64,000 nucleotides of DNA from Undibacterium paludis. GTDB taxonomy: Bacteria; Pseudomonadota; Gammaproteobacteria; Burkholderiales; Burkholderiaceae_D. Of the stretch, positions 1-64,000 are shown piece by piece (positions within the stretch are counted from its first letter, which is position 1; each line of letters opens with the position of its first letter). The notes under the pieces are model-generated. The model searched no databases and was not told the origin of the DNA. It saw only the letters and a program-made list of their open reading frames with translations. The stretch lies in assembly GCF_022568815.1 (NCBI RefSeq), contig NZ_JAKZHX010000001.1, positions 186,001-250,000 of the forward strand, written 5' to 3'. Position numbers and translations under genes: made by a program.

Positions 1-1229
1 CCAGATCCCACGCCAGTCAAAGTCAAACTATTGCCAGACACAGCTGAGGTAACGACTGAAGTATTGCTGCTGGTAGCAGTATAAGGAGCAGTACCGCCGC
101 CAAGAACATAAGTTCCGCTACCTGCAACAGTCAGCGTAATATCACCAGGAGCGGTCGTATAGAAAGGTGCGCCAGAACCAATTGTTACGTCTATGTTTAC
201 AGGCGTGCCCAAACTATCTTTAACAGTGACCGTTGTTCTACCTGCTGCAACACCATTAATTGTAAATTTATTACCATTAATACCTACACTGGCGATTTGA
301 GGATTACCGCTAGTGACTGTATAAATCTGGCTACCCCCACCGATCGTAAAGGTTGGGCTGGAAGTACCAACACCGACTGTCAATATTGCGGGCGCAGAAG
401 TAAACAAGGCTGCACTCGACCCCACAGTAACCGTAATTTGTACATTGCCAGTACTTGCATCACGAAGAACAATTTTAGATTGACCAACACTGACACCAGT
501 AACTGTCAACTTATTGTCAGTGATAGTTGCCGTTGCTACAGCAACGTTACTGCTACCGACTGTATAAGGGCCATTACCACCGCCAACAGTATAAGAAGCA
601 GCAGCGCCAACTCCTATATTGATATCGCCTGCGGCATTCGTGAATAAAGGATCTGTGGAACCGACAACAACATTGACCGATTTAACCCCGCCAATACCAT
701 CTCTGACAGTCACTACAGCCTTACCACCTGAAACACCGATGATGATAAAGCGATTGCCACTAAACCTGACATCGGCAACAGCGCTATTGCTGGTGGTAAC
801 GTCATAAACAAGACTACCGCCACCAATTGTATATTCTGGACTTTGTGCGCCGACTCCAACAGTCACATCACTTGGCGCTGTCGTGAACAAATCAATGCCA
901 GAGCCAACAGTAACGTCAATTTTAACCTCGGCCCCGGCAGCATCTTTGACAGAAATAGTAGCAGCACCACCGCCACCGCCTTTAATAGTCAAAGTCTTAT
1001 CCGAAATCGTAACAATTGCTGCGGCGCTATTACTGCTGGCGGTATAGCCAGGAACACCACCACCTATGGTATAGACCTGGGTTGCACCAGGCGCTATCGT
1101 TATCTTGTCTGCAGCCGTGGTAAACAATTTGGCTGTGCTGGTAGACCCGGCAGAGCCGCCGCCGCCGCCGCAGGCACTAAGGCTAATCAATAAGATCAGT
1201 GCGAATAAACCGCGAATATACTTCATCAT
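1..1229 (-). CDS. Lipoprotein with tandem Ig-like repeats (C-terminus cut by window edge)
   Basis: An open minus-strand frame runs from ATG at 1229 to the window edge without a stop, so at least 409 residues are present. The N-terminus is a short hydrophobic signal ending in a lipobox (LISLSAC) followed by a glycine run, so it should be a lipidated envelope protein. The rest is at least five diverged units of about 80 residues. Each starts near L-F-T-x-A-P, has a Y-T-I/V-G-G-G core and ends near V-x-V-G-S, which resembles bacterial Ig-like (Big_2) or pilus-formation N-terminal modules. A second ATG at 1226 is an alternative start; AGGTG lies just upstream. It follows pilQ by 79 bases on the same strand. 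Function unknown; adhesion or pilus association is inference only. Confidence 0.8.
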   Translation of the reverse strand, partial: MMKYIRGLFALILLISLSACGGGGGSAGSTSTAKLFTTAADKITIAPGATQVYTIGGGVPGYTASSNSAAAIVTISDKTLTIKGGGGGAATISVKDAAGAEVKIDVTVGSGIDLFTTAPSDVTVGVGAQSPEYTIGGGSLVYDVTTSNSAVADVRFSGNRFIIIGVSGGKAVVTVRDGIGGVKSVNVVVGSTDPLFTNAAGDINIGVGAAASYTVGGGNGPYTVGSSNVAVATATITDNKLTVTGVSVGQSKIVLRDASTGNVQITVTVGSSAALFTSAPAILTVGVGTSSPTFTIGGGSQIYTVTSGNPQIASVGINGNKFTINGVAAGRTTVTVKDSLGTPVNIDVTIGSGAPFYTTAPGDITLTVAGSGTYVLGGGTAPYTATSSNTSVVTSAVSGNSLTLTGVGS

Positions 1230-1308
1230 GAAACACCTATATTTTTTACGAATTCAGGAAATCGGTCTGCCATAAATCTATATGACATATATTAAGTACA
1301 AATGACTC

Positions 1309-3465
1309 TTACTGTTTGTTACTGAATTTCTCAGCAATAATTTTGGGAGTAATGAAAATCAGCAATTCAGTCTTGTCATTGGTACGACCTGTAGACTTGA
1401 ACAAATTACCAAACAGCGGCAAATCTCCAAAGAATGGCACTTTTGTCACACTATCACGTTCTGTCTGCTGGAAGATACCACCAAGTACAACTGTCCCGCC
1501 ATTTTCAACTAAAACGATAGTTTTCACTTCCTTGGTGTCAATCGCAAAACCAGCCCTTGTTTCAACCCCAACACTATCCTTGTGTACATCGACGTCAAGG
1601 ATAACATTACCATCCGGGGTAATCTGCGGCGTCACTTCAAGTCTCAAAGAAGCTTTACGGAAGAAAATCGACGTCGCGCCACTTGATGTAGCCACCTGGT
1701 AGGGCAATTCGGTACCCTGCTCGATCGAAGCCTTCAACTGGTCGGCCGTAACCACTCGCGGACTGGAGACGATTTTACCTTTACCATCAGCCTCTAATGC
1801 GGACAATTCCAGATTCAGGAAACGATTTGCCGCAGAAGAAAACAGACTGACTGCCAGACTGCCTGGGTTGAGGCCGTTAATACCTGAAGCAGGCAAACTG
1901 ACAAACTGAGTATTCGGGATATAACTTTGATCAGTAATTTTTGCCTGGCCGGTCTGCTCACCGACACCAAGATAATTACCAGTTAAAGCCACACGCTGAT
2001 TCCCTTGCAATTGATAACCTGCATCACCGCCACGCAGACCACGCATATCGATGAAACCCAGTTTTGCACCAAGGTTCTTGCTGAATTTATCATCAGCTTC
2101 GACAATCCGCGCCTCAATCAATACCTGTCTTGAAGCGATATCAGTTTTGTTAATCAGCTTGCGCACCTCTTCCAGCTTGGAGGAAATATCTGTCACGAAT
2201 AACTGATTGGTTCGTGGCTCAATCACGGCACTGCCGCGCTTGGACAGAATGCGATTACTTGTACCAGCTCCTTCAATACCAAAGACTTGTTTGAATGACT
2301 CAACCTTTTGATAGTTGAGCTGGAAGGACTCTGTTTTCAGCGGTTCAAGCTCAGCAATTTGTGCTTTCTGTTCCAGTTCCAACTTCTCTTTGGTAAGCAA
2401 TTCCTCTTTTGGTGCGATCCAGATGACAGAACCATTTTTTCGCATATCCAGTCCTTTGGACTGCATGATGATATCAAGAGCCTGATCCCATGGCACATCT
2501 TTCAACCGTAGGGTAATGGTGCCATTGACCGTGTCGCTGGCAATGATGTTGAGGCTGCTGACTTCGGCAATGATTTGCAATATCGCACGGATCTCGATAT
2601 TCTGGAAGTTGAAGGAAAGGCGCTCACCACGGTAACCCTGCGTTCCTTGCGTCAATTTATTCGGATCTTCCTTGATCGGTTTGACTTCGATCACAAATTG
2701 CGTGTCGCTCTGGTAGGCACTATGCTCCCACAAACCAGTTGGCTCGATAACCATGTGCACATTATCGCCCTGAGGCGTAGTTGTGATGATTTGCACAGGT
2801 GAACCATAGTCAGCCACATCAAGACGGCGGCGCAGCGATTCGGGCAAGGAAACTTTGAGGAAATCAACAACGATTTTTTGCCCTTGCTGGCGAATGTCGA
2901 CCGCGACCTGGTCAAGTGGCAAATCAATGACTATACGCCCCTCACCTCCAGCACCACGACGGAAGTCGATGTCACGCAAAGCCCGCTTACCGGCAACTGC
3001 GGCAGTCTGTACATTAACGGGAAGTCCCTGGGCATTGACAGGTGTTGCAACGCCGCCCGAAGCATCAATAGTGACAATCAGGGAATTACCGTCCAGTGCG
3101 GTAGCATAATTGAGGGATTTGTTCAGATTGAAAATCAGACGCGAGCGGCCAGCGGCCTCAATCAGGTTGATTGCCCGCAAATCGCCCATATTCATTTCGT
3201 AGTTGGATTTGCCGGTGTTATTGGTGATATCAGCAAAATCAAGCACGACCCTGGAAGGGCTGGCAATCGCAAAACCGACAGGCAGTTTTTGCAAAGGCTT
3301 CTTCATGGTGACTTTGACAACAATATTCGCTCCTTGCTGGTTGGCAGTAAGCGACTCAATCGAATTCGTCTGAGCAAATGCAGTACTGCACAAACCAAGC
3401 AACGCAAACAAAATAAACTTAACCAATTTGGCGCCCCTTTTACTTGTATTTATCAACGCATTCAT
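1309..3465 (-). CDS. pilQ: Type IV pilus secretin PilQ
   Basis: Outer-membrane secretin that forms the channel through which the type IV pilus passes. The 718 residues read in order as a signal peptide (cleavage near TAFAQ, residue 32), two AMIN domains (roughly 40-130 and 165-260) for peptidoglycan binding, an STN domain (about 285-350) with the typical FQNIEIRAILQIIAE segment, a secretin N-domain and the C-terminal secretin beta-barrel domain (from about 470) carrying VPFFGDLPLFGNLFK. Length and order match betaproteobacterial PilQ. Its ATG overlaps the pilP stop by 4 bases, so it is translationally coupled as last gene of pilMNOPQ. aroK/aroB, which often follow pilQ in relatives, are not next to it here. 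Confidence 0.97.
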   Translation of the reverse strand: MNALINTSKRGAKLVKFILFALLGLCSTAFAQTNSIESLTANQQGANIVVKVTMKKPLQKLPVGFAIASPSRVVLDFADITNNTGKSNYEMNMGDLRAINLIEAAGRSRLIFNLNKSLNYATALDGNSLIVTIDASGGVATPVNAQGLPVNVQTAAVAGKRALRDIDFRRGAGGEGRIVIDLPLDQVAVDIRQQGQKIVVDFLKVSLPESLRRRLDVADYGSPVQIITTTPQGDNVHMVIEPTGLWEHSAYQSDTQFVIEVKPIKEDPNKLTQGTQGYRGERLSFNFQNIEIRAILQIIAEVSSLNIIASDTVNGTITLRLKDVPWDQALDIIMQSKGLDMRKNGSVIWIAPKEELLTKEKLELEQKAQIAELEPLKTESFQLNYQKVESFKQVFGIEGAGTSNRILSKRGSAVIEPRTNQLFVTDISSKLEEVRKLINKTDIASRQVLIEARIVEADDKFSKNLGAKLGFIDMRGLRGGDAGYQLQGNQRVALTGNYLGVGEQTGQAKITDQSYIPNTQFVSLPASGINGLNPGSLAVSLFSSAANRFLNLELSALEADGKGKIVSSPRVVTADQLKASIEQGTELPYQVATSSGATSIFFRKASLRLEVTPQITPDGNVILDVDVHKDSVGVETRAGFAIDTKEVKTIVLVENGGTVVLGGIFQQTERDSVTKVPFFGDLPLFGNLFKSTGRTNDKTELLIFITPKIIAEKFSNKQ

Positions 3466-4004
3466 TTTTTTGCCTCCTGCAACTCTAACTTGGTCTGACG
3501 CTCGGTCCAGTCACCGGCCGCGTCCTGAACAGTTTCCTTGATATCTATTGCATTCTCCGAAATGCTGGTAATCAATCCCAGATTTTGTCCCAGATACGCT
3601 CCCAGTTTCACTTGATAGACCGTCTTATCAACTTGCACAAGGCCATAGACCATCTTGTTTTTTTCAATAGTACCTACCATCTTCAGGCTATCCAGCGGAA
3701 ATGCCTCCAATGCTTCTCTGGGCCTGTCCAGATTCGGCGCTTTGATGCCATTTCCGGATTCAGCCTTGATCCTCGCGAGTACCACCAGCAATTTGGCGGG
3801 ATCGAATGGATCAACCTCGCCCTTACCCGCATAAGCAAATGGCACATATACTTTAGGCGGGCTGATTTTAGGAACACCAGGTCTAGCCTGCTTTTGTTCT
3901 GCATCCATCCAGGCGCGCAATTCGGTCTCTTCCCCTTCTCCACATGCTGTCAGCGATATGACCAGCATCATGTAAGTCAGGGGCCTGACGAGGATTCTTT
4001 TCAT
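3462..4004 (-). CDS. pilP: Type IV pilus assembly lipoprotein PilP
   Basis: Inner-membrane-anchored lipoprotein that connects the PilN/PilO alignment complex to the PilQ secretin. The 180 residues begin with a lipoprotein signal (lipobox ISLTAC, Cys at residue 21), followed by a low-complexity linker and the small beta-sandwich domain typical of PilP (segment SLKMVGTIEKNK near residue 110). The start overlaps the pilO stop by 4 bases and the stop overlaps pilQ by 4 bases, which fixes both ends and places it firmly in the operon. Confidence 0.95.
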   Translation of the reverse strand: MKRILVRPLTYMMLVISLTACGEGEETELRAWMDAEQKQARPGVPKISPPKVYVPFAYAGKGEVDPFDPAKLLVVLARIKAESGNGIKAPNLDRPREALEAFPLDSLKMVGTIEKNKMVYGLVQVDKTVYQVKLGAYLGQNLGLITSISENAIDIKETVQDAAGDWTERQTKLELQEAKK

Positions 4005-4654
4005 TTCTTAGGCTCCTTTTTCTTTTTATCAGCCTGATCCTGAACTTCATCCTTGTTCAGATAACGGAAAGTCTTGGCCGTTACATCCAGAGACAGTCCA
4101 CCATCTTTTAAAGCAGTGATGCCCAAATTGTTTAAAGTCACAATCCTTGGCAATTTCGCAATGTCGCTGACAAACTGGCCGAGATCATGGTAACTACCCT
4201 GAATTTTGATCGTGATAGGCAACTCGGCATAATAATCCTTGACTGCAGGCAACCCCGGTTTGAACGAGTCAAATTGCAAGCCACGGCCCAGGCCAGCCTG
4301 GTTAATGTCAGCCAGCAATGCAGCCATTTCTGCCTGGCTAGGCAATTGCTTCTCCATCGTTGCTACGTATTGCTGAACCAGTTTTCTTTGCTCTTTCAAA
4401 GCTTCAAGATTGACTGCCTGCTGCAACTTGGCTTTGTATTCTGCCCTGAGTTTGACCTCTTCTGCCTGCCCTGCTTCAATTGCCTGCATTTGCCCATCCC
4501 ATTGCAGGAGCCAGCCAAGGGCGACAACTGTAATCAACACAGCCGTTGCCACAGCAGCACGGGGCGCAATAGGCCAAAGACCGGGATGCAGTCCATTCAA
4601 GCCTTGAAATTGGGCGCTTATAGACTGGCCAACTTCATTCAGATTTATCGCCAT
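4001..4654 (-). CDS. pilO: Type IV pilus inner-membrane protein PilO
   Basis: Bitopic inner-membrane protein that heterodimerises with PilN in the pilus alignment subcomplex. The 217 residues have a cytoplasmic N-terminus, one transmembrane helix at about 32-50, a coiled coil at about 55-105 and a periplasmic ferredoxin-like domain containing GRGLQFDSFKPG and a Y-HDLGQF segment, both usual for PilO. The C-terminus is lysine-rich. It lies 31 bases after pilN and overlaps pilP by 4 bases. Confidence 0.95.
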   Translation of the reverse strand: MAINLNEVGQSISAQFQGLNGLHPGLWPIAPRAAVATAVLITVVALGWLLQWDGQMQAIEAGQAEEVKLRAEYKAKLQQAVNLEALKEQRKLVQQYVATMEKQLPSQAEMAALLADINQAGLGRGLQFDSFKPGLPAVKDYYAELPITIKIQGSYHDLGQFVSDIAKLPRIVTLNNLGITALKDGGLSLDVTAKTFRYLNKDEVQDQADKKKKEPKK

Positions 4655-4685
4655 TTACAATCTTCCGTTGTATTGCAAAAAAAAC

Positions 4686-5339
4686 TTATTTGGACGCACT
4701 AGTGACAGATGCTGCCGATGCAGGGGCCGCCAATTTTTTACTACCGTCTTCGGCTTGCGAAGCAGCTGCCTCTTCACGTTCACGCGGACGCTTGATACTG
4801 ACATTCACCTGGAAATCAAACACTTTTTTGGCATCCTTGCCGGTACCCAAACCAGTGGAATGAATATCGTCAAGGTCAGGCTTATACATCCAGTCCGACT
4901 TGCTGCCCAGGTTTCTGATAAATTCAGCCACCCTGTCCTGGGATTGCGCATAGCCATTCAACACGACCTTCTGACCATCCTGCTTGAGTGTTTTCAAGTA
5001 CACGCCTTCCGGTGTCAACTTGACCAGTTCATCCAGCAGGTAGACGGGTTGATTACGGTCCCCCTGCAAATCCTCTACCGCTTGCTGACGTGCTTTCAGG
5101 CCATCAATTTCCTGCTTCAGGGTGGCAATTTCTTTGATGCGTTCGTCAAGTTTGGTGTTTTCTTTTTTGATAAACGTGTTTTTATCAGTTTGTATCGTCA
5201 ATTCACGACCAAAATACAAACTGACGACGACAACGATCAAGGCACCGAAAATCGCCGAAAGCAACAACATTGCATAAAAATCGCTTTTTAGCTGCTTGCG
5301 CTTCTCTTCCCTGTGCGGCAGGAGATTAATCTTGATCAT
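4686..5339 (-). CDS. pilN: Type IV pilus assembly protein PilN
   Basis: Bitopic membrane protein whose N-terminal peptide binds PilM and whose periplasmic domain pairs with PilO. I chose ATG at 5339 because the protein then starts with MIKINLLPHREEKR, the conserved PilM-binding motif (INLLP). A longer frame reading exists upstream, but it overlaps pilM. The chosen start overlaps the pilM stop by one base (TGATG). The 217 residues contain a transmembrane helix at about 22-45, a coiled coil and a PilN fold domain. The C-terminus ends in an alanine/serine-rich tail. Confidence 0.95.
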   Translation of the reverse strand: MIKINLLPHREEKRKQLKSDFYAMLLLSAIFGALIVVVVSLYFGRELTIQTDKNTFIKKENTKLDERIKEIATLKQEIDGLKARQQAVEDLQGDRNQPVYLLDELVKLTPEGVYLKTLKQDGQKVVLNGYAQSQDRVAEFIRNLGSKSDWMYKPDLDDIHSTGLGTGKDAKKVFDFQVNVSIKRPREREEAAASQAEDGSKKLAAPASAASVTSASK

Positions 5340-6418
5340 CAGCCGAATCTCCGTAAAGCCAGACCACAAGCAACCATGTAGGCAGGCGCATCGTGGCGCA
5401 ATGCTTTTTCATTGACACCTGATCCCAGCTCCATGCCTTTGAACGGGCTGACAACTGCTGTCGATATCTTGGTGCGCTCTGCAATGATCTCGACCAGACC
5501 GGGAATGACCGCACAGCCACCTGTCAGATAAATCTGGTCTACCCGGGTAAAAGGGGTGGAAGTGAAAAAGAACTGTATTGCCCTGGTCACTTCCAGCGCG
5601 GCGCTTTCAAGGAAAGGTTCGAGCAATTCCATTTCATAAGTATCCGGCAGATCACCATTTTTCTTCTTGATCTCCGCTTCTTCGACAGACATGCCATAAT
5701 TCCGGACAATGTCCTGGGTCAGTTGCGCACCGCCGAATTGCTGTTCACGTTCATAAATCACCTCATCATTAAGCATGATGAAAATATACGTACGCTTGGC
5801 ACCAATCTGGAAAATCGCATAAATCTGGTCTTTACCGCCATTCGATTGCTGCGCAATCAAACGTGAAATGGACGCACGTGCGGCATAGGATTCGATATCC
5901 ATGACTTTCGCCTGCAATCCTGCTGCCTGTATGATTGCCACACGATCTTCAATTTTTTCTTTTCTCGATGCAGCAAGCATGACTTCTATATCTTCTTCAG
6001 CATTTGCTGCCGGTCCTAACACACAGAAGTCCAGACTCACCTCATCCATGGAGAAGGGGATGTATTGACTGGCTTCGGATTCCACCTGCACTTCAAGTGC
6101 CTGTTCGGTCAAAGTTCCGGCAAGAATAATTTTTTTAGTAATAACGGCTGATGCCGGCATGGCCATCGCGACGTTTTTTGCTGACGTTCCACTCTTCTTA
6201 ACGAGTTTGCGTACCGTCTCGGTAACTTGTTCAATATTTTCAATATTGCCATCCAGCACTGCCCCTTTGGGCAATGGTTCAGAGGCATAGCGCTCAAGCC
6301 GATATGACTTATTGGCTCCCTCCGAGAGTTCAACAAGCTTGATATCAAGAGAGCTGATATCCAGACCAAATAGTGGCGGATTTTTTCTGCCGAGCAATGA
6401 AGCCAGATCTAAAGCCAA
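5339..6418 (-). CDS. pilM: Type IV pilus actin-like ATPase PilM
   Basis: Cytoplasmic actin/FtsA-like protein that binds PilN and links the pilus alignment complex to the motor. The 359 residues show the GLDISS phosphate-1 motif near residue 18, SHS2 insertion material, and the phosphate-2/adenosine motif IYLTGGCAVIPGL near residue 295. The start is unusual: the frame has no suitable ATG, and TTG at 6418 has GAGGGG six bases upstream, so TTG is the likely initiator. First gene of the minus-strand pilMNOPQ operon, divergent from mrcA; this pairing is standard in beta- and gammaproteobacteria. Confidence 0.95.
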   Translation of the reverse strand: MALDLASLLGRKNPPLFGLDISSLDIKLVELSEGANKSYRLERYASEPLPKGAVLDGNIENIEQVTETVRKLVKKSGTSAKNVAMAMPASAVITKKIILAGTLTEQALEVQVESEASQYIPFSMDEVSLDFCVLGPAANAEEDIEVMLAASRKEKIEDRVAIIQAAGLQAKVMDIESYAARASISRLIAQQSNGGKDQIYAIFQIGAKRTYIFIMLNDEVIYEREQQFGGAQLTQDIVRNYGMSVEEAEIKKKNGDLPDTYEMELLEPFLESAALEVTRAIQFFFTSTPFTRVDQIYLTGGCAVIPGLVEIIAERTKISTAVVSPFKGMELGSGVNEKALRHDAPAYMVACGLALRRFG

Positions 6419-6734
6419 GAATATCCCCTCACGATTACATCATCATTTCAATTTACACAAACTTACATGTGCGAATTAATCTATCTTTCCTGGAGTAAAT
6501 TCTCTTTAAAAACCGCTATTTACGAGACAATTATCCAAGCTTACATGAAATCCTAGCAATAAGACTGCCATTGGTAAAGCAATTTCCGCGCAGCACTACC
6601 CCTATGCGTTGCCAAATATCCACGTAGTCGCCAAAATTTCTGAAAATTTGCTTACAAATCCACCTTTCAGTTGACAGTCTAAGCTTCACCGAAGGCGGCT
6701 ATAATGTTCGCTGCCTTATTTACAATTTGACGCC
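6419..6734. promoter_or_regulatory. Divergent intergenic region pilM / mrcA
   Basis: 316 bases without a gene between the divergently read pilM and mrcA. It holds the sigma-54-like site on the minus strand. On the plus strand there is a TATAAT at 6700-6705, about 30 bases before the mrcA start, with a perfect TTGACA at 6671-6676. The 23-base spacing between these two is too long for a normal sigma-70 promoter, so only the -10 box is convincing. No RNA gene or repeat was seen. Confidence 0.5.
6555..6570 (-). promoter_or_regulatory. Possible sigma-54 promoter for pilMNOPQ
   Basis: On the minus strand the sequence reads TGGCAGTCTTATTGCT. This keeps the invariant GG-N10-GC spacing of RpoN promoters (TGGCA at -24 and TTGC at -12). 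It would start transcription about 125 bases before pilM. Sigma-54 control is known for pilin genes in several bacteria; control of pilM here is inference, and no sigma-70 promoter of clearly better quality was seen. Confidence 0.4.
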
Positions 6735-9053
6735 ATGTCTGATCAAAAAAAAGAACCTGACAATCAAGCAGAACCCCAAAAACGTTCCGCTGGTAAGCTT
6801 TTTGCCCGCATTGTACTCGGAACTACGGTCGTTTTACTCGGATTAGTTGCATCGGGGATACTAATTGTTGGTTTTGCCATCATCATGGCCTTGCCAAATC
6901 TACCAGAACTGGACTCCATTACCAGCTACAAGCCCAAAATGCCACTGCGGGTTTTTTCAGCAGACAATATGCTGATCGGCGAGTTTGGCGAAGAGCGTCG
7001 CAATGTCGTACGCTTCAAAGACATTCCGGAAATCATGAAAAAAGCCGTTTTGGCGATTGAAGATGACCGTTTCTATGAACATGGCGGTGTTGATTACCTC
7101 GGTATCGCCAGGGCAGGACTGCACAACCTGACCGGCGGCGCCAAGCAGGGGGCATCGACCATCACCCAGCAGGTCGCGAGGAATTTCTTCCTGTCCAGTG
7201 AACAGACCCTGAAGCGCAAGATTTATGAAATCCTGCTGGCCTGGAAAATCGAACAGAACCTGAGCAAAGACCAGATACTTGAAGTCTATATGAACCAGAT
7301 TTATCTGGGGCAACGGGCTTACGGTTTTTCTTCCGCCGCACAAATCTATTTTGGCAAAGACCTGAAAGACCTGACCATTGCCGAAGCCGCCATGCTGGCC
7401 GGTTTGCCAAAAGCACCGTCTGCCTACAATCCTGTCGCCAATCCAAAACGGGCAACAGTCAGACAACAATATATTCTGGAACGCATGCGTAAGCTTGGCT
7501 ATATCACTGAAGCGCAATTCGAGCAGGCAAAAAACGAAGAGCTGCGCACCAAGACCGACAGCAGCGAATTTGGTATTCACGCAGAGTATGTCGCGGAAAT
7601 GGCGCGGCAACTGGTGTACGAACAATTCAAGGAAGAAACCTATACTCGCGGCCTGAACGTCTATACAACCATCACCAAGGTTGACCAGGACAGCGCTTAC
7701 CTGGCCCTGCGCCGTGGTGTGATGGACTATGAAAAACGCCATGGCTATCGTGGACCAGAAGCCATCATTACCATACCGGATGGCAAGGATGCAGCCGAAG
7801 ATGCGATAGAAAAAGAGTTGGCAGAACACTCGGACAGCGACGACTTGCAAGTCGCCATGGTATTGGAGGCAACCCCAAAACTTGTGCGCGCTGTCCTGGC
7901 AACCGGTGAAGAGGTGCGCATCGAAGAAGCCGGCCTGGTCTTTGCAGCTAGTGGCCTGTCCGCCAAGACCCCGGCTAATAAACGTATACAGCGCGGTGCC
8001 GTCATCCGTGTGATGCTGGAGGGCAAAACCTGGAGCATCGCCCAGATGCCCGAAGTACAGTCGGCTTTTGTCGCAGCCAATACCACCGATGGAGCAATTC
8101 GCGCCCTGGTTGGTGGTTTTGATTACAACCTCAACAAATTCAATCATGTGACCCAGGCGTGGCGTCAGCCGGGTTCCAGCTTCAAACCTTTCATCTATTC
8201 AGCCTCACTGGAAAAAGGCTTGTCACCATCAACCATTATCAATGATGAACCCATCAGTTTCGGTGCCGGCCAGACTGGTGGCCAGACATGGGAGCCCAAA
8301 AACTACGATGGTAAATATGAAGGGCCCATGACCATGCGTCGAGGCCTGACCAAGTCTAAGAACATGATATCCATCCGTATTCTCAACAAGATAGGGGCAA
8401 AATACGGACAGGAATATACGAGTCGCTTTGGTTTCCTGCCAGAAAAAAATCCGCCCTACCTGACGCTGGCATTGGGAGCAGGTGCAGTCACGCCACTGCA
8501 AATGGCAGGCGCCTATGCCGTGTTTGCGAATGGCGGCTACAAGGTCAATCCTTACCTGATTTCCAAGATCACTGACAGCAACGGCCAATTACTGGTACAG
8601 ACCAAACCTGACCTGGCAGGTGAAGAAGAAAACCGCGTGATCGATGAACGCAACGCTTTCATGATGGATAGCATGATGCGTGACGTAGTCAAGATGGGCA
8701 CGGCCACCAAGGCGCTGGTTCTGAAACGCCCTGACATTGCGGGCAAGACTGGCACCACCAATGACTCTTTTGATGCCTGGTTTGCTGGTTATCAATCCAA
8801 GGTAGTCGGTATCGCCTGGATAGGCTTCGACCAGCCGCGCAATCTTGGCAATAAAGAAACTGGTGGTGGTCTGGCCCTGCCTATCTGGATAGGATATATG
8901 CAAAAAATCCTGAAAGACATCCCCATAGAGGAAAGGGCTGTTCCCAAAGGCATACTTGCGATTGATGGCGATTACTATTACGCCGAAAATCCACCTGGCG
9001 TTGGGGTTGGCAGCCTGTCTTCGCCGCCGCCCGTGGAAATCATAGAGGAATAA
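6735..9053 (+). CDS. mrcA: Penicillin-binding protein 1A (bifunctional glycosyltransferase/transpeptidase)
   Basis: Class A PBP that polymerises lipid II and cross-links peptidoglycan in the periplasm. The 772 residues have a cytoplasmic N-terminus, a transmembrane helix at about 25-50, a GT51 glycosyltransferase domain with catalytic Glu109 in EDDRFYEHGG, and a transpeptidase domain with S481-SFK, S541-K-N and K671-T-G motifs. Length is typical of Gram-negative PBP1A, and an OB-like insertion lies between the two domains. It is read divergently from pilM, the usual arrangement. No strong Shine-Dalgarno precedes the ATG. Confidence 0.97.
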   Translation: MSDQKKEPDNQAEPQKRSAGKLFARIVLGTTVVLLGLVASGILIVGFAIIMALPNLPELDSITSYKPKMPLRVFSADNMLIGEFGEERRNVVRFKDIPEIMKKAVLAIEDDRFYEHGGVDYLGIARAGLHNLTGGAKQGASTITQQVARNFFLSSEQTLKRKIYEILLAWKIEQNLSKDQILEVYMNQIYLGQRAYGFSSAAQIYFGKDLKDLTIAEAAMLAGLPKAPSAYNPVANPKRATVRQQYILERMRKLGYITEAQFEQAKNEELRTKTDSSEFGIHAEYVAEMARQLVYEQFKEETYTRGLNVYTTITKVDQDSAYLALRRGVMDYEKRHGYRGPEAIITIPDGKDAAEDAIEKELAEHSDSDDLQVAMVLEATPKLVRAVLATGEEVRIEEAGLVFAASGLSAKTPANKRIQRGAVIRVMLEGKTWSIAQMPEVQSAFVAANTTDGAIRALVGGFDYNLNKFNHVTQAWRQPGSSFKPFIYSASLEKGLSPSTIINDEPISFGAGQTGGQTWEPKNYDGKYEGPMTMRRGLTKSKNMISIRILNKIGAKYGQEYTSRFGFLPEKNPPYLTLALGAGAVTPLQMAGAYAVFANGGYKVNPYLISKITDSNGQLLVQTKPDLAGEEENRVIDERNAFMMDSMMRDVVKMGTATKALVLKRPDIAGKTGTTNDSFDAWFAGYQSKVVGIAWIGFDQPRNLGNKETGGGLALPIWIGYMQKILKDIPIEERAVPKGILAIDGDYYYAENPPGVGVGSLSSPPPVEIIEE

Positions 9054-9067
9054 ACGCCAGATTCAAC

Positions 9068-9379
9068 TTAGCGGCCTTGTTCCTGCGCCACTCTGGACAA
9101 GGTCGCAAACAACTCCGAACCATCGCGGGTGTTGAGCCAGTGCTGACCATCATATTTATAGTGGAAACCACCACTGCGTGCCGCCAGCCACATTTCCTGC
9201 ATCGGTGCCTGACTGTTCACAATGATTTTGGAACCATTGTCGACAAATTCCACGGTCAGAACATTACCACTACGGCTGCACTCAACATCGTATTCATCGT
9301 TTTCAAAAGCCCGCTCAAATAATTCCTCGACTTGTCGAAGACAAGTCTCTGCCAGTACCAGGAATTCGGATTCAGTCAT
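9068..9379 (-). CDS. cyaY: Iron-sulfur assembly protein CyaY (bacterial frataxin)
   Basis: Bacterial frataxin, which binds iron and modulates IscS/IscU iron-sulfur cluster assembly in the cytoplasm. The 103 residues match CyaY length. They show the acidic first helix (ETCLRQVEELFERAFE), the beta-sheet segment NGSKIIVNSQAPMQEMWLAA with the conserved Q-x-x-x-x-W element, and the GGFHYKYDGQHWLNTRDG segment. GGAG lies 7 bases before the ATG. It is divergent from lptM, an arrangement common in this class. Confidence 0.96.
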   Translation of the reverse strand: MTESEFLVLAETCLRQVEELFERAFENDEYDVECSRSGNVLTVEFVDNGSKIIVNSQAPMQEMWLAARSGGFHYKYDGQHWLNTRDGSELFATLSRVAQEQGR

Positions 9380-9440
9380 GCTACACTCCAGCGTCTTTAT
9401 AAGTAAAACGCCATTCTATACGGTGTTAAGGGATCACAAG

Positions 9441-9554
9441 ATGCGCAAACTGATTAGCCTATTTTTCATGATGTCTTTATTGACAGCCTGTGGCCAAAAA
9501 GGCCCACTGACCTTGCCTGCCAAACCGGCACCGGCAAGCACACAGGGTCATTGA
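9441..9554 (+). CDS. lptM: Small lipoprotein LptM (YifL family)
   Basis: A 37-residue lipoprotein: short signal peptide, lipobox SLLTAC (Cys at residue 17) and the family signature GQKGPL directly after the cysteine. LptM assists maturation of the LptD/LptE lipopolysaccharide translocon in the outer membrane. In many proteobacteria this gene sits just upstream of lysA. Here lysA is absent and the convergent acyltransferase gene overlaps its last 7 bases. A longer reading of the same frame upstream is not needed because the ATG at 9441 gives the full signal peptide. Confidence 0.88.
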   Translation: MRKLISLFFMMSLLTACGQKGPLTLPAKPAPASTQGH

Positions 9555-10174
9555 GCTTTCTCCTCCTCTGGCCGTAGAGCAATGGGTCCGGCACATGCCG
9601 GGCGACATCCCTGCACACCGGCATAAACTGTTTGTATGCTAGCCATATCCGTATCCCTGTCGCCACTAAGGTCCAGATAATCGACCAGCGATACGACACG
9701 TTTGGAAAAATCAAAATAAACACAGGCCAGCGGCACTTTGGCCGTTGTGGCGATGTGATAAAAACCGCTACGCCAATACGGTTTCAGGCTGCGCGTTCCC
9801 TCAGGAGTAATCGCCATCCAGTACCAGTCGGAACGATTGATTTTTTCTGCCAGTCGGGCAATGGTACCGGTAGACACAGCCCGCTCCACTGGTTCACCGC
9901 CGAGATAACGAATGACGCGACCAATAGTGGCGCCTGTCAGACCTTCAAACAGACTGGATTTGGCAATGAAGTGAAACGGCAGTCCTATCGCCAGCTTGGC
10001 CAGCACTCCAATAACAAAATCCCAATTGGACGTATGGGGATAAACAATAATCACACCACGTGGTCCGGGTAAAGGGCGATAGTGCACCCGCCAACCGATC
10101 AAACCAAGGATACTGAGCGCAGTGCGCTGGGTAAAAGTACTTACCCGATTCTTCTCAAGCAAATAATCGTTCAT
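9548..10174 (-). CDS. PlsC-like lysophospholipid acyltransferase family protein
   Basis: 208 residues of the glycerol-phosphate acyltransferase superfamily. Motif I is H-T-S-N-W-D (HX4D, residues near 47-52) and motif III is P-E-G-T-R near 123. A hydrophobic stretch in between is consistent with membrane association. Members transfer acyl chains to lysophospholipids or related acceptors; the exact acceptor cannot be told. It is shorter than PlsC (about 240) and closer to small 'lysophospholipid acyltransferase' homologs. It converges with lptM (7-base overlap) and occupies the position usually held by lysA. Confidence 0.8.
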   Translation of the reverse strand: MNDYLLEKNRVSTFTQRTALSILGLIGWRVHYRPLPGPRGVIIVYPHTSNWDFVIGVLAKLAIGLPFHFIAKSSLFEGLTGATIGRVIRYLGGEPVERAVSTGTIARLAEKINRSDWYWMAITPEGTRSLKPYWRSGFYHIATTAKVPLACVYFDFSKRVVSLVDYLDLSGDRDTDMASIQTVYAGVQGCRPACAGPIALRPEEEKAQ

Positions 10175-10298
10175 GTTTCATACACTGATAATGGGTCTGG
10201 GCCCATTTAATCCGGACATGACGCGATTATGCCGCGAAGAAATACGCGATGTAAAACAGGATCAATGTGCGCCTGCAATATGCGGGCGTCGGAATGAA

Positions 10299-10919
10299 TC
10301 AGGCCACGACAACAGGATCGCGCCCAAACCAGCGCCACCACAGACGCATCATCAACAAGGCAGCAACAATCAGTCCAAATAACACTGGCTGAGAAAAATC
10401 ATGCTTGCCTGACTTCATCCAGAAATAGTGCAACACTCCCAGAGAAGCAATCAGATACACCAGCTTATGCAACAACTGCCAACGCTTCCCACCAAGGCGC
10501 TTGATCATGCCGTTGGTACTGGTGAGCGCCAAAGGTATCAACAAGATAAACGCAATAAAGCCAACGGTGATAAAAGGACGCTTGATGACATCTTTCCACA
10601 TTTCATCCAGATCAAAGAAATGGTCAAACCATAAGAAAGTCATGAAATGCAGGAATGCATAAAAAAAGGCATACAACCCCAGCATACGGCGCATGCGCAG
10701 CATCCATGGCAAGTGAAACAGCTTGCGTGCCGGTGTAATCGCCAAAGTGATGCATAAGAAATACAGCGTCCAGTCTCCCGTATTGCGGGTGATGAATTCA
10801 ACCGGATTGGCGCCAAGTTTGTCCAGGAAAACGAAGCTGACCAGCCGTATAAAAGGCAGCAATGCCAGGACAAACAAGACAGCCTTCAAGCGAGAGACTT
10901 GCTGGTTATTGAGTAACAT
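10299..10919 (-). CDS. msrQ: Heme-binding membrane subunit MsrQ of the periplasmic methionine sulfoxide reductase
   Basis: Integral membrane b-type cytochrome that passes electrons from the respiratory chain to MsrP. The 206 residues carry about six transmembrane helices and conserved histidines of the ferric-reductase-like domain (for example FLHFMTF, WQLLHKLVYL and GVLHYFW). It lies 12 bases downstream of msrP, so the two form an operon. Confidence 0.94.
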   Translation of the reverse strand: MLLNNQQVSRLKAVLFVLALLPFIRLVSFVFLDKLGANPVEFITRNTGDWTLYFLCITLAITPARKLFHLPWMLRMRRMLGLYAFFYAFLHFMTFLWFDHFFDLDEMWKDVIKRPFITVGFIAFILLIPLALTSTNGMIKRLGGKRWQLLHKLVYLIASLGVLHYFWMKSGKHDFSQPVLFGLIVAALLMMRLWWRWFGRDPVVVA

Positions 10920-10931
10920 GGCTTGCCAATC

Positions 10932-11912
10932 CTAGTAAAATTTTTTCAAGTCCATGCCTGCATATAGTGACGCGACTTCGCTGTAACCGTTGAACATCAG
11001 GGTCTTGCGCTTGCGCGCCAGGAAACCATCTTCCCCTATGCGGCGCTCAGACGCTTGCGACCAGCGTGGATGATCCACTTCAGGGTTGACGTTAGAGTAA
11101 AAGCCATACTCACTAGGTGCAGCAATATTCCATGCTGTGCGTGGCTGGTCTTTGACAAAACGGATTTTGACGATGGATTTTGCAGACTTGAAGCCATATT
11201 TCCAGGGCAAGACCATACGCACCGGCGCGCCATTCTGGTTAGGCAACACTTCGCCATACATGCCAAATGTCAACAAGGCCAGTGGATGGTTCGCTTCATC
11301 CAGACGCAGGCCTTCAACATAAGGCCATTCCAGCACGGGGCTGCGCAAGCCCGGCATTTGCTTTTTGTCATCGAGCGTGATGAACTCGATATAACGGGCA
11401 TTACCGGTAGGCTCAACCTTCTTGATCAGGTTGGACAGGGAATAACCTACCCACGGTATCACCATGGACCAGCCCTCTACACAACGCAGGCGGTATATGC
11501 GCTCTTCCAGCGCTGCCAGCTTCATCAGGCTGTCAAGATCCAGCGTCATCGGCTTTTTGACCTCGCCTTCTATGCTGACCGTCCACGGGCGCGGCTTCAG
11601 AGAGTGAGCAGTAACTGCGGGATCAGCCTTGTCGGTGCCGAATTCATAGAAATTATTGTAAGTCGTCGCATCCTTATAGGCTGTCTTCTTTTCTATCAGC
11701 GCATAAGCGGGATTGGTCGCAGCTGCCAATTTTTGTGATGCCGGATTTTGTGCAAAGGCCTGGCGGCTTGCCATTTCAAACAGGCTGCCACCAGCGATGG
11801 AACCCAGGGCCATTTTGCGGATGAAATCACGACGTGACTCAAACACGGCCTGTGGTGTAATTTCGGAAGGGAAAGGCAAATCTATGCCATTGGGACTGCG
11901 TTTAATCAGCAT
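10932..11912 (-). CDS. msrP: Periplasmic methionine sulfoxide reductase catalytic subunit MsrP
   Basis: Molybdopterin enzyme of the sulfite-oxidase fold that repairs oxidised methionines in periplasmic proteins. The 326 residues start with a long Tat signal ([10 protein letters not shown] twin-arginine motif near residue 27, hydrophobic stretch, cleavage near QAFA). The Mo-ligating cysteine lies in [10 protein letters not shown], and the [19 protein letters not shown] segment is typical of the family. GGAG is 7 bases before the ATG. It is followed by msrQ. A 12-bp perfect inverted repeat precedes it. Confidence 0.96.
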
Positions 11913-11949
11913 GGTGGACTCCGTGGTTGAAACTCGGGCACTATTACAG

Positions 11950-11978
11950 CGAAACAGTCATTGGACATGACTGTTTCG
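11950..11978. repeat. 12-bp perfect inverted repeat upstream of msrP
   Basis: The arms CGAAACAGTCAT and ATGACTGTTTCG are separated by five bases. The element lies about 38 bases before the msrP ATG and 60 bases after the ccsB stop. No T-run follows on either strand, so it is not a typical terminator. It may be an operator or a 5' leader hairpin for msrPQ. Confidence 0.6.
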
Positions 11979-12037
11979 TCCTTAGTTTCTCATGAGTCGC
12001 AAAAGTCTGCAGATACTTACAAGTATTACCGCAAATT

Positions 12038-13183
12038 TTACAGAGTGCCGTAAGAATGAAGGCCAGAAAGGAACATATTCACGCCAAGGAAGGCAAAAGT
12101 AGTCACTAACAAACCAACCAGCGCCCACCAGGCAGCTACCTGCCCGCGCAGCCCCTTCATCAAACGCATGTGCAACCAGGCCGCGTAGTTGAGCCAGACG
12201 ATCAGCGCCCAGGTTTCTTTCGGGTCCCAGGACCAGTAACCACCCCAAGCCTCTGCCGCCCACAATGCACCGAGTATGGTCGCAATCGTGAAGAAGGCAA
12301 AACCAACCGCAATGGCCTTGTACATCACGTCATCCAGCACTTCCAGTGAAGGCAGACGATCGGTCAGGTAACCTTTGGATTTCAGCAGGTAAGCCACGGA
12401 CACCATGGCAGCTAGGGAAAATGTCCCATAACCAATAAAGTTGGCCGGTACGTGAATCTTCATCCACCAACTTTGCAGTGCCGGCACCAATGGCTGGATC
12501 TCCGCCGCATCGCGGCTGACCGTGTACCAAAACAGGAAGCCTACCGCCGCAGTAATGATCAGCAGGACAAAAGGTCCGAGTTGACGTGTCCTGTATTGTT
12601 GTTCATAGTACAAATAGAACAGAGCCGTGATCATGGAAAACAGGATGAAGACTTCATACAGGTTCGATACAGGGATGTGGCCTACATCAGCACCAATCAG
12701 GTAAGACTCGTACCAGCGTACCAGCATACCGGTAAATCCCATCACCACAGCCGACCAACATAAGACAGAGCCGACTGATGCGCCAAAATTGGAGCGGAAA
12801 ATCATCCCCCCCCAGTAAAACAGGGTGGAAAGACAAAAGAAAACGCTCATCCACAGAATCGCCGACTGACTGGACAGCAGATACTTGAGGAAAAATTTCT
12901 TGTTCGCCATATCAAGCGAACCACTGTAGGACTGAATGGCAAACAGGCTCAAAATGGCAAGTACCGGTATCAACTTCCTTACCGGTTTCCAATACCAGCC
13001 CAGCACCGCAAAAACCGGCGCTGCCAGCAGCAGGATGGCCTTTTCATAGATATCCATGTAGTCGGCAAAACGACTGAAGGCAAAAATTGAGGCTGCGCAC
13101 AAAGCAAGTGCATACACCCAGTCAACAATGCTCAGTCGCTTGAAAAACCCCTGATAGGGGGCGTAATTCTGTGTCATTTCCAT
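12038..13183 (-). CDS. ccsB: Cytochrome c biogenesis protein CcsB/ResC (System II)
   Basis: Membrane subunit of the System II cytochrome c synthetase, which carries heme across the membrane and attaches it to apocytochromes. The 381 residues have about eight transmembrane segments and the diagnostic tryptophan-rich WWD motif WGGYWSWDPKETW near residue 320, with conserved flanking histidines. GGGGA lies before the ATG. resB is next upstream and a cytochrome c4 before that, forming the standard maturation cluster. Confidence 0.95.
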   Translation of the reverse strand: MEMTQNYAPYQGFFKRLSIVDWVYALALCAASIFAFSRFADYMDIYEKAILLLAAPVFAVLGWYWKPVRKLIPVLAILSLFAIQSYSGSLDMANKKFFLKYLLSSQSAILWMSVFFCLSTLFYWGGMIFRSNFGASVGSVLCWSAVVMGFTGMLVRWYESYLIGADVGHIPVSNLYEVFILFSMITALFYLYYEQQYRTRQLGPFVLLIITAAVGFLFWYTVSRDAAEIQPLVPALQSWWMKIHVPANFIGYGTFSLAAMVSVAYLLKSKGYLTDRLPSLEVLDDVMYKAIAVGFAFFTIATILGALWAAEAWGGYWSWDPKETWALIVWLNYAAWLHMRLMKGLRGQVAAWWALVGLLVTTFAFLGVNMFLSGLHSYGTL

Positions 13184-13266
13184 CTTATTTCCCCGGCGCC
13201 GGTATTAAACAGGCTTAAAAACAGGCTTAAACCATCCATGCAGCATAGTGTAGTCGATTACCCGGC

Positions 13267-15423
13267 TTACTGTTTTTTGATTTGACCAGGCTCGCTACTC
13301 AGTTGTCGCAAATGCATTTTCAATTGCTCAAATTCTTTTTCAAAATCCAGTGTTTTCCTCTGCGAACTCAAGGCCATCAGTGCATGACTGGCAGTGCCAT
13401 CATCCCTGACCCATATCCAGAGGCGGCGTTCGCGTATGTAAAACATGGAAAACACGCCAAGCACCAGGAGCAGACACCCCAGGTACACTACTTTTTTTCC
13501 AGGCGAGCGTGTTACCTGCAATACCGATGCCTTGACCTCTTCGAAACCGGTTAATTGCAAAAACACGGGAGCACCGTAAAAGAAGGCATCAGAAATAGCG
13601 CCCGTTGCCAGTTGCAGGAAGTGTGCATGCTTTTCATCCAGCGCCAATGCAGGCAAACCTTCCTTTTCCCTGGCTGCTGACCACAGGTCCCACATGCTGC
13701 CATTCAATATTTTCATGAAAACATCAGCAGCCTTGCTTTGCTCAGCCTCCGGTATTTGTTCAAGGAATTTGGAGATGGACACAAAGCCGCCCTGCTCACC
13801 ATCACCGGCAAAAATGCTAAGACTCTTTCTGGCAGACTCGGTCAATTGAGCCTGCATCTGCACTGCATTGGGGATATTCGCCGGCAGGGCGCGTTTGGCA
13901 TAGCGCTGTGCCGCGATTTCCCGCAACGCGGGATTTTGCACAGCAGCGCGCAAGCGCATCCATTCTTTGACTGTATCTTCGTCATCTGCTGGTATTCGCA
14001 GGTAACGGAAAGCTTCTGACGGCGTATCACGGGTGCCTGCCAGTATCATGTAGTTGCCATCAATCAGCACCGGCTGCATGTAGTTATGGAACTCCCTGGC
14101 CTGGCCGGTCTTGTCACGTAACTTGTACTGTATGCTGGGGCCAACATTCTTCAAATCCTTGCTGTTGGCATTTTTTGCAGCAGAACCGAGATGCTTGTCG
14201 ATGTCGGCAGACAATTGCTCATTAAAACCCTGTTTGCTATTGACCGCCCTGACATCAGCACCATTGCGCCCCATGTTCTCGACATTGAATGGCCGAAAAC
14301 CTGACCACTCTATCGTGTAGTCATTCCCGGATGCCGATTTGAGTTTCGTGCCGTTACCCACTTCCCCCTTCATGTCCAGCGTGCTGACATCCGGCCCCAG
14401 CATAGGATAAGCCTTCAGTTGCAAGCGGCTGCCACCATCTTCAAAACTGGATTGATATACCGCAATACCTTTATAGATCAGCGGCTCATTCACCTTGATG
14501 GTGGATGAAAAGGACTTGCCTGTTTCATGGTCACGGACCTCCACATCACTGGCAAACAGCTTGGGCATGCCTGTCGAATAAAAATCGATGGTGAATTTCT
14601 TCAGCTTGATGGTAAAAGGCAGATCCTGCACCAGAACACCTGTTGCCTGTGGCAGGATGGCGGTACTGCTGCTGGCCCCTTCCGGTATCATGGTATTACC
14701 ACGGAAAGTCGGATTAGACAAAGACAGGCGGTGTTGCTGCGGGATATTGGCAATGATGCCACTGCCGTCAAACGGCACCTTGCCCATGAACCATTGCTGG
14801 AAGCGCACCGATAATTCTGAATCCAGTGCGCCACCTATCAAGATAATGATAATTGCGCTATGCGCAAAAATATAACCCCATTTATTTGCTGCCCCCTGTT
14901 TAGCTGCCACCAGGGTAGCGCCGTCTTTTTCAACAACCTTATAACGGTAACCTATCCGGCCCAGGTGACTGAGAACTTGCTCAACCACATAATGACGACC
15001 ATTACCAGTCTGCCACTCAGAACGATGATGGAAGTTCCGCAATGACTGTTCGCGCACATTGTCACGCCAGCTACGCATATCTTTCAGCATCTTCGGTGTA
15101 TTGCGTATCAAGCAAAGGGAGGTAGAAAGCACCAGCACAGTCATGATCAGCAAAAACCACCAGGCTGTATAGACAGCATATAAATCCAGCTTCTGGAAAA
15201 CCTCAAACCAGAATGGACCAAACTGATTGACATAGTTTGGCATAGGCTCATTTTGCTTGAGCACTGTACCAATGACGGCAGAAATCGCAATAAATGCCAA
15301 TAAGGTGATTGCAAAACGCATGGACGATAGCAATTCAATTGCATCCGCCAACCAAGCTTGCCGGGTTTTAAGCCGTATACCACCAGTATCTGCCGGCTGA
15401 TCGCCGTCTAACTTGTTATCCAT
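13267..15423 (-). CDS. resB: Cytochrome c biogenesis protein ResB (System II)
   Basis: Partner of CcsB in heme delivery and attachment. With ATG at 15423 the protein has 718 residues: N-terminal transmembrane helices including SSMRFAITLLAFIAISAVIG, a third membrane helix near WGYIFAHSAIIIILIGG, a large periplasmic domain and a C-terminal membrane helix before a short cytoplasmic tail. The frame is open further upstream (GTG at 15486, ATG at 15477), but those starts lack a ribosome binding site, so the start is uncertain by up to 21 residues. Confidence 0.92.
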   Translation of the reverse strand: MDNKLDGDQPADTGGIRLKTRQAWLADAIELLSSMRFAITLLAFIAISAVIGTVLKQNEPMPNYVNQFGPFWFEVFQKLDLYAVYTAWWFLLIMTVLVLSTSLCLIRNTPKMLKDMRSWRDNVREQSLRNFHHRSEWQTGNGRHYVVEQVLSHLGRIGYRYKVVEKDGATLVAAKQGAANKWGYIFAHSAIIIILIGGALDSELSVRFQQWFMGKVPFDGSGIIANIPQQHRLSLSNPTFRGNTMIPEGASSSTAILPQATGVLVQDLPFTIKLKKFTIDFYSTGMPKLFASDVEVRDHETGKSFSSTIKVNEPLIYKGIAVYQSSFEDGGSRLQLKAYPMLGPDVSTLDMKGEVGNGTKLKSASGNDYTIEWSGFRPFNVENMGRNGADVRAVNSKQGFNEQLSADIDKHLGSAAKNANSKDLKNVGPSIQYKLRDKTGQAREFHNYMQPVLIDGNYMILAGTRDTPSEAFRYLRIPADDEDTVKEWMRLRAAVQNPALREIAAQRYAKRALPANIPNAVQMQAQLTESARKSLSIFAGDGEQGGFVSISKFLEQIPEAEQSKAADVFMKILNGSMWDLWSAAREKEGLPALALDEKHAHFLQLATGAISDAFFYGAPVFLQLTGFEEVKASVLQVTRSPGKKVVYLGCLLLVLGVFSMFYIRERRLWIWVRDDGTASHALMALSSQRKTLDFEKEFEQLKMHLRQLSSEPGQIKKQ

Positions 15424-15511
15424 ACTATCCAGTGATTCACCAACAGGTCTGATTTGCCATTTTACCAATGTGAGCATCACGTTCACAACGCATTCAGACC
15501 AGTACTAAACT

Positions 15512-15543
15512 AAAAAAAAGGGGATGGCATTTTGCCACCCCCT
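15512..15543 (-). terminator. Intrinsic terminator after the cytochrome c4 gene
   Basis: On the minus strand a GC-rich stem (GGGGTGGCA pairing with TGCCATCCCC, one bulge) is followed by eight T. It lies 23 bases past the cytochrome stop and before resB, so it separates the c4 transcript from resB-ccsB. Confidence 0.85.
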
Positions 15544-15565
15544 CCTATGATTCCGTCTATTTTTA

Positions 15566-16264
15566 TTATTTTAAGCCGGCGACATAATCTGCGACGGCTC
15601 TCATTTCATCTTCAGACATTTTCTTGGCTATCGTCACCATCTGCGCACTGTTGGTACGAGCACCGGTTATCTTGGCAGCATCTTTGCGTGAACCATTCTG
15701 AAAGCCAGTCAACTGGGTGAACGTGTAGTCCTGGTGCTGACCAGCAATACGTGGGAACTGGGCGGGGATACCGGCACCATTCGGGCTATGGCAGCCAGCA
15801 CAGGCTGGAACGTTCTTTTCGGCAATACCGCCACGGTAAATCTGTTTGCCCAGTTCGACGATATCCTTATTCTTGGCAGCACCTGGTTTGGATTTCTGTA
15901 CAGACAGATAGGCAGCGACATTCTTCATATCGTCAGCCGTCATTGCCTTGGCAAAAGCAGTCATGATGGCATTCTTGCGCGTGTCACCCGTAAAGTCTGT
16001 CAATTGTTTGACCAGGTAGGCATCATGCTGACCGGCCAGTTTTGGATTGGCTGTAATGGTCGAATTGCCAGCTGCACCATGGCAGGATGCACAGGCAGCG
16101 ATACCACGTGCAGCGTCGCCGTTTGTATACAGTGCTTCACCTTTGGCTGGATCAGCCTTGGCAGGTTTTGCTTCTTCATGGGTATTGGCCATGGCGGCGA
16201 AAGATGATACCGCCAGAACTGCGACACTGATGGATTTGGACAACGATAAGAAAGCACGGTTCAT
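15566..16264 (-). CDS. Diheme cytochrome c4
   Basis: Periplasmic electron carrier of 232 residues with a signal peptide (cleavage near AAMAN, residue 27) and two CXXCH heme sites: CASCH near residue 58 and CAGCH near 156. Each is followed by a Met ligand candidate in the second half of its domain (FAKAMTADDM and IAKKMSEDEM). The two-domain repeat and length match cytochrome c4, which feeds terminal oxidases. The neighbouring resB/ccsB genes supply the heme-attachment machinery. It has its own terminator. Confidence 0.93.
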   Translation of the reverse strand: MNRAFLSLSKSISVAVLAVSSFAAMANTHEEAKPAKADPAKGEALYTNGDAARGIAACASCHGAAGNSTITANPKLAGQHDAYLVKQLTDFTGDTRKNAIMTAFAKAMTADDMKNVAAYLSVQKSKPGAAKNKDIVELGKQIYRGGIAEKNVPACAGCHSPNGAGIPAQFPRIAGQHQDYTFTQLTGFQNGSRKDAAKITGARTNSAQMVTIAKKMSEDEMRAVADYVAGLK

Positions 16265-16483
16265 TCAAACACCCTGAGACTAAATAATGGAAATCTGCCC
16301 TGTTGGCGACGCATCTCTGCTGCGCATTGCTGCTTTTTATTATGCAAATACACACAAAATGCGCTCAAAACAGGCACGGGCGCATGGTTTTTAACGCTGC
16401 CCAATACCTAACCCCTTATTGTACAATAGCTTTCGGGCGTTTTTACTGCCTTATGTTGCATTTTTCCATTATTCCTTTCCTCT

Positions 16484-17236
16484 ATGTCTATCCTCTGGCA
16501 AGCCCGCTTCTTCACTACGGTGAATCATTTACGCGATCTCCCGCGTACCCATGTGCCGGAAATTGCTTTCGCCGGCCGCTCCAACGCTGGCAAATCGACC
16601 GCGATCAATACGCTGTGCAATCAGAAAAAACTCTGCTTTGCGTCAAAAACACCAGGCCGTACTCAGCACATTAATTATTTTTCAATTGGTGGTGCGCATG
16701 TGGGCCAGCACCGCAAGGATGAAACCCGGGTCGATGAAATTCGCGCCCTGCTGGTTGACTTGCCAGGTTATGGCTATGCCGAAGTGCCGGGCGCAGCCAA
16801 AAACCACTGGAACCAGTTGCTCGGCGCTTATGTACAGCGTCGTCCACAATTAGCAGCACTGGTACTGATCATGGATGCACGCAGACCTTTTACCGACCTC
16901 GACATACAGATGCTGGAATGGTTTGCGCCGACCGGTCGCCCGATACACTGTATCTTGACCAAGGCGGACAAACTCAATCGCAGCGAATGTGCAGAAGCCT
17001 TGCGCAAAGCCAAAACCGTACTGGCAACTTACGTCGATGATGAAGGTCCGCTTTTCCCTTTCAGCATACAACTGTTTTCGGCATTGAAACGTATAGGTAT
17101 AGAAGAGGCAGATGCAACAGTCCAGCACCTGCTTGGTCTCGATATTGACCCTGTCGCTGATATGAATGATGTTGCTGCATCGTCTGATGCAGCACCGGAG
17201 GACACGACCACAGATCAGCATCCTGAAACAAAATGA
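16484..17236 (+). CDS. engB: Ribosome biogenesis GTP-binding protein EngB/YsxC
   Basis: Essential GTPase involved in assembly of the large ribosomal subunit. G-motifs are visible in order: GRSNAGKST (G1), TPGRTQ (G2), DLPGYGYA (G3), TKAD (G4) and a G5 SALK-like segment. The family is usually about 200 residues; this one has 250 because of an extra acidic, aspartate- and threonine-rich C-terminal tail of roughly 30 residues after the GTPase domain. It is divergent from the cytochrome c4 gene. Confidence 0.95.
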
Positions 17237-17262
17237 ATGCGGAAGATATGTGGAATAAGTGC

Positions 17263-17420
17263 GCAATAAAAAAACCCCGACAAAATAATATTTTTGCCGG
17301 GGAAATAACACCGTTACGAATAGGGACGAACGGTGCCCGCTCAGGGAGGAGAAGCGGTAGGCATGGAGATGGGCTCCAACCTGTTCATTAAGATGTTGCA
17401 ACTCGAAAAAAGTTTCATTA
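17263..17420 (-). ncRNA. Candidate minus-strand small RNA between engB and hemB
   Basis: A strong intrinsic terminator sits on the minus strand at 17267-17302: an 11-bp stem with one mismatch, then eight T. No minus-strand coding gene feeds it. Upstream on that strand lie three more hairpins: TGGAG/CTCCA, CCGCT/AGCGG with a CTTCTCCTCCCT-type loop, and CACCGTT/AACGGTG. A fair sigma-70 promoter precedes them (GTGACA at 17450-17455, 17-base spacer, TTTTAT at 17427-17432). The expected RNA is about 150-160 nt. The pyrimidine-rich loop resembles anti-Shine-Dalgarno loops of trans-acting sRNAs. This is sequence-based inference; the family was not recognised. Confidence 0.45.
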
Positions 17421-17430
17421 ACCTGCATAA

Positions 17431-18474
<1,044 letters not shown>

Positions 18475-18483
18475 TCCTGCGCC

Positions 18484-19188
18484 ATGTCTGCAACGTTGCG
18501 CTCTGTTTTTATCCTGTTCTGTGCAGCACTCGCGATTGCAGGTGCTGAACTGGCAAAGACAAATGACAGAGTGCAGTATCCCCTCAATCCTCTCTACCTG
18601 CACTACCTGTTCAAACCACTGACCACGCTAGGCATTTTTTTCCTGGCGTTGTGCAGCACCCCACCTGTCAATACAAAGTATCGCCAGGCTATCCTGGCGG
18701 GTATCGTTTTTTCCCTGCTCGGTGACGTCTTGCTGATGTTACCTGTCACTTTGCTCAGACAAGGATTCTTGCTGGGGCTGTTGAGCTTTCTCTGCGCACA
18801 TATCTGCTTCTTGCGCGGTCTTGTCAGTGACGCCCGCTTTGCCAGGCATATACTGGCATTTGTAGTCGTCGCCCTGCTTGGTATTGTGAATCTGATTGTG
18901 CTCTGGCCTGACTTGCTGGCTGCCATGCAAGTACCGGTCGTCGCCTATGTATGCCTGCTGCTGTGCATGACAGCCCAGGCTATCAGCCGTGGCATGGAAT
19001 TACGTACCGCAGATAGTCGTCTTGCCCTGCTGGGCGGCGTGTTTTTCATGTTGTCCGATTGCCTGCTTGCTTATAACCGATTTCATTCACCAATTGCGCA
19101 TTCGCCGTTACTGGTGCTGTCCAGTTATTACCTGGCGCTGTGGTTGATTGCGAGTTCAGTCAAATCATCGATTGCTGATACTTTATAG
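18484..19188 (+). CDS. Lysoplasmalogenase (YhhN/TMEM86 family)
   Basis: A 234-residue integral membrane protein with about eight hydrophobic helices. Family signatures include the segment FSLLGDVLLML (the G-D-x-x-L-M-L type motif) and the late SDCLLAYNRF with its conserved S-D and N residues. The family hydrolyses the vinyl-ether bond of lysoplasmalogens, releasing an aldehyde and a glycerophospho headgroup; activity of this bacterial member is inferred. It starts 9 bases after hemB and is followed 12 bases later by the alkylglycerol-monooxygenase-like gene, so a lipid role for the pair is likely. Confidence 0.85.
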   Translation: MSATLRSVFILFCAALAIAGAELAKTNDRVQYPLNPLYLHYLFKPLTTLGIFFLALCSTPPVNTKYRQAILAGIVFSLLGDVLLMLPVTLLRQGFLLGLLSFLCAHICFLRGLVSDARFARHILAFVVVALLGIVNLIVLWPDLLAAMQVPVVAYVCLLLCMTAQAISRGMELRTADSRLALLGGVFFMLSDCLLAYNRFHSPIAHSPLLVLSSYYLALWLIASSVKSSIADTL

Positions 19189-19200
19189 AAGGCCAGGATC

Positions 19201-20451
19201 ATGCATGAAAAAATCATCACCTTTGCCAGCCCGATTTTTTTCATCCTGATCGCGCTTGAATATATAGTCGCGCGCAGGCGTCAGCACCATCTGTATCACC
19301 TCAACGACTCCCTCAACAGTCTGAGCCTGGGAGTGATGAGCCAGATTATCGGTGCGTTCTCCAAACTGTTTTCCGTCGGCGTCTATGCCTGGGTATTGAC
19401 ACATTTTTCTTTATTCTCATTACCTGCTGACAGTATCCTGGTCTGGGTGATAGCCTTGCTGATGTACGATTTTCTGTATTACTGGCTGCACAGAATGGGG
19501 CACAGAACCAATCTGTTATGGGCGGCCCATGTCGTACACCATCAGAGCGAGCAATATAATCTGACAACGGCGCTACGGCAAACCAGCACCGGTCCTTTGT
19601 TTGGCTGGATTTTTTATCTGCCCATGGCCATCATCGGTTTTCCGGTGCAGGTGTTTGTCGCCGTTGCCCTGATTGATTTGCTCTATCAGTTCTGGGTGCA
19701 TACCGAACAGATAGGCAAATTAGGCTGGTTTGACCGTGTCTTTGTATCACCGTCGAACCATCGTGTCCATCATGCTGTCAATGACCAGTACCTGGACAAG
19801 AATTTTGGCGGCATCCTGATCATCTGGGACAGGCTGTTCGGCAGTTTTGTCGAAGAGCAGGACGGCGAAACCATCGTGTATGGCACACGCAGGCCCTTGC
19901 GCAGCTGGAATCCTTTATGGGCGAACCTGGAAGTCTACGACAGCGTCTGGCATGATGCCTGGCATACCAGACGCTGGTACGACAAAGTGCAGATATGGTT
20001 GCGCCCGCCAGGCTGGCGTCCTGCTGATTTGCGCCTGGAATCCGAACACCAGCCGTTTGATCTGTACAGGCCCTTGTATGACCCACCTTTGAGCAAAGCC
20101 ATGACCGTCTATTGCCTGATGCAATTTGTGATGATACTGCAACCGGCTACGCATTTTCTGCTGGTATATAAATCGATCAGCGCCTTGAACGCGACTGCCT
20201 ATGTCAGTTGGCTGGTAACCGGTCTCTGGTGCCTGGGTGGCCTGATGCAGGGGCGCCGTATTTATTTATTGCCAGAAAGCCTGCGCCTGTTGTTCGTCCT
20301 GTTCATGGGCTGGTTCACGAACAGCTGGTTTTATGTTTATCCCTTATCAGTGACGGAACAGGCCCTGCTTACCGTCACTTGCCTGGTTTCCCTGGCCGTT
20401 GCCTGGCCCATTTTTTCACAACAAAAAACGCATGGATATTTTTCACATTAG
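19201..20451 (+). CDS. Sterol desaturase superfamily protein resembling alkylglycerol monooxygenase
   Basis: 416 residues of the fatty acid hydroxylase/sterol desaturase superfamily, with several membrane helices and a full di-iron histidine set: H97-x3-H101, H110-x2-H113-H114, H167 in the HTE motif and H187-x2-H190-H191. The stretches LLYQFWVHTE, NHRVHH and GGILIIWDRLFGSF closely resemble what I recall of animal alkylglycerol monooxygenase (AGMO/TMEM195), which cleaves ether lipids using tetrahydrobiopterin. The C-terminal third is a further membrane region, as in AGMO. Substrate and cofactor in bacteria are not shown by sequence. It is preceded by a good AGGA site and adjoins a lysoplasmalogenase. 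Confidence 0.8.
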   Translation: MHEKIITFASPIFFILIALEYIVARRRQHHLYHLNDSLNSLSLGVMSQIIGAFSKLFSVGVYAWVLTHFSLFSLPADSILVWVIALLMYDFLYYWLHRMGHRTNLLWAAHVVHHQSEQYNLTTALRQTSTGPLFGWIFYLPMAIIGFPVQVFVAVALIDLLYQFWVHTEQIGKLGWFDRVFVSPSNHRVHHAVNDQYLDKNFGGILIIWDRLFGSFVEEQDGETIVYGTRRPLRSWNPLWANLEVYDSVWHDAWHTRRWYDKVQIWLRPPGWRPADLRLESEHQPFDLYRPLYDPPLSKAMTVYCLMQFVMILQPATHFLLVYKSISALNATAYVSWLVTGLWCLGGLMQGRRIYLLPESLRLLFVLFMGWFTNSWFYVYPLSVTEQALLTVTCLVSLAVAWPIFSQQKTHGYFSH

Positions 20452-21526
20452 CGATACGCAAGCGGTATTGAATCCGGCCGGACATGAGCAACTTTTGCAG
20501 GCAGGTGGATTTCTTTGGCTGGATGCAACACATGAAGAAGTCGCTGCAGATACCGATGCATGGCGCAATCGTGTCGAAGCCATCACCGGTACGCAGATTT
20601 ATGAGTTGCACATCAAGGATGCCTGCAATCTCAGCCACCCTTCGTATTTTGACGCCACCCAGGACTACGAAATGGTGGTATTTCGCAAACTGACACTGAG
20701 CGAAGCAAATGGCGATATCAAGAATGGCGGCAAGCGCAAGATACCGGCAGCACTGAACAAATTGGCGACTACACCCGTCACTTTTTTGCTCATGGAGAAT
20801 GTACTGATTACCGTGCGCCCTACCGTCAGTCGTACCGTCGAACAAGCGCGTCAGCGTCTGCTCGACTACAAATGCAAAGCCGATAACAGCACTCACGGTA
20901 GTCGGCTGCCAGCATCGCCGGAAGAGCTGATGCTGCGCCTGTTGAATGCCATGGTCGATCAATACCTTGAATTACGTCAGCCACTGACACAGCAGCTTGA
21001 CCGCTGGCAGCATGCCCTGCTTGATCCGCGCCGCCCATTCAATAACTGGCTCGCCCTGCTTGATTCACGCGTGGAATTGCGCAAGCTTGACAATCTCTGC
21101 GAAGAGCAGCGCGACGCCATGCAAGAATTGCGCGATCATATAGTTGACACACACGATGGCAGCAGCCGCGCCAAGGACTTGCTACTGGTGCGCACCAATG
21201 ATGTGATGGAACACATTAATCGTGTTCTGAATCACGCCCGCCGCCTGGAAGCCTCACTGGAATCTGCAGTACAGATACACTTTGCCGCCATGGCGCACAG
21301 GACCAGTGAAATCATGCGTACGCTGACAGTGATTACCGCCCTGTTCATGCCACTGACGCTAATCACCGGCATCTTTGGCATGAACTTTGAAGTCATGCCT
21401 TTATTGAAGCACGCGTCTGGTTTCTGGTACACCATGGCAGCGATGGGTGTGATCGTGATCCTCTTGCTGATCTACTTCCGCAGCCAGCGTTATTTGCAAG
21501 ACCAGGCCAGCCGTCGCCTGGAATAA
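20432..21526 (+). CDS. CorA-family divalent cation transporter
   Basis: Inner-membrane magnesium/cobalt/nickel transporter of the CorA (2-TM-GxN) family, working as a pentamer. I place the start at ATG 20432 (MDIFHISDTQ), overlapping the end of the previous gene by 20 bases; an upstream in-frame start is less likely. The 364 residues comprise a large cytoplasmic alpha/beta domain, a long stalk helix and two C-terminal membrane helices. The first of these ends in the signature G-M-N (ITGIFGMNFEVMP). It belongs to the diverged branch near ZntB-like transporters, so the ion is uncertain. Confidence 0.9.
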   Translation: MDIFHISDTQAVLNPAGHEQLLQAGGFLWLDATHEEVAADTDAWRNRVEAITGTQIYELHIKDACNLSHPSYFDATQDYEMVVFRKLTLSEANGDIKNGGKRKIPAALNKLATTPVTFLLMENVLITVRPTVSRTVEQARQRLLDYKCKADNSTHGSRLPASPEELMLRLLNAMVDQYLELRQPLTQQLDRWQHALLDPRRPFNNWLALLDSRVELRKLDNLCEEQRDAMQELRDHIVDTHDGSSRAKDLLLVRTNDVMEHINRVLNHARRLEASLESAVQIHFAAMAHRTSEIMRTLTVITALFMPLTLITGIFGMNFEVMPLLKHASGFWYTMAAMGVIVILLLIYFRSQRYLQDQASRRLE

Positions 21527-21576
21527 TCCATGCCAAACACTCGCGATCACATCATCATTATTTGAATATATAACAG

Positions 21577-23013
21577 ATGCAAGAACATACTTTTCTCTGG
21601 CACGACTACGAAACCTTTGGCGCAGTCGCCCGCCGTGACCGGCCTGCTCAATTTGCCGCCATACGCACGGATGCAGAGCTCAATGAAATTGGCGAACCCA
21701 TCATGCTGTACTGCCAGCCGGCCAACGATTTTTTACCTGACCCGCAGTCTTGCCTGATCACCCATATCACACCGCAAACCTGCCTGGAGCGCGGCATACC
21801 GGAACACGCCTTTGCCGCAAGAATAGAACAGGAGTTGGGCAGGACTGGCACGATAGGCGTGGGCTACAATACCATACGCTTTGATGATGAAATCACCCGC
21901 TTCATGTTCTGGCGCAATCTGATCGATCCCTATGCGCGTGAATGGCAAAACAGTTGCGGACGCTGGGACATCATGGACATGGTGCGCACCACCTACGCAT
22001 TGCGCCCGGAAGGCATCAACTGGCCAGTCAATGAAGAAGGCAAGCCCAGCTTCCGTCTGGAACATTTGACCGCAGCTAATGGCATCATGCATGAAGCAGC
22101 CCATGACGCCTTGTCCGACGTACGCGCTACCATCGCCCTGGCACGCCTGATACGTGAGCGTCAGCCCAAGCTGTTTGACTTTTGCTTTGCCCTGCACAAA
22201 AAAGACAAGGCTGCAGCCGAGATAGGCATGCCCTTGCTGAACAAACCCTTCCTGCATGTGTCCGGCATGTTTCCGGTTGAGCGCGGCTGCCTGGCAGTGA
22301 TGTGGCCGCTGGCCATGCATCCCAAGAACAAAAATGAAGTGATTGCCTGGGACCTGGCCCATGATCCTACCGAACTGACCGGTCTGGATGCAGAAACAAT
22401 ACAGTTGCGCCTGTTCAGCAAGAGCGATGCCCTTCCAGAGGGCGTGCAACGCCTGCCCGTAAAGAGCATACATATCAACAAATCCCCCATCGTCATCGGT
22501 AACCTGAAAACCTTGTCAGCCCCCATGGCAACGCGCTGGAAAATGGATATGGAGCAGGTACAGCAGCACATGGAGAAAGCCGCCGCTTTGGCGCCAGCCA
22601 CAGCCGCCATCTGGGAACAAGTCTATGCCCGTCCCGAGGCAGCAGCAGCCGATGTTGATGAAGATTTGTATGGCGGCTTTGTCGGTAGTGGCGATCGTCG
22701 CCTGCTCAATGATCTGCGACGCATGAAGCCTGCACAACTGGCGCAGGCCAGCACCGACTTTCAGGACAGCCGTTTGAGTGAAATCCTGTTCCGCTACCGT
22801 GCCCGCAATTTCCATGAAACGCTGAGCCCCGATGAGCAGGAGACCTGGGAAGAGCACAGAGCTGCGCGCCTGCTTGACGGCGCCGGCAATGCCCGTACTG
22901 TTGACGACTACTTCAACCAGATCGATGCCTTATCAGAAACGGCAAGCGAAGAAGACGAAGAAATTCTCGGCGCACTGTATGACTACGCCGAAATGATTGT
23001 CCCGTCACGCTAA
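21577..23013 (+). CDS. sbcB: Exodeoxyribonuclease I
   Basis: 3'-5' single-strand DNA exonuclease used in recombination and mismatch repair. The 478 residues show the DEDDh nuclease signature: D and E in WHDYETFG near residue 11, the GYNTIRFDDE motif near 95, and H-D-A-L-S-D-V near 175 for the last two acidic/histidine ligands. SH3-like and helical accessory domains follow, at the length expected for SbcB. It is followed by a bidirectional terminator shared with the convergent peroxiredoxin gene. Confidence 0.96.
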   Translation: MQEHTFLWHDYETFGAVARRDRPAQFAAIRTDAELNEIGEPIMLYCQPANDFLPDPQSCLITHITPQTCLERGIPEHAFAARIEQELGRTGTIGVGYNTIRFDDEITRFMFWRNLIDPYAREWQNSCGRWDIMDMVRTTYALRPEGINWPVNEEGKPSFRLEHLTAANGIMHEAAHDALSDVRATIALARLIRERQPKLFDFCFALHKKDKAAAEIGMPLLNKPFLHVSGMFPVERGCLAVMWPLAMHPKNKNEVIAWDLAHDPTELTGLDAETIQLRLFSKSDALPEGVQRLPVKSIHINKSPIVIGNLKTLSAPMATRWKMDMEQVQQHMEKAAALAPATAAIWEQVYARPEAAAADVDEDLYGGFVGSGDRRLLNDLRRMKPAQLAQASTDFQDSRLSEILFRYRARNFHETLSPDEQETWEEHRAARLLDGAGNARTVDDYFNQIDALSETASEEDEEILGALYDYAEMIVPSR

Positions 23014-23027
23014 GGTTCCACCAAAGA

Positions 23028-23053
23028 CAAAGCCCTGCACAGGCAGGGCTTTG
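23028..23053. terminator. Bidirectional terminator between sbcB and the peroxiredoxin gene
   Basis: Perfect 11-bp stem CAAAGCCCTGC/GCAGGGCTTTG with an ACAG loop, placed 15 bases after sbcB and 28 bases after the convergent peroxiredoxin stop. Short A/T tracts in the arms serve both directions. Confidence 0.85.
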
Positions 23054-23080
23054 TTCTTCATGCTGCTCAACGCAAGCAGC

Positions 23081-23719
23081 TTATTTGTTAGGCTGCGGAG
23101 TAACACGCAGATAAGGGCGTGCTGCAGTATAGCCTTTGGGATATTTTTGTTTGATAACGTCTTCATCCTTGATAGACAGCGGGATGATCACGTCATCGCC
23201 GTCACGCCAGTTACCGGGTGTTGCCACGGTATAGCCATCGGTCAATTGCAGGGCGTCAATAACACGCAAGACTTCGTCAAAGTTACGGCCGGTGGTCAAT
23301 GGATAGGTGATGATCAGGCGTACTTTTTTGTTCGGATCAATGATGAACAGGGAACGCACCGTCACAGTCTCGGACTGGTTGGGGTGGATCATGTCATACA
23401 GGGCTGCAACTTTCTTGTCGGCATCAGCAACGATAGGGAAACCGACCACGGTTTTTTGCGTGTCTTCAATATCCTTGATCCATTGCAGGTGTGATTCTGC
23501 ACCATCAACAGACAGTGCAATCGCCTTGACGTTACGTTTGTCGAATTCAGGTTTGAGCTTTGCAGTCAGGCCCAACTCTGTCGTGCACACTGGTGTGAAA
23601 TCAGCTGGGTGAGAAAACAGGACTACCCATGAATTGCCAGCCCATTCATGAAATTTCAATGTCCCGATGGACGAATCCTGTTCGAAATCAGGAGCAATAT
23701 CGCCTAAACGCAATGTCAT
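23081..23719 (-). CDS. 1-Cys peroxiredoxin (Prx6 type)
   Basis: Reduces hydrogen peroxide and organic hydroperoxides. With ATG at 23719 (MTLRLGDIAPDFEQ) the protein has 212 residues, the usual Prx6 length. An upstream TTG reading adds only four residues and ignores the ribosome binding site GGAGA. The peroxidatic cysteine is in the motif PADFTPVCTTE, and no resolving cysteine of the 2-Cys type is seen. The C-terminal extension (AARPYLRVTPQPNK) is typical of the Prx6 group. A good sigma-70 promoter precedes it. Confidence 0.94.
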   Translation of the reverse strand: MTLRLGDIAPDFEQDSSIGTLKFHEWAGNSWVVLFSHPADFTPVCTTELGLTAKLKPEFDKRNVKAIALSVDGAESHLQWIKDIEDTQKTVVGFPIVADADKKVAALYDMIHPNQSETVTVRSLFIIDPNKKVRLIITYPLTTGRNFDEVLRVIDALQLTDGYTVATPGNWRDGDDVIIPLSIKDEDVIKQKYPKGYTAARPYLRVTPQPNK

Positions 23720-23748
23720 ATTTTTCTCCAAAAAGAAATAAGTATTTG

Positions 23749-23777
23749 ACTATAGCCTCAGTACAGCCCGGACTCAA
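23749..23777 (-). promoter_or_regulatory. Sigma-70 promoter of the peroxiredoxin gene
   Basis: On the minus strand: TTGAGT, 17 bases, TATAGT (4/6 and 5/6 matches), about 30 bases before the ATG at 23719. Spacing is ideal. No OxyR-type palindrome was recognised near it. Confidence 0.65.
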
Positions 23778-23829
23778 GGACAGTTTTGTTGCTAGCTTAT
23801 AAAACCGGTGAATATAAACTAGCCGGGTT

Positions 23830-25635
23830 TTATTTGGTCTCTGCCCTCAATATTGATGCCAGGAACTTATCAGCATTCTGGTAACCAATAACACGCTGGC
23901 CGGCAATCTCTTTGCCCTGCGCATCAAAGAAAATGATTCCCGGCGGGCCAAACAGGCCAAAGCGTTTCAGCAGGGCTTTGTCATCGGCGTTATTAGCCGT
24001 CACATCGACTTGCAACAAGAGCATATTGTCGAGTTTGGCTTTAACCTTGCTTTCAGGGAAGGTCAGTTTTTCCATCTCTTTGCAAGAGACACACCAGTCA
24101 GCGTAGAAGTCGAGCATGGCGGTCTTGCCCTTGGACTGCGCCAGCGCAGCATCGAGCTCGGCAATGCTACGTACACGGGTGAATTTCACATGCTCTGCCG
24201 GTGCACCGTAGAGATGTGCAAGCGGGGAAAACACGTCACGCCCACCGGTACTGACACCGACCAGTTGCACAGCCCCGAGCAGCAAGAAGATGATTGAGAC
24301 GACTTTGGAAAACATGCCGCTGCGCTGGAAAACCAATTGATATACCGCATAAGCGCCCAACAGGATACCCCAACCCAGCATCTGTACCCAGACCGGAATA
24401 ACCGGGCTGACCATCCACAAAGCCATGGCCAGCATCAGAACACCGAAGAAACGTTTGATGCTTTCCATCCAGACACCGGCGCGCGGCAACAGGCTGCCAG
24501 CCGAGATACCGACCAGCAACAAGGGCACACTCATGCCCATGGCCATGGCAAACAGGGCCGAGCCACCAACGACCACATCGCGGGTCTGACTGATATATAC
24601 CAGGGCGCCGGCCAGAGGCGCTGCCACACAAGGCCCGACGATCAGGGCAGAAATGGCTCCCATGAAAAAGACACCTATCAACTTGCCATTACGCTGCCCT
24701 TCCGAAGCAACCGTCAATTTGGTTTGCAGTGCTGCGGGCACCTGCAACTGGTAGACATTAAACATCGATAGCGACAAGATGACCATCAACAAGGCAAAAG
24801 CGCCAAGTACCCAGGGGTTTTGCAGGGTGGCAGACAAGCCCTCACCAACCAGGCCCGCGGCCACACCCAAAGCGGTATACACCAGGGCCATACCCAGTGC
24901 ATAACATAAGGAAAGGAAGAAACCACGGCTACGCTTGATACCTGTGCCTTCACCAACGATGATGAAAGACAGAATCGGCACCATCGGCAAAACGCAGGGC
25001 GTAAAAGACAGGCCCAGACCCAGCAGCAAAAACAAAGGCAGGATCAGGACCAGCCGTCCACTCTTGAGTGCTGCACTGATACTGCTGGTTTCGTCATCCT
25101 TGGCAACATCTGCGGCTTTGCCGGTACTGGTTTCTGTCGGCGCAGCAACAGGTGAAGCACCGGCGGCGGCAGAGACATCTGCCACCTGCAATTTGACCGG
25201 TGTTTCCATGGGGGGATAACACAGGCCCTGATCTGCACAGCCCTGACGTCCTATCTTCAACGTAAAGTCGCCGGCGGCCTGCACAGGAATGCGGACTACA
25301 AGTGTATGCCGGTAAGTTTCCACTTCTTTCTGGAAAGTCTCATCGAACTTGACCTTGCCTTTAGGCATATCTATCGTCCCAAGCTTGGCATCGTCGGAAC
25401 TGAATTTAAGGCGTTCACGGTAAAGGTAATAACCTTCTGCGATGGTGAAAGTCACTTCAGCCACGCCGGGCTCTGCCATTTTTGCACTGACTTTGAAAGC
25501 CTCTTCAGGATCAAGAAAGTCGTCTGCCATGGCAAAGGGCATCATCAACAGGGCAAAGACCAGGACAAACAGGTGCATTATCCGCTTGGACGACAACGGA
25601 GCAGGCGACAGGATGGATGAAGTTGAGATGTTCAT
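23830..25635 (-). CDS. dsbD: Thiol:disulfide interchange protein DsbD
   Basis: Transfers reducing power from cytoplasmic thioredoxin to periplasmic partners such as DsbC and the cytochrome c maturation pathway. The 601 residues comprise a signal peptide, the periplasmic alpha domain with GCADQGLCYPP, a central domain of eight membrane helices with the redox cysteines in LSFTPCVLPMVP and VGPCVAAPLAG, and a C-terminal thioredoxin-like domain with W-C-V-S-C. The ATG overlaps the cutA stop by 4 bases. A later Met (residue 20) would give a shorter signal peptide and cannot be ruled out. Confidence 0.96.
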   Translation of the reverse strand: MNISTSSILSPAPLSSKRIMHLFVLVFALLMMPFAMADDFLDPEEAFKVSAKMAEPGVAEVTFTIAEGYYLYRERLKFSSDDAKLGTIDMPKGKVKFDETFQKEVETYRHTLVVRIPVQAAGDFTLKIGRQGCADQGLCYPPMETPVKLQVADVSAAAGASPVAAPTETSTGKAADVAKDDETSSISAALKSGRLVLILPLFLLLGLGLSFTPCVLPMVPILSFIIVGEGTGIKRSRGFFLSLCYALGMALVYTALGVAAGLVGEGLSATLQNPWVLGAFALLMVILSLSMFNVYQLQVPAALQTKLTVASEGQRNGKLIGVFFMGAISALIVGPCVAAPLAGALVYISQTRDVVVGGSALFAMAMGMSVPLLLVGISAGSLLPRAGVWMESIKRFFGVLMLAMALWMVSPVIPVWVQMLGWGILLGAYAVYQLVFQRSGMFSKVVSIIFLLLGAVQLVGVSTGGRDVFSPLAHLYGAPAEHVKFTRVRSIAELDAALAQSKGKTAMLDFYADWCVSCKEMEKLTFPESKVKAKLDNMLLLQVDVTANNADDKALLKRFGLFGPPGIIFFDAQGKEIAGQRVIGYQNADKFLASILRAETK

Positions 25636-25961
25636 GGCGTTTCAGTTTCTTTTCTGACCCAGTCAAGATAAGCCGGCAAACCGGTCACTACAGGGATGGC
25701 GATTATTTCAGGCAGTTCATAAGGATGCTGGCTGCGTATCATGGCTTCCAGCCTGGTGTAGCATGCTTGCGTCGTCTTGATCATCAATTGCACTTCGTTT
25801 TCTGTCTGCAGTTGCCCATCCCAGTTGTATACAGACAATATATCAGCAGAAATGTTCACACAGCCAGCCAATTTTGCGGCGATGATTTGGGCCGCCAATT
25901 GCTTCGCCAGTCCACGATCTGGCACATTGCTGAAAACCAGTAGCAGGCTGTCATCATTCAT
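25632..25961 (-). CDS. cutA: Divalent-cation tolerance protein CutA
   Basis: Small trimeric cytoplasmic protein of 109 residues with the ferredoxin-like fold. Conserved features are the AAKLAGCVNI segment with the metal-associated cysteine, QTENEVQLMIKTT, and the C-terminal HPYELPEIIAIPVVTGLPAYLDWV. It is linked genetically to copper tolerance, though its true role is unsettled. Coupled to dsbD by a 4-base ATGA overlap, an arrangement common in proteobacteria. Confidence 0.95.
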   Translation of the reverse strand: MNDDSLLLVFSNVPDRGLAKQLAAQIIAAKLAGCVNISADILSVYNWDGQLQTENEVQLMIKTTQACYTRLEAMIRSQHPYELPEIIAIPVVTGLPAYLDWVRKETETP

Positions 25962-26132
25962 GGACGTACTCCAGTTCGGTATTGCAGCTCACTGTCATGG
26001 ATATCAATTAAAAGCACAGGCTTATTGTTTGGTCGCGATTATGCACAATAACATTACACCTGGGAAAAGAAATATGTGCATGAACCAGGAAAGAGTATCA
26101 CAACGAAAATATCAATCCGGGAACATAAAAGC

Positions 26133-26167
26133 AAAAAGCCGTTCAGTCTACACTGAACGGCTTTTTT
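26133..26167. terminator. Strong terminator at the end of the ribosomal protein array
   Basis: Perfect stem AAGCCGTTCAG/CTGAACGGCTT with a six-base loop, flanked by an A-run and a T-run so that it can work in both directions. It lies 29 bases past the rplQ stop and closes the alpha operon. Confidence 0.92.
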
Positions 26168-26195
26168 AAGATTTGAACATCAGGTTCGAATCAAA

Positions 26196-26591
26196 TTACT
26201 CTGCAGTTGGAGCATCAGCTACATCTACACCTTCTGGACGGTCCAGCAGTTCAACGTATGCCATAGGAGCATTGTCGCCAACGCGGAAACCCATTTTCAG
26301 GATGCGCAGGTAGCCGCCGTTACGATTTGCGTAACGTGGACCCAGTTCAGCAAACAGCTTGACGACCATTTCGCGGTCGCGCAAACGGTTGAAAGCCAGA
26401 CGCTTGTTCGCCAGTGTGTCTGTTTTACCCAAAGTCAGGATCGGCTCGATAACGCGGCGCAGTTCCTTGGCTTTTGGCAAAGTTGTTTTGATGGCTTCGT
26501 GGCGCAGCAGGGATACTGTCATGTTGCGCAGCATTGCCAAACGGTGGGAAGAAGTACGATTCAGCTTACGTAAGCCGTGACGGTGACGCAT
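26196..26591 (-). CDS. rplQ: 50S ribosomal protein L17
   Basis: Large-subunit protein near the peptide exit tunnel. The 131 residues begin [17 protein letters not shown], the invariant L17 N-terminus, and contain the LTLGK and [17 protein letters not shown] segments. Last gene of the array, 122 bases after rpoA, with the strong terminator just downstream. The final residues (after DRPEG) form a short acidic tail typical of betaproteobacteria. Confidence 0.98.
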
Positions 26592-26713
26592 GGTATTTCC
26601 TTTCAGATTTAAATGCCAGCTCTTCTATCGACAAAAACTTGTCGCGGGCCGGTAATTATTTTTACTACGGTTAAAAAACGGGCAGGCTGTCTCAGCCCAC
26701 CCGTCAGACAAAA

Positions 26714-27691
26714 TTATTTTTCCAGGCCAGCTGGTGGCCAGTTTTCCAGCTTCATGCCCAAAGACAGACCACGGGAAGCCAGGACTTCCTTGATTTCGTT
26801 CAAGGACTTGCGACCCAGGTTTGGTGTCTTCAACAGTTCATTTTCGCTACGCTGGATCAAATCACCAATGTAGTAAATGTTTTCTGCTTTCAGGCAGTTG
26901 GCTGAACGTACTGTCAGTTCCAGATCATCAACCGGACGCAACAAGACAGGATCAACTGCAGGTGCGCGGGATGGCGCTTCAGCAGCGGCTTCAGTACCTT
27001 CCAGAGCAGCGAAGACATTCAATTGATCAACCAGCACGCGGGCGGATTGACGGATTGCTTCTTCAGGGGAGATAACGCCATTGGTCTCAATATTGATAAC
27101 CAGTTTATCCAGATCAGTACGTTGTTCAACGCGGGCAGATTCCACAGCGTAAGAAACGCGGCGTACTGGAGAGAAAGACGCATCCAAAATCATACGACCG
27201 ATGGTTTTGTTCGCATCTTCAGACAGACGACGAACGTTACCTGGCACATAGCCACGGCCTTTTTCTACCTTGATCTGCATGTCCAGCTTGCCGCCGGCTG
27301 TCAGATTGGCAATAACGTGATCCGGGTTGATCAGTTCTACGTCATGCGGCAGATCGATGTCGGAAGCCAGTACAGCGCCTTCGCCATCTTTTTTCAATGT
27401 CAGTGTGACTTCATCACGGTTATGCAACTTGAAGACAACGCCTTTCAAGTTCAACAGGATGTCGACGACGTCTTCTTGCACGCCATCGAGAGAAGAATAT
27501 TCATGAACAACACCAGCGATCACCACTTCAGTCGGTGCATAACCAACCATAGTGGACAACAATACGCGACGCAATGCGTTGCCCAGTGTGTGGCCATAGC
27601 CACGTTCAAACGGTTCCATCACGACTTTAGCGTGACCGGCACCCAACATTTCCACATCGATAATACGTGGTTTTAACAGATTGTTTTGCAT
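26714..27691 (-). CDS. rpoA: RNA polymerase alpha subunit
   Basis: Scaffold of RNA polymerase. The start is at ATG 27691 ([16 protein letters not shown]), giving 325 residues, with AGGA eight bases upstream; a 5-residue longer reading is unlikely. The N-terminal dimerisation domain has the [17 protein letters not shown]-like motif near residue 35. After the linker, the alpha-CTD with helix-hairpin-helix [15 protein letters not shown] binds UP elements and activators. A strong terminator-like hairpin lies between rpsD and this gene. Confidence 0.98.
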
Positions 27692-27744
27692 GAATGTCCT
27701 TTTCAATACCCTCGGCTCGTTACACCGATAAGGCTGATGGCATT

Positions 27745-27780
27745 AAAGAAAAAAGCCTGCCTGTCGCTAAACAGGCAGGC
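27745..27780 (-). terminator. Terminator-like hairpin between rpsD and rpoA
   Basis: On the minus strand a perfect 10-bp stem GCCTGCCTGT/ACAGGCAGGC with a six-base loop is followed by TTTTTTCTTT. It starts 16 bases after the rpsD stop and ends about 55 bases before the rpoA start, so it probably attenuates transcription within the alpha operon. Confidence 0.85.
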
Positions 27781-27795
27781 GGTGAAACTTGAATA

Positions 27796-28419
27796 TTAAC
27801 GAGAATACAATTCAACGATCAGGGATTCGTTGACGTCGTGAGCGATATCGCTACGATCTGGCATGGACTTGAAAGTACCTTCCAGTTTCTTCGCATCGAC
27901 GGATACCCATGAAGGCATGCCGGATTGTTCTGCCAGGGACAGGGCTTCAGCGATACGAACTTGTTTTTTCGCTTTTTCGCGAACGGCAACGACGTCACCG
28001 GCTTTAACCTGGTAAGAAGCGATGTTAACAACGATACCGTTGACTGTGAATGCTTTGTGGCTCACCAGCTGACGTGCTTCAGCGCGTGTGGAACCGAAGC
28101 CCATACGGTAAGCAACGTTGTCCAGACGGGATTCCAGCAATTTCAACAGTGTTTCGCCTGTGTTGCCTTTTTGACGGTCAGCTTCAGCGAAGTAGCGGCG
28201 GAACTGACGTTCCAATACGCCGTACATACGTTTAACTTTTTGCTTTTCGCGCAATTGGTTACCGAAGTCAGAGGTACGAGCACCAGAAGTGCGACCATGT
28301 TGACCTGGTTTAGCGTCGAGTTTGCATTTGGAGTCCAGGGAGCGGCGTGCGCTCTTCAAGAACAGGTCCGTGCCTTCGCGACGGGAAAGTTTTGCTTTTG
28401 GTCCGATATAACGTGCCAC
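27796..28419 (-). CDS. rpsD: 30S ribosomal protein S4 (GTG start)
   Basis: Primary 16S rRNA binder of the small subunit and, in E. coli, the translational repressor of the alpha operon. Homology fixes the start at GTG 28419, which gives (M)[15 protein letters not shown] and 207 residues, the normal length. AGGA lies eight bases upstream, and the upstream in-frame codons are leader. The S4 RNA-binding domain is visible from about residue 97 ([21 protein letters not shown]). Unusually far (239 bases) from rpsK, with hairpins in between. Confidence 0.97.
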
Positions 28420-28542
28420 GATGTTTTCCTTGTAAATGACGTAATGCTTTTGCACTACGCTAGTCTGACCTGCCTGCAATCAGACGGTGGTCTTAAAATA
28501 AAGGCATTACCTTTATCAATTCTAAAATTTCCACAACACAAA

Positions 28543-28595
28543 ACCCGCCAACAAAATGGCGGGTCTGCATTCTAACGGTAAAACCGCAAGAATGC
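28543..28595 (-). promoter_or_regulatory. Tandem hairpins between rpsK and rpsD (terminator/attenuator candidate)
   Basis: On the minus strand a hairpin at 28567-28595 (outer arms GCATTCT/AGAATGC, inner arms CGGT/ACCG) is followed directly by a GC-rich stem at 28543-28564 (ACCCGCCA/TGGCGGGT) and a TTTTGTG tract. The second is terminator-like; the pair could be an attenuator controlling rpsD-rpoA-rplQ. Confidence 0.7.
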
Positions 28596-28658
28596 CAGCA
28601 GAAATTGTATCTGCTTCCAGGCTACCTGATTTCTTACCGGGCAACCTGTTAGTACAAC

Positions 28659-29063
28659 TTAGATACGACGACGCTTTGGAGGGCGGCAGCCGTTATGTGG
28701 AACTGGAGTAACGTCTTGAATCAGGGAAATCTTGATACCCAGATTGTTCAAGGCGCGTACTGAAGATTCGCGACCTGGGCCTGGGCCTTTGATACGAACT
28801 TCCAGATTTTTGATACCGCATTCAACGGCCACTTTACCAGCTGCCTCTGCTGCAACCTGCGCCGCAAACGGAGTAGACTTACGAGAGCCTTTGAAGCCAG
28901 CACCACCGGCAGTTGCCCAAGACAACGCATTGCCTTGACGATCAGTGATCGTGATGATGGTGTTGTTGAAAGAAGCGTGAACGTGAGCAATACCTTCTGC
29001 AACGTTCTTTTTAACTTTCTTACGCGCACGTGCTGCTGCAGCGTTATTTTGAGCTTTTGCCAT
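28659..29063 (-). CDS. rpsK: 30S ribosomal protein S11
   Basis: Platform protein of the small subunit contacting mRNA near the E site. The 134 residues show [33 protein letters not shown] and the invariant C-terminal [12 protein letters not shown]. Lies 31 bases after rpsM. The N-terminus is the alanine/lysine-rich form usual in betaproteobacteria. Confidence 0.98.
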
Positions 29064-29094
29064 AATGTTTTCCTTGGATCCGGGCTAGCCTGGA

Positions 29095-29460
29095 TTATTT
29101 CTTCAAAGATTGCGCTGCCTTACGTGGACCCTTGCGAGTACGCGCATTTGTACGTGTACGTTGGCCACGGACAGGCAAACCTTTACGATGACGCAGGCCA
29201 CGGTAGCAACCCAGGTCCATCAAACGCTTGATGTTCATGGACAGTTCACGACGCAAGTCGCCTTCGACGATAAATTTACCGATTTCGTCGCGAAGCTTCT
29301 CGAGTTCGTTGTCATCCAGATCTTTAACCTTTTTATTGGTCAAAACACCTGTTGCGTCACAGATTTTCTGTGCGCGTGGACGGCCAATACCATAGATGGC
29401 TGTGAGGCCGATTACGGTATGCTGATGATTTGGGATATTAACCCCTGCGATACGTGCCAT
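29095..29460 (-). CDS. rpsM: 30S ribosomal protein S13
   Basis: Head protein of the small subunit that contacts the 50S subunit and P-site tRNA. The 121 residues start [14 protein letters not shown] and contain the helix-hairpin-helix [14 protein letters not shown] and the basic tail [14 protein letters not shown]. It follows rpmJ and begins the alpha part of the array. Confidence 0.98.
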
Positions 29461-29487
29461 TCGTTATTCCTCGTTCAATAACGTTAA

Positions 29488-29601
29488 TTAACCTTGGCGC
29501 TGCTTATGGCGTGGTTCTGTGCAAATAACACGAACAACACCCTTGCGCTTGATGATTTTGCAGTTGCGGCAGATCCGCTTAACTGATGCGAGAACTTTCA
29601 T
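29488..29601 (-). CDS. rpmJ: 50S ribosomal protein L36
   Basis: A 37-residue zinc-ribbon protein, [20 protein letters not shown] to RHKQRQG, short enough to be missed by length cut-offs. The zinc ligands C11, C14, C27 and H32 are present, so this is the C+ (zinc-binding) form. Located between infA and rpsM, 33 bases after infA, as in other betaproteobacteria. Confidence 0.96.
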
Positions 29602-29634
29602 TTTTGCCCTCTTCCCTTCTAGTTCACTTTTAAT

Positions 29635-29853
29635 TTACTTGGTACGGAACACTATTCGCGCCCGGCTCAAATCATAAGGCGTCAATTCCACTGTCACCTT
29701 ATCACCTGGAAGAATACGGATATAGTTCATCCGCATTTTTCCGGAAATATGGCCAAGTACAACATGCCCGTTTTCCAACTTAACTCGAAATGTTGCATTC
29801 GGAAGATTCTCAAGAATCTCGCCCTGCATCTGTATAACGTCGTCTTTTGCCAT
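29635..29853 (-). CDS. infA: Translation initiation factor IF-1
   Basis: Binds the A site of the 30S subunit during initiation. The 72 residues form an S1-like OB fold: [20 protein letters not shown], the segment [20 protein letters not shown], and the end [12 protein letters not shown]. Its place between secY and rpmJ, inside the ribosomal array, is characteristic of beta- and some other proteobacteria, unlike E. coli where infA is elsewhere. Confidence 0.97.
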
Positions 29854-29876
29854 TCGATCTGCTGTCCCCTGGGTGA

Positions 29877-31214
29877 TTACCTTGAAGGAATCCCGCCCTT
29901 GAAATTTGCTTTACGAAGAAGCGATTCATATTGCTGGGACATCACATAGTTCTGTACCTGCGCCATAAAGTCCATGGTGACTACCACGATAATCAGCAGG
30001 GACGTTCCGCCGAAATAAAATGGTACTTTCCATTTTGCAACCAGGAACTCTGGCAACAAGCAAACCAGCGTAATGTAAATCGCACCTGCCAGCGTCAAAC
30101 GCATCAAAATCTTGTCGATATAGCGTGCGGTCTGGTCACCAGGACGTATCCCGGGAACAAAAGCACCGCTCTTCTTCAAGTTGTCTGCTGTTTCTTTGCT
30201 GTTAAATACCAAGGCGGTATAGAAGAAGCAGAAGAAAATGATCGCTATTGCATACAACAAAGCGTGTATCGGTTCGCCAGGCGCCATCGACGCAGCCAGA
30301 TCCTTCAGGAAAGTGATAAAACCACTTGTTGAAGACTCTGCACCCTTGGTAAACCAGCTGGCAATCGTTGCCGGGAACAAGATGATGGAAGAAGCGAAGA
30401 TAGGTGGAATGACACCAGCCATATTCAACTTCAGCGGCAAATGACTGCTTTGACCACCGTAAATCTTGTTGCCAACCTGACGCTTGGCATAGTTCACCAG
30501 AATCTTGCGCTGACCACGCTCGACATACACCACTGCAAACGTTACTGCAGGAACAACAATACAAATAACCAGTGCGGCAAAGTTACCCATCTGACCGGTA
30601 CGAACCAGTTCAAACAAATTACTCAAACCACCAGGCAAACCTGCTGCAATACCGGCGAAAATGATGATGGAAATACCATTTCCCAAACCACGTTCAGTGA
30701 TCTGCTCACCCAACCACATCAGGAACATCGTACCGGTCACCAGCGACAATACCGTCGTCAAACGGAACGCCATACCAGGATCGATCACCAGCCCGGCCTG
30801 ACCTTCCAGACCAAATGCGATAAAGTAAGCTTCAATCAACGCCAGAACCACGGTGCCATAACGCGTAAATTGCGTGATCTTTCTGCGACCGGCTTCGCCC
30901 TCTTTCTTGAGAGCTTCCAGTTGCGGCGAAACGATCGACATCAACTGCATGATGATCGATGCAGAGATGTATGGCATGATCCCGAGTGCAAAGACGGTAA
31001 ATCTTTGCATTGCACCACCAGAAAACATATTGAACATACCCAGCAAACCACCCTGGTTCTGTTTGAACATGTCTTCCAGTACTTTAGCGTCTATACCCGG
31101 TACAGGAACATGTGCACCAATCCTGTAGACAACCAGTGCCGCCAGCAAGAACCAGAGTCGCCCCCAGGGAAACCCGCTTGCAGCACTTTTAGTTTGTTGT
31201 GGAGATGTTGCCAA
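29877..31214 (-). CDS. secY: Preprotein translocase subunit SecY
   Basis: Central channel of the Sec translocon. The 445 residues contain ten membrane helices, the plug region after helix 1 ([13 protein letters not shown]), and the conserved cytoplasmic loops with [17 protein letters not shown] (C4) and [20 protein letters not shown] (C5) that bind SecA and ribosomes. It sits between rplO and infA, its normal position in the spc operon. Confidence 0.98.
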
Positions 31215-31239
31215 TTAATGCTCCGGTTGTCTGCTTACA

Positions 31240-31671
31240 TTAAGCGATAGTGCCACCAGCAGCTTCGATTGCAGCTTTAGCGCCTTTAGTGACGATCAAG
31301 CCGTTCAAAGAAACTTTCTTGGTAATAGCACCAGACAAGATCACGCGGACTACACGTGCGAGATCAGAAACGACACCAGCTTGTTTCAAAGCCAGGATAT
31401 CAATTTCAGTCACTGGCAGGTTTTCCAGATCTGTCAGGCGAACTTCTGCTTTGTACGGTGTTGCCAGCGATTTGAAACCACGCTTTGGCAAACGACGTTG
31501 CAGAGGCATCTGACCGCCTTCGAAACCGACTTTATGAAAGCCGCCGGAACGGGATTTTTGACCTTTATGGCCGCGACCCGCTGTCTTACCTAAGCCTGAA
31601 CCGATACCGCGACCAACACGACGTTTGTAGTGTTTTGCGCCATCAGCTGGCTGGATTGTATTCAATTCCAT
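31240..31671 (-). CDS. rplO: 50S ribosomal protein L15
   Basis: Large-subunit assembly protein. The start at ATG 31671 ([20 protein letters not shown]) gives 143 residues and has GGAG six bases upstream; the longer upstream reading runs into rpmD. The glycine-rich motif [19 protein letters not shown] near residue 20 and the [18 protein letters not shown] block identify L15. Confidence 0.98.
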
Positions 31672-31699
31672 AATTTGCTCCGATCGCAAACCAGACGGC

Positions 31700-31879
31700 T
31701 TACGATACAACCTTCACAAGATACGAGACTTTATTGATCATGCCACGTACGGCTGGTGTGTCTTGCAATTCAGAAACTGAATTAACACGACGCAAGCCCA
31801 GGCCACGTACAGTTGCGCGGTGATCCTGGCGTGTGCCGATCAAACCTTTAACCAATTGCACTTTTACTGTCTTAGACAT
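31700..31879 (-). CDS. rpmD: 50S ribosomal protein L30
   Basis: Small L30 of 59 residues beginning [20 protein letters not shown] at ATG 31879, with a perfect AGGAG upstream; the longer reading overlaps rpsE. The [22 protein letters not shown] signature is clear. It lies 10 bases after rpsE and 28 before rplO. Confidence 0.97.
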
Positions 31880-31889
31880 GAGGTGCTCC

Positions 31890-32408
31890 TTAACCGAGAA
31901 TTTCTTCAACAGTTTTGCCACGCTTTGCAGCGATTTCAGATGGAGTACTCATCTTGGCCAAACCGTTCAAAGTTGCACGAACCATGTTGTAAGGATTGGT
32001 GGAGCCGTTGGACTTAGCCACAACGTTCACAATACCCATTACTTCAAAAATCGCGCGCATTGGACCACCAGCGATAACGCCAGTACCTTCTTTTGCTGGA
32101 GAAATCATGACGGAAGATGCGCCGTGCTTGCCAGTAACGGTGTGTTGCAGAGTACCGTTCTTCAAAGTCACCTTGATCATCTTGCGACGTGCTTCTTCCA
32201 TCGCTTTTTGTACAGCAACTGGAACTTCTTTCGATTTTCCTTTGCCCATACCGATACGGCCATCGCCGTCACCAACGACTGTCAGCGCTGCGAAACCCAT
32301 GATACGACCACCCTTAACCACTTTGGTTACACGGTTGATCGCGATCATTTTTTCGCGCATGCCATCATCCGGCTTGTCGGCTGCTGTTTTTGCTTGCATT
32401 TTTGCCAT
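31890..32408 (-). CDS. rpsE: 30S ribosomal protein S5
   Basis: Small-subunit protein important for accuracy and mRNA unwinding at the entry tunnel. The 172 residues have the double-stranded RNA-binding-like motif [22 protein letters not shown] near residue 28 and the ribosomal S5 C-domain with [13 protein letters not shown]. Located between rplR and rpmD. Confidence 0.98.
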
Positions 32409-32420
32409 GACAAATTTTCC

Positions 32421-32783
32421 TTAGAACTTCAAGCCAGCTTCACGGGCTGCTTCTGCAAGCGCCTTGATGCGACCGTGGTAACGGAAACCGGAGCGGTCAA
32501 ACGCAACTTCGGTAACCCCTGCTTTGATTGCCTTCTCTGCAACACGTTTGCCGATCAAGCTTGCTGCAGCAGCGTTGCCGCCTGCACCAGACTTGCCAGC
32601 CAACTCTGCACGTACTTCTGCTTCTACGGTAGAAGCAGATGCCAACACTTTGGCGTCTGGGCCAATGATGTTTGCATAGATGTGCAGGTTTGTGCGATGC
32701 ACGGCCAGGCGGTTCACTTTGAGTTCTGCGATCTTGGCACGGGTTTGACGTGCGCGGCGCAGACGTGATTGTTTCTTGTCCAT
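32421..32783 (-). CDS. rplR: 50S ribosomal protein L18
   Basis: 5S rRNA-binding protein of the central protuberance. ATG at 32783 gives [18 protein letters not shown] and 120 residues; a TTG two codons upstream is less likely. GGGG lies upstream of the chosen start. The C-terminal [24 protein letters not shown] block is diagnostic. Confidence 0.97.
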
Positions 32784-32795
32784 CGTCAACCCCTA

Positions 32796-33329
32796 TTACT
32801 TCTTCTTGGTTTCTTTAATCACAACCACTTCGTCCACATAGCGGACGCCTTTGCCTTTATAAGGCTCTGGACTGCGGTATGCACGGACTTCAGCAGCAAC
32901 CTGACCAACTTTTTGCTTGTCAATCCCTTTGATCAGGATTTCAGTTGGAGTTGGTGTTGCGCATGTAACGCCAGCTGGCATTGCATGAACGACTGGGTGC
33001 GAGAAACCAAGAGACAAATTCAATTTGTCGCCTTGAGCTTGCGCTTTGTAACCAACGCCGACCAGGCTCAGTTTCTTTTCGAAACCTTTGGTAACGCCGT
33101 TGACCATGTTGTTGACCAGGGCACGCAGGGTACCGCTCATCGCATTGGCTTCACGACCATCATTAGCCGGGGAAAAACTCAAAGAACCGTTTTCGTTCTT
33201 TACTGTCACCAGGCCATTCAAGGCTTGGGACAATACGCCCTGTGGGCCCTTAACTGTAATCTGCTCTGTCGAAATGGTGACTTCAGCACCTGCCGGCAAA
33301 GCGATTGGCATCTTACCTACTCGAGACAT
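32796..33329 (-). CDS. rplF: 50S ribosomal protein L6
   Basis: Two-domain protein near the factor-binding site. The 177 residues begin [17 protein letters not shown] and end with the signature [24 protein letters not shown]. Both L6 repeats are intact. It follows rpsH by 10 bases. Confidence 0.98.
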
Positions 33330-33339
33330 CTTTCACTCC

Positions 33340-33735
33340 TTAGGCGACGTAGCAAATCACTTCGCCACCGACACCGGTTGCGCGCGCTTTGCGGTCAGTC
33401 ATAACGCCTTGTGGTGTGGAAACGATAGCCACTCCCAAACCGTTCATCACACTTGGGATCTCGTCTTTACCTTTGTAAATACGGAGACCAGGACGTGAAA
33501 CACGTTCCAAGCGCTCGATAACAGGACGTCCTGCGTAATATTTCAAGCCGATTTTCAATTCGGACTTACCTGCAGTTTCAGAAACTGCGAAATCTTCAAT
33601 GTAACCTTCGTCTTTCAGTACGTTCGCAATTGCGACCTTTACTTTGGAAGACGGCATCGCGACGACAGTTTTTTGAACAACTTGTGCGTTACGGATGCGG
33701 GTCAGCATATCGGCGATAGGATCGCTCATACTCAT
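33340..33735 (-). CDS. rpsH: 30S ribosomal protein S8
   Basis: Binds the central domain of 16S rRNA; in E. coli it represses the spc operon at the rplE region. The 131 residues include [14 protein letters not shown] and the C-terminal [21 protein letters not shown]. Start ATG 33735 has AGGAG eight bases upstream; ATG 33729 is a less well spaced alternative. Confidence 0.98.
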
Positions 33736-33749
33736 TGCTTATTCTCCTA

Positions 33750-34055
33750 TTACCAGCTGGCTTTAGTCATACCCGGGATTTCACCACGCATGGCGACTTC
33801 ACGGAGTTTAATACGGCCCAAACCGAACTTGCGGAATGTGCCACGTGGACGACCTGTCAAAGTGCAGCGGTTACGCTGACGGGTCGGGTTGGAGTTACGT
33901 GGCAAGGCCTGCAACTTCAGACGAGCAACATAACGCTCTTCTTCTGTCTTTGATTGGTCATCAATGATGGCCTTCAATTCGGCGCGCTTGCCAGCGAATT
34001 TCTTCACCAGATCTGCACGCTTTTGCTCACGATTAATCAGTGCCAGTTTTGCCAT
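33750..34055 (-). CDS. rpsN: 30S ribosomal protein S14
   Basis: Head protein of 101 residues starting [20 protein letters not shown]. This is the long, zinc-free form: the C-terminal region [25 protein letters not shown] lacks the CXXC pair of the short form. Positioned between rplE and rpsH. Confidence 0.98.
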
Positions 34056-34062
34056 GGCGACC

Positions 34063-34602
34063 TCAGTTTCTGAACGGAAATTTAAATGCGGCGAGGAGCG
34101 CTTTCGCTTCGTCGTCGGTCTTTGCTGTTGTCGTGATAGAGATGTTCATACCACGCAATGCGTCGATCTTGTCGTATTCGATTTCAGGGAAAATGATCTG
34201 TTCCTTGACACCGATATTGTAGTTACCACGACCATCAAACGCACGACCAGAAACACCACGGAAGTCACGTACACGTGGCAATGCCACAGTGATGAAACGA
34301 TCCAGGAATTCATACATCTGAGCGCCACGCAAAGTTACCATACAACCAATTGGGTAGCCTTCACGGATTTTGAAACCAGCGATCGCTTTGCGAGCTTTGG
34401 TAACTACTGGCTTTTGACCAGCAATCTTGGTCAGGTCGCCAACTGCGTGCTCGATGATCTTCTTGTCTGCAACTGCTTCGGACAAACCCATGTTCAGGGT
34501 GATCTTCAAGATGCGCGGAACTTCCATGACTGACTTGTATGCGTACTTCTCAGTCAGTTCACCAACGATTTTATCTTTATATAATGCTTGTAGACGGGCC
34601 AT
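34063..34602 (-). CDS. rplE: 50S ribosomal protein L5
   Basis: 5S rRNA-binding protein contacting P-site tRNA. The 179 residues contain the L5 signature [26 protein letters not shown] near residue 90 and [18 protein letters not shown]. It is 4 bases after rplX. The motif [12 protein letters not shown] near residue 32 is also conserved. Confidence 0.98.
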
Positions 34603-34606
34603 GATG

Positions 34607-34921
34607 TTATGCCTTCACAACTTCGCCAGTCGACTTATAGATACGGACTTTCTTGCCATCCACTACCTTGAAGCCTACACGGTCTGCTTTGCCGGAAGCT
34701 GCATTGAACAATGCAACGTTCGACACATGAATCGGCATCAATTTATCCACGATGCCACCTACTGCGCCAGTCATTGGGTTAGGTTTAACAGCCTTTTTGG
34801 CAACATTAACACCAGCAACAACAACGTAATCGCTATCGATGCATGCTTGCACCTGACCACGTTTACCTTTGTCTTTACCCGTCAAGACGATGACTTCGTC
34901 GTTTTTACGAATTTTGTTCAT
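34607..34921 (-). CDS. rplX: 50S ribosomal protein L24
   Basis: Assembly initiator protein of the large subunit. ATG at 34921 gives [20 protein letters not shown] and 104 residues; the codon before it is GTG, so a one-residue longer reading exists. The KOW motif ([17 protein letters not shown]) is clear. Located between rplN and rplE. Confidence 0.97.
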
Positions 34922-34930
34922 CACGACCCC

Positions 34931-35299
34931 TTACAGCACTTCTGGAGCCAAGGACACGATTTTCATAAAGCGCTCAGTACGCAGTTCGCGTGTTACTGGG
35001 CCGAAAATACGAGTACCGATAGGCTCAAGTTTTGCATTCAACAATACTGCGGCATTGCCATCAAATTTGACCAGTGAGCCATCTTGACGACGAACACCTT
35101 TAGCTGTCCTCACGACAACGGCGTTGTAAATTTCACCTTTTTTTACACGACCGCGCGGAGCAGCAGACTTAACGGTGACTTTGATTACGTCACCAATACC
35201 CGCATAACGACGCTTGGAACCGCCCAACACCTTGATGCACAAAACTTCGCGCGCACCAGTGTTGTCAGCCACTTCCAGCCGGCTTTCTGTTTGAATCAT
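34931..35299 (-). CDS. rplN: 50S ribosomal protein L14
   Basis: The 122 residues begin [19 protein letters not shown] and carry the L14 signature [24 protein letters not shown]14 contacts 16S rRNA across an intersubunit bridge. It is the first gene after a 240-base gap separating it from rpsQ, which suggests that the spc part may have its own regulatory segment here. Confidence 0.98.
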
Positions 35300-35539
35300 A
35301 ATGTTCTCTTTCCCAACTTAATCCACACAACTTGCACTATGCAAATTTGTAGTCAGTCTTGGTCCTGCCAGCCAACCCCTACATAACCTACAATGCACGA
35401 GCCAACTGATTAGGTGGACGATTTTTTAACCACTTTCACAACAAGAGGCGCTGCGAAAGACATTTAGGCTGCCATTCGCTTATATTGCAAATGACAGCCC
35501 ATCATTATTACACCAAAAAAATTTTAGTGCAACAAATTT
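35300..35539 (-). promoter_or_regulatory. 240-base gap between rpsQ and rplN with a leader-like hairpin
   Basis: Unusually long for the middle of this array. On the minus strand there is a 10-bp stem (GGCTGTCATT/AATGGCAGCC, one G-U pair; 35469-35501 approximately) and AT-rich stretches with possible -10 elements (TAATAAT). No convincing full promoter or terminator was identified and no coding frame is credible. Confidence 0.45.
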
Positions 35540-35812
35540 TTATACTACTTGCGCGACTTGAACCACACGTGTCACTGTCCAAGCTTTGGTCTTGGAGATA
35601 GGACGACCTTCTTGAATTTCAACGGTGTCGCCTGCCTTTGCCTGGTTCGCTTCATCGTGTGCATGGTACTTTGCAGTACGAACGATGATCTTGCCATACA
35701 AAGGATGCTTGACGTGACGTTCAACAACCACTGTTACGGTTTTGTCCATCTTGTCAGAGACAACCTTGCCAATCAATGTGCGCTTCAATGCCACTTTAAC
35801 TTGATCGTTCAT
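35540..35812 (-). CDS. rpsQ: 30S ribosomal protein S17
   Basis: OB-fold protein of 90 residues: [20 protein letters not shown] near the start, then [25 protein letters not shown], the S17 signature. The ATG overlaps the rpmC stop by one base (TAATG), so translation is coupled. It is the last gene before the 240-base gap. Confidence 0.98.
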
Positions 35813-36003
35813 TATTTGGCATCCTTCTGATTCATGACGGTTTTCACGCGAGCGATGTCACGACGAACTTTTTTCAACTGGGAAGTGTTAGTCAGTTGCT
35901 GGGTAGCGATTTGCATACGCAGGCTGAACTGTGCCTTCAACAGATCATTGAGTTCTTTGGTCAAAGCCGCTTGATCCTTACCTTGGAGTTCAGATACTTT
36001 CAT
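35812..36003 (-). CDS. rpmC: 50S ribosomal protein L29
   Basis: Exit-tunnel protein and part of the docking site for trigger factor and SRP. ATG at 36003 gives [18 protein letters not shown] and 63 residues, with AGGAG six bases upstream; the preceding in-frame TTG is not needed. The [20 protein letters not shown] signature is present. Confidence 0.97.
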
Positions 36004-36015
36004 TTTCAACTCCTA

Positions 36016-36435
36016 TTATTGGCCGACTTGACGGACGACGAACGTAGTCATCAACGGCAGTTTTGCTGCAGCCAAGCGGAACGCTTCGCGTGCCAGCGCC
36101 TCATCGACACCATCCATTTCGTACAACATTTTGCCTGGTTGAATCTCGGCAACATAGTACTCTGGATTACCCTTACCATTACCCATACGAACTTCAGCGG
36201 GCTTCTGGGAAATCGGCTTGTCCGGGAAAACGCGGATCCAGATACGGCCACCACGTTTGATGTGACGTGTCATTGCACGACGCGCTGCTTCGATCTGACG
36301 CGCTGTGATACGACCACGACCAACTGCCTTCAAGCCAAACTCACCGAAGGAAACTGCTGTACCACGAGTATGCGAGATACCCTTGTTACGGCCTTTCTGT
36401 TCCTTGCGATATTTTCTGCGTGCTGGTTGCAGCAT
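36016..36435 (-). CDS. rplP: 50S ribosomal protein L16
   Basis: Binds near the A site and the peptidyl-transferase region. The 139 residues begin [19 protein letters not shown] and contain the signature blocks [18 protein letters not shown] and [18 protein letters not shown]. It is 2 bases after rpsC. Confidence 0.98.
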
Positions 36436-36437
36436 GA

Positions 36438-37268
36438 TTATTCTCCTGCTTTCTCAGCCGGTGCTGCAGCGTCAGCTTTGGCGCGTACGCGCTTGGCTGC
36501 CGGGGCTGCTGCGCCGGTCGTGTTTTGTCCTTCAGGACGCTTGGCGCGTGGGCGGCTGTTTGGCTTGCCATCATCACGACGTGGGCCACGACGTTTTTTG
36601 TCGTCTTCCGGAGCCGATTCGATAACAGGCGCATCGCCATTTGCCAAACGATCGCCTTTGTACACCCAAACTTTGACACCAATGATGCCGTAAGTTGTGG
36701 ATGCTTCGCCAAAGCCGTAATCGATGTCGGCACGCAGAGTATGCAGAGGCACACGGCCTTCGCGATACCATTCTTTACGTGCGATCTCGATACCGTTCAA
36801 ACGACCACCAGACATGATCTTGATACCTTGAGCGCCCAGACGCATGGCGTTCTGCATCGCACGTTTCATCGCGCGGCGGAACATGATGCGTTTTTCCAGC
36901 TGTTGAGCGATAGAATCAGCGATCAATTGTGCATCGATTTCTGGCTTGCGGATCTCTTCGATGTTGACATGCACTGGCACGCCCATCAATTTCGACAAGT
37001 CAGCTTTCAATACTTCAATGTCTTCGCCTTTTTTACCGATCACAACGCCTGGACGGGAGCTGTATATCGTGATGCGTGCATTTTTAGCAGGACGCTCAAT
37101 AACGATGCGGCCTACAGACGCGTTTTTCAGTTTCTTCTTCAGGTACTCACGTACTTTCAGATCTTCACCGAGCATGGAGGCAAAGTTACCATTGCCTGCA
37201 TACCAGCGGGAAGACCAGTTACGTGTTACTGCCAAACGAAAACCGGTTGGATGTATCTTCTGTCCCAT
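36438..37268 (-). CDS. rpsC: 30S ribosomal protein S3 with long basic C-terminal tail
   Basis: Forms part of the mRNA entry helicase. The 276 residues begin [18 protein letters not shown] and show a KH domain ([20 protein letters not shown], near residue 75) and the C-domain [20 protein letters not shown]. After about residue 220 comes a tail of more than 50 residues rich in K, R, A and P, absent from the E. coli protein (233 residues) but of a kind known in betaproteobacteria. AAGGAG precedes the ATG. Confidence 0.98.
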
Positions 37269-37277
37269 CGTGACTCC

Positions 37278-37607
37278 TTAGTTACCAACAGTCACATAAA
37301 TGTGACAGGATTGTTTAGAGATACGATCACCACGACCCTTAGCGCGTGCTGTGAAGCGCTTCAGAATCGCACCCTTTTCGACATAGATAGTCTTCACTTT
37401 CAACTCATCGATATCTGCGCCATCATTGTGCTCGGCGTTTGCAATTGCAGACTCCAACACTTTCTTGATGATTGCAGCACCTTTTTTAGGGCTGAATGCC
37501 AGGATATTCAATGCCTGATCTACTTTTTTACCACGGATCAGATCTGCCACCAGGCGACCTTTTTGCTCAGACAGACGCACACCGCGCAAACTTGCTTTAG
37601 TTTCCAT
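37278..37607 (-). CDS. rplV: 50S ribosomal protein L22
   Basis: Lines the exit tunnel with a long beta-hairpin, the site of macrolide-resistance changes in other species. Two adjacent ATG codons exist (37610, 37607); the second is better spaced from AGGA and gives 109 residues beginning [20 protein letters not shown]. The C-terminal hairpin [19 protein letters not shown] is intact. Confidence 0.97.
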
Positions 37608-37616
37608 CATCGGTCC

Positions 37617-37892
37617 TTATCTCTTAGCCTTTTTATCGGCAGCGTGACCCTTGAATGTACGGGTCAGCGCAAATTCGCCGAGCTTGTGACCAACCATGTT
37701 TTCGGAAACATAAACTGGCACGTGCTGCTTGCCGTTATGTACCGCAATGGTCAAACCGATGAAGTCCGGCATAATTGTCGAACGACGGGACCAGGTCTTG
37801 ATTGGCTTTTTGTCTTTAGTTGCTTGCGCAGCTTCGACTTTCTTCACCAGATGGGCGTCGCAAAACGGCCCTTTTTTCAATGAACGTGTCAT
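37617..37892 (-). CDS. rpsS: 30S ribosomal protein S19
   Basis: Head protein that forms a complex with S13. The 91 residues begin [15 protein letters not shown] and contain the signature [24 protein letters not shown]. It lies 10 bases after rplB and 9 before rplV. Confidence 0.98.
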
Positions 37893-37902
37893 GTGTTATC
37901 CC

Positions 37903-38730
37903 TTATTTCTTACCACGGCGTGAGACGATCATCGAAGTAGTACGCTTGTTGCGACGTGTCTTCTTACCCTTGGTCTGTTGACCCCATGGCGATACTGGAT
38001 GACGACCGGCTGCTGTTCTACCTTCACCACCACCGTGAGGATGGTCGATCGGGTTCATGACCACACCGCGAACGGTAGGACGAACACCACGCCAGCGCAT
38101 TGCACCAGCTTTACCAATCTTGCGCAGGTTATGCTCACCGTTGCCTACTTCACCGATAGTCGCACGGCATTCGATATGAATGCGGCGAACTTCACCGGAA
38201 CGCAGACGAACCTGAGCGTAAGTGCCTTCGCGTGCCATCAGCACAACGCCAGCACCGGCTGTACGTGCGATCTGAGCACCCTTACCTGGCAGCATTTCTA
38301 CGCAATGCATAGTTGTACCGACAGGGATATTGCGGATAGGCAAGCAGTTACCAGCCTTGATCGGCGCATGCGAACCGTTCATTACCTGGTCACCGGCTGC
38401 CAGACCTTTAGGAGCGATGATGTATGCACGTTCACCGTCCGCATAGCACAACAAGGCAATGTGTGCTGTACGGTTAGGATCGTATTCAATACGCTCTACT
38501 GTTGCAGGAATACCATCCTTGTTGCGTTTGAAGTCAACCAGACGATAATGCTGCTTGTGGCCACCACCAATATGACGGGTAGTGATATGACCGTTATTGT
38601 TACGGCCAGCAGTCTTGGATTTCTTTTCCAACAAAGCAGCAAACGGACGACCTTTATACAGGCCTTCTGTTACCACTTTCACCATACCACGACGACCTGG
38701 TGAGGTTGGCTTCATCTTAACGAGTGCCAT
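37903..38730 (-). CDS. rplB: 50S ribosomal protein L2
   Basis: Largest and most conserved L protein, near the peptidyl-transferase centre. The 275 residues include [20 protein letters not shown], an SH3-like domain and the C-terminal signature [21 protein letters not shown] with the catalytically important histidine region. It starts 2 bases after the rplW stop. Confidence 0.98.
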
Positions 38731-38732
38731 GC

Positions 38733-39047
38733 TTATGCCCCCTCAGTAAAGTTAATTTCCTGACCTGGCTTCAAGCATACAAAAGCGCGTCTTGTATGAT
38801 TGCGGCGGCCATTAAATTTACCGGTACGTTTTTGTTTACCTTGGCGATTTGCTACTTGTACGGATTCAACTTGTACTTTAAACAGCAATTCGACGGCAGC
38901 TTTGATTTCTGGCTTGGTTGCATCTGGCATCACCAGGAAAACCACTTGTTCATTCTTTTCAGCAACCATTGTTGCTTTTTCAGAAATCACAGGAGCCAGC
39001 AACACCTTCATCAGGCGTTCTTCGCTCATTTTGACTTGTGCGCTCAT
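38733..39047 (-). CDS. rplW: 50S ribosomal protein L23
   Basis: Tunnel-exit protein and main docking point for trigger factor and SRP. The 104 residues contain [18 protein letters not shown] and VNRQGK-like [14 protein letters not shown]. The ATG overlaps the rplD stop by 4 bases. Confidence 0.98.
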
Positions 39048-39667
39048 GCCAGCATCTCCTCAATCTTTGCCAGTGCTGGCTTAGTGATCAACACTTTCTT
39101 GTAGAACACCAAGGAAACCGGATCAGCATAACGTGGCTCTACAACCAGGACATTTGCCAGGTTGCGTGCTGCCAACATCAGGTTTTCATTGAATTCGTCA
39201 GTGATGATCAGGACAGAATCCAGGCAACCCATTGCCTTCAGTTTTTCAGACAACAGTTTAGTCTTGGGTGCATCAACAGCAACACTGTCAACCACATTCA
39301 AACGACCTTCACGAGCCAACTGGGACAGGATCGAGCAGATACCTGCGCGATACATCTTTTTGTTAACTTTTTGAGAGAAGTTCTCATCAGGTGTGTTCGG
39401 GAATATACGACCACCACCACGCCACAGAGGAGAAGAAGACATACCAGCACGTGCACGACCAGTACCTTTTTGACGCCAAGGCTTCTTGGTTGTGTGATGG
39501 ACTTCTTCACGATCTTTCTGCTTGCGGTTACCGCTACGGGCATTGGCCTGGAATGCAACAACGACTTGATGGATCAAGGCTTCGTTGTAATCACGACCGA
39601 AGATAGTATCAGGAGCTGCAACATTGGATGCTGCTTGACCTTGTTCATTTAGGAGCTTCAGTTCCAT
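39044..39667 (-). CDS. rplD: 50S ribosomal protein L4
   Basis: The 207 residues contain the tunnel loop [20 protein letters not shown] and the RNA-binding C-domain. In gammaproteobacteria L4 also represses its own (S10) operon by binding a leader RNA, causing transcription termination and translation block. Here the leader-like structure lies upstream of rplC, two genes before (see the leader entry), so autoregulation at that site is plausible but unproven. Confidence 0.98.
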
Positions 39668-39670
39668 GGA

Positions 39671-40327
39671 TTAGGCTCCCTTCTTTGCTTTAACTTTAAT
39701 AGCAGGAGATACAATCACCTGACCATTTTTCGCACCCGGCACAGCACCCTTGACCAGCAACAACTGGCGCTCTGCATCTACGCGAGCGATTTCCAGGTTT
39801 TGCACAGTACGGGTAACATCACCCAGGTGACCAGTCATGCGCTTACCAGGGAAAACGCGACCTGGATCCTGCGCCATACCGATAGAACCAGGTACGTTAT
39901 GCGAACGGGAGTTACCGTGAGTAGCACGACCAGAAGAGAAGTGGTAACGCTTGATGGTACCGGCATAACCCTTACCAATTGTCACGCCTTGCACATCCAC
40001 TTTTTGACCAGCTTCGAACATGCCAACAGGCACAACGTCGCCTGCCTTCATTTCAGAGGCTTTAGCAGCATCAACACGGAATTCTTTTAATACAGTACCA
40101 GCTTCAACACCTGCTTTTGCGAGGTGACCGGCAGCCGCTTTTGTTACGCGGGATGCACGGCGCTGACCGAAAGTTACCTGAACAGCGGAGTAACCGTCTG
40201 TTTCAGGAGTTTTGACTTGCGTCACGCGGTTGTTGGATACGTCCAAAACAGTAACCGGAATTGAATCCCCGTCATCTGTAAAGATGCGCATCATGCCAAC
40301 CTTGCGACCAACTAGGCCCAAGCTCAT
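39671..40327 (-). CDS. rplC: 50S ribosomal protein L3
   Basis: Early assembly protein next to the peptidyl-transferase centre. The ATG at 40327 gives [20 protein letters not shown] and 218 residues; GGAGA lies seven bases upstream. The signature [20 protein letters not shown] is clear, with the glutamine near AQDPGR that is methylated in other bacteria. It has its own promoter and structured leader upstream, separate from rpsJ. Confidence 0.98.
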
Positions 40328-40340
40328 TGTTTTCTCCATT

Positions 40341-40416
40341 CTCACCTACGATTGGGTGAGGCTGATGTTTAAAAAACTTAAACGAATAGGCCAGCCGGAG
40401 CTGACCTACATTTAAG
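40341..40416 (-). promoter_or_regulatory. Structured leader with attenuator-like hairpin upstream of rplC
   Basis: On the minus strand a long hairpin at 40377-40416 (outer arms CTTAAA/TTTAAG, inner 9-bp stem TAGGTCAGC/GCTGGCCTA with a TCCG loop) is followed at once by six T, the form of an intrinsic terminator. A second hairpin at 40341-40360 (CTCACC/GGTGAG) lies directly before the rplC Shine-Dalgarno. The arrangement recalls the E. coli S10 leader controlled by L4, but placed before rplC instead of rpsJ. Confidence 0.65.
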
Positions 40417-40422
40417 CCTTCG

Positions 40423-40451
40423 ATTATAGCCCGCAAATTTTTTATTTACAA
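40423..40451 (-). promoter_or_regulatory. Sigma-70 promoter upstream of rplC
   Basis: On the minus strand: TTGTAA, 17 bases, a perfect TATAAT preceded by GC. The expected start is near 40416, exactly at the base of the leader hairpin. The surrounding 40429-40520 segment is very AT-rich, as at strong ribosomal promoters. Confidence 0.7.
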
Positions 40452-40498
40452 GACTAATTTATTTGAATTTTCGAAAAATTGTGGTATGTCGAATTTTC

Positions 40499-40518
40499 AG
40501 TATTTTTCTAAAAATACT
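40499..40518. repeat. Perfect AT-rich palindrome between rpsJ and rplC
   Basis: AGTATTTTT and AAAAATACT are separated by two bases. It lies 33 bases after the rpsJ stop and about 50 bases before the -35 box of the rplC promoter. It is too weak for a terminator; a protein-binding site or UP-like region are possibilities. Confidence 0.5.
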
Positions 40519-40550
40519 CATTTGCATCAGTATTTTCAAATCAATAAGGA

Positions 40551-40868
40551 TTATTGCAATTTGATTTCTACGTCAACGCCAGCTGGCAGATCGAGCTTCA
40601 TCAACGCATCAACTGTTTTGTCAGTTGGGTCAACGATGTCCATCAAACGCTGGTGAGTGCGGATTTCGAATTGATCACGGGAAGTTTTGTTCACGTGTGG
40701 GGAACGCAGTACGTCGAAACGCTGGATACGTGTAGGCAGTGGGACTGGGCCTTTAACAACTGCGCCAGTGCGCTTGGCTGTTTCTACGATTTCCAGAGCG
40801 GATTGGTCGATCAGTTTGTAATCGAAAGCTTTCAGACGAATGCGGATTTTTTGATTTTGTGTGGACAT
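40551..40868 (-). CDS. rpsJ: 30S ribosomal protein S10 (NusE)
   Basis: Head protein that also acts with NusB in antitermination. ATG at 40868 gives 105 residues ([19 protein letters not shown]), AGGA six bases upstream; ATG at 40874 is too close to that site. The signature [20 protein letters not shown] is present. It lies between the tuf terminator and a 223-base gap before rplC. Confidence 0.97.
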
Positions 40869-40942
40869 GTTCATTCCTATAAAGAGCGAGCCAGCTCGGC
40901 AAGACCGGCGGCATTTTTAACAAAGAGCGAAAAAACTGAAAA

Positions 40943-40972
40943 GGCTGTCGCATCAAATTCAATACGACAGCC
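40943..40972 (-). terminator. Terminator after tuf
   Basis: On the minus strand a perfect 8-bp stem GGCTGTCG/CGACAGCC with a 14-base loop is followed by TTTTCAGTTTTTT. It lies 30 bases past the tuf stop and 75 bases before rpsJ; no clear rpsJ promoter was seen after it, so readthrough may be needed. Confidence 0.75.
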
Positions 40973-41001
40973 AATTAGTATACTACAGATTACGGCAAAT
41001 A

Positions 41002-42192
41002 TTACTCGATGATTTTAGCAACGACGCCGGCACCGACAGTACGGCCACCTTCACGGATAGCGAAGCGCAAGCCTTCTTCCATCGCGATCGGGTTGATCAG
41101 TTTAACTGTGATAGAGACGTTGTCACCTGGCATCACCATTTCTTTGTCTTTCGGCAACTCGATCGAGCCAGTTACGTCCGTTGTACGGAAGTAGAACTGT
41201 GGACGATAGTTGTTGAAGAATGGTGTATGACGGCCACCTTCATCTTTGGACAGAACGTAGATTTCGCCTGTGAAGTGGGCGTGCGGCTTGATGGAGCCTG
41301 GTTTTGCCAACACTTGACCACGCTGGATGTCTTCACGTTTGGTACCACGCAGCAAGACGCCAACGTTATCACCAGCTTGACCTTGGTCCAGCAGTTTGCG
41401 GAACATTTCAACGCCAGTACATGTGGTCTTGACTGTGTCTTTGATACCAACGATTTCGATCTCTTCGCCGACTTTGATGATGCCGCGTTCTACACGACCT
41501 GTCACCACTGTACCGCGACCGGAGATGGAGAAGACGTCTTCTACTGGCAGCAGGAAGGTGCCGTCAACAGCACGTTCTGGTGTAGGGATGTAGGTGTCGA
41601 GTGCGTCAGCCAGTTTCATGATGGCTTCTTCGCCCAATGGACCTTTGTCGCCTTCGAGGGCCAGTTTTGCAGAACCCTGGATGATTGGCAGGTCGTCGCC
41701 TGGGAATTCGTATTTGGAGAGCAATTCGCGCACTTCCATTTCGACCAGTTCCAGCAGTTCTGCGTCGTCAACCATGTCGCATTTGTTCAGGAACACGATG
41801 ATGTAAGGAACACCAACTTGGCGTGCCAGCAGGATGTGTTCGCGGGTTTGTGGCATTGGGCCGTCTGCTGCGGAGCAAACCAGGATCGCGCCGTCCATTT
41901 GAGCCGCGCCTGTGATCATGTTTTTAACATAGTCAGCATGGCCTGGGCAGTCAACGTGGGCGTAGTGGCGACCTGCTGTTTCGTACTCAACGTGCGCTGT
42001 GTTGATCGTGATACCACGTGCTTTTTCTTCTGGTGCCGCGTCGATCTGGTCGTAGGCTTTGGCTTCGCCGCCAAATTTCTTCGACAGGACTGTCGCGATC
42101 GCTGCTGTCAGTGTGGTTTTGCCGTGATCAACGTGACCAATTGTTCCAACGTTTACGTGCGGCTTGGTGCGCTCGAACTTACCTTTTGCCAT
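41002..42192 (-). CDS. tuf: Translation elongation factor Tu
   Basis: GTPase delivering aminoacyl-tRNA. The 396 residues begin [20 protein letters not shown] and show GHVDHGKT (G1, near 18), the switch-[25 protein letters not shown] (G3), NKCD (G4) and GSAKLAL (G5), then two beta-barrel domains. It is the copy in the str operon; many betaproteobacteria have a second copy elsewhere, outside this window. Confidence 0.99.
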
Positions 42193-42231
42193 TTTATTCT
42201 TCCTTCAAAAAGAACGATTTATCAACAATAG

Positions 42232-42256
42232 AAAACCCACCCCGGCATGGGGCGGG
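42232..42256 (-). terminator. Terminator-like hairpin between fusA and tuf
   Basis: On the minus strand CCCGCCCC/GGGGTGGG (one G-U pair) with a five-base loop is followed by TTTTCTATTG. It ends 40 bases before the tuf ATG. It may be partially read through. Confidence 0.6.
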
Positions 42257-42271
42257 CCTTTGATTCTTAAA

Positions 42272-44377
42272 TTACTTCGCTTTGGCGCTGACGATAGCGT
42301 CAATGACGTTTTTCGGTGCTTCGGAGTAGTGCTTGAATTCCATCGTGTAAGTTGCACGACCTTGCGTTGCGGAACGCAGGGAAGTCGAGTAACCGAACAT
42401 TTCGGACAAAGGCACTTCCGCCTTGATGATCTTGCCACCGCCACCAGGGATTTCATCCATACCCTGAACCATACCGCGACGGGAAGACAGGTCGCCCATG
42501 ACTGTACCAGCGTAGTCTTCTGGTGTTTCAACTTCAACAGCCATCATTGGCTCCAGGATAACTGGGCTGGCTTTACGGCAACCATCTTTGAACGCCATCG
42601 AAGCAGCCATACGGAAGGCGTTTTCGTTGGAGTCAACGTCATGGTAGGAACCGAAGAACAGTGTGACTTTAACGTCAACAACAGGGTAGCCAGCCAACAC
42701 ACCGGAAGTCAGTGTTTCGATAACACCTTTTTCAACTGCAGGGATGTATTCGCGTGGAACTGTACCGCCCTTGATCGCGTCAACGAATTCAAAACCTTTA
42801 CCTGGTTCTTGCGGTTCAATTTTCAGAACAACGTGACCGTACTGACCACGACCACCGGATTGCTTGACGAATTTACCTTCGATTTCTTCGCAAGTTTTGC
42901 GGATAGTTTCACGGTAGGCAACTTGTGGCTTACCAACTGTCGCTTCAACGTTGAATTCACGCTTCATACGATCAACGATAATTTCCAAGTGCAGCTCACC
43001 CATACCGCCGATGATGGTCTGACCGGATTCTTCGTCAGTCTTGACGCGGAAAGATGGATCTTCCTGTGCCAGACGATTCAGTGCCAGACCCATTTTTTCC
43101 TGGTCAGCTTTGGTTTTTGGTTCTACAGCCTGTTGAATAACTGGCTCTGGGAACACCATTTTTTCCAAAGTGATGATGGAGGCTGGATCGCACAGAGTTT
43201 CACCAGTTGTAGCATCTTTCAGACCAACGGCAGCAGCGATGTCGCCCGCGCGCACTTCTTTGATCTCTTCACGCTGGTTAGCATGCATCTGCAGAATACG
43301 ACCCAGGCGTTCTTTCTTGCCTTTGATCGGGTTGTAGACTGTATCACCAGAATTGATGGTACCGGAATACACGCGGAAGAAAATCAGCTGACCGACGAAC
43401 GGGTCAGTCATGATCTTGAACGCCAGCGCTGCGAATTTTTCATCGTCAGCAGCTTTACGTGTTGTTGGCTGATCATCTTCATCCGTACCGGCCACAGGTG
43501 GGATATCCACTGGAGATGGCAGGTATTCGATGACCGCATCCAGCATCGCCTGTACGCCCTTGTTCTTGAATGCTGTACCGCACATCATAGGAACGATTTC
43601 GGAAGCGATAGTACGTGCGCGCAACGCTGTCTTGATTTCTTCTTCAGACAAATCACCTTCTTCGAGGTATTTGTTCATCAGTTCTTCATTGGCTTCAGCA
43701 GCAGCTTCAACCATTTTTTCGCGCCATTCATTAGCTTGATCAACCAGCTCAGCAGGGATATCGCGATAGTCAAATTTCATGCCCTGGGAAGCTTCGTCCC
43801 AGAAAATTGCTTTCATCTTGACCAGGTCAACTACGCCCTGGAAGTTTTCTTCAGCACCGATAGGGATCTGGATGGCGATAGGGTTAGCCTTCAGACGTGC
43901 ACGCATTTGATCGTACACTTTGAAGAAGTTCGCGCCAGTACGATCCATCTTGTTGACGAATGCCAGACGTGGGACTTTGTACTTATTAGCCTGACGCCAT
44001 ACGGTTTCAGACTGAGGCTGAACGCCACCTACTGCACAGTAAACCATGCAGGCGCCGTCGAGAACACGCATGGAACGCTCAACTTCGATGGTGAAGTCAA
44101 CGTGGCCTGGTGTATCGATGATGTTGATGCGGTGCTCAGGGAAGTTGTTCGCCATACCCTTCCAGTGGCAAGTCGTTGCCGCGGAAGTAATGGTGATACC
44201 ACGTTCCTGCTCTTGTTCCATCCAGTCCATGGTAGCCGCGCCATCATGCACTTCACCAATTTTGTGGTTTACACCTGTGTAAAACAGAACGCGTTCTGTC
44301 GTTGTTGTTTTACCGGCATCAATGTGAGCAGAGATACCGATATTGCGGTAGCGCTCAATGGGGGTCTTACGGGCCAT
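42272..44377 (-). CDS. fusA: Translation elongation factor G
   Basis: Translocase GTPase. The 701 residues begin [20 protein letters not shown] and show [13 protein letters not shown] (G1), [11 protein letters not shown] (switch I), DTPGHVDF (G3) and NKMDRTGA (G4), followed by domains II-V with the C-terminal [20 protein letters not shown]. It lies between rpsG and tuf as in the standard str operon. Confidence 0.99.
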
Positions 44378-44505
44378 AGCTAATCCTAAATCTTTTAATG
44401 GACAAAACCGAGCGCATTTTTTTGCAAAAATCGCGCCCGGCCTGATTCAAAATACTTGCCAGAGCCATTGCATGAATTGCACACAACAGCTCCCTGCTCT
44501 TACTC

Positions 44506-44976
44506 TTAGAAGCGGAAGTGAGAGAAGGCCTTGTTGGCCTCAGCCATACGGTGGACTTCGTCACGTTTCTTCATTGCACCGCCGCGACCTTCTGCGGCTT
44601 CCATCAATTCACCACCCAAACGTTGTGGCATGGACTTTTCGCTACGCTTGTTAGCAGCTTCACGCAACCAACGCATGGACAAAGCCAGACGACGGACTGG
44701 ACGAACTTCAACAGGAACCTGGTAGTTCGCACCGCCAACACGGCGGGACTTAACCTCAACCAGTGGCTTGGCATTGTTGATTGCCAGCGCAAACACTTCC
44801 AGTGGATCTTTGCCAGATTTTTGCTGGATGTGATCAAATGCGCCGTAAATGATGCCTTCAGCAACAGATTTCTTGCCGGACAACATCAACACGTTTACAA
44901 ATTTTGCTACTTCTACATTACCGAACTTTGGATCCGGCAGTACGTCCCGTTTCGGGACCTCACGACGACGTGGCAT
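44506..44976 (-). CDS. rpsG: 30S ribosomal protein S7
   Basis: Nucleates head assembly of the 30S subunit and represses the str operon in E. coli. ATG at 44976 gives [19 protein letters not shown] and 156 residues, with AAGGA upstream; a longer reading is not supported. The signature [18 protein letters not shown] is present. It lies 144 bases after rpsL. Confidence 0.98.
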
Positions 44977-45120
44977 TTCAATTCCTTTCAATCTTCAGTT
45001 GAGCACAAAGCAACATTTTGCTCCAGGCTCGCGACAGGCCATCATAGCCAGTCACTTACTCGGCTCATTCCGAACCGACACTGATCCGCAATAGATTACG
45101 GAGATTAAATTACGAGATAA

Positions 45121-45504
45121 TTACTTCTTAACTGCCTTAGCGCGCTTAGCACCATATTTGGAGCGAGCTTGCTTACGGTCTTTAACGCCTTGAGTATCCA
45201 AAGCACCGCGAACCATATGGTAACGAACACCAGGCAAATCCTTTACACGACCACCGCGCAGCAACACTACACTATGCTCTTGCAGGTTATGGCCTTCACC
45301 GCCGATATACGAAATTACTTCGAAACCGTTGGTCAGACGTACTTTGGCAACTTTACGCAAAGCCGAGTTAGGCTTTTTTGGAGTTGTCGTATAAACGCGG
45401 GTGCAAACGCCACGTTTTTGCGGGCTGTTTTCCAGCGCCGGCGATTTGCTTTTCACACGTGCAGAAACACGTGGTTGGCGAATCAGTTGATTGATGGTTG
45501 GCAT
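45121..45504 (-). CDS. rpsL: 30S ribosomal protein S12
   Basis: Decoding-centre protein. ATG at 45504 gives [20 protein letters not shown] and 127 residues. The [19 protein letters not shown] block contains the lysine that, when changed, gives streptomycin resistance in other species; it is unmodified here. The [20 protein letters not shown] block is also conserved. First gene of the array; its promoter lies about 190 bases upstream. Confidence 0.98.
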
Positions 45505-45541
45505 CGTTTTTAATCCAACAAAATACAACGTTAAACACAAA

Positions 45542-45562
45542 CCCGGAAACGGTTGCCCGGGA
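45542..45562 (-). promoter_or_regulatory. Leader hairpin upstream of rpsL
   Basis: On the minus strand CCCGGGCAACCGTTTCCGGG, a 5-bp GC stem, followed by TTTGTGTTT, 37 bases before the rpsL ATG. It could be a weak attenuator of the str operon leader. Confidence 0.45.
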
Positions 45563-45692
45563 ACTTAAAATCATTTTTAGCCCGAATCTTCAGACCAACC
45601 CGACCAAGTTGCCTGCTTTTTAAGCATTATCTGCCTGGCAAAACCGGGCAAAACAACAATAGAAAATACAAACCCAAAATCGAGAACTCGCA

Positions 45693-45722
45693 ATTTTATG
45701 CCGCTTCTCACAAGCCTGTCAA
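45693..45722 (-). promoter_or_regulatory. Sigma-70 promoter of the str operon
   Basis: On the minus strand a perfect TTGACA is followed after 18 bases by TAAAAT (5/6). Expected transcription start is near 45686, giving a leader of about 180 bases before rpsL. Confidence 0.7.
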
Positions 45723-46011
45723 CGCTTTTTATTTCTTAAATTCAAGCGCTTACCTCATTCCAGGGCCGCTGTCAGAGCATTTCAGAGTAGAAAATTTCAG
45801 CAGAAATGCAAGGTTTACCGCTTCTTGCCTCTTCAAACACAGAGCATGCCGAAAAGGCAAAATTTCCTTAAATCCCAAATTAGCCTGCCCCTCTCAAACT
45901 AAATCATTTACTATTTACGCCCTTGATACAGTCGCAAGCTGCCTATGGTCTATCTAAAATGATAATGGGCAAGCGACAGCCGCCAATCCAGTTGCAAGAC
46001 TTGACACCATA
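45723..46011. other. Intergenic region between the str promoter and the transferase gene
   Basis: 289 AT-rich bases between divergent transcription units. A TTGATA at 45923-45928 and TAAAAT/GATAAT-like boxes near 45955-45966 might belong to a plus-strand promoter, but spacing is poor. The frames that stay open here have no ribosome binding site or recognisable protein. Nothing else was seen. Confidence 0.5.
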
Positions 46012-47925
46012 ATGCCCGTTCTGTTTCGCCCCGCCTCATTGTATTTTCTGGTCAGCTACCTGCTGATTTCCAGTTTGCCGTTTTTTCCGTTGCTGCAAGG
46101 CCAGCCTGTGGAAAAGCCCTGGCATGTGCTGGCCATGGAAGTGCTTTCGTGGCTGGGCTTCTGGGCTTTGCTGCAAAGGCCACGCTGGTTTCACTATCTC
46201 TTGCTGCCGGCTTTTTTTGCCGTCCCTGTCGAGGTTTACCTGCGCCTGTATTTTGGCCAGGGCATTTCAACCCACCACCTGGGCATCATGCTGGAAACCA
46301 GCCCCAAGGAGGCAATCGAGTTTCTTGGCAACAAAGTATGGTTGCTACTATTGCTGGTGATTACCGTAACAGCCTGGTGGTGGAGCCTGTTGCGTATCGC
46401 CCGCGAACATGGTTACTGGCACTGGAGCCATAAATCACGCTGGCTGGTGCTGGCTCTGTTTGCCGTTGGCATCGCCACCTGGGCGTATGGTCAGGAAGTA
46501 GGTATAGCAAAAAAACCGGCCTCAGCCTCGACCAAAACCAGCAGCAATTCCGGCAGCGGCTCGACCAGCGCTGCTGCGTCCGAAGAAGAGGATGAAGACG
46601 ATAACGAATCCAGTGCATCGACGGCCACTTCAGCGTCTGTCAGTGCGACCGAAGGAACCCTGGCACGCTGGGGCAAGAGCTTGCGTGCGCAGTTACCAGA
46701 GTTACCCTACTGGGCCGAAATCCCGTATGACGAAGAAACTTATATGCGCAGCTGGCCCTTTGGCCTGGCTTTGCGAGCAAACGATTTCTGGAAGGAGCGC
46801 GACTATCTGGCAAAATTGTCAGAAAAAAGCCGCGCCTTCCGCTTCCAGGCTCATCTGGACGGCAACCCCGAATTACCGCAAACCATCGTCATGGTCATCG
46901 GTGAATCTTCGCGCTTTGACCGCTGGAGCCTCAACGGTTACGAGCGAGACACCAATCCCCTGCTCAAGCAAGAGAGCAACCTGATCAGTTTCAGCGATGT
47001 CGTGACAGCAGTATCTGCCACCCGCCTGTCGGTACCCATCATCGTTTCGCGCAAACCGGCGGCACAAAGCCTGAAAGCCGGTTTTTCAGAAAAGTCCTTC
47101 CTGACTGCCTATAAGGAAGCCGGTTTCAAGACTTACTGGCTATCGAACCAAATGAGCTTTGGGCAATTCGACACACCTACTTCGGTTTTTGCCAAAGAGG
47201 CTGACGTCACCCAGTTCCTCAATCTTGGTGGTTTTACCAATAGTTCCAACCTGGATCAGGTTTTGCTGGAGCCCATGACCAATGCCATGCGCGATGCTGC
47301 GCCGAAGAAGCTGATCGTTTTGCACACCCTGGGCAATCACTGGAACTACAGTCACCGTCACCCGCAATCCTTCGATCAGTGGAAGCCATCTTTATATGGC
47401 ATCGTCAATCCTGCCTATACCGACCTGAAGAACAAGCAGGCACTGAACAACAGTTATGACAATTCCATTTTATACACGGACTGGATGCTGTCTGAAGTCA
47501 TACAGAAATTAAAAGCCAGCCCGCAAATCACCTCCCTGTTCTATATCTCCGACCATGGGCAGACGCTGTATGACGGCAGTTGCAACCTGGCCTTCCATGG
47601 TCACAATACCCAGTTTGAATTCCATATCCCGGCCTTCATGTGGTATTCCGACGCCTATCAGGAACAGTTCCCCGACAAGGTGGTGCAAATGCGTCTGCAC
47701 AAGAACGCCAAGTTGTCAACGGAGAATGTGTTCCACAGTTTGCTTGATATGGCCAATATCCGCTACCCTGACGAAAAACTGGAATGGAGCATACTGAGCA
47801 AGCAATTGAAGCCGCATACCCGTTATGTGGACAGCTACGGCTGGACCAATTATGACAATTCCACGATCAAAGGAGATTGCCGTGAAATCATGGACAAGAA
47901 AACACCTTTGGTACAGGAAAAATAG
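46012..47925 (+). CDS. Phosphoethanolamine transferase-like membrane protein (sulfatase fold) with acidic Ser-rich insert
   Basis: 637 residues: about four to five N-terminal membrane helices (to about 160), a low-complexity serine/alanine/acidic stretch at about 165-210, and a periplasmic alkaline-phosphatase-fold domain. The domain carries VMVIGESSRFDRWSLNGYERDTNP near residue 295, the counterpart of the metal-binding/nucleophile motif of EptA-type enzymes, and FYISDHGQTLYDG plus AFHGHN late in the protein for the remaining metal ligands. The nucleophile threonine of EptA (GET) is serine here (GESS). Such enzymes modify lipid A, core LPS or glucans with phosphoethanolamine; the acceptor here is unknown. 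Confidence 0.82.
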   Translation: MPVLFRPASLYFLVSYLLISSLPFFPLLQGQPVEKPWHVLAMEVLSWLGFWALLQRPRWFHYLLLPAFFAVPVEVYLRLYFGQGISTHHLGIMLETSPKEAIEFLGNKVWLLLLLVITVTAWWWSLLRIAREHGYWHWSHKSRWLVLALFAVGIATWAYGQEVGIAKKPASASTKTSSNSGSGSTSAAASEEEDEDDNESSASTATSASVSATEGTLARWGKSLRAQLPELPYWAEIPYDEETYMRSWPFGLALRANDFWKERDYLAKLSEKSRAFRFQAHLDGNPELPQTIVMVIGESSRFDRWSLNGYERDTNPLLKQESNLISFSDVVTAVSATRLSVPIIVSRKPAAQSLKAGFSEKSFLTAYKEAGFKTYWLSNQMSFGQFDTPTSVFAKEADVTQFLNLGGFTNSSNLDQVLLEPMTNAMRDAAPKKLIVLHTLGNHWNYSHRHPQSFDQWKPSLYGIVNPAYTDLKNKQALNNSYDNSILYTDWMLSEVIQKLKASPQITSLFYISDHGQTLYDGSCNLAFHGHNTQFEFHIPAFMWYSDAYQEQFPDKVVQMRLHKNAKLSTENVFHSLLDMANIRYPDEKLEWSILSKQLKPHTRYVDSYGWTNYDNSTIKGDCREIMDKKTPLVQEK

Positions 47926-47998
47926 CCGACAAGGATTAAGTCACAGTACCAGGCGCCATTCATTGCAGTAAAGGCACTTTCTCACTTACACTTGCAGC

Positions 47999-49123
47999 AT
48001 GCCTCACGAGATTGCGCCCACCCTGACGTTCACCCACCAGCAACAGCCCACCGCCATCGTCGCCGGTGCCTGGCTGGTGCATGCATTGTCCCGAACTGCC
48101 ACCATGCATGAAATCAGCAATTTGCTGACACAAGCTGCCGGGCAGGCAGAACTGCACTGGGATTTGACGCAGGTCACTACAATGGATCACATAGGCGCAC
48201 AAATGCTGTGGCGGGCCTGGGGCAAGCAAAGGCCTAAAAACGTGGTAATCCAGTCAGCTCATGAAGGATTGTTTAACCGCCTGGAAGAAGTCAGTCACAT
48301 CGTCATACCCCGTCCGGCCAAGCCCCGGTTGACACGTACCATGCAACTCGGTGCGCAAATGCTGGGACTGTTTAATCATCTTTACAGTTTCAGTGCCCTG
48401 CTTGGTCAACTGGTGCTGGACCTGGGGCGCTTTGCCCGTCATCCGCTCAAAGCACCGTGGAAAGAATTGTCAGCCAATGTGTATCACACCGGTGCACAGG
48501 CACTGGGCATCACAGCCCTGGTTGGCATCCTGATAGGTATCGTGCTGTCTTATCTGTCAGCCCAGCAATTACGCACTTTTGGTGGCGATTTGTATATTGT
48601 CAATATCCTGGGCATGAGTATCATTCGCGAACTGGGTCCGATGCTGGCAGCCATACTGGTGGCTGGCCGTTCAGGGTCGGCCATCACGGCGCAGCTTGGT
48701 GTCATGCGCGTAACTGAAGAGCTTGATGCCATGCGCGTGATGGGCATACCACATGGTTTTCGCCTGATCATGCCCAAGGTGCTGGCGCTGGCGCTGGCCA
48801 TGCCCTTGCTGGTTATCTGGACCGATATCATGGCACTAATCGGTGGCATGATTTCTGCACAGGCCCTGCTGGGCATGACGCCGGAATTCTTTGTCTACAA
48901 ACTGCCTGATGCCGTGCCACTGATCAATTACTGGATAGGCCTGGGCAAGGGTGTCACCTTTGGCATACTGATCGCCCTGATAGCCTGCCATTATGGCTTG
49001 CGCATAGAGCCCAATACCGAGAGCCTGGGTCGCGGCACAACCAGCTCCGTCGTCGTTGCCATTACGGTAGTCATCATCGCTGATGCCATATTTGCCATCA
49101 TCTTCAGCAAGGCAGGTTATTGA
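47999..49123 (+). CDS. MlaE-family ABC transporter permease with N-terminal STAS domain
   Basis: 374 residues. The first ~110 form a STAS (MlaB-like) domain with the segment WDLTQVTTMDHIGAQMLW, and the rest is a MlaE permease with about five membrane helices and the conserved RELGPMLAAILVAGRSGSAITAQLGVMRVTEELDAM block. MlaE permeases move phospholipids between the membranes in Gram-negatives. Because STAS is fused, no separate mlaB gene is needed. The stop overlaps the ATPase start by one base (TGATG). Confidence 0.92.
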   Translation: MPHEIAPTLTFTHQQQPTAIVAGAWLVHALSRTATMHEISNLLTQAAGQAELHWDLTQVTTMDHIGAQMLWRAWGKQRPKNVVIQSAHEGLFNRLEEVSHIVIPRPAKPRLTRTMQLGAQMLGLFNHLYSFSALLGQLVLDLGRFARHPLKAPWKELSANVYHTGAQALGITALVGILIGIVLSYLSAQQLRTFGGDLYIVNILGMSIIRELGPMLAAILVAGRSGSAITAQLGVMRVTEELDAMRVMGIPHGFRLIMPKVLALALAMPLLVIWTDIMALIGGMISAQALLGMTPEFFVYKLPDAVPLINYWIGLGKGVTFGILIALIACHYGLRIEPNTESLGRGTTSSVVVAITVVIIADAIFAIIFSKAGY

Positions 49124-49914
49124 TGACCAGCGAAAACATCATAGAAATCCGCGACTTGCGCACCCAGTTCGGGCGGGCCGTGGTGCATGACCAGTTGCAG
49201 CTTGATGTCAGACGGGGCGAGATACTCTCGATTGTTGGCGGTTCGGGCTCAGGCAAGACTGTACTGATGCGGCAGATGCTGGGACTGGAAACACCATCAC
49301 GCGGCCGCATCAAGGTGTTTGGCGAAGACTTGCATGACCCGCAGGCACGACATCTTGATTACCTGCGCAAGCGCTCGGGCATGCTGTTCCAGCATGGTGC
49401 ACTGTATTCGGCACTGAGCGTATTTGATAATGTTGCCCAACCCATGCGCGAACTGGGCACGCTGTCAGAAGACCTGATCAATGATCTGGTTTACCTGAAG
49501 CTGCACATGGTCGACATCGCCTTTGAACATGCGCGCAAGATGCCATCTGATTTGTCGGGCGGCATGATCAAACGCATTGCGCTCGCACGTGCACTCGCAC
49601 TCGATCCTGAATTATTGTTCCTTGATGAACCGACAGCCGGCCTGGACCCGGACCGCTCTGACAGCTTCGTTGAACTGATCTTATCCTTGCATCAACAGTT
49701 GAAGCTGACCGTCATCATGGTGACGCATGATCTTGACAGCCTGTTTGCCCTGTCCACGCGGATTGCCGTGCTGGCAGAAAAACGTGTGGTCAAGATCGGT
49801 ACGCCGCACGAGGTCGTGGCCTACCATCATCCATTTATCGACAGTTTCTTTCTTGGAGGTCGCGGTCTGCGGGCCATGGAAGTACTGTCACCTCAACCGC
49901 CGCAGGAAATATAA
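49123..49914 (+). CDS. MlaF-type ABC transporter ATP-binding protein
   Basis: Cytoplasmic ATPase of the lipid transporter, 263 residues. Walker A is GGSGSGKT near residue 40, the signature is LSGGM, and Walker B is LLFLDEPTAGLDP, followed by the H-loop MVTHDLDSL. ATG at 49123 overlaps the permease stop; the TTG just before it is an artefact of an open frame. The LRKRSGMLFQHGALYSALSVFDNV segment is typical of the MlaF branch. Confidence 0.93.
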   Translation: MTSENIIEIRDLRTQFGRAVVHDQLQLDVRRGEILSIVGGSGSGKTVLMRQMLGLETPSRGRIKVFGEDLHDPQARHLDYLRKRSGMLFQHGALYSALSVFDNVAQPMRELGTLSEDLINDLVYLKLHMVDIAFEHARKMPSDLSGGMIKRIALARALALDPELLFLDEPTAGLDPDRSDSFVELILSLHQQLKLTVIMVTHDLDSLFALSTRIAVLAEKRVVKIGTPHEVVAYHHPFIDSFFLGGRGLRAMEVLSPQPPQEI

Positions 49915-49917
49915 GCT

Positions 49918-50862
49918 ATGGAAAACAGATCTCATGCACTGATGGCTGGTTTCTTTACCATCGCATTGCTGATACTGGCAACCGTCCTGGCCATCTGGCT
50001 GGGGCGTGACAAGATCAAACGCGTCCCTTATGAAGTCGTCACGAAAATGGCGGTTTCCGGACTCAACCTACAAGCAGCGGTGCGTTACAAGGGTATCAAA
50101 GTCGGCAATGTCACGGATATTGATTTCGATGACAATGTACCGGGCCAGATCATTTTACGCCTGGAAATCATTCCCGATACACCGGTGACCAGCTCAACCT
50201 ACGCAACACTTGGCTATCAGGGCGTCACGGGCATTGCCTTTGTACAGCTTGATGACGATGGTTCGTCAAAGCAGTTGCTGACAGCAAGCACTGGCGATTC
50301 AGGTGCAATTCCAAGAATACCCCTGCGTCCGGGCATGTTGCAAAACCTGGAACAGCGTGGTCAGGCCATCCTGGTGCAAACCGAGGAATTGACCAAACGC
50401 CTCAACACCATGCTGGACCCGGCAAACCAGAAAAAACTGATGACCACCATAGAAAATTTTGGCAAGGCGTCTGCCGCATGGGAAGCCCTGCCAAAGAAAC
50501 TTGAACCCACCATCGCCCGTTTGCCGGGACTGGCAGATCAGGCAAAGTCCACCCTGGCTGAAGTGCGTCATCTGTCTGCTGATGCCAGCAAGTTGAGCAA
50601 TAACCTGAATCAGCTAACCACCAGCCTCCAGGCACCTGACGGCCCGTTGGCGCGCTTCAATCTGGCCATGGACAATGTGAGCAACAGCCTGATACTGGAT
50701 ACGCTGCCTCAAGTCCAAAGCGTCACCGGTGAAGCAAAAACCAGCCTGCGCTCATTCAACCGCCTGTCTGATTCATTAAAAGAAAGGCCGCAGAGCCTGT
50801 TGTTCGGCCCTGCTGCTGGTACGCCAGGACCGGGCGAACCAGGTTTTGTCGCTCCCAGATAA
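49918..50862 (+). CDS. MCE-domain (MlaD family) substrate-binding protein
   Basis: 314 residues: one N-terminal membrane helix (about 10-30), an MCE domain at about 40-120 with VSGLNLQAAVRYKGIKVGNVTDI, and a long helical C-terminal region, longer than in E. coli MlaD (about 180). MCE proteins form rings or tubes that carry lipids across the periplasm. It lies 3 bases after the ATPase gene. The extended coiled region suggests a PqiB/YebT-like or Mce-type bridge, but with a single MCE domain. Confidence 0.9.
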   Translation: MENRSHALMAGFFTIALLILATVLAIWLGRDKIKRVPYEVVTKMAVSGLNLQAAVRYKGIKVGNVTDIDFDDNVPGQIILRLEIIPDTPVTSSTYATLGYQGVTGIAFVQLDDDGSSKQLLTASTGDSGAIPRIPLRPGMLQNLEQRGQAILVQTEELTKRLNTMLDPANQKKLMTTIENFGKASAAWEALPKKLEPTIARLPGLADQAKSTLAEVRHLSADASKLSNNLNQLTTSLQAPDGPLARFNLAMDNVSNSLILDTLPQVQSVTGEAKTSLRSFNRLSDSLKERPQSLLFGPAAGTPGPGEPGFVAPR

Positions 50863-50872
50863 AGGAAACTCC

Positions 50873-51496
50873 ATGACATATCCTGCATTTTTTCGCGGAC
50901 TGATAAAGACAGGCATGATGCTGTTTTTCCTTGCCGCCCTGTCGGCATGCAACAGCACCCCGGTAGTACAGCAACAACACTATGATTTCGGCCCGTTACC
51001 GGCAAACGCCATAGAGACAAACAGTCAAAGCAAGCTGCAACTGAACCTGACAGAGATCACTGCCCCAGTTTCACTCGACAGCAATGCCATGCTCTACCGC
51101 CTGCAATATGACAATGTACAGGCGCTGAAAGCCTATTCCATCCATAAATGGAGCATGTCACCGGCGCAGATGCTGACGCAAAGATTGAAAGCCAGCCTGG
51201 CTGCCAGGGGCCACAATATCCTGACGCGCGGTGATGGTGCCGGCAATTTACCCAGCCTGCATATAGAGTTAGATGAGTTTTCCCAGATTTTCAGTTCGGC
51301 CAGCCAAAGCCATGCCCAGCTCAATCTGCGCGCCAACCTGATCAAGGCCAACAAACTGATTGCCCAGAAAAACTTTGAGCAAAAAATTGTTGCAACCAGC
51401 CCCGATGCGCCTGGCGGCGCAAGAGCCATGCGAGAAGCCGCAGACGCAATCATCGCCGACATGCAAACCTGGCTGGCAACATTGCCATTGAAGTAA
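50873..51496 (+). CDS. ABC-type transport auxiliary lipoprotein (PqiC/YmbA-like)
   Basis: 207 residues from ATG 50873 (MTYPAFFRGLIKTGMMLFF), with AAGGAA upstream; an earlier in-frame start lies inside the previous gene's end. Lipobox LSAC at about residue 25, then the ABC_trans_aux domain. PqiC-type lipoproteins sit in the outer membrane and cap MCE bridges. Last gene of the four-gene transporter operon. Confidence 0.88.
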   Translation: MTYPAFFRGLIKTGMMLFFLAALSACNSTPVVQQQHYDFGPLPANAIETNSQSKLQLNLTEITAPVSLDSNAMLYRLQYDNVQALKAYSIHKWSMSPAQMLTQRLKASLAARGHNILTRGDGAGNLPSLHIELDEFSQIFSSASQSHAQLNLRANLIKANKLIAQKNFEQKIVATSPDAPGGARAMREAADAIIADMQTWLATLPLK

Positions 51497-51518
51497 GAGA
51501 TGTACTGACAGACACATC

Positions 51519-52667
51519 ATGCAAGCAGCCACCAACGCTGACGCTGTCAGCACCATGCGCAGCTCGCCCTTTGCCAGGGCGAGCCTGGTTGCCTATGTGT
51601 TCCTGATCTTTTACGCCAGCTGGTTTCCTTTCACCGGCTGGCAATTTAACAGCTGGGCAACCTTGCCCGATGTGATACGGCAATGGCCGCGCTACTGGTC
51701 GGGCTTTGATGCCGCCGTCAACGTGATCGGTTACATCCCTTACGGCATCCTGGTGGTGTTTGCGCTTTATCCCCATATTACCCGCTGGCGTGCTGCATTG
51801 CTGGCCAGCATCAGCGGAGCATTTATCTCGGCCACGGCAGAGATCGTCCAGATATTGCTGCCCAGCCGGGTGACCTCTTTACTTGATTTTCTCACCAATA
51901 CGTCGGGCGCCATCACCGGTGCCATACTCGGGGCCTTGCTCACTCCGCTGATACTTGAAAAAGGCCGTCTGCAACTGTTACGCAAGCAATGGACACATAA
52001 GGAATCGAGCCGCGAAATCCTGGTGCTGGGCTTGTGGATCATGGCGCAGATTTACCCGCAAGCCTATCTGTTTGGCCTGGGGCAGCTATTGCCACTGATT
52101 TCGCAAACCCTGAGTGAGCTGATGGGCTTGGACATTGACCTGGTCACCCTGATACTGCAAGGTTTTGAACCCAGCGCAGAGGAATATTTATTGTCAGAGA
52201 CCATCATCACTGCCTGTAGCTGCACCGGCGCTCTGCTGCTATGTCTGAGCCTGCTGAACCGCCACGCCCCCAAAACGGCGCTAACGGGCCTGCTGCTCAT
52301 TGCCGCCCTGACAGTCAAGGCCCTGGCCAGCGCGCTGTTGTTCAAGCCTGAATATGCATTTGCCTGGCTAACGCCAGGTGCGCGTGGCGGCCTGCTGATC
52401 AGCCTGATCATGGTGTATGGTTTTTCATTTGCGCCCTCTGTCGCGCAAAGACGCCTGGCCCTGTTACTGCTTGGCATTTCACTGGTGGTTATCAACCTGG
52501 TGTCTGACAATCCGTATTTTGCAGCCACCATGCAGACCTGGGTGCAAGGCAAATTCCTGAACTTCAATGGCGCTGCCCAGTTCCTGTCCATCTTCTGGCC
52601 CTATCTGGCCATCTGGGCCCTGCTGCGCAAAACCCGGCCCGCCCATCAACAAGCGACAGCCCCCTGA
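51519..52667 (+). CDS. VanZ-family membrane protein
   Basis: 382 residues with about nine to ten hydrophobic segments. The N-terminal half shows the VanZ-like pattern: ASWFPFTGW, then a D-A-x-x-N-V-I-G-Y-I-P-Y-G motif and the S-A-x-x-E-x-x-Q segment (SATAEIVQILLPSR), with DFLTNTSGAITGA. VanZ proteins are linked to teicoplanin resistance in some Firmicutes, but most proteobacterial members have no known role. It follows the transporter operon by 22 bases and may be cotranscribed. Confidence 0.85.
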   Translation: MQAATNADAVSTMRSSPFARASLVAYVFLIFYASWFPFTGWQFNSWATLPDVIRQWPRYWSGFDAAVNVIGYIPYGILVVFALYPHITRWRAALLASISGAFISATAEIVQILLPSRVTSLLDFLTNTSGAITGAILGALLTPLILEKGRLQLLRKQWTHKESSREILVLGLWIMAQIYPQAYLFGLGQLLPLISQTLSELMGLDIDLVTLILQGFEPSAEEYLLSETIITACSCTGALLLCLSLLNRHAPKTALTGLLLIAALTVKALASALLFKPEYAFAWLTPGARGGLLISLIMVYGFSFAPSVAQRRLALLLLGISLVVINLVSDNPYFAATMQTWVQGKFLNFNGAAQFLSIFWPYLAIWALLRKTRPAHQQATAP

Positions 52668-52779
52668 AGAATTGCAGTATCATAGCGAGCTTCAGCAGTC
52701 CTCATTCTATGGCTGCTTAATGTAGCTACCTCGCACGTGGCAACGCAATGTGGTTAAATAATCGCCAGCTGGAAACCTT

Positions 52780-53097
52780 ATGTCTGAAGCACTCTATTAT
52801 CAAAAGCATGTCTTTTTTTGCCTGAATCACCGTGAAGATGGTCGCCCCTGTTGCGCGGACCGTGGTGCGCAAGCCGCCCAGGAACACGCCAAGCGTCGCA
52901 TCAAACAGCTGGACATGAATGGCCATGGCAAGATACGCATCAACAAAGCCGGTTGCCTGGATCGTTGTGAAGAAGGGCCTGTACTGGTGGTCTACCCGCA
53001 AGGCACCTGGTATACCTTTGTCGACCAGTCCGATATTGATGAAATAATTGACGTGGACCTGATAGGCGGTGGCATCGTCGAACGCCTGAAGGTGTAA
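52780..53097 (+). CDS. Thioredoxin-like [2Fe-2S] ferredoxin family protein
   Basis: 105 residues of the small thioredoxin-fold [2Fe-2S] family. Cysteine ligand candidates are C14 and C24/C25 in FFCLNHREDGRPCC, and the late pair in AGCLDRCEEGPV (C-x3-C). The Y-P-Q-G-T-W-Y segment after them is typical. Redox partner unknown. It ends 4 bases before an alpha/beta hydrolase gene, so the two are likely cotranscribed; this pairing recurs in betaproteobacteria as I recall. Confidence 0.88.
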   Translation: MSEALYYQKHVFFCLNHREDGRPCCADRGAQAAQEHAKRRIKQLDMNGHGKIRINKAGCLDRCEEGPVLVVYPQGTWYTFVDQSDIDEIIDVDLIGGGIVERLKV

Positions 53098-53101
53098 CGG
53101 C

Positions 53102-53740
53102 ATGAATGCGCAGACCGAACATTTTCTGATTCAGGGCACAGCAGGAAACCTGCAATGCGCGCTGGATCTGCCCGATCCCGACAGTATCCCCAGCCCACGC
53201 GGGCTGGCCCTGGTGGCTCATCCTCATCCGCTGTATGGCGGCACCATGGATAACAAGGTCGCGCAAACCCTGGCGCGTACGTTTACCGCACTTGGTTATG
53301 TTGCAGTACGCATGAATTTTCGCGGTGTCGGCCAATCTGAAGGCAGTTACGACACCGGTATCGGCGAAACGGATGACATGGAAGTCCTGCTCAAGGCCAT
53401 GCGTCAACGTTACCCCGATCTGCCTCTGGCATTGAGCGGTTTTTCCTTTGGCAGCTTTGTCCAGGCCCGGCTGCAACAACGCCTGAAGGAACAGGCTGTG
53501 GCAGTGGAACGCCTGGTGCTGGTCGGTGCCGCTGCCGGCAAATGGGACATGCCGGCGATACCGGCCAATACCATCCTGATCCATGGTGAGCTTGATGACA
53601 CCATACCATTGAGCGCCGTGTTCGAATGGTTGCGCCCACAGGACATACCCGTCACTGTTATCCCTGGCGCAGATCATTTCTTCCACCGTCGCCTGCATCA
53701 TATCAAGCAAATAATCATCAGCATGTGGGATAAGGCCTGA
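53102..53740 (+). CDS. Alpha/beta hydrolase (KANL3/Tex30-like)
   Basis: 212 residues with a compact alpha/beta-hydrolase fold. HPHPLYGGTMDNKV near residue 40 is the oxyanion-side motif of this family, S-G-F-S-F-G-S near 115 holds the nucleophile serine, and D in HGELDDTIPL and H in GADHFFHR complete the triad. No lid domain is present. Substrate unknown. Confidence 0.88.
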   Translation: MNAQTEHFLIQGTAGNLQCALDLPDPDSIPSPRGLALVAHPHPLYGGTMDNKVAQTLARTFTALGYVAVRMNFRGVGQSEGSYDTGIGETDDMEVLLKAMRQRYPDLPLALSGFSFGSFVQARLQQRLKEQAVAVERLVLVGAAAGKWDMPAIPANTILIHGELDDTIPLSAVFEWLRPQDIPVTVIPGADHFFHRRLHHIKQIIISMWDKA

Positions 53741-53796
53741 TGCTGTCGCTTCCAATTCCTTAGCTTTTTTGTCACACTTTGTTTTACTCGCCCCCA

Positions 53797-54945
53797 ATGA
53801 AAAAATTCCTCGCTACCCTTGCAGTCTCGCTGCTGACCATGTCAGCTGCGGTTGCACAAAGTCTGCCTGCGCCTACGATTGCCTCCAAATCCTGGCTCTT
53901 GCTCGATGCCACCAGTAACCAGGTGATCGCTGCTCAGGAACCAACGATGAGCATAGAACCGGCCTCGCTGACCAAGATCCTGACTGCCTATATGGTGTTC
54001 TCTGCCCTCAGGGACAAGAAACTCGATCTCAACCAGAGCATCAATGTATCGACCCGCGCCTGGAAGGTGGACGGCAGCAGTTCCAAGATGTTCATCGAGC
54101 CGAACAAGCCGGTCACCATCAATGAGCTGCTTTACGGCCTGATCGTTCAGTCCGGCAATGATGCCGCCGTCGCCCTGGCCGAAGCTGTGGCCGGCAGTGA
54201 AGACGCCTTTGTCGTGCAGATGAATCGTGAAGCCGAACGTATGGGTTTGAAAAACACCCGTTTTGCCAATGCACATGGCCTGCCCAGCAAGGACAATTAT
54301 TCCACCGCCCAGGACCTGGCGACACTGGCTGCACGGTTGATTGCTGATCATCCTGACTTTTTCAAAACCTATTACTCCACCAAGAGTTACACCTATAACA
54401 AGATCACCCAGCCCAACCGCAACCGCCTGCTGTGGCTGGACCCCAGTGTGGACGGCATGAAAACCGGCCACACTTCAAGCGCCGGCTATAGCCTGATCTC
54501 GACAGCGAATCGCCCTAATGGCACAGGACAGCGTCGCCTGATCTCAGTCGTGATCGGCGCCGAAAGTGATCAGGTCCGTGCGCAGGAAAGCCTGAAATTG
54601 CTCAACTGGGGCTACCTGAACTTTGACACCCTGAAGCTGTATGACAAGGGCCAGGCAATCGCCACGCCGGAAGTCTGGAAAGGCACACAGGCACAGGTCA
54701 AGATCGGTTTTGACCGTGAACTGTATGTGACCCTGCCCAAAGGCGCTGCGGCCAAGCTGAAACCGGCGCTGGAACGCAAAGACCCGCTGGTGGCGCCGGT
54801 TGCCTTGAACAGCAAGGTCGGTACAGTCAAGATGATGCTCGATGGCAAAGCGGTAGCTGAATTCCCGGTCATCGCGCTGGAGCAGGTCAACCAGGCCAGC
54901 ATCTTTGGTCGCGCCTGGGATTCGATACGCCTGATGTTCAAATAA
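53797..54945 (+). CDS. dacC: D-alanyl-D-alanine carboxypeptidase (PBP5/6 family)
   Basis: Removes the terminal D-Ala from peptidoglycan pentapeptides. ATG at 53797 begins a clear signal peptide (MKKFLATLAVSLLTMSAAVAQ); 382 residues in all. Active-site motifs are S-L-T-K (PASLTKILTAY), S-G-N (VQSGNDAAVALAE) and K-T-G (DGMKTGHTSSAGYS). A PBP5-type beta domain and a C-terminal amphipathic helix (SIFGRAWDSIRLMFK) for membrane attachment follow. dacA and dacC cannot be separated by sequence alone. It is upstream of dat, as in relatives. Confidence 0.93.
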   Translation: MKKFLATLAVSLLTMSAAVAQSLPAPTIASKSWLLLDATSNQVIAAQEPTMSIEPASLTKILTAYMVFSALRDKKLDLNQSINVSTRAWKVDGSSSKMFIEPNKPVTINELLYGLIVQSGNDAAVALAEAVAGSEDAFVVQMNREAERMGLKNTRFANAHGLPSKDNYSTAQDLATLAARLIADHPDFFKTYYSTKSYTYNKITQPNRNRLLWLDPSVDGMKTGHTSSAGYSLISTANRPNGTGQRRLISVVIGAESDQVRAQESLKLLNWGYLNFDTLKLYDKGQAIATPEVWKGTQAQVKIGFDRELYVTLPKGAAAKLKPALERKDPLVAPVALNSKVGTVKMMLDGKAVAEFPVIALEQVNQASIFGRAWDSIRLMFK

Positions 54946-55097
54946 GCAAGCCCCTTCCTGATGATGCGCTGCCGCCTGCGGGCAGCGCATCCGTTCATTG
55001 TCCATTAATAGAGGTTATGCTGGTATGCGTTATTTGCATCAACCAGCCTGTCTTTCTGTGTGAAAATGCCTTTTTCGACTCGGCATGTACACACATC

Positions 55098-55943
55098 ATG
55101 AATGATCCCCTGGTTTACCTGAATGGCGAAATGACGCCCCTGTCCGAAGCCAAAATCCCGGTTCTCGACCGTGGTTTCATTTTTGGTGACGGCATTTACG
55201 AAGTCATCCCTATTTACGGACGCAAGATGTTCCGCGCCGACCAGCATCTGGCCCGCCTGTTCCGTAGCCTGGCATCGATAAGTATTACCAATCCGCATAG
55301 CAAAGAAGAATGGCTGGGCCTGATCGACAAGGTCATGGCAGCCCATGAAGCCGATGACCAGATGGTCTACCTGCAAGTCACGCGTGGTGTTGCCAGACGC
55401 GCCCATGCCTTTCCCAAGGATGTGACACCAACTGTTTTCATCATGACCAACCCCATTGTCCTGCCCAGCGCTGCAGCACGTGAAAACGGCGTGGCCTGCG
55501 TAACCATGGAAGACAAGCGCTGGCTGCGCTGTGAGATCAAGTCGATCTCCCTGCTGGGCAATATCCTGGCGGCGCAAAATGCCGCCGAACATGATGCGAC
55601 TGAGAGCATACAGTTCCGTGATGGTTACCTGACCGAGGCATCAGCATCGAATGTGTGGATAGTCAAGGACGGCGTACTGATGGGGCCACCCAAGGACAAT
55701 CTCATCCTCGAAGGCATACGCTACGGCCTGATAGAAGAGCTGTGTGCCGCCAACAATATACCTCTGCAAGCCCGTCGCATCACACGCGAAGAAGTTTTTG
55801 CCGCCGATGAAGTCATGTTGTCCTCTGCCACCAAGGAAGTGCTGGCTGTCGTCAAGCTTGACGGTAAGAGCATAGGCGATGGCAAACCCGGTGCGGTTTA
55901 CCACAAGCTGTACGCTGCCTATCAACAAGCCAAGGCAGCATAA
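55098..55943 (+). CDS. dat: Class IV aminotransferase, D-amino acid transaminase type
   Basis: PLP enzyme of fold type IV, 281 residues from ATG 55098 (MNDPLVYLNGEMTPL); the longer upstream reading lacks homology. The PLP lysine is in CEIKSISLLGNILAAQNA, and the DRGFIFGDGIYEVIPIY and LTEASASNVWIVKDG motifs fit D-amino-acid transaminases. It supplies D-Ala/D-Glu or 2-oxo acids. A branched-chain or 4-amino-4-deoxychorismate specificity is less likely, but cannot be excluded. Confidence 0.87.
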   Translation: MNDPLVYLNGEMTPLSEAKIPVLDRGFIFGDGIYEVIPIYGRKMFRADQHLARLFRSLASISITNPHSKEEWLGLIDKVMAAHEADDQMVYLQVTRGVARRAHAFPKDVTPTVFIMTNPIVLPSAAARENGVACVTMEDKRWLRCEIKSISLLGNILAAQNAAEHDATESIQFRDGYLTEASASNVWIVKDGVLMGPPKDNLILEGIRYGLIEELCAANNIPLQARRITREEVFAADEVMLSSATKEVLAVVKLDGKSIGDGKPGAVYHKLYAAYQQAKAA

Positions 55944-55979
55944 AAAAATGCCTTCATGCAATTACTGCATGAAGGCATT
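55942..55979. terminator. Strong convergent terminator between dat and the reductase gene
   Basis: Perfect 14-bp stem AATGCCTTCATGCA/TGCATGAAGGCATT with a five-base loop starting 3 bases after the dat stop. The A-run on the left gives a T-run on the minus strand, so it best ends the convergent reductase transcript but is strong enough for both. Confidence 0.85.
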
Positions 55980-56017
55980 CCTGACAAACAGAATTCACTA
56001 CAGCAACCATGCCGGTT

Positions 56018-56695
56018 TTATGCAGGCTGTGCGGTTGCCTGCCCCAGCAGACTGAAACCGTGGGTCCAGTGCTGACGCTGGATGGCATAACTGATCCACA
56101 ACATCGCCAGAGGCTCAAGCAGGCGGCTGGCGGTAATATCGCCCATATCTATCGCTGAACGCCAGCCAAACCCCTTCAGGATGGCGGCAACCTCTTGCTT
56201 GGCCTCCTTGTCATTACCGGCGATAAACATGTCAGGCTGACCATCTGGCAATTTGGGCTGGATCATGTGACCGACAGTGATGCTGTTCAAAGCCTTGACC
56301 ACCCGCGCTTGTGGCAACAACCTTTGCACCAGCTCGCCCGCAGAATCACTGAAGCCTACTGCCAGCCTGGGTGAACCTGTTTCAAAATCCAGCAGTGGAT
56401 TGACAGCATCAATGACAGTTTTTCCTGCAAGATTGGCAGGGCCTGCCAGCTCCAGTCCTTCTTGCAAACCTGCCCAAGGCAATGCCACAAAAACCAGGTC
56501 TGCTGCCCTGGCAGCATAGTCATAACTGCTGGCACGTGCGGCGGGCACAGCCGCCAGTGCTTCCCTGCTTTTGTCACTGTCGGGGTTGCGGGTGCCAAAG
56601 ATCACTTGATAACCCAGGCTGGCAAAACCCTTTGCAATCGTCACGCCAACCATGCCGTTACCCAGAACTGCTACTGTTTTTGAAGTTGTCTGCAT
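56018..56695 (-). CDS. NADPH-dependent F420 reductase-like oxidoreductase
   Basis: 225 residues from ATG 56695, preceded by AGGAG; a longer upstream reading runs into the regulatory region. The Rossmann motif VAVLGNGMVGVTIAKGFASLGYQV (G-x-G-x-x-G) is at the start, NADPH-specific GTRN follows, and the later VVKALNSITVGHM segment is typical of the F420H2:NADP oxidoreductase/NAD-binding domain family. F420 itself is not expected in this group, so the real substrate is unknown. Divergent from a LysR regulator, which probably controls it. Confidence 0.83.
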   Translation of the reverse strand: MQTTSKTVAVLGNGMVGVTIAKGFASLGYQVIFGTRNPDSDKSREALAAVPAARASSYDYAARAADLVFVALPWAGLQEGLELAGPANLAGKTVIDAVNPLLDFETGSPRLAVGFSDSAGELVQRLLPQARVVKALNSITVGHMIQPKLPDGQPDMFIAGNDKEAKQEVAAILKGFGWRSAIDMGDITASRLLEPLAMLWISYAIQRQHWTHGFSLLGQATAQPA

Positions 56696-56737
56696 TTGAT
56701 TTCTCCTATGTGTGTGTTGATGGGAGTGATTGTGACC

Positions 56738-56751
56738 GCATTGATTAATGC
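56738..56751. promoter_or_regulatory. Possible LysR operator in the divergent intergenic region
   Basis: Perfect dyad GCATT-GATT-AATGC in the 104-base interval between the reductase and the LysR gene. Position and symmetry fit a LysR-type binding site; no effector can be inferred. Confidence 0.4.
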
Positions 56752-56799
56752 TGATAAGCCAGCTATTCTTATTTTCAATCACAACTTCAGGTTACGAAT

Positions 56800-57759
56800 A
56801 TGAAACTTGACGTCTCCCAACGTGTACCCGCCATGCTGTCTTTTATACAAGCTGCCGATCATGGCAGCTTTGCCGCGGCGGCACGTTCCCTGCAAATATC
56901 AGCAGCAGCCGTCAGCAAGAATGTCGCCAGCCTGGAAAAAGCCCTGGGCGTGCGCCTGATGAACCGCAGCACCCGCTCGCTGCAACTGACACCTGAAGGT
57001 CAGTCCTTTCTGGAAAAAGCACGAATTGCCATAGACGCACTGGATCACGCAGTCGAAAGCGTCACCAGGCAGCATGGTGAAGTCGTTGGCCCGGTCAGGA
57101 TATCGACCGGCAATGCCTTTGGCATGCATTACCTGCTGCCATTACTGCCGAAGTTGCAGGAGCGTCATCCCGGTCTGCAACTGGCGATAGATTTTGATGA
57201 TCACCGCATCGACCTGGTGCGGGACGGTTATGACCTGGCCCTGCGCGGCGGCATGATAGAAGATTCCAGCGTGGTATCGCGCACCATATGCACTCTGCAT
57301 ATGGCGCTGGTGGCGGCGCCTGCCTACCTGGAGCGCCATGGCATACCAAAAACCATCGATGATCTCGACAAACACAGGCTGATCGCCGTACGCTTCCTGA
57401 ATGGCAAGATGACAAGCTGGAGTCTTAAACATGCGCAAGGCGCGGTCAACAGCCCGCAACCACGCGACCCGGCCCTGATCGTATCGGCACCGGAAGCTGC
57501 AGTGGAAGCGGCGTTGCTGGGCATGGGCATCGCCCAGGTTGGCGTCCACCATGCCTCGCGTTATCTGCACGAAAAGCGACTCAAGATCGTGCTGGGTTCG
57601 GAACATGCTGCAGGCAACCGACAGATGGTATTGCAATATCCACATCGTGCCCTGGTCGCACCACGCATCAAGGCTACGGTCGATTTTTTACTGGAAGAAA
57701 TGGCAAAAACAGAATCCCTGCATATTCCCTTGTCGGCATTGCATGCTTTCCATGCCTGA
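56800..57759 (+). CDS. LysR-family transcriptional regulator
   Basis: 319 residues. N-terminal winged helix (AADHGSFAAAARSLQISAAAVSKNVASLEKALGVRLMNRSTRSLQ), a linker helix and a periplasmic-binding-like effector domain. The recognition helix and the absence of an extra domain resemble the CrgA/DsdC-like group that controls adjacent oxidoreductases. Divergently placed from the reductase gene at 56018-56695, its likely target. Confidence 0.92.
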   Translation: MKLDVSQRVPAMLSFIQAADHGSFAAAARSLQISAAAVSKNVASLEKALGVRLMNRSTRSLQLTPEGQSFLEKARIAIDALDHAVESVTRQHGEVVGPVRISTGNAFGMHYLLPLLPKLQERHPGLQLAIDFDDHRIDLVRDGYDLALRGGMIEDSSVVSRTICTLHMALVAAPAYLERHGIPKTIDDLDKHRLIAVRFLNGKMTSWSLKHAQGAVNSPQPRDPALIVSAPEAAVEAALLGMGIAQVGVHHASRYLHEKRLKIVLGSEHAAGNRQMVLQYPHRALVAPRIKATVDFLLEEMAKTESLHIPLSALHAFHA

Positions 57760-57865
57760 TGCCTGCCATTCTGTCATCAGTGGAATGTGCATCTACTTTA
57801 ATATTGGAAAGTCGGGGCCAGGCCCCATATACTGGTATTGAAATTAACCGAGATTTGGAATCACT

Positions 57866-58147
57866 ATGGAAATGAGACCCATCCCCCCGGAAGAAAGCCT
57901 GATTGAATATCCGAGCGACTTCCCCATCAAGATCATGGGTGCCATGCATGATGAATTTGCCCAGACCATGGTGGAACTGGTGATTGAACATGACCCGACT
58001 TTTCATGCCGGCAAGGCAGAGATGCGCCCGTCCAGCAAAGGCACTTACCTGTCTGTTACCGTGACCGTGCGCGCCACCAGTCGTGAACAACTGGATAACC
58101 TGTATCGTGCACTGTCGTCCCACCCGATGGTGAAAGTGGTTCTTTGA
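57866..58147 (+). CDS. ybeD: DUF493 family protein YbeD
   Basis: 93 residues of the ACT-like UPF0250/YbeD family: PPEESLIEYPSDFPIKIMG and the C-terminal TSREQLDNLYRALSSHPMVKVVL. Role unknown, but the gene is usually between dat/dacA and lipB, suggesting a link to lipoate or cell-wall metabolism. Here it lies alone between two LysR genes, about 3.4 kb before lipB. Confidence 0.93.
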   Translation: MEMRPIPPEESLIEYPSDFPIKIMGAMHDEFAQTMVELVIEHDPTFHAGKAEMRPSSKGTYLSVTVTVRATSREQLDNLYRALSSHPMVKVVL

Positions 58148-58209
58148 TTTTCTGGCCTGCCTGTCTGCTTGTTACATGACCAGACATGCAGGCACACCAT
58201 CTTCGTGCT

Positions 58210-59109
58210 TTAGAGCATCTGCTTTCTTTCTTCCGCGATTTCTTCCAGTAGCCATTCCCTGAAAGCCTTGACCTGCGGTCTGAGCAGGGCTTCTGGCGGA
58301 TATACCAGGTAATAGGCCACTTCGCAGGGTATGTCTATATCAAACAGTCTTTTCAGCAGACCTGCCTTGATGTCCGGCTGCACGATGATATGACGGCCCA
58401 GTGCAATTCCCTGCCCGTCGACAGCAGCACGCGCCAGCATCGATGAATCCTGGAATATCAGGCCACTGCCCGGTTCTTCATTATCAAGACCGGCAGCTCG
58501 GAACCAGGGTTCCCAGGGTTCACCATCACAGCGCAGCAACTGCATGCTGGCCAGCTCTGCCGGTGTCTGCGGTAAATGACCGTCGTGGAAATTGGGACTG
58601 GCCACAGGATAATAATAATCACCCATCAATAATTCGCTGACCATGCCCGGGTAATTACCCAGACCAAAGCGTATGCCTATGTCGATGGATTCCCGGTTGT
58701 AATCGGTCAGGTGACTGCTCGACTGCAAACTGACTTCCAGATCCGGGTAATGCTCGATAAAGCGCCCCAGACGAGGCGACAGCCAGCGTGCCGCAAATGA
58801 TGGCAAGGCAGTAATACCCAGGCGTTTTTGCTGGTTACGACTCTTCAACATGTCTGCGGCGTCGCTCAGTTCCTGCAAAGCCTGCCGTATCTTGGCGGCA
58901 AACTGTTCGCCATCAGCCGTAATCGTAATCCGCTTGCCATGCCGGATGAACAAGGCTACCCCCAGCTCTTCTTCCAGAGCCCTTACCTGATGGCTGATGG
59001 CGCCATGGGTCAGATGAATTTCTTCTGCTGCCCGAGAGAAATTTTGATGACGTGCTGCTGCCTCAAAAGCCCTCAGCGCCGCCAGATTGGGGAGTCGTCG
59101 AAAATCCAT
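58210..59109 (-). CDS. LysR-family regulator (GcvA-like)
   Basis: 299 residues. The N-terminus RRLPNLAALRAFEAAARHQNFSRAAEEIHLTHGAISHQVRALEEELG is the GcvA/AmpR-type HTH, followed by an effector domain with DIGIRFGLGNYPG. Divergent from the DUF2917 gene and its neighbours (cysteine hydrolase, PhzF), which may be its targets. Effector unknown. Confidence 0.92.
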   Translation of the reverse strand: MDFRRLPNLAALRAFEAAARHQNFSRAAEEIHLTHGAISHQVRALEEELGVALFIRHGKRITITADGEQFAAKIRQALQELSDAADMLKSRNQQKRLGITALPSFAARWLSPRLGRFIEHYPDLEVSLQSSSHLTDYNRESIDIGIRFGLGNYPGMVSELLMGDYYYPVASPNFHDGHLPQTPAELASMQLLRCDGEPWEPWFRAAGLDNEEPGSGLIFQDSSMLARAAVDGQGIALGRHIIVQPDIKAGLLKRLFDIDIPCEVAYYLVYPPEALLRPQVKAFREWLLEEIAEERKQML

Positions 59110-59208
59110 GGCATGTGAATTATTTTAGCAAAGCATTCAAATATTACTCGTTTCACTTACTGAAAACATGCGACTACAATCCTTACATCGCAGTGCAACA
59201 AAGTTTAT

Positions 59209-59272
59209 TTTACCTGCAAAATCAAAGCCTGCCTTGGCAAGTCTTTGAAAAATGAGTAATCAGGCAGGTAAA
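59209..59272 (+). repeat. Competing inverted repeats in the DUF2917 leader
   Basis: TTTACCTGC at 59209-59217 and GCAGGTAAA at 59264-59272 form a 9-bp pair, while GCCTGCC at about 59227-59233 can pair with the same right arm (AGGCAGG at 59262-59268). The two pairings exclude each other. It lies in the leader before ATG 59300. Confidence 0.35.
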
Positions 59273-59299
59273 GTAAGCAGCAAACCCAGGAGCATAGAA

Positions 59300-59623
59300 A
59301 TGACAAATAATTTCGCAAACTCATCATACATGATTGCAGCTGGAGAAACTCTTTCTGGCACAGCCGAACAGGCCCGTAAAGTGGCCGTGGCCTGTGGCCG
59401 TATCTGGCTGACCATTGAAGGCCAGATCGATGATCACTGGCTGGCTGCCGGTGAATCTGTTGTCATCCCGGCAAACCGTTCCGTCGTGATTGAGACCGAA
59501 AACCAGGCCAGCCTGATCGAATTGTCCGCTGTATCGAGCATCATCAGCCTGAAAAACCAGGTGCCGGTACATACAGGTCTTTTGCAAAAACTGGCAAACA
59601 AACTGGGCCAGGCGCTCGCCTGA
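59300..59623 (+). CDS. DUF2917 domain protein
   Basis: 107 residues from ATG 59300, with AGGAG nine bases upstream; an earlier in-frame start at 59252 has no such site. A single small cupin-like beta domain: GRIWLTIEGQIDDHWLAAGESVVIPANRSVVIE. The family is found mainly in betaproteobacteria, often next to LysR genes, and has no known function. Confidence 0.82.
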   Translation: MTNNFANSSYMIAAGETLSGTAEQARKVAVACGRIWLTIEGQIDDHWLAAGESVVIPANRSVVIETENQASLIELSAVSSIISLKNQVPVHTGLLQKLANKLGQALA

Positions 59624-59657
59624 CGCATCAGCCAGACTATCAGGAACAGGGATACAG

Positions 59658-60233
59658 ATGAACAGCTCCACGACACAGGCTTCGCAAATGGCACAAACCG
59701 CCCTGATATTGATCGACGTACAACTGGGTTTTGACCACCCCAAGTGGGGCCACAGGAATAACCCGGCGGCCGAGCAATACATGGCGAGCCTGTTGCAGCA
59801 CTGGCGTGAGCATGAAAGACCTGTCATCCATGTGCGCCACCAGTCGCAGGAGTCGGCATCGCCTCTGCGATTGGGCCAGCCAGGCTATGAATTCAAACCG
59901 CTGACACGCCCGGTCTCCGGTGAAACCATCTTTACCAAAAAGGTCAACAGCGCCTTCATCGGTACCGAGCTGGAAGCCTACCTGCACGTCAAGGGCATCA
60001 AGGACGTGGTCATTGCCGGCCTGACGACCGATCATTGTGTTTCCACCACTACCCGCATGGCTGGCAACCTTGGATTCAATGTTATCGTTGCCTCAGACGC
60101 CTGCGCTACTTTTGACCGTGCCGATGTCCACGGCGAATGGATGCTGGCGGAAGACATACACCGTGTCCACCTGGCCAGCCTGAATCATGAGTTTTGTGAA
60201 GTCAGGACGACAGAGCAGATATTGGCGCTGTAA
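59658..60233 (+). CDS. Cysteine hydrolase (isochorismatase superfamily)
   Basis: 191 residues with the isochorismatase fold. Catalytic Asp in LILIDVQLGF near residue 22, Lys in IFTKKVNSAF, and Cys in TDHCVSTTTRMA (near residue 125, with the preceding cis-peptide-type GLT). Members hydrolyse amides such as nicotinamide, or isochorismate; no close identification is possible. The stop codon TAA at 60231-60233 touches the left end of a MITE-like repeat. Confidence 0.9.
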   Translation: MNSSTTQASQMAQTALILIDVQLGFDHPKWGHRNNPAAEQYMASLLQHWREHERPVIHVRHQSQESASPLRLGQPGYEFKPLTRPVSGETIFTKKVNSAFIGTELEAYLHVKGIKDVVIAGLTTDHCVSTTTRMAGNLGFNVIVASDACATFDRADVHGEWMLAEDIHRVHLASLNHEFCEVRTTEQILAL

Positions 60234-60385
60234 GAACCTGTTTACGATCTGTAGCGAGCGAGCGTCAGCGGAGTAAGGGTAACAAAAGAGCAGCGCAAAA
60301 AGCGGAATGTACTGTAGTACATGAGCATGTTGAGCAGCACATGAGCCTCGATCACGCACGCGCAGTAAGATCGTAAACAGGTTCT
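60233..60385. mobile_element. MITE-like element with perfect 18-bp terminal inverted repeats
   Basis: Left end AGAACCTGTTTACGATCT (60233-60250) and right end AGATCGTAAACAGGTTCT (60368-60385) are exact inverse copies, enclosing 117 bases with no coding capacity. The middle has a GCGAGCGAGCG tract and a small dyad TGTACT-GT-AGTACA. No clear target-site duplication was seen. This form (short, non-coding, long perfect ends) fits a non-autonomous element or a large REP/hairpin repeat. Confidence 0.75.
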
Positions 60386-60569
60386 AAGACCCGGTCAGCG
60401 GGGGCAACGGCCCATGGTAATTGGCGAACAGAAGCAGTCGTTTTGAAATCATCTCAACTATTTTTACCTGCGGCAACATCTGCTGCCACAGCCATGCACC
60501 ACCTCTAAAATCCGACTGGCAAGCTGACAGGCTGTCGTCCTATAATGTCCCTTCCCTCAACATCATGGA
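60386..60569 (+). promoter_or_regulatory. Intergenic region with possible phzF-like promoter
   Basis: 184 bases. A perfect TATAAT at 60541-60546 lies 23 bases before the gene start; CTGGCA at 60516-60521 is a poor -35 at 19 bases. No other structure was seen. Confidence 0.4.
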
Positions 60570-61472
60570 ATGGACATGGAGCCGTCTATAGAAGTCCACA
60601 TCGTTCACGCTTTCACACACAAAAACGATGGTGGCAACCCGGCAGGCGTCGTCTTGAATGCCGATCTCTACAGTACCCAGCAAAAACTACACATTGCCCG
60701 CGCTGTCGGCCTGTCAGAAACAGCCTTTGTATCCAACTCTGACTGCGCCACCTATAAACTGGAATTTTTCACCCCCAATCGCCAGATCGCCCACTGCGGT
60801 CATGCCACGGTCGCCACATTTTCATTGCTGCGCGAACTGGGCAAGGTCAGTCAGGGCCTGTGCAGCAAGCAGACCATAGACGGCAACCGCGACATACTGA
60901 TCAAGGATGACATGGCCTTCATGCAGCAAAACGCCCCACGCTACCAGGTCATTTCTGGTGAAGACAGCGAACAGGCCGTCCTGCATGCCCGTATTTTGTA
61001 CAGTATGGGCCTGACCGAGCATGACCTGATACGCGACAAGCTGCCAACCATCGTCAACACCGGTAATGCCTTTCTGGCCATCCCCGTCAAGGGTCGAGAT
61101 TGTCTGGCCAATATCCGGCCCGATCATGAAGAAATCGGCAACATCAGCGAAGAGCTCGACCTGGTGGGCTTCTACCCCTTCACCCTCGATGTACAGGACG
61201 CTGCCAGCGCCGCCAGCACACGCATGTTCGCCCCGCGCTATGGCATAGGCGAAGAATCCGCCACCGGCACAGCCGCTGGTCCGCTGGCTTGTCTCTTGCA
61301 CAAAGAATTCAATATGGCTGGCCCTGTACTGCAAATCGAACAGGGGGACTTGATGGAACCAGCCTCGCCCAGCCTGATCAAGGTGGAACTGTCGATACAC
61401 AATGGCAACATACCCAGTCTGATGGTCGGTGGCAAAGCCAGAGTGGAAAAAACTTTGCTGCTAAAAATTTAA
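60570..61472 (+). CDS. PhzF family phenazine-biosynthesis-like isomerase
   Basis: 300 residues of the PhzF/DapF-like fold. Early NDGGNPAGVVL near residue 24, the CGHATVAT motif and late EESATGTAAGPLACLL are family hallmarks. The conserved Glu in the LSETAFVS-type motif is present. Substrate unknown; phenazine genes are absent here, so a phenazine role is not suggested. ATG 60570 or 60576 can both be the start. Confidence 0.88.
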   Translation: MDMEPSIEVHIVHAFTHKNDGGNPAGVVLNADLYSTQQKLHIARAVGLSETAFVSNSDCATYKLEFFTPNRQIAHCGHATVATFSLLRELGKVSQGLCSKQTIDGNRDILIKDDMAFMQQNAPRYQVISGEDSEQAVLHARILYSMGLTEHDLIRDKLPTIVNTGNAFLAIPVKGRDCLANIRPDHEEIGNISEELDLVGFYPFTLDVQDAASAASTRMFAPRYGIGEESATGTAAGPLACLLHKEFNMAGPVLQIEQGDLMEPASPSLIKVELSIHNGNIPSLMVGGKARVEKTLLLKI

Positions 61473-61577
61473 GCTCAGGGACGTGTCGAGCTTCAGCCTG
61501 TGCCAGATCATGCTCTTTTCATAAGAAAACAGCACAGGCACAGACCTTGCGGCCGCAAAATGTTACACTAGCGGTCT

Positions 61578-62243
61578 ATGCAAGCAGCCATCTCGCCACC
61601 TGTGACAGCCCGTATCATCCATCGCGGCATCGAGCCTTACCAGCACACTTTCGATGCCATGCGCGCGTTTACCGACGCCCGCACAGAGCATACCGAGAAT
61701 GAATTCTGGATAGTCGAACACCCGCCTGTGTATACCCTGGGCTTGGGCGCCGACCAGTCCCATGTGCTGGCCGCCCATGACATCCCTGTGGTACAAACTG
61801 ACCGTGGCGGCGAAGTCACCTACCATGGGCCTGGCCAGGTCGTGATTTACCTGCTGATGGACTTGCGCCGCAGCCACCCCAAAGCACGTTTGTTTGCACG
61901 CGAATTTGTCAACAAGATAGAACAGGCGGTCATCAACACCCTGGCAGCGTATAATCTGGCTGGTGAACGCAAAGAAGGTGCGCCCGGCATTTATGTCAGC
62001 GAAGGCCAGTGGCAAGGCGCCAAGATCGCCGCCCTGGGCCTGAAAGTACGCGGCAACGGCTGCACCTATCACGGCGTATCACTGAATGTAGATATGGATT
62101 TGACACCATTTTCATGGATTAACCCCTGCGGCTATGCCGGGCTTGCCACGGTGGACATGAAAACCCTGGGCGTGACCGTGCCGCTGGCCCAAGTCCAGAA
62201 CGCACTCGCACAGCATTTACAAGAACTTTTGACTGCTTCCTGA
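61578..62243 (+). CDS. lipB: Octanoyl-ACP:protein N-octanoyltransferase LipB
   Basis: Moves octanoyl from ACP to lipoyl domains, the first step of lipoate synthesis. The 221 residues show [31 protein letters not shown] (substrate cleft), the catalytic Lys/Cys elements [18 protein letters not shown] and the LNPCGYAG-type [10 protein letters not shown]. Followed 22 bases later by lipA. Confidence 0.96.
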
Positions 62244-62265
62244 TTTTTCGACATCGCTTCATACC

Positions 62266-63234
62266 ATGACTACCGAAAACACACCCGTCGCCAACGCCAA
62301 CTACGATCCCACTGAAAAACAAAAGGGCGCCAGCAAGACCGCACGCATCCCGATCAAGATCGTACCGATGGAAAGATTGCCCAAGCCCGACTGGATACGT
62401 GTCAAGGCAGGCTCTCCCACCACGCGCTTCTATGAAATCAAGGACATACTGCGTGCCAACAAACTGGTGACCGTCTGCGAAGAAGCATCCTGCCCCAATA
62501 TCGGTGAATGCTTTGGCAAGGGTACTGCCACCTTCATGATCATGGGTGACAAATGCACCCGCCGCTGCCCGTTCTGCGACGTCGGCCATGGCCGCCCTGA
62601 CCCGCTTGATGTTGATGAACCGCTGAACCTGGCCAAGACCATCGCCGCCCTCAGATTAAGCTATGTCGTCATCACCTCGGTAGACCGTGATGACCTGCGT
62701 GACGGCGGCGCTGCCCACTTTGCCGAATGCATCAGCAAAATCCGCGAACTGTCACCGATGACACGCATAGAAATCCTGACACCGGATTTCCGTGGCCGCA
62801 TGGACCGTGCGCTGGAAATCTTGAACATGGCCCCGCCAGATGTGATGAACCACAATCTTGAAACCGCACCGCGCCTGTACAAAGAGGCACGCCCCGGTTC
62901 CGACTATGAATATTCGCTGAGCCTGTTGAAACGCTTCAAGGAACAGCACCCCGACACCCCGACCAAATCCGGCATCATGGTCGGCCTGGGTGAAACCGAT
63001 GAAGAAGTCCTGCAAGTCATGCGCGACATGCGCGCCCACAATGTCGACATGCTGACCATAGGCCAATATCTTGCACCAAGTGGCCACCACCTGCCGGTAC
63101 GCCGCTATGTCCACCCTGATGTCTTCAAGATGTATGAAGAAGAAGCCTACAAAATGGGCTTCGCTCATGCCGCCGTTGGCGCAATGGTGCGTTCCAGCTA
63201 CCATGCCGATCAGCAGGCACATGGCATAGGTTGA
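62266..63234 (+). CDS. lipA: Lipoyl synthase LipA
   Basis: Radical SAM enzyme that inserts two sulfurs into octanoyl-lipoyl domains. The 322 residues carry the auxiliary cluster motif C-x4-C-x5-C ([12 protein letters not shown] plus the preceding VTVC) and the radical SAM C-x3-C-x2-C ([10 protein letters not shown]). The C-terminal R-S-S-Y ([11 protein letters not shown]) supplies the conserved serine ligand. Ends just before two palindromes. Confidence 0.97.
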
Positions 63235-63243
63235 TATGTGAAA

Positions 63244-63267
63244 ATTCATCCTTTGCAAAGGATGAAT
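63244..63267. repeat. Perfect 24-base palindrome after lipA
   Basis: ATTCATCCTTTG followed immediately by its inverse CAAAGGATGAAT, starting 10 bases after the lipA stop. No T-run follows, so it may be a transcript-stabilising hairpin or a weak terminator. Confidence 0.6.
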
Positions 63268-63284
63268 AAACCTGACGAATTGCA

Positions 63285-63323
63285 TTGGCTGGCTTGGTAA
63301 AATAATTTTTCCAAACCAGCCAA
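63285..63323. repeat. 13-bp imperfect inverted repeat downstream of lipA
   Basis: TTGGCTGGCTTGG and CCAAACCAGCCAA pair with one mismatch around a 13-base AT-rich loop. Together with the palindrome at 63244-63267 it forms a two-hairpin block in the 257-base gap before the next, convergent, gene. Function unknown; transcript termination or stabilisation is possible. Confidence 0.55.
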
Positions 63324-63491
63324 TCCGCGACTGCTACTCTTCACCCACCTTCTTCCAATTCAAGCTGGCGTTTTATCAACGTCCAGCCAGTCAGCCTTCA
63401 GTTCAGGCAAATCACCTCTGAGTTTCAAAAGAATACCTGATCGCCTGTCAGCATCTTGCTACTTATGTACAAAGGTAATCAGAAATGGTTG

Positions 63492-63833
63492 CTACGGATC
63501 TTTATGTTGAGATTTAAAAGTCGAGGCATGTTTTGAATGTGTTGCGACCGGCTCACCCGTTTCATTGAGCCTGATGTCAATCTGGTGCCCCTTGACTGTT
63601 TGCCAGACAATGCGTCCGTCCTCCGTCAGAGTCACTTTTTTCCACTCTCCGTCCTGGCTCTGTCTCTGGAATTCGCCCTCCGCAGTCAAGCGGAATTGCA
63701 TCACCGTATTTTCGTACTTGGTGGTGAACACCCAAGGAGACCCGTCCACCAATTTTTTAACGATAGGGAGTGATTCTCCGGCAAACCCGTTTAGTGAAAT
63801 CAGGAAGGCCAAGACAACAAAAAGATACTTCAT
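63492..63833 (-). CDS. Small exported protein of unknown function
   Basis: 113 residues from ATG 63833, with AAGGA eight bases upstream; a longer reading exists but lacks a binding site. The N-terminus is a clear signal peptide (MKYLFVVLAFLISLNGFAGE). The mature part looks like a small beta-rich domain (WVFTTKYENTVMQFRL, then GEWKKVTLTEDGRIVWQ) ending in a basic, histidine-containing tail. No family was recognised. The AraC-type gene upstream on the same strand may control it. Confidence 0.65.
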   Translation of the reverse strand: MKYLFVVLAFLISLNGFAGESLPIVKKLVDGSPWVFTTKYENTVMQFRLTAEGEFQRQSQDGEWKKVTLTEDGRIVWQTVKGHQIDIRLNETGEPVATHSKHASTFKSQHKDP

Positions 63834-63906
63834 CGAAAATTCCTTTCGCAAATACCGGGACAAGCTGGTTCAAGATTTGTCACTCAAGAACAGCAATCGT
63901 CTTAAA

Positions 63907-64000
63907 CTATTCATGATTCGCCATTCCGCGAATTTGCGCCGGACTCACACCCAGCACACGGCGCATGCTGCGGGCCAGATGGCTGGGGTGGGCGAAGCCG
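63907..64000 (-). CDS. AraC-family transcriptional regulator, C-terminal end only
   Basis: Thirty codons plus the stop, running in from the right window edge. GFAHPSHLARSMRRVLGVSPAQIRG is the second helix-turn-helix of AraC/XylS proteins (the G-F-x-x-x-S-x-x-x-R pattern and the V-x-P-x-x-x-R end). Only the tail is visible, so nothing can be said about its effector or targets. Confidence 0.8.
   Translation of the reverse strand, partial: GFAHPSHLARSMRRVLGVSPAQIRGMANHE

Follow-up and report, generated by a model that had tools for sequence, protein, structure and literature searches.

The window (the whole 64,000-nucleotide stretch of Undibacterium paludis DNA analysed here) carries on its minus strand, in this order, tuf, rpsJ, a gap of 223 nt, rplC, rplD, rplW and rplB (Table 1). 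The gap between rpsJ and rplC contains a promoter, a 5' hairpin (H1) with six U residues, and a second hairpin (H2) adjoining the GGAG of rplC. The nearest named relatives of the locus are Undibacterium and MAGs near Undibacterium. A terminator-like hairpin with a T-rich tail lies between tuf and rpsJ (window 40972-40943, minus strand). Elsewhere in the window, Rfam RF02837 (anti-hemB RNA) matched 17361-17266 on the minus strand, with 50.7 bits against a gathering score of 49.5.

Table 1 Features of the rpsJ-rplC region, in the direction of transcription (window coordinates).
Feature	Position	Strand	Basis and remarks
rpsJ (S10)	40551..40874	-	PF00338; upstream of and outside the proposed unit
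-35 hexamer TTGTAA	40446..40451	-	Consensus scan and reading
-10 hexamer TATAAT	40423..40428	-	Consensus scan and reading; 17 nt from the -35
H1, 5' leader hairpin with long stem, loop UCCG (40399-40396)	about 40376..40417	-	Reading and minimum-energy fold
U6 tract after H1, terminator-like in Undibacterium	40371..40376	-	Reading
H2, conserved element, 6-bp stem, loop CAAUCGUA (40354-40347)	40341..40360	-	Reading, fold, conservation and covariation
rplC ribosome-binding site GGAG	40334..40337	-	Reading; 3 nt past the H2 stem
rplC (L3)	39671..40327	-	PF00297; first gene of the proposed unit
rplD (L4)	39044..39667	-	PF00573; proposed regulator

The close relatives used for comparison are 111 loci fetched by similarity to L3 and not by the loop of H2. 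Thirty come from the family and 80 are the nearest named records, among them some Cupriavidus, Pandoraea and MAGs from other families; the last is L001, which occupies the same place as L002. Several of the 30 family loci duplicate named records, and the distinct upstream sequences number 107. Wider comparisons were made within the order and the class of the database, which we take to be the Burkholderiales and the Gammaproteobacteria, each in a wide sense.

The original prediction placed a TTGTAA-17-TATAAT promoter before rplC, and both scanning for the consensus and reading of the sequence recovered it. A consensus scan of the window alone was not above chance (18 sites, 16.5 expected). Conservation of the promoter is evident among close relatives: of their 107 distinct upstream sequences, 75 combine a -10 hexamer with at least five of six matches, a -35 starting with TTG and a spacing of 17, compared with a mean of 0.35 and a maximum of 1 in 20 dinucleotide-shuffled sets. 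Taken singly, the best-scoring -35 begins with TTG in 98 of the 107 (14.3 in shuffles) and a -10 with five or six matches is found in 84 (24.8 in shuffles). GGCTT lies 4 nt past the -10 of the window, at the likely start of the RNA, and GGCT is present within 14 nt past the -10 in 102/107 sequences. Further upstream, before the -35, a GACATACC box lies at window 40490-40483 (minus strand); the same box, possibly the site of a regulator, is found 116-148 nt before the H2 loop in 55/110 close-relative loci.

Neither rpsJ nor tuf was found upstream of rplC, within the stretch examined, in 42 of the 111 close-relative loci (for example L047 and L063); for 40 of these the stretch extended about 2.5 kb upstream. 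H2 is kept in all 42, and promoter-like hexamers can be read in nearly all of them, L097 being unconvincing. The rplC leader can thus head a unit of its own. The proteins encoded just upstream of rplC in L063 look, by eye, like PEP-CTERM proteins.

Two leader hairpins had been predicted downstream of the promoter, and the minimum-energy fold of 40416-40325 includes both H1 and H2 (-33.5 kcal/mol, z = -6.2, with none of 200 shuffles as stable). The stems of both hairpins covary. For H1 this was seen in Undibacterium-type leaders, 13 of which could be aligned (of 16, L008, L010 and L037 being omitted for their different length); seven pairs show double changes, in 11 cells compared with 2.5 after shuffling. 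At least six U follow the H1 stem in 12 of the 16 distinct leaders of this type, by manual count. Among close relatives of dissimilar sequence the 5' part of the leader is also stably folded, with z < -2 in 68 of 105 leaders (the 107 without L038 and L097). In the 3' half of this fold, runs of at least six, five and four U occur in 21, 36 and 71 of the 105, respectively, as counted without a control.

The U6 hairpin H1 had been taken for an attenuator of the S10 kind, controlled by L4. The stability and covariation of H1 in Undibacterium-type leaders and the U6 tract in 12 of those 16 agree with such a role, which we nevertheless regard as very unlikely: H1 has neither the stem-D loop nor the stem-E loop of the Escherichia coli S10 leader described below, the six-U run is limited to the 21 leaders just counted, and the conserved S10-like part of the leader lies downstream of H1. 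Moreover, H1 and its U-tract precede H2, so that the polymerase has moved past them before H2 exists, and a protein bound to H2 cannot cause termination at H1 in the same transcript. We consider H1 a separate structured part of the leader, possibly an intrinsic terminator in Undibacterium. It may be a terminator with another trigger in this genus, or a 5' stabiliser.

The H2 loop, CAAYCGNA, stands before rplC in all 111 close-relative loci. Its stem pairs in 240 of 240 cells over 40 distinct rows, with three pairs changing on both sides and 14 double-change cells compared with a shuffled mean of 2.4, while shifted registers, used as a control, pair in 31-50%. GGAG starts 3-4 nt past the H2 stem in 110/110 loci, and TTTT was found within 16 nt past H2 in none of these 110. 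Pairing of UCA with UGG, beside the ribosome-binding site, is also frequent (34, 34 and 38 of 40), without double changes, and we do not claim it as an extension of H2. Because no U-tract follows it in any of the 110 loci, H2 is no intrinsic attenuator. The predicted attenuator of the S10 kind is therefore not supported, as the S10-like part of the leader is H2, without a U-tract, and the U6 hairpin comes before it.

A model built from the close relatives (R1) gave exactly one match in the window's own genome and matched 38 of 300 genomes of the order, once in each. When 30 of these order loci were fetched, the hairpin was just before rplC in all 29 that could be printed, the remaining one, L142, being too short upstream. 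We also took a census of 60 loci, from 126 order genomes with an L3 match, representing 47 families at about one locus per family and chosen before the upstream sequence was inspected. The loop CAA[UC][CU]GNA lies within 110 nt of rplC in 56 of the 60, with a closing stem in 55; the reverse strand gave no loops, and 100 shuffles gave a mean of 0.06 loci and a maximum of 1. Among the five loci lacking loop and stem together, L329, L334 and L347 seem on visual inspection to be variants in which the loop is altered or a single mismatch is present, and L328 and L333 are unclear or without H2. Aligned with the window, the 55 loci (alignment A5) pair in 98.8% of stem cells, with double changes at all six pairs, 73 double-change cells compared with 18.3 after shuffling and a covariation score of 0.726 compared with 0.328; in A5, as in alignments A2 and A3, a row had to show 4 bp or more adjoining the loop to be admitted, which favours the innermost pairs, while the rows of A1 were chosen by the loop only. 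H2 before rplC is thus the rule in the order (55/60 loci) and not peculiar to the Undibacterium paludis genome.

Placed immediately before the ribosome-binding site and behind a strong-looking promoter, H2 could also need no ligand and act constitutively, stabilising a highly expressed mRNA or enhancing its translation. We find this improbable, as it is the sequence of the loop, and not the stem alone, that is kept over an order, and as the loop is common to H2 and a regulated leader, that of the E. coli S10 operon.

The class census comprised 109 loci from 174 genomes with an L3 match, mostly one per family. A search for the strict loop gave 19 instances no more than 100 nt from rplC, and each of them carries a stem of 4 bp or longer. 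Of the 87 instances in the remaining sequence of these loci (43 on the plus and 44 on the minus strand), none has such a stem, and the region up to 250 nt before rpsJ, of which at least 200 nt were available in 82/109 loci, held three loops, none with a stem. With a relaxed loop, H2 is present in 21/109 loci; it is widespread in the class, yet most of the families sampled lack it or have it in changed form. The loop ends 23-69 nt from the start codon in the 19 class loci, farther than in close relatives, so that a direct block of the ribosome-binding site is less evident there. TTTT follows H2 in 1/19 of them.

Two further models were built. R2 rests on 16 distinct rows of the class, with E. 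coli and leaders of the Burkholderiales type excluded, and R3 on the 55 order leaders and the window. R2 matched 36/369 class genomes at E < 0.001 and 73/369 at E <= 0.1 (the numbers of genomes found with R2 and R3 are minimum values). The best 30 of the 73 matches all lie within 75 nt before rplC, and 15 of these 30 come from genomes outside the training rows, three of them already in the class census. A search of the phylum with R2 matched 5/299 genomes at E <= 0.01; the 3 kb fetched contained neither rplC nor rpsJ in any of the five, and we took them for chance matches; the same search also missed the leader of the window itself and is thus insensitive, so that it does not establish absence of H2 outside the class. 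When the window's own genome was searched with R3, 150 of 2726 first-pass candidates were scored and the site in the window was not among the matches.

The S10 leader of E. coli contains a long hairpin capped by CCCAU-CAAUCGUA-AUGGG, which lies 62 nt upstream of rpsJ. The apical loop CAAUCGNA is common to this hairpin and H2, which belong to the same gene cluster, and the E. coli loop is closed by a U-A pair, as in the members outside the Burkholderiales and in about half of the members from the order. H2 carries on a stem the apical loop CAAUCGUA of stem E (the labels stem D and stem E are our reading from the order of the hairpins in the E. coli leader). The original prediction of an S10-leader-like element with its own promoter, before rplC and not rpsJ, stands on this match, although the part resembling the E. 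coli leader is H2 and not the U6 hairpin to which the function had been assigned.

Three differences separate the two leaders. The E. coli hairpin lies before rpsJ, whereas H2 lies before rplC in 111/111 close-relative loci; the E. coli hairpin functions as an attenuator, with a U-rich stretch behind it, whereas H2 has no U-tract; and stem D, upstream in the E. coli leader, is lacking in the rplC leaders. A scan for stem D (RAUNN loop on at least 5 bp), made without a shuffle control, found it in 27/30 E. coli-type leaders and in 1/107 close-relative leaders. In L282-L311, this hairpin, recognised by position, lies about 96-112 nt before rpsJ. Within the E. coli-type loci stem D is better kept than the stem-E loop, which is found in 4/30 of them and in E. 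coli. In E. coli the stem-D loop reads AAUCG, a sequence thus present in both hairpins of the leader. The accessible part of PMC10578931 states that L4 control requires stem D and identifies stem E as the hairpin of the attenuator. In E. coli-type genomes L4 may read stem D, a point that we count against binding of L4 to H2.

The models connect the two leaders as well. Run on the window and the E. coli locus at E <= 10, R2 gave exactly two matches, both at the right place and both weak (E 0.075 and 0.27). R3, run on 31 E. coli-type loci (101.5 kb) at E <= 1, gave four matches, which are the E. coli stem E (weak, E 0.23, next to 0.27 with R2) and sites in L286, L289 and L290 that coincide in position with stem-E apices found before rpsJ by a pattern scan; the apex that the scan found in L285 was not matched by R3. 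Apparently undescribed, the H2 leader family is related to the E. coli S10 attenuator and lacks three of its defining features.

UCAAU resembles NusA boxC RNA, and NusA or another transcription factor could bind at the H2 loop, with the hairpin affecting pausing or elongation. In E. coli, L4 acts on both transcription and translation of the S10 operon, and NusA acts with it at the attenuator hairpin, where it promotes pausing, as described in the accessible part of PMC10931766. We judge a role of this kind quite unlikely for H2, past which there is no U-tract in any of the 110 loci and whose fixed distance from GGAG in close relatives suggests an effect on translation.

Searching with RNA profiles revealed no known different leader family: Rfam 15 gave no match at the leader at the gathering score and, under relaxed settings, only five sub-threshold matches in 40280-40600 (E 0.45 to 9.1). 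At the E. coli S10 leader Rfam likewise gave no match worth naming, and it could therefore not decide the family. H2 does show what is generally expected of a ribosomal-protein leader, namely a structure that is conserved and covaries, located in the 5' UTR of an operon for ribosomal proteins. The candidate L4 leader of Archaeoglobi (PMC7247131, accessible part) is likewise a proposed L4 leader of an rplC-rplD unit; it is archaeal, and we liken it to H2 by description and not by structure. The accessible part of that paper places an L4 leader of the rplC unit only in Archaeoglobi. The rpsJ motif RLC-47-1 of Peptostreptococcaceae (PMC11109978, accessible part) is likewise a leader candidate at the S10 gene, located before rpsJ, and is set beside H2 by description only. 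The accessible portions of the open-access literature searched yielded no description of an rplC leader of the H2 kind, and earlier studies outside open access might hold one. Our guess is that earlier surveys may have looked only before rpsJ.

No exact copy of the H2 loop was found in E. coli 16S or 23S rRNA. In 23S rRNA, a hairpin at nt 225 (U-CAACCGAG-A) resembles it and is one of two such matches, about two being expected by chance (hand estimate); R2 gave no match there. We rejected the idea that H2 is a clear mimic of 23S rRNA, the similar hairpin being at chance level.

The reading that we prefer, and hold to be somewhat probable, is that H2 is a cis-acting leader element to which free L4 binds, blocking translation of rplC and of the coupled downstream genes. 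The rplC-rplD-rplW-rplB unit would start at its own promoter, with H2 as its ribosomal-protein leader element, and free L4, the second product of the unit, would bind H2 via the CAAUYGNA loop. L4 on H2 would cover the start region and block translation of rplC, because H2 ends 3-4 nt before the Shine-Dalgarno sequence, and the later genes would follow by coupling. Control is most likely translational, given that TTTT after H2 is so rare (0/110 close relatives, 1/19 class loci). As to the ligand, a ribosomal protein, and L4 in particular, is the most likely candidate, since L4 regulates the one characterised leader with this loop that we know of. Besides stem D, we count against the binding of L4 to H2 the weak model matches at the E. 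coli leader, the lack of a 23S mimic and the presence of H2 in just 21/109 class loci.

The same translational leader might instead respond to another product of the unit, L3, L23 or L2. The position of H2 before rplC, the gene for L3, in the loci read would suit such a ligand, and no 23S mimic points to L4; we think it fairly unlikely, as the same loop occurs in the leader of an operon whose known regulator is L4.

A further possibility, which we place somewhat short of an even chance, is that feedback by L4 on the large ribosomal-protein cluster dates far back in the lineage of Gammaproteobacteria and Betaproteobacteria, with the minimal translational hairpin before rplC as the original form and the E. 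coli S10 attenuator, in which the hairpin lies before rpsJ and is part of a terminator, as the derived one. H2 is a short RNA (about 40 nt) suited to binding and structural work, and it offers a direct test of whether the attenuator evolved from, or into, a translational operator. A hairpin of this type, which almost every sampled family of one order has and a minority of the other families in the class share, would change the picture if L4 binds it: control of this kind may be older and more widespread than thought, and placed before a different gene.
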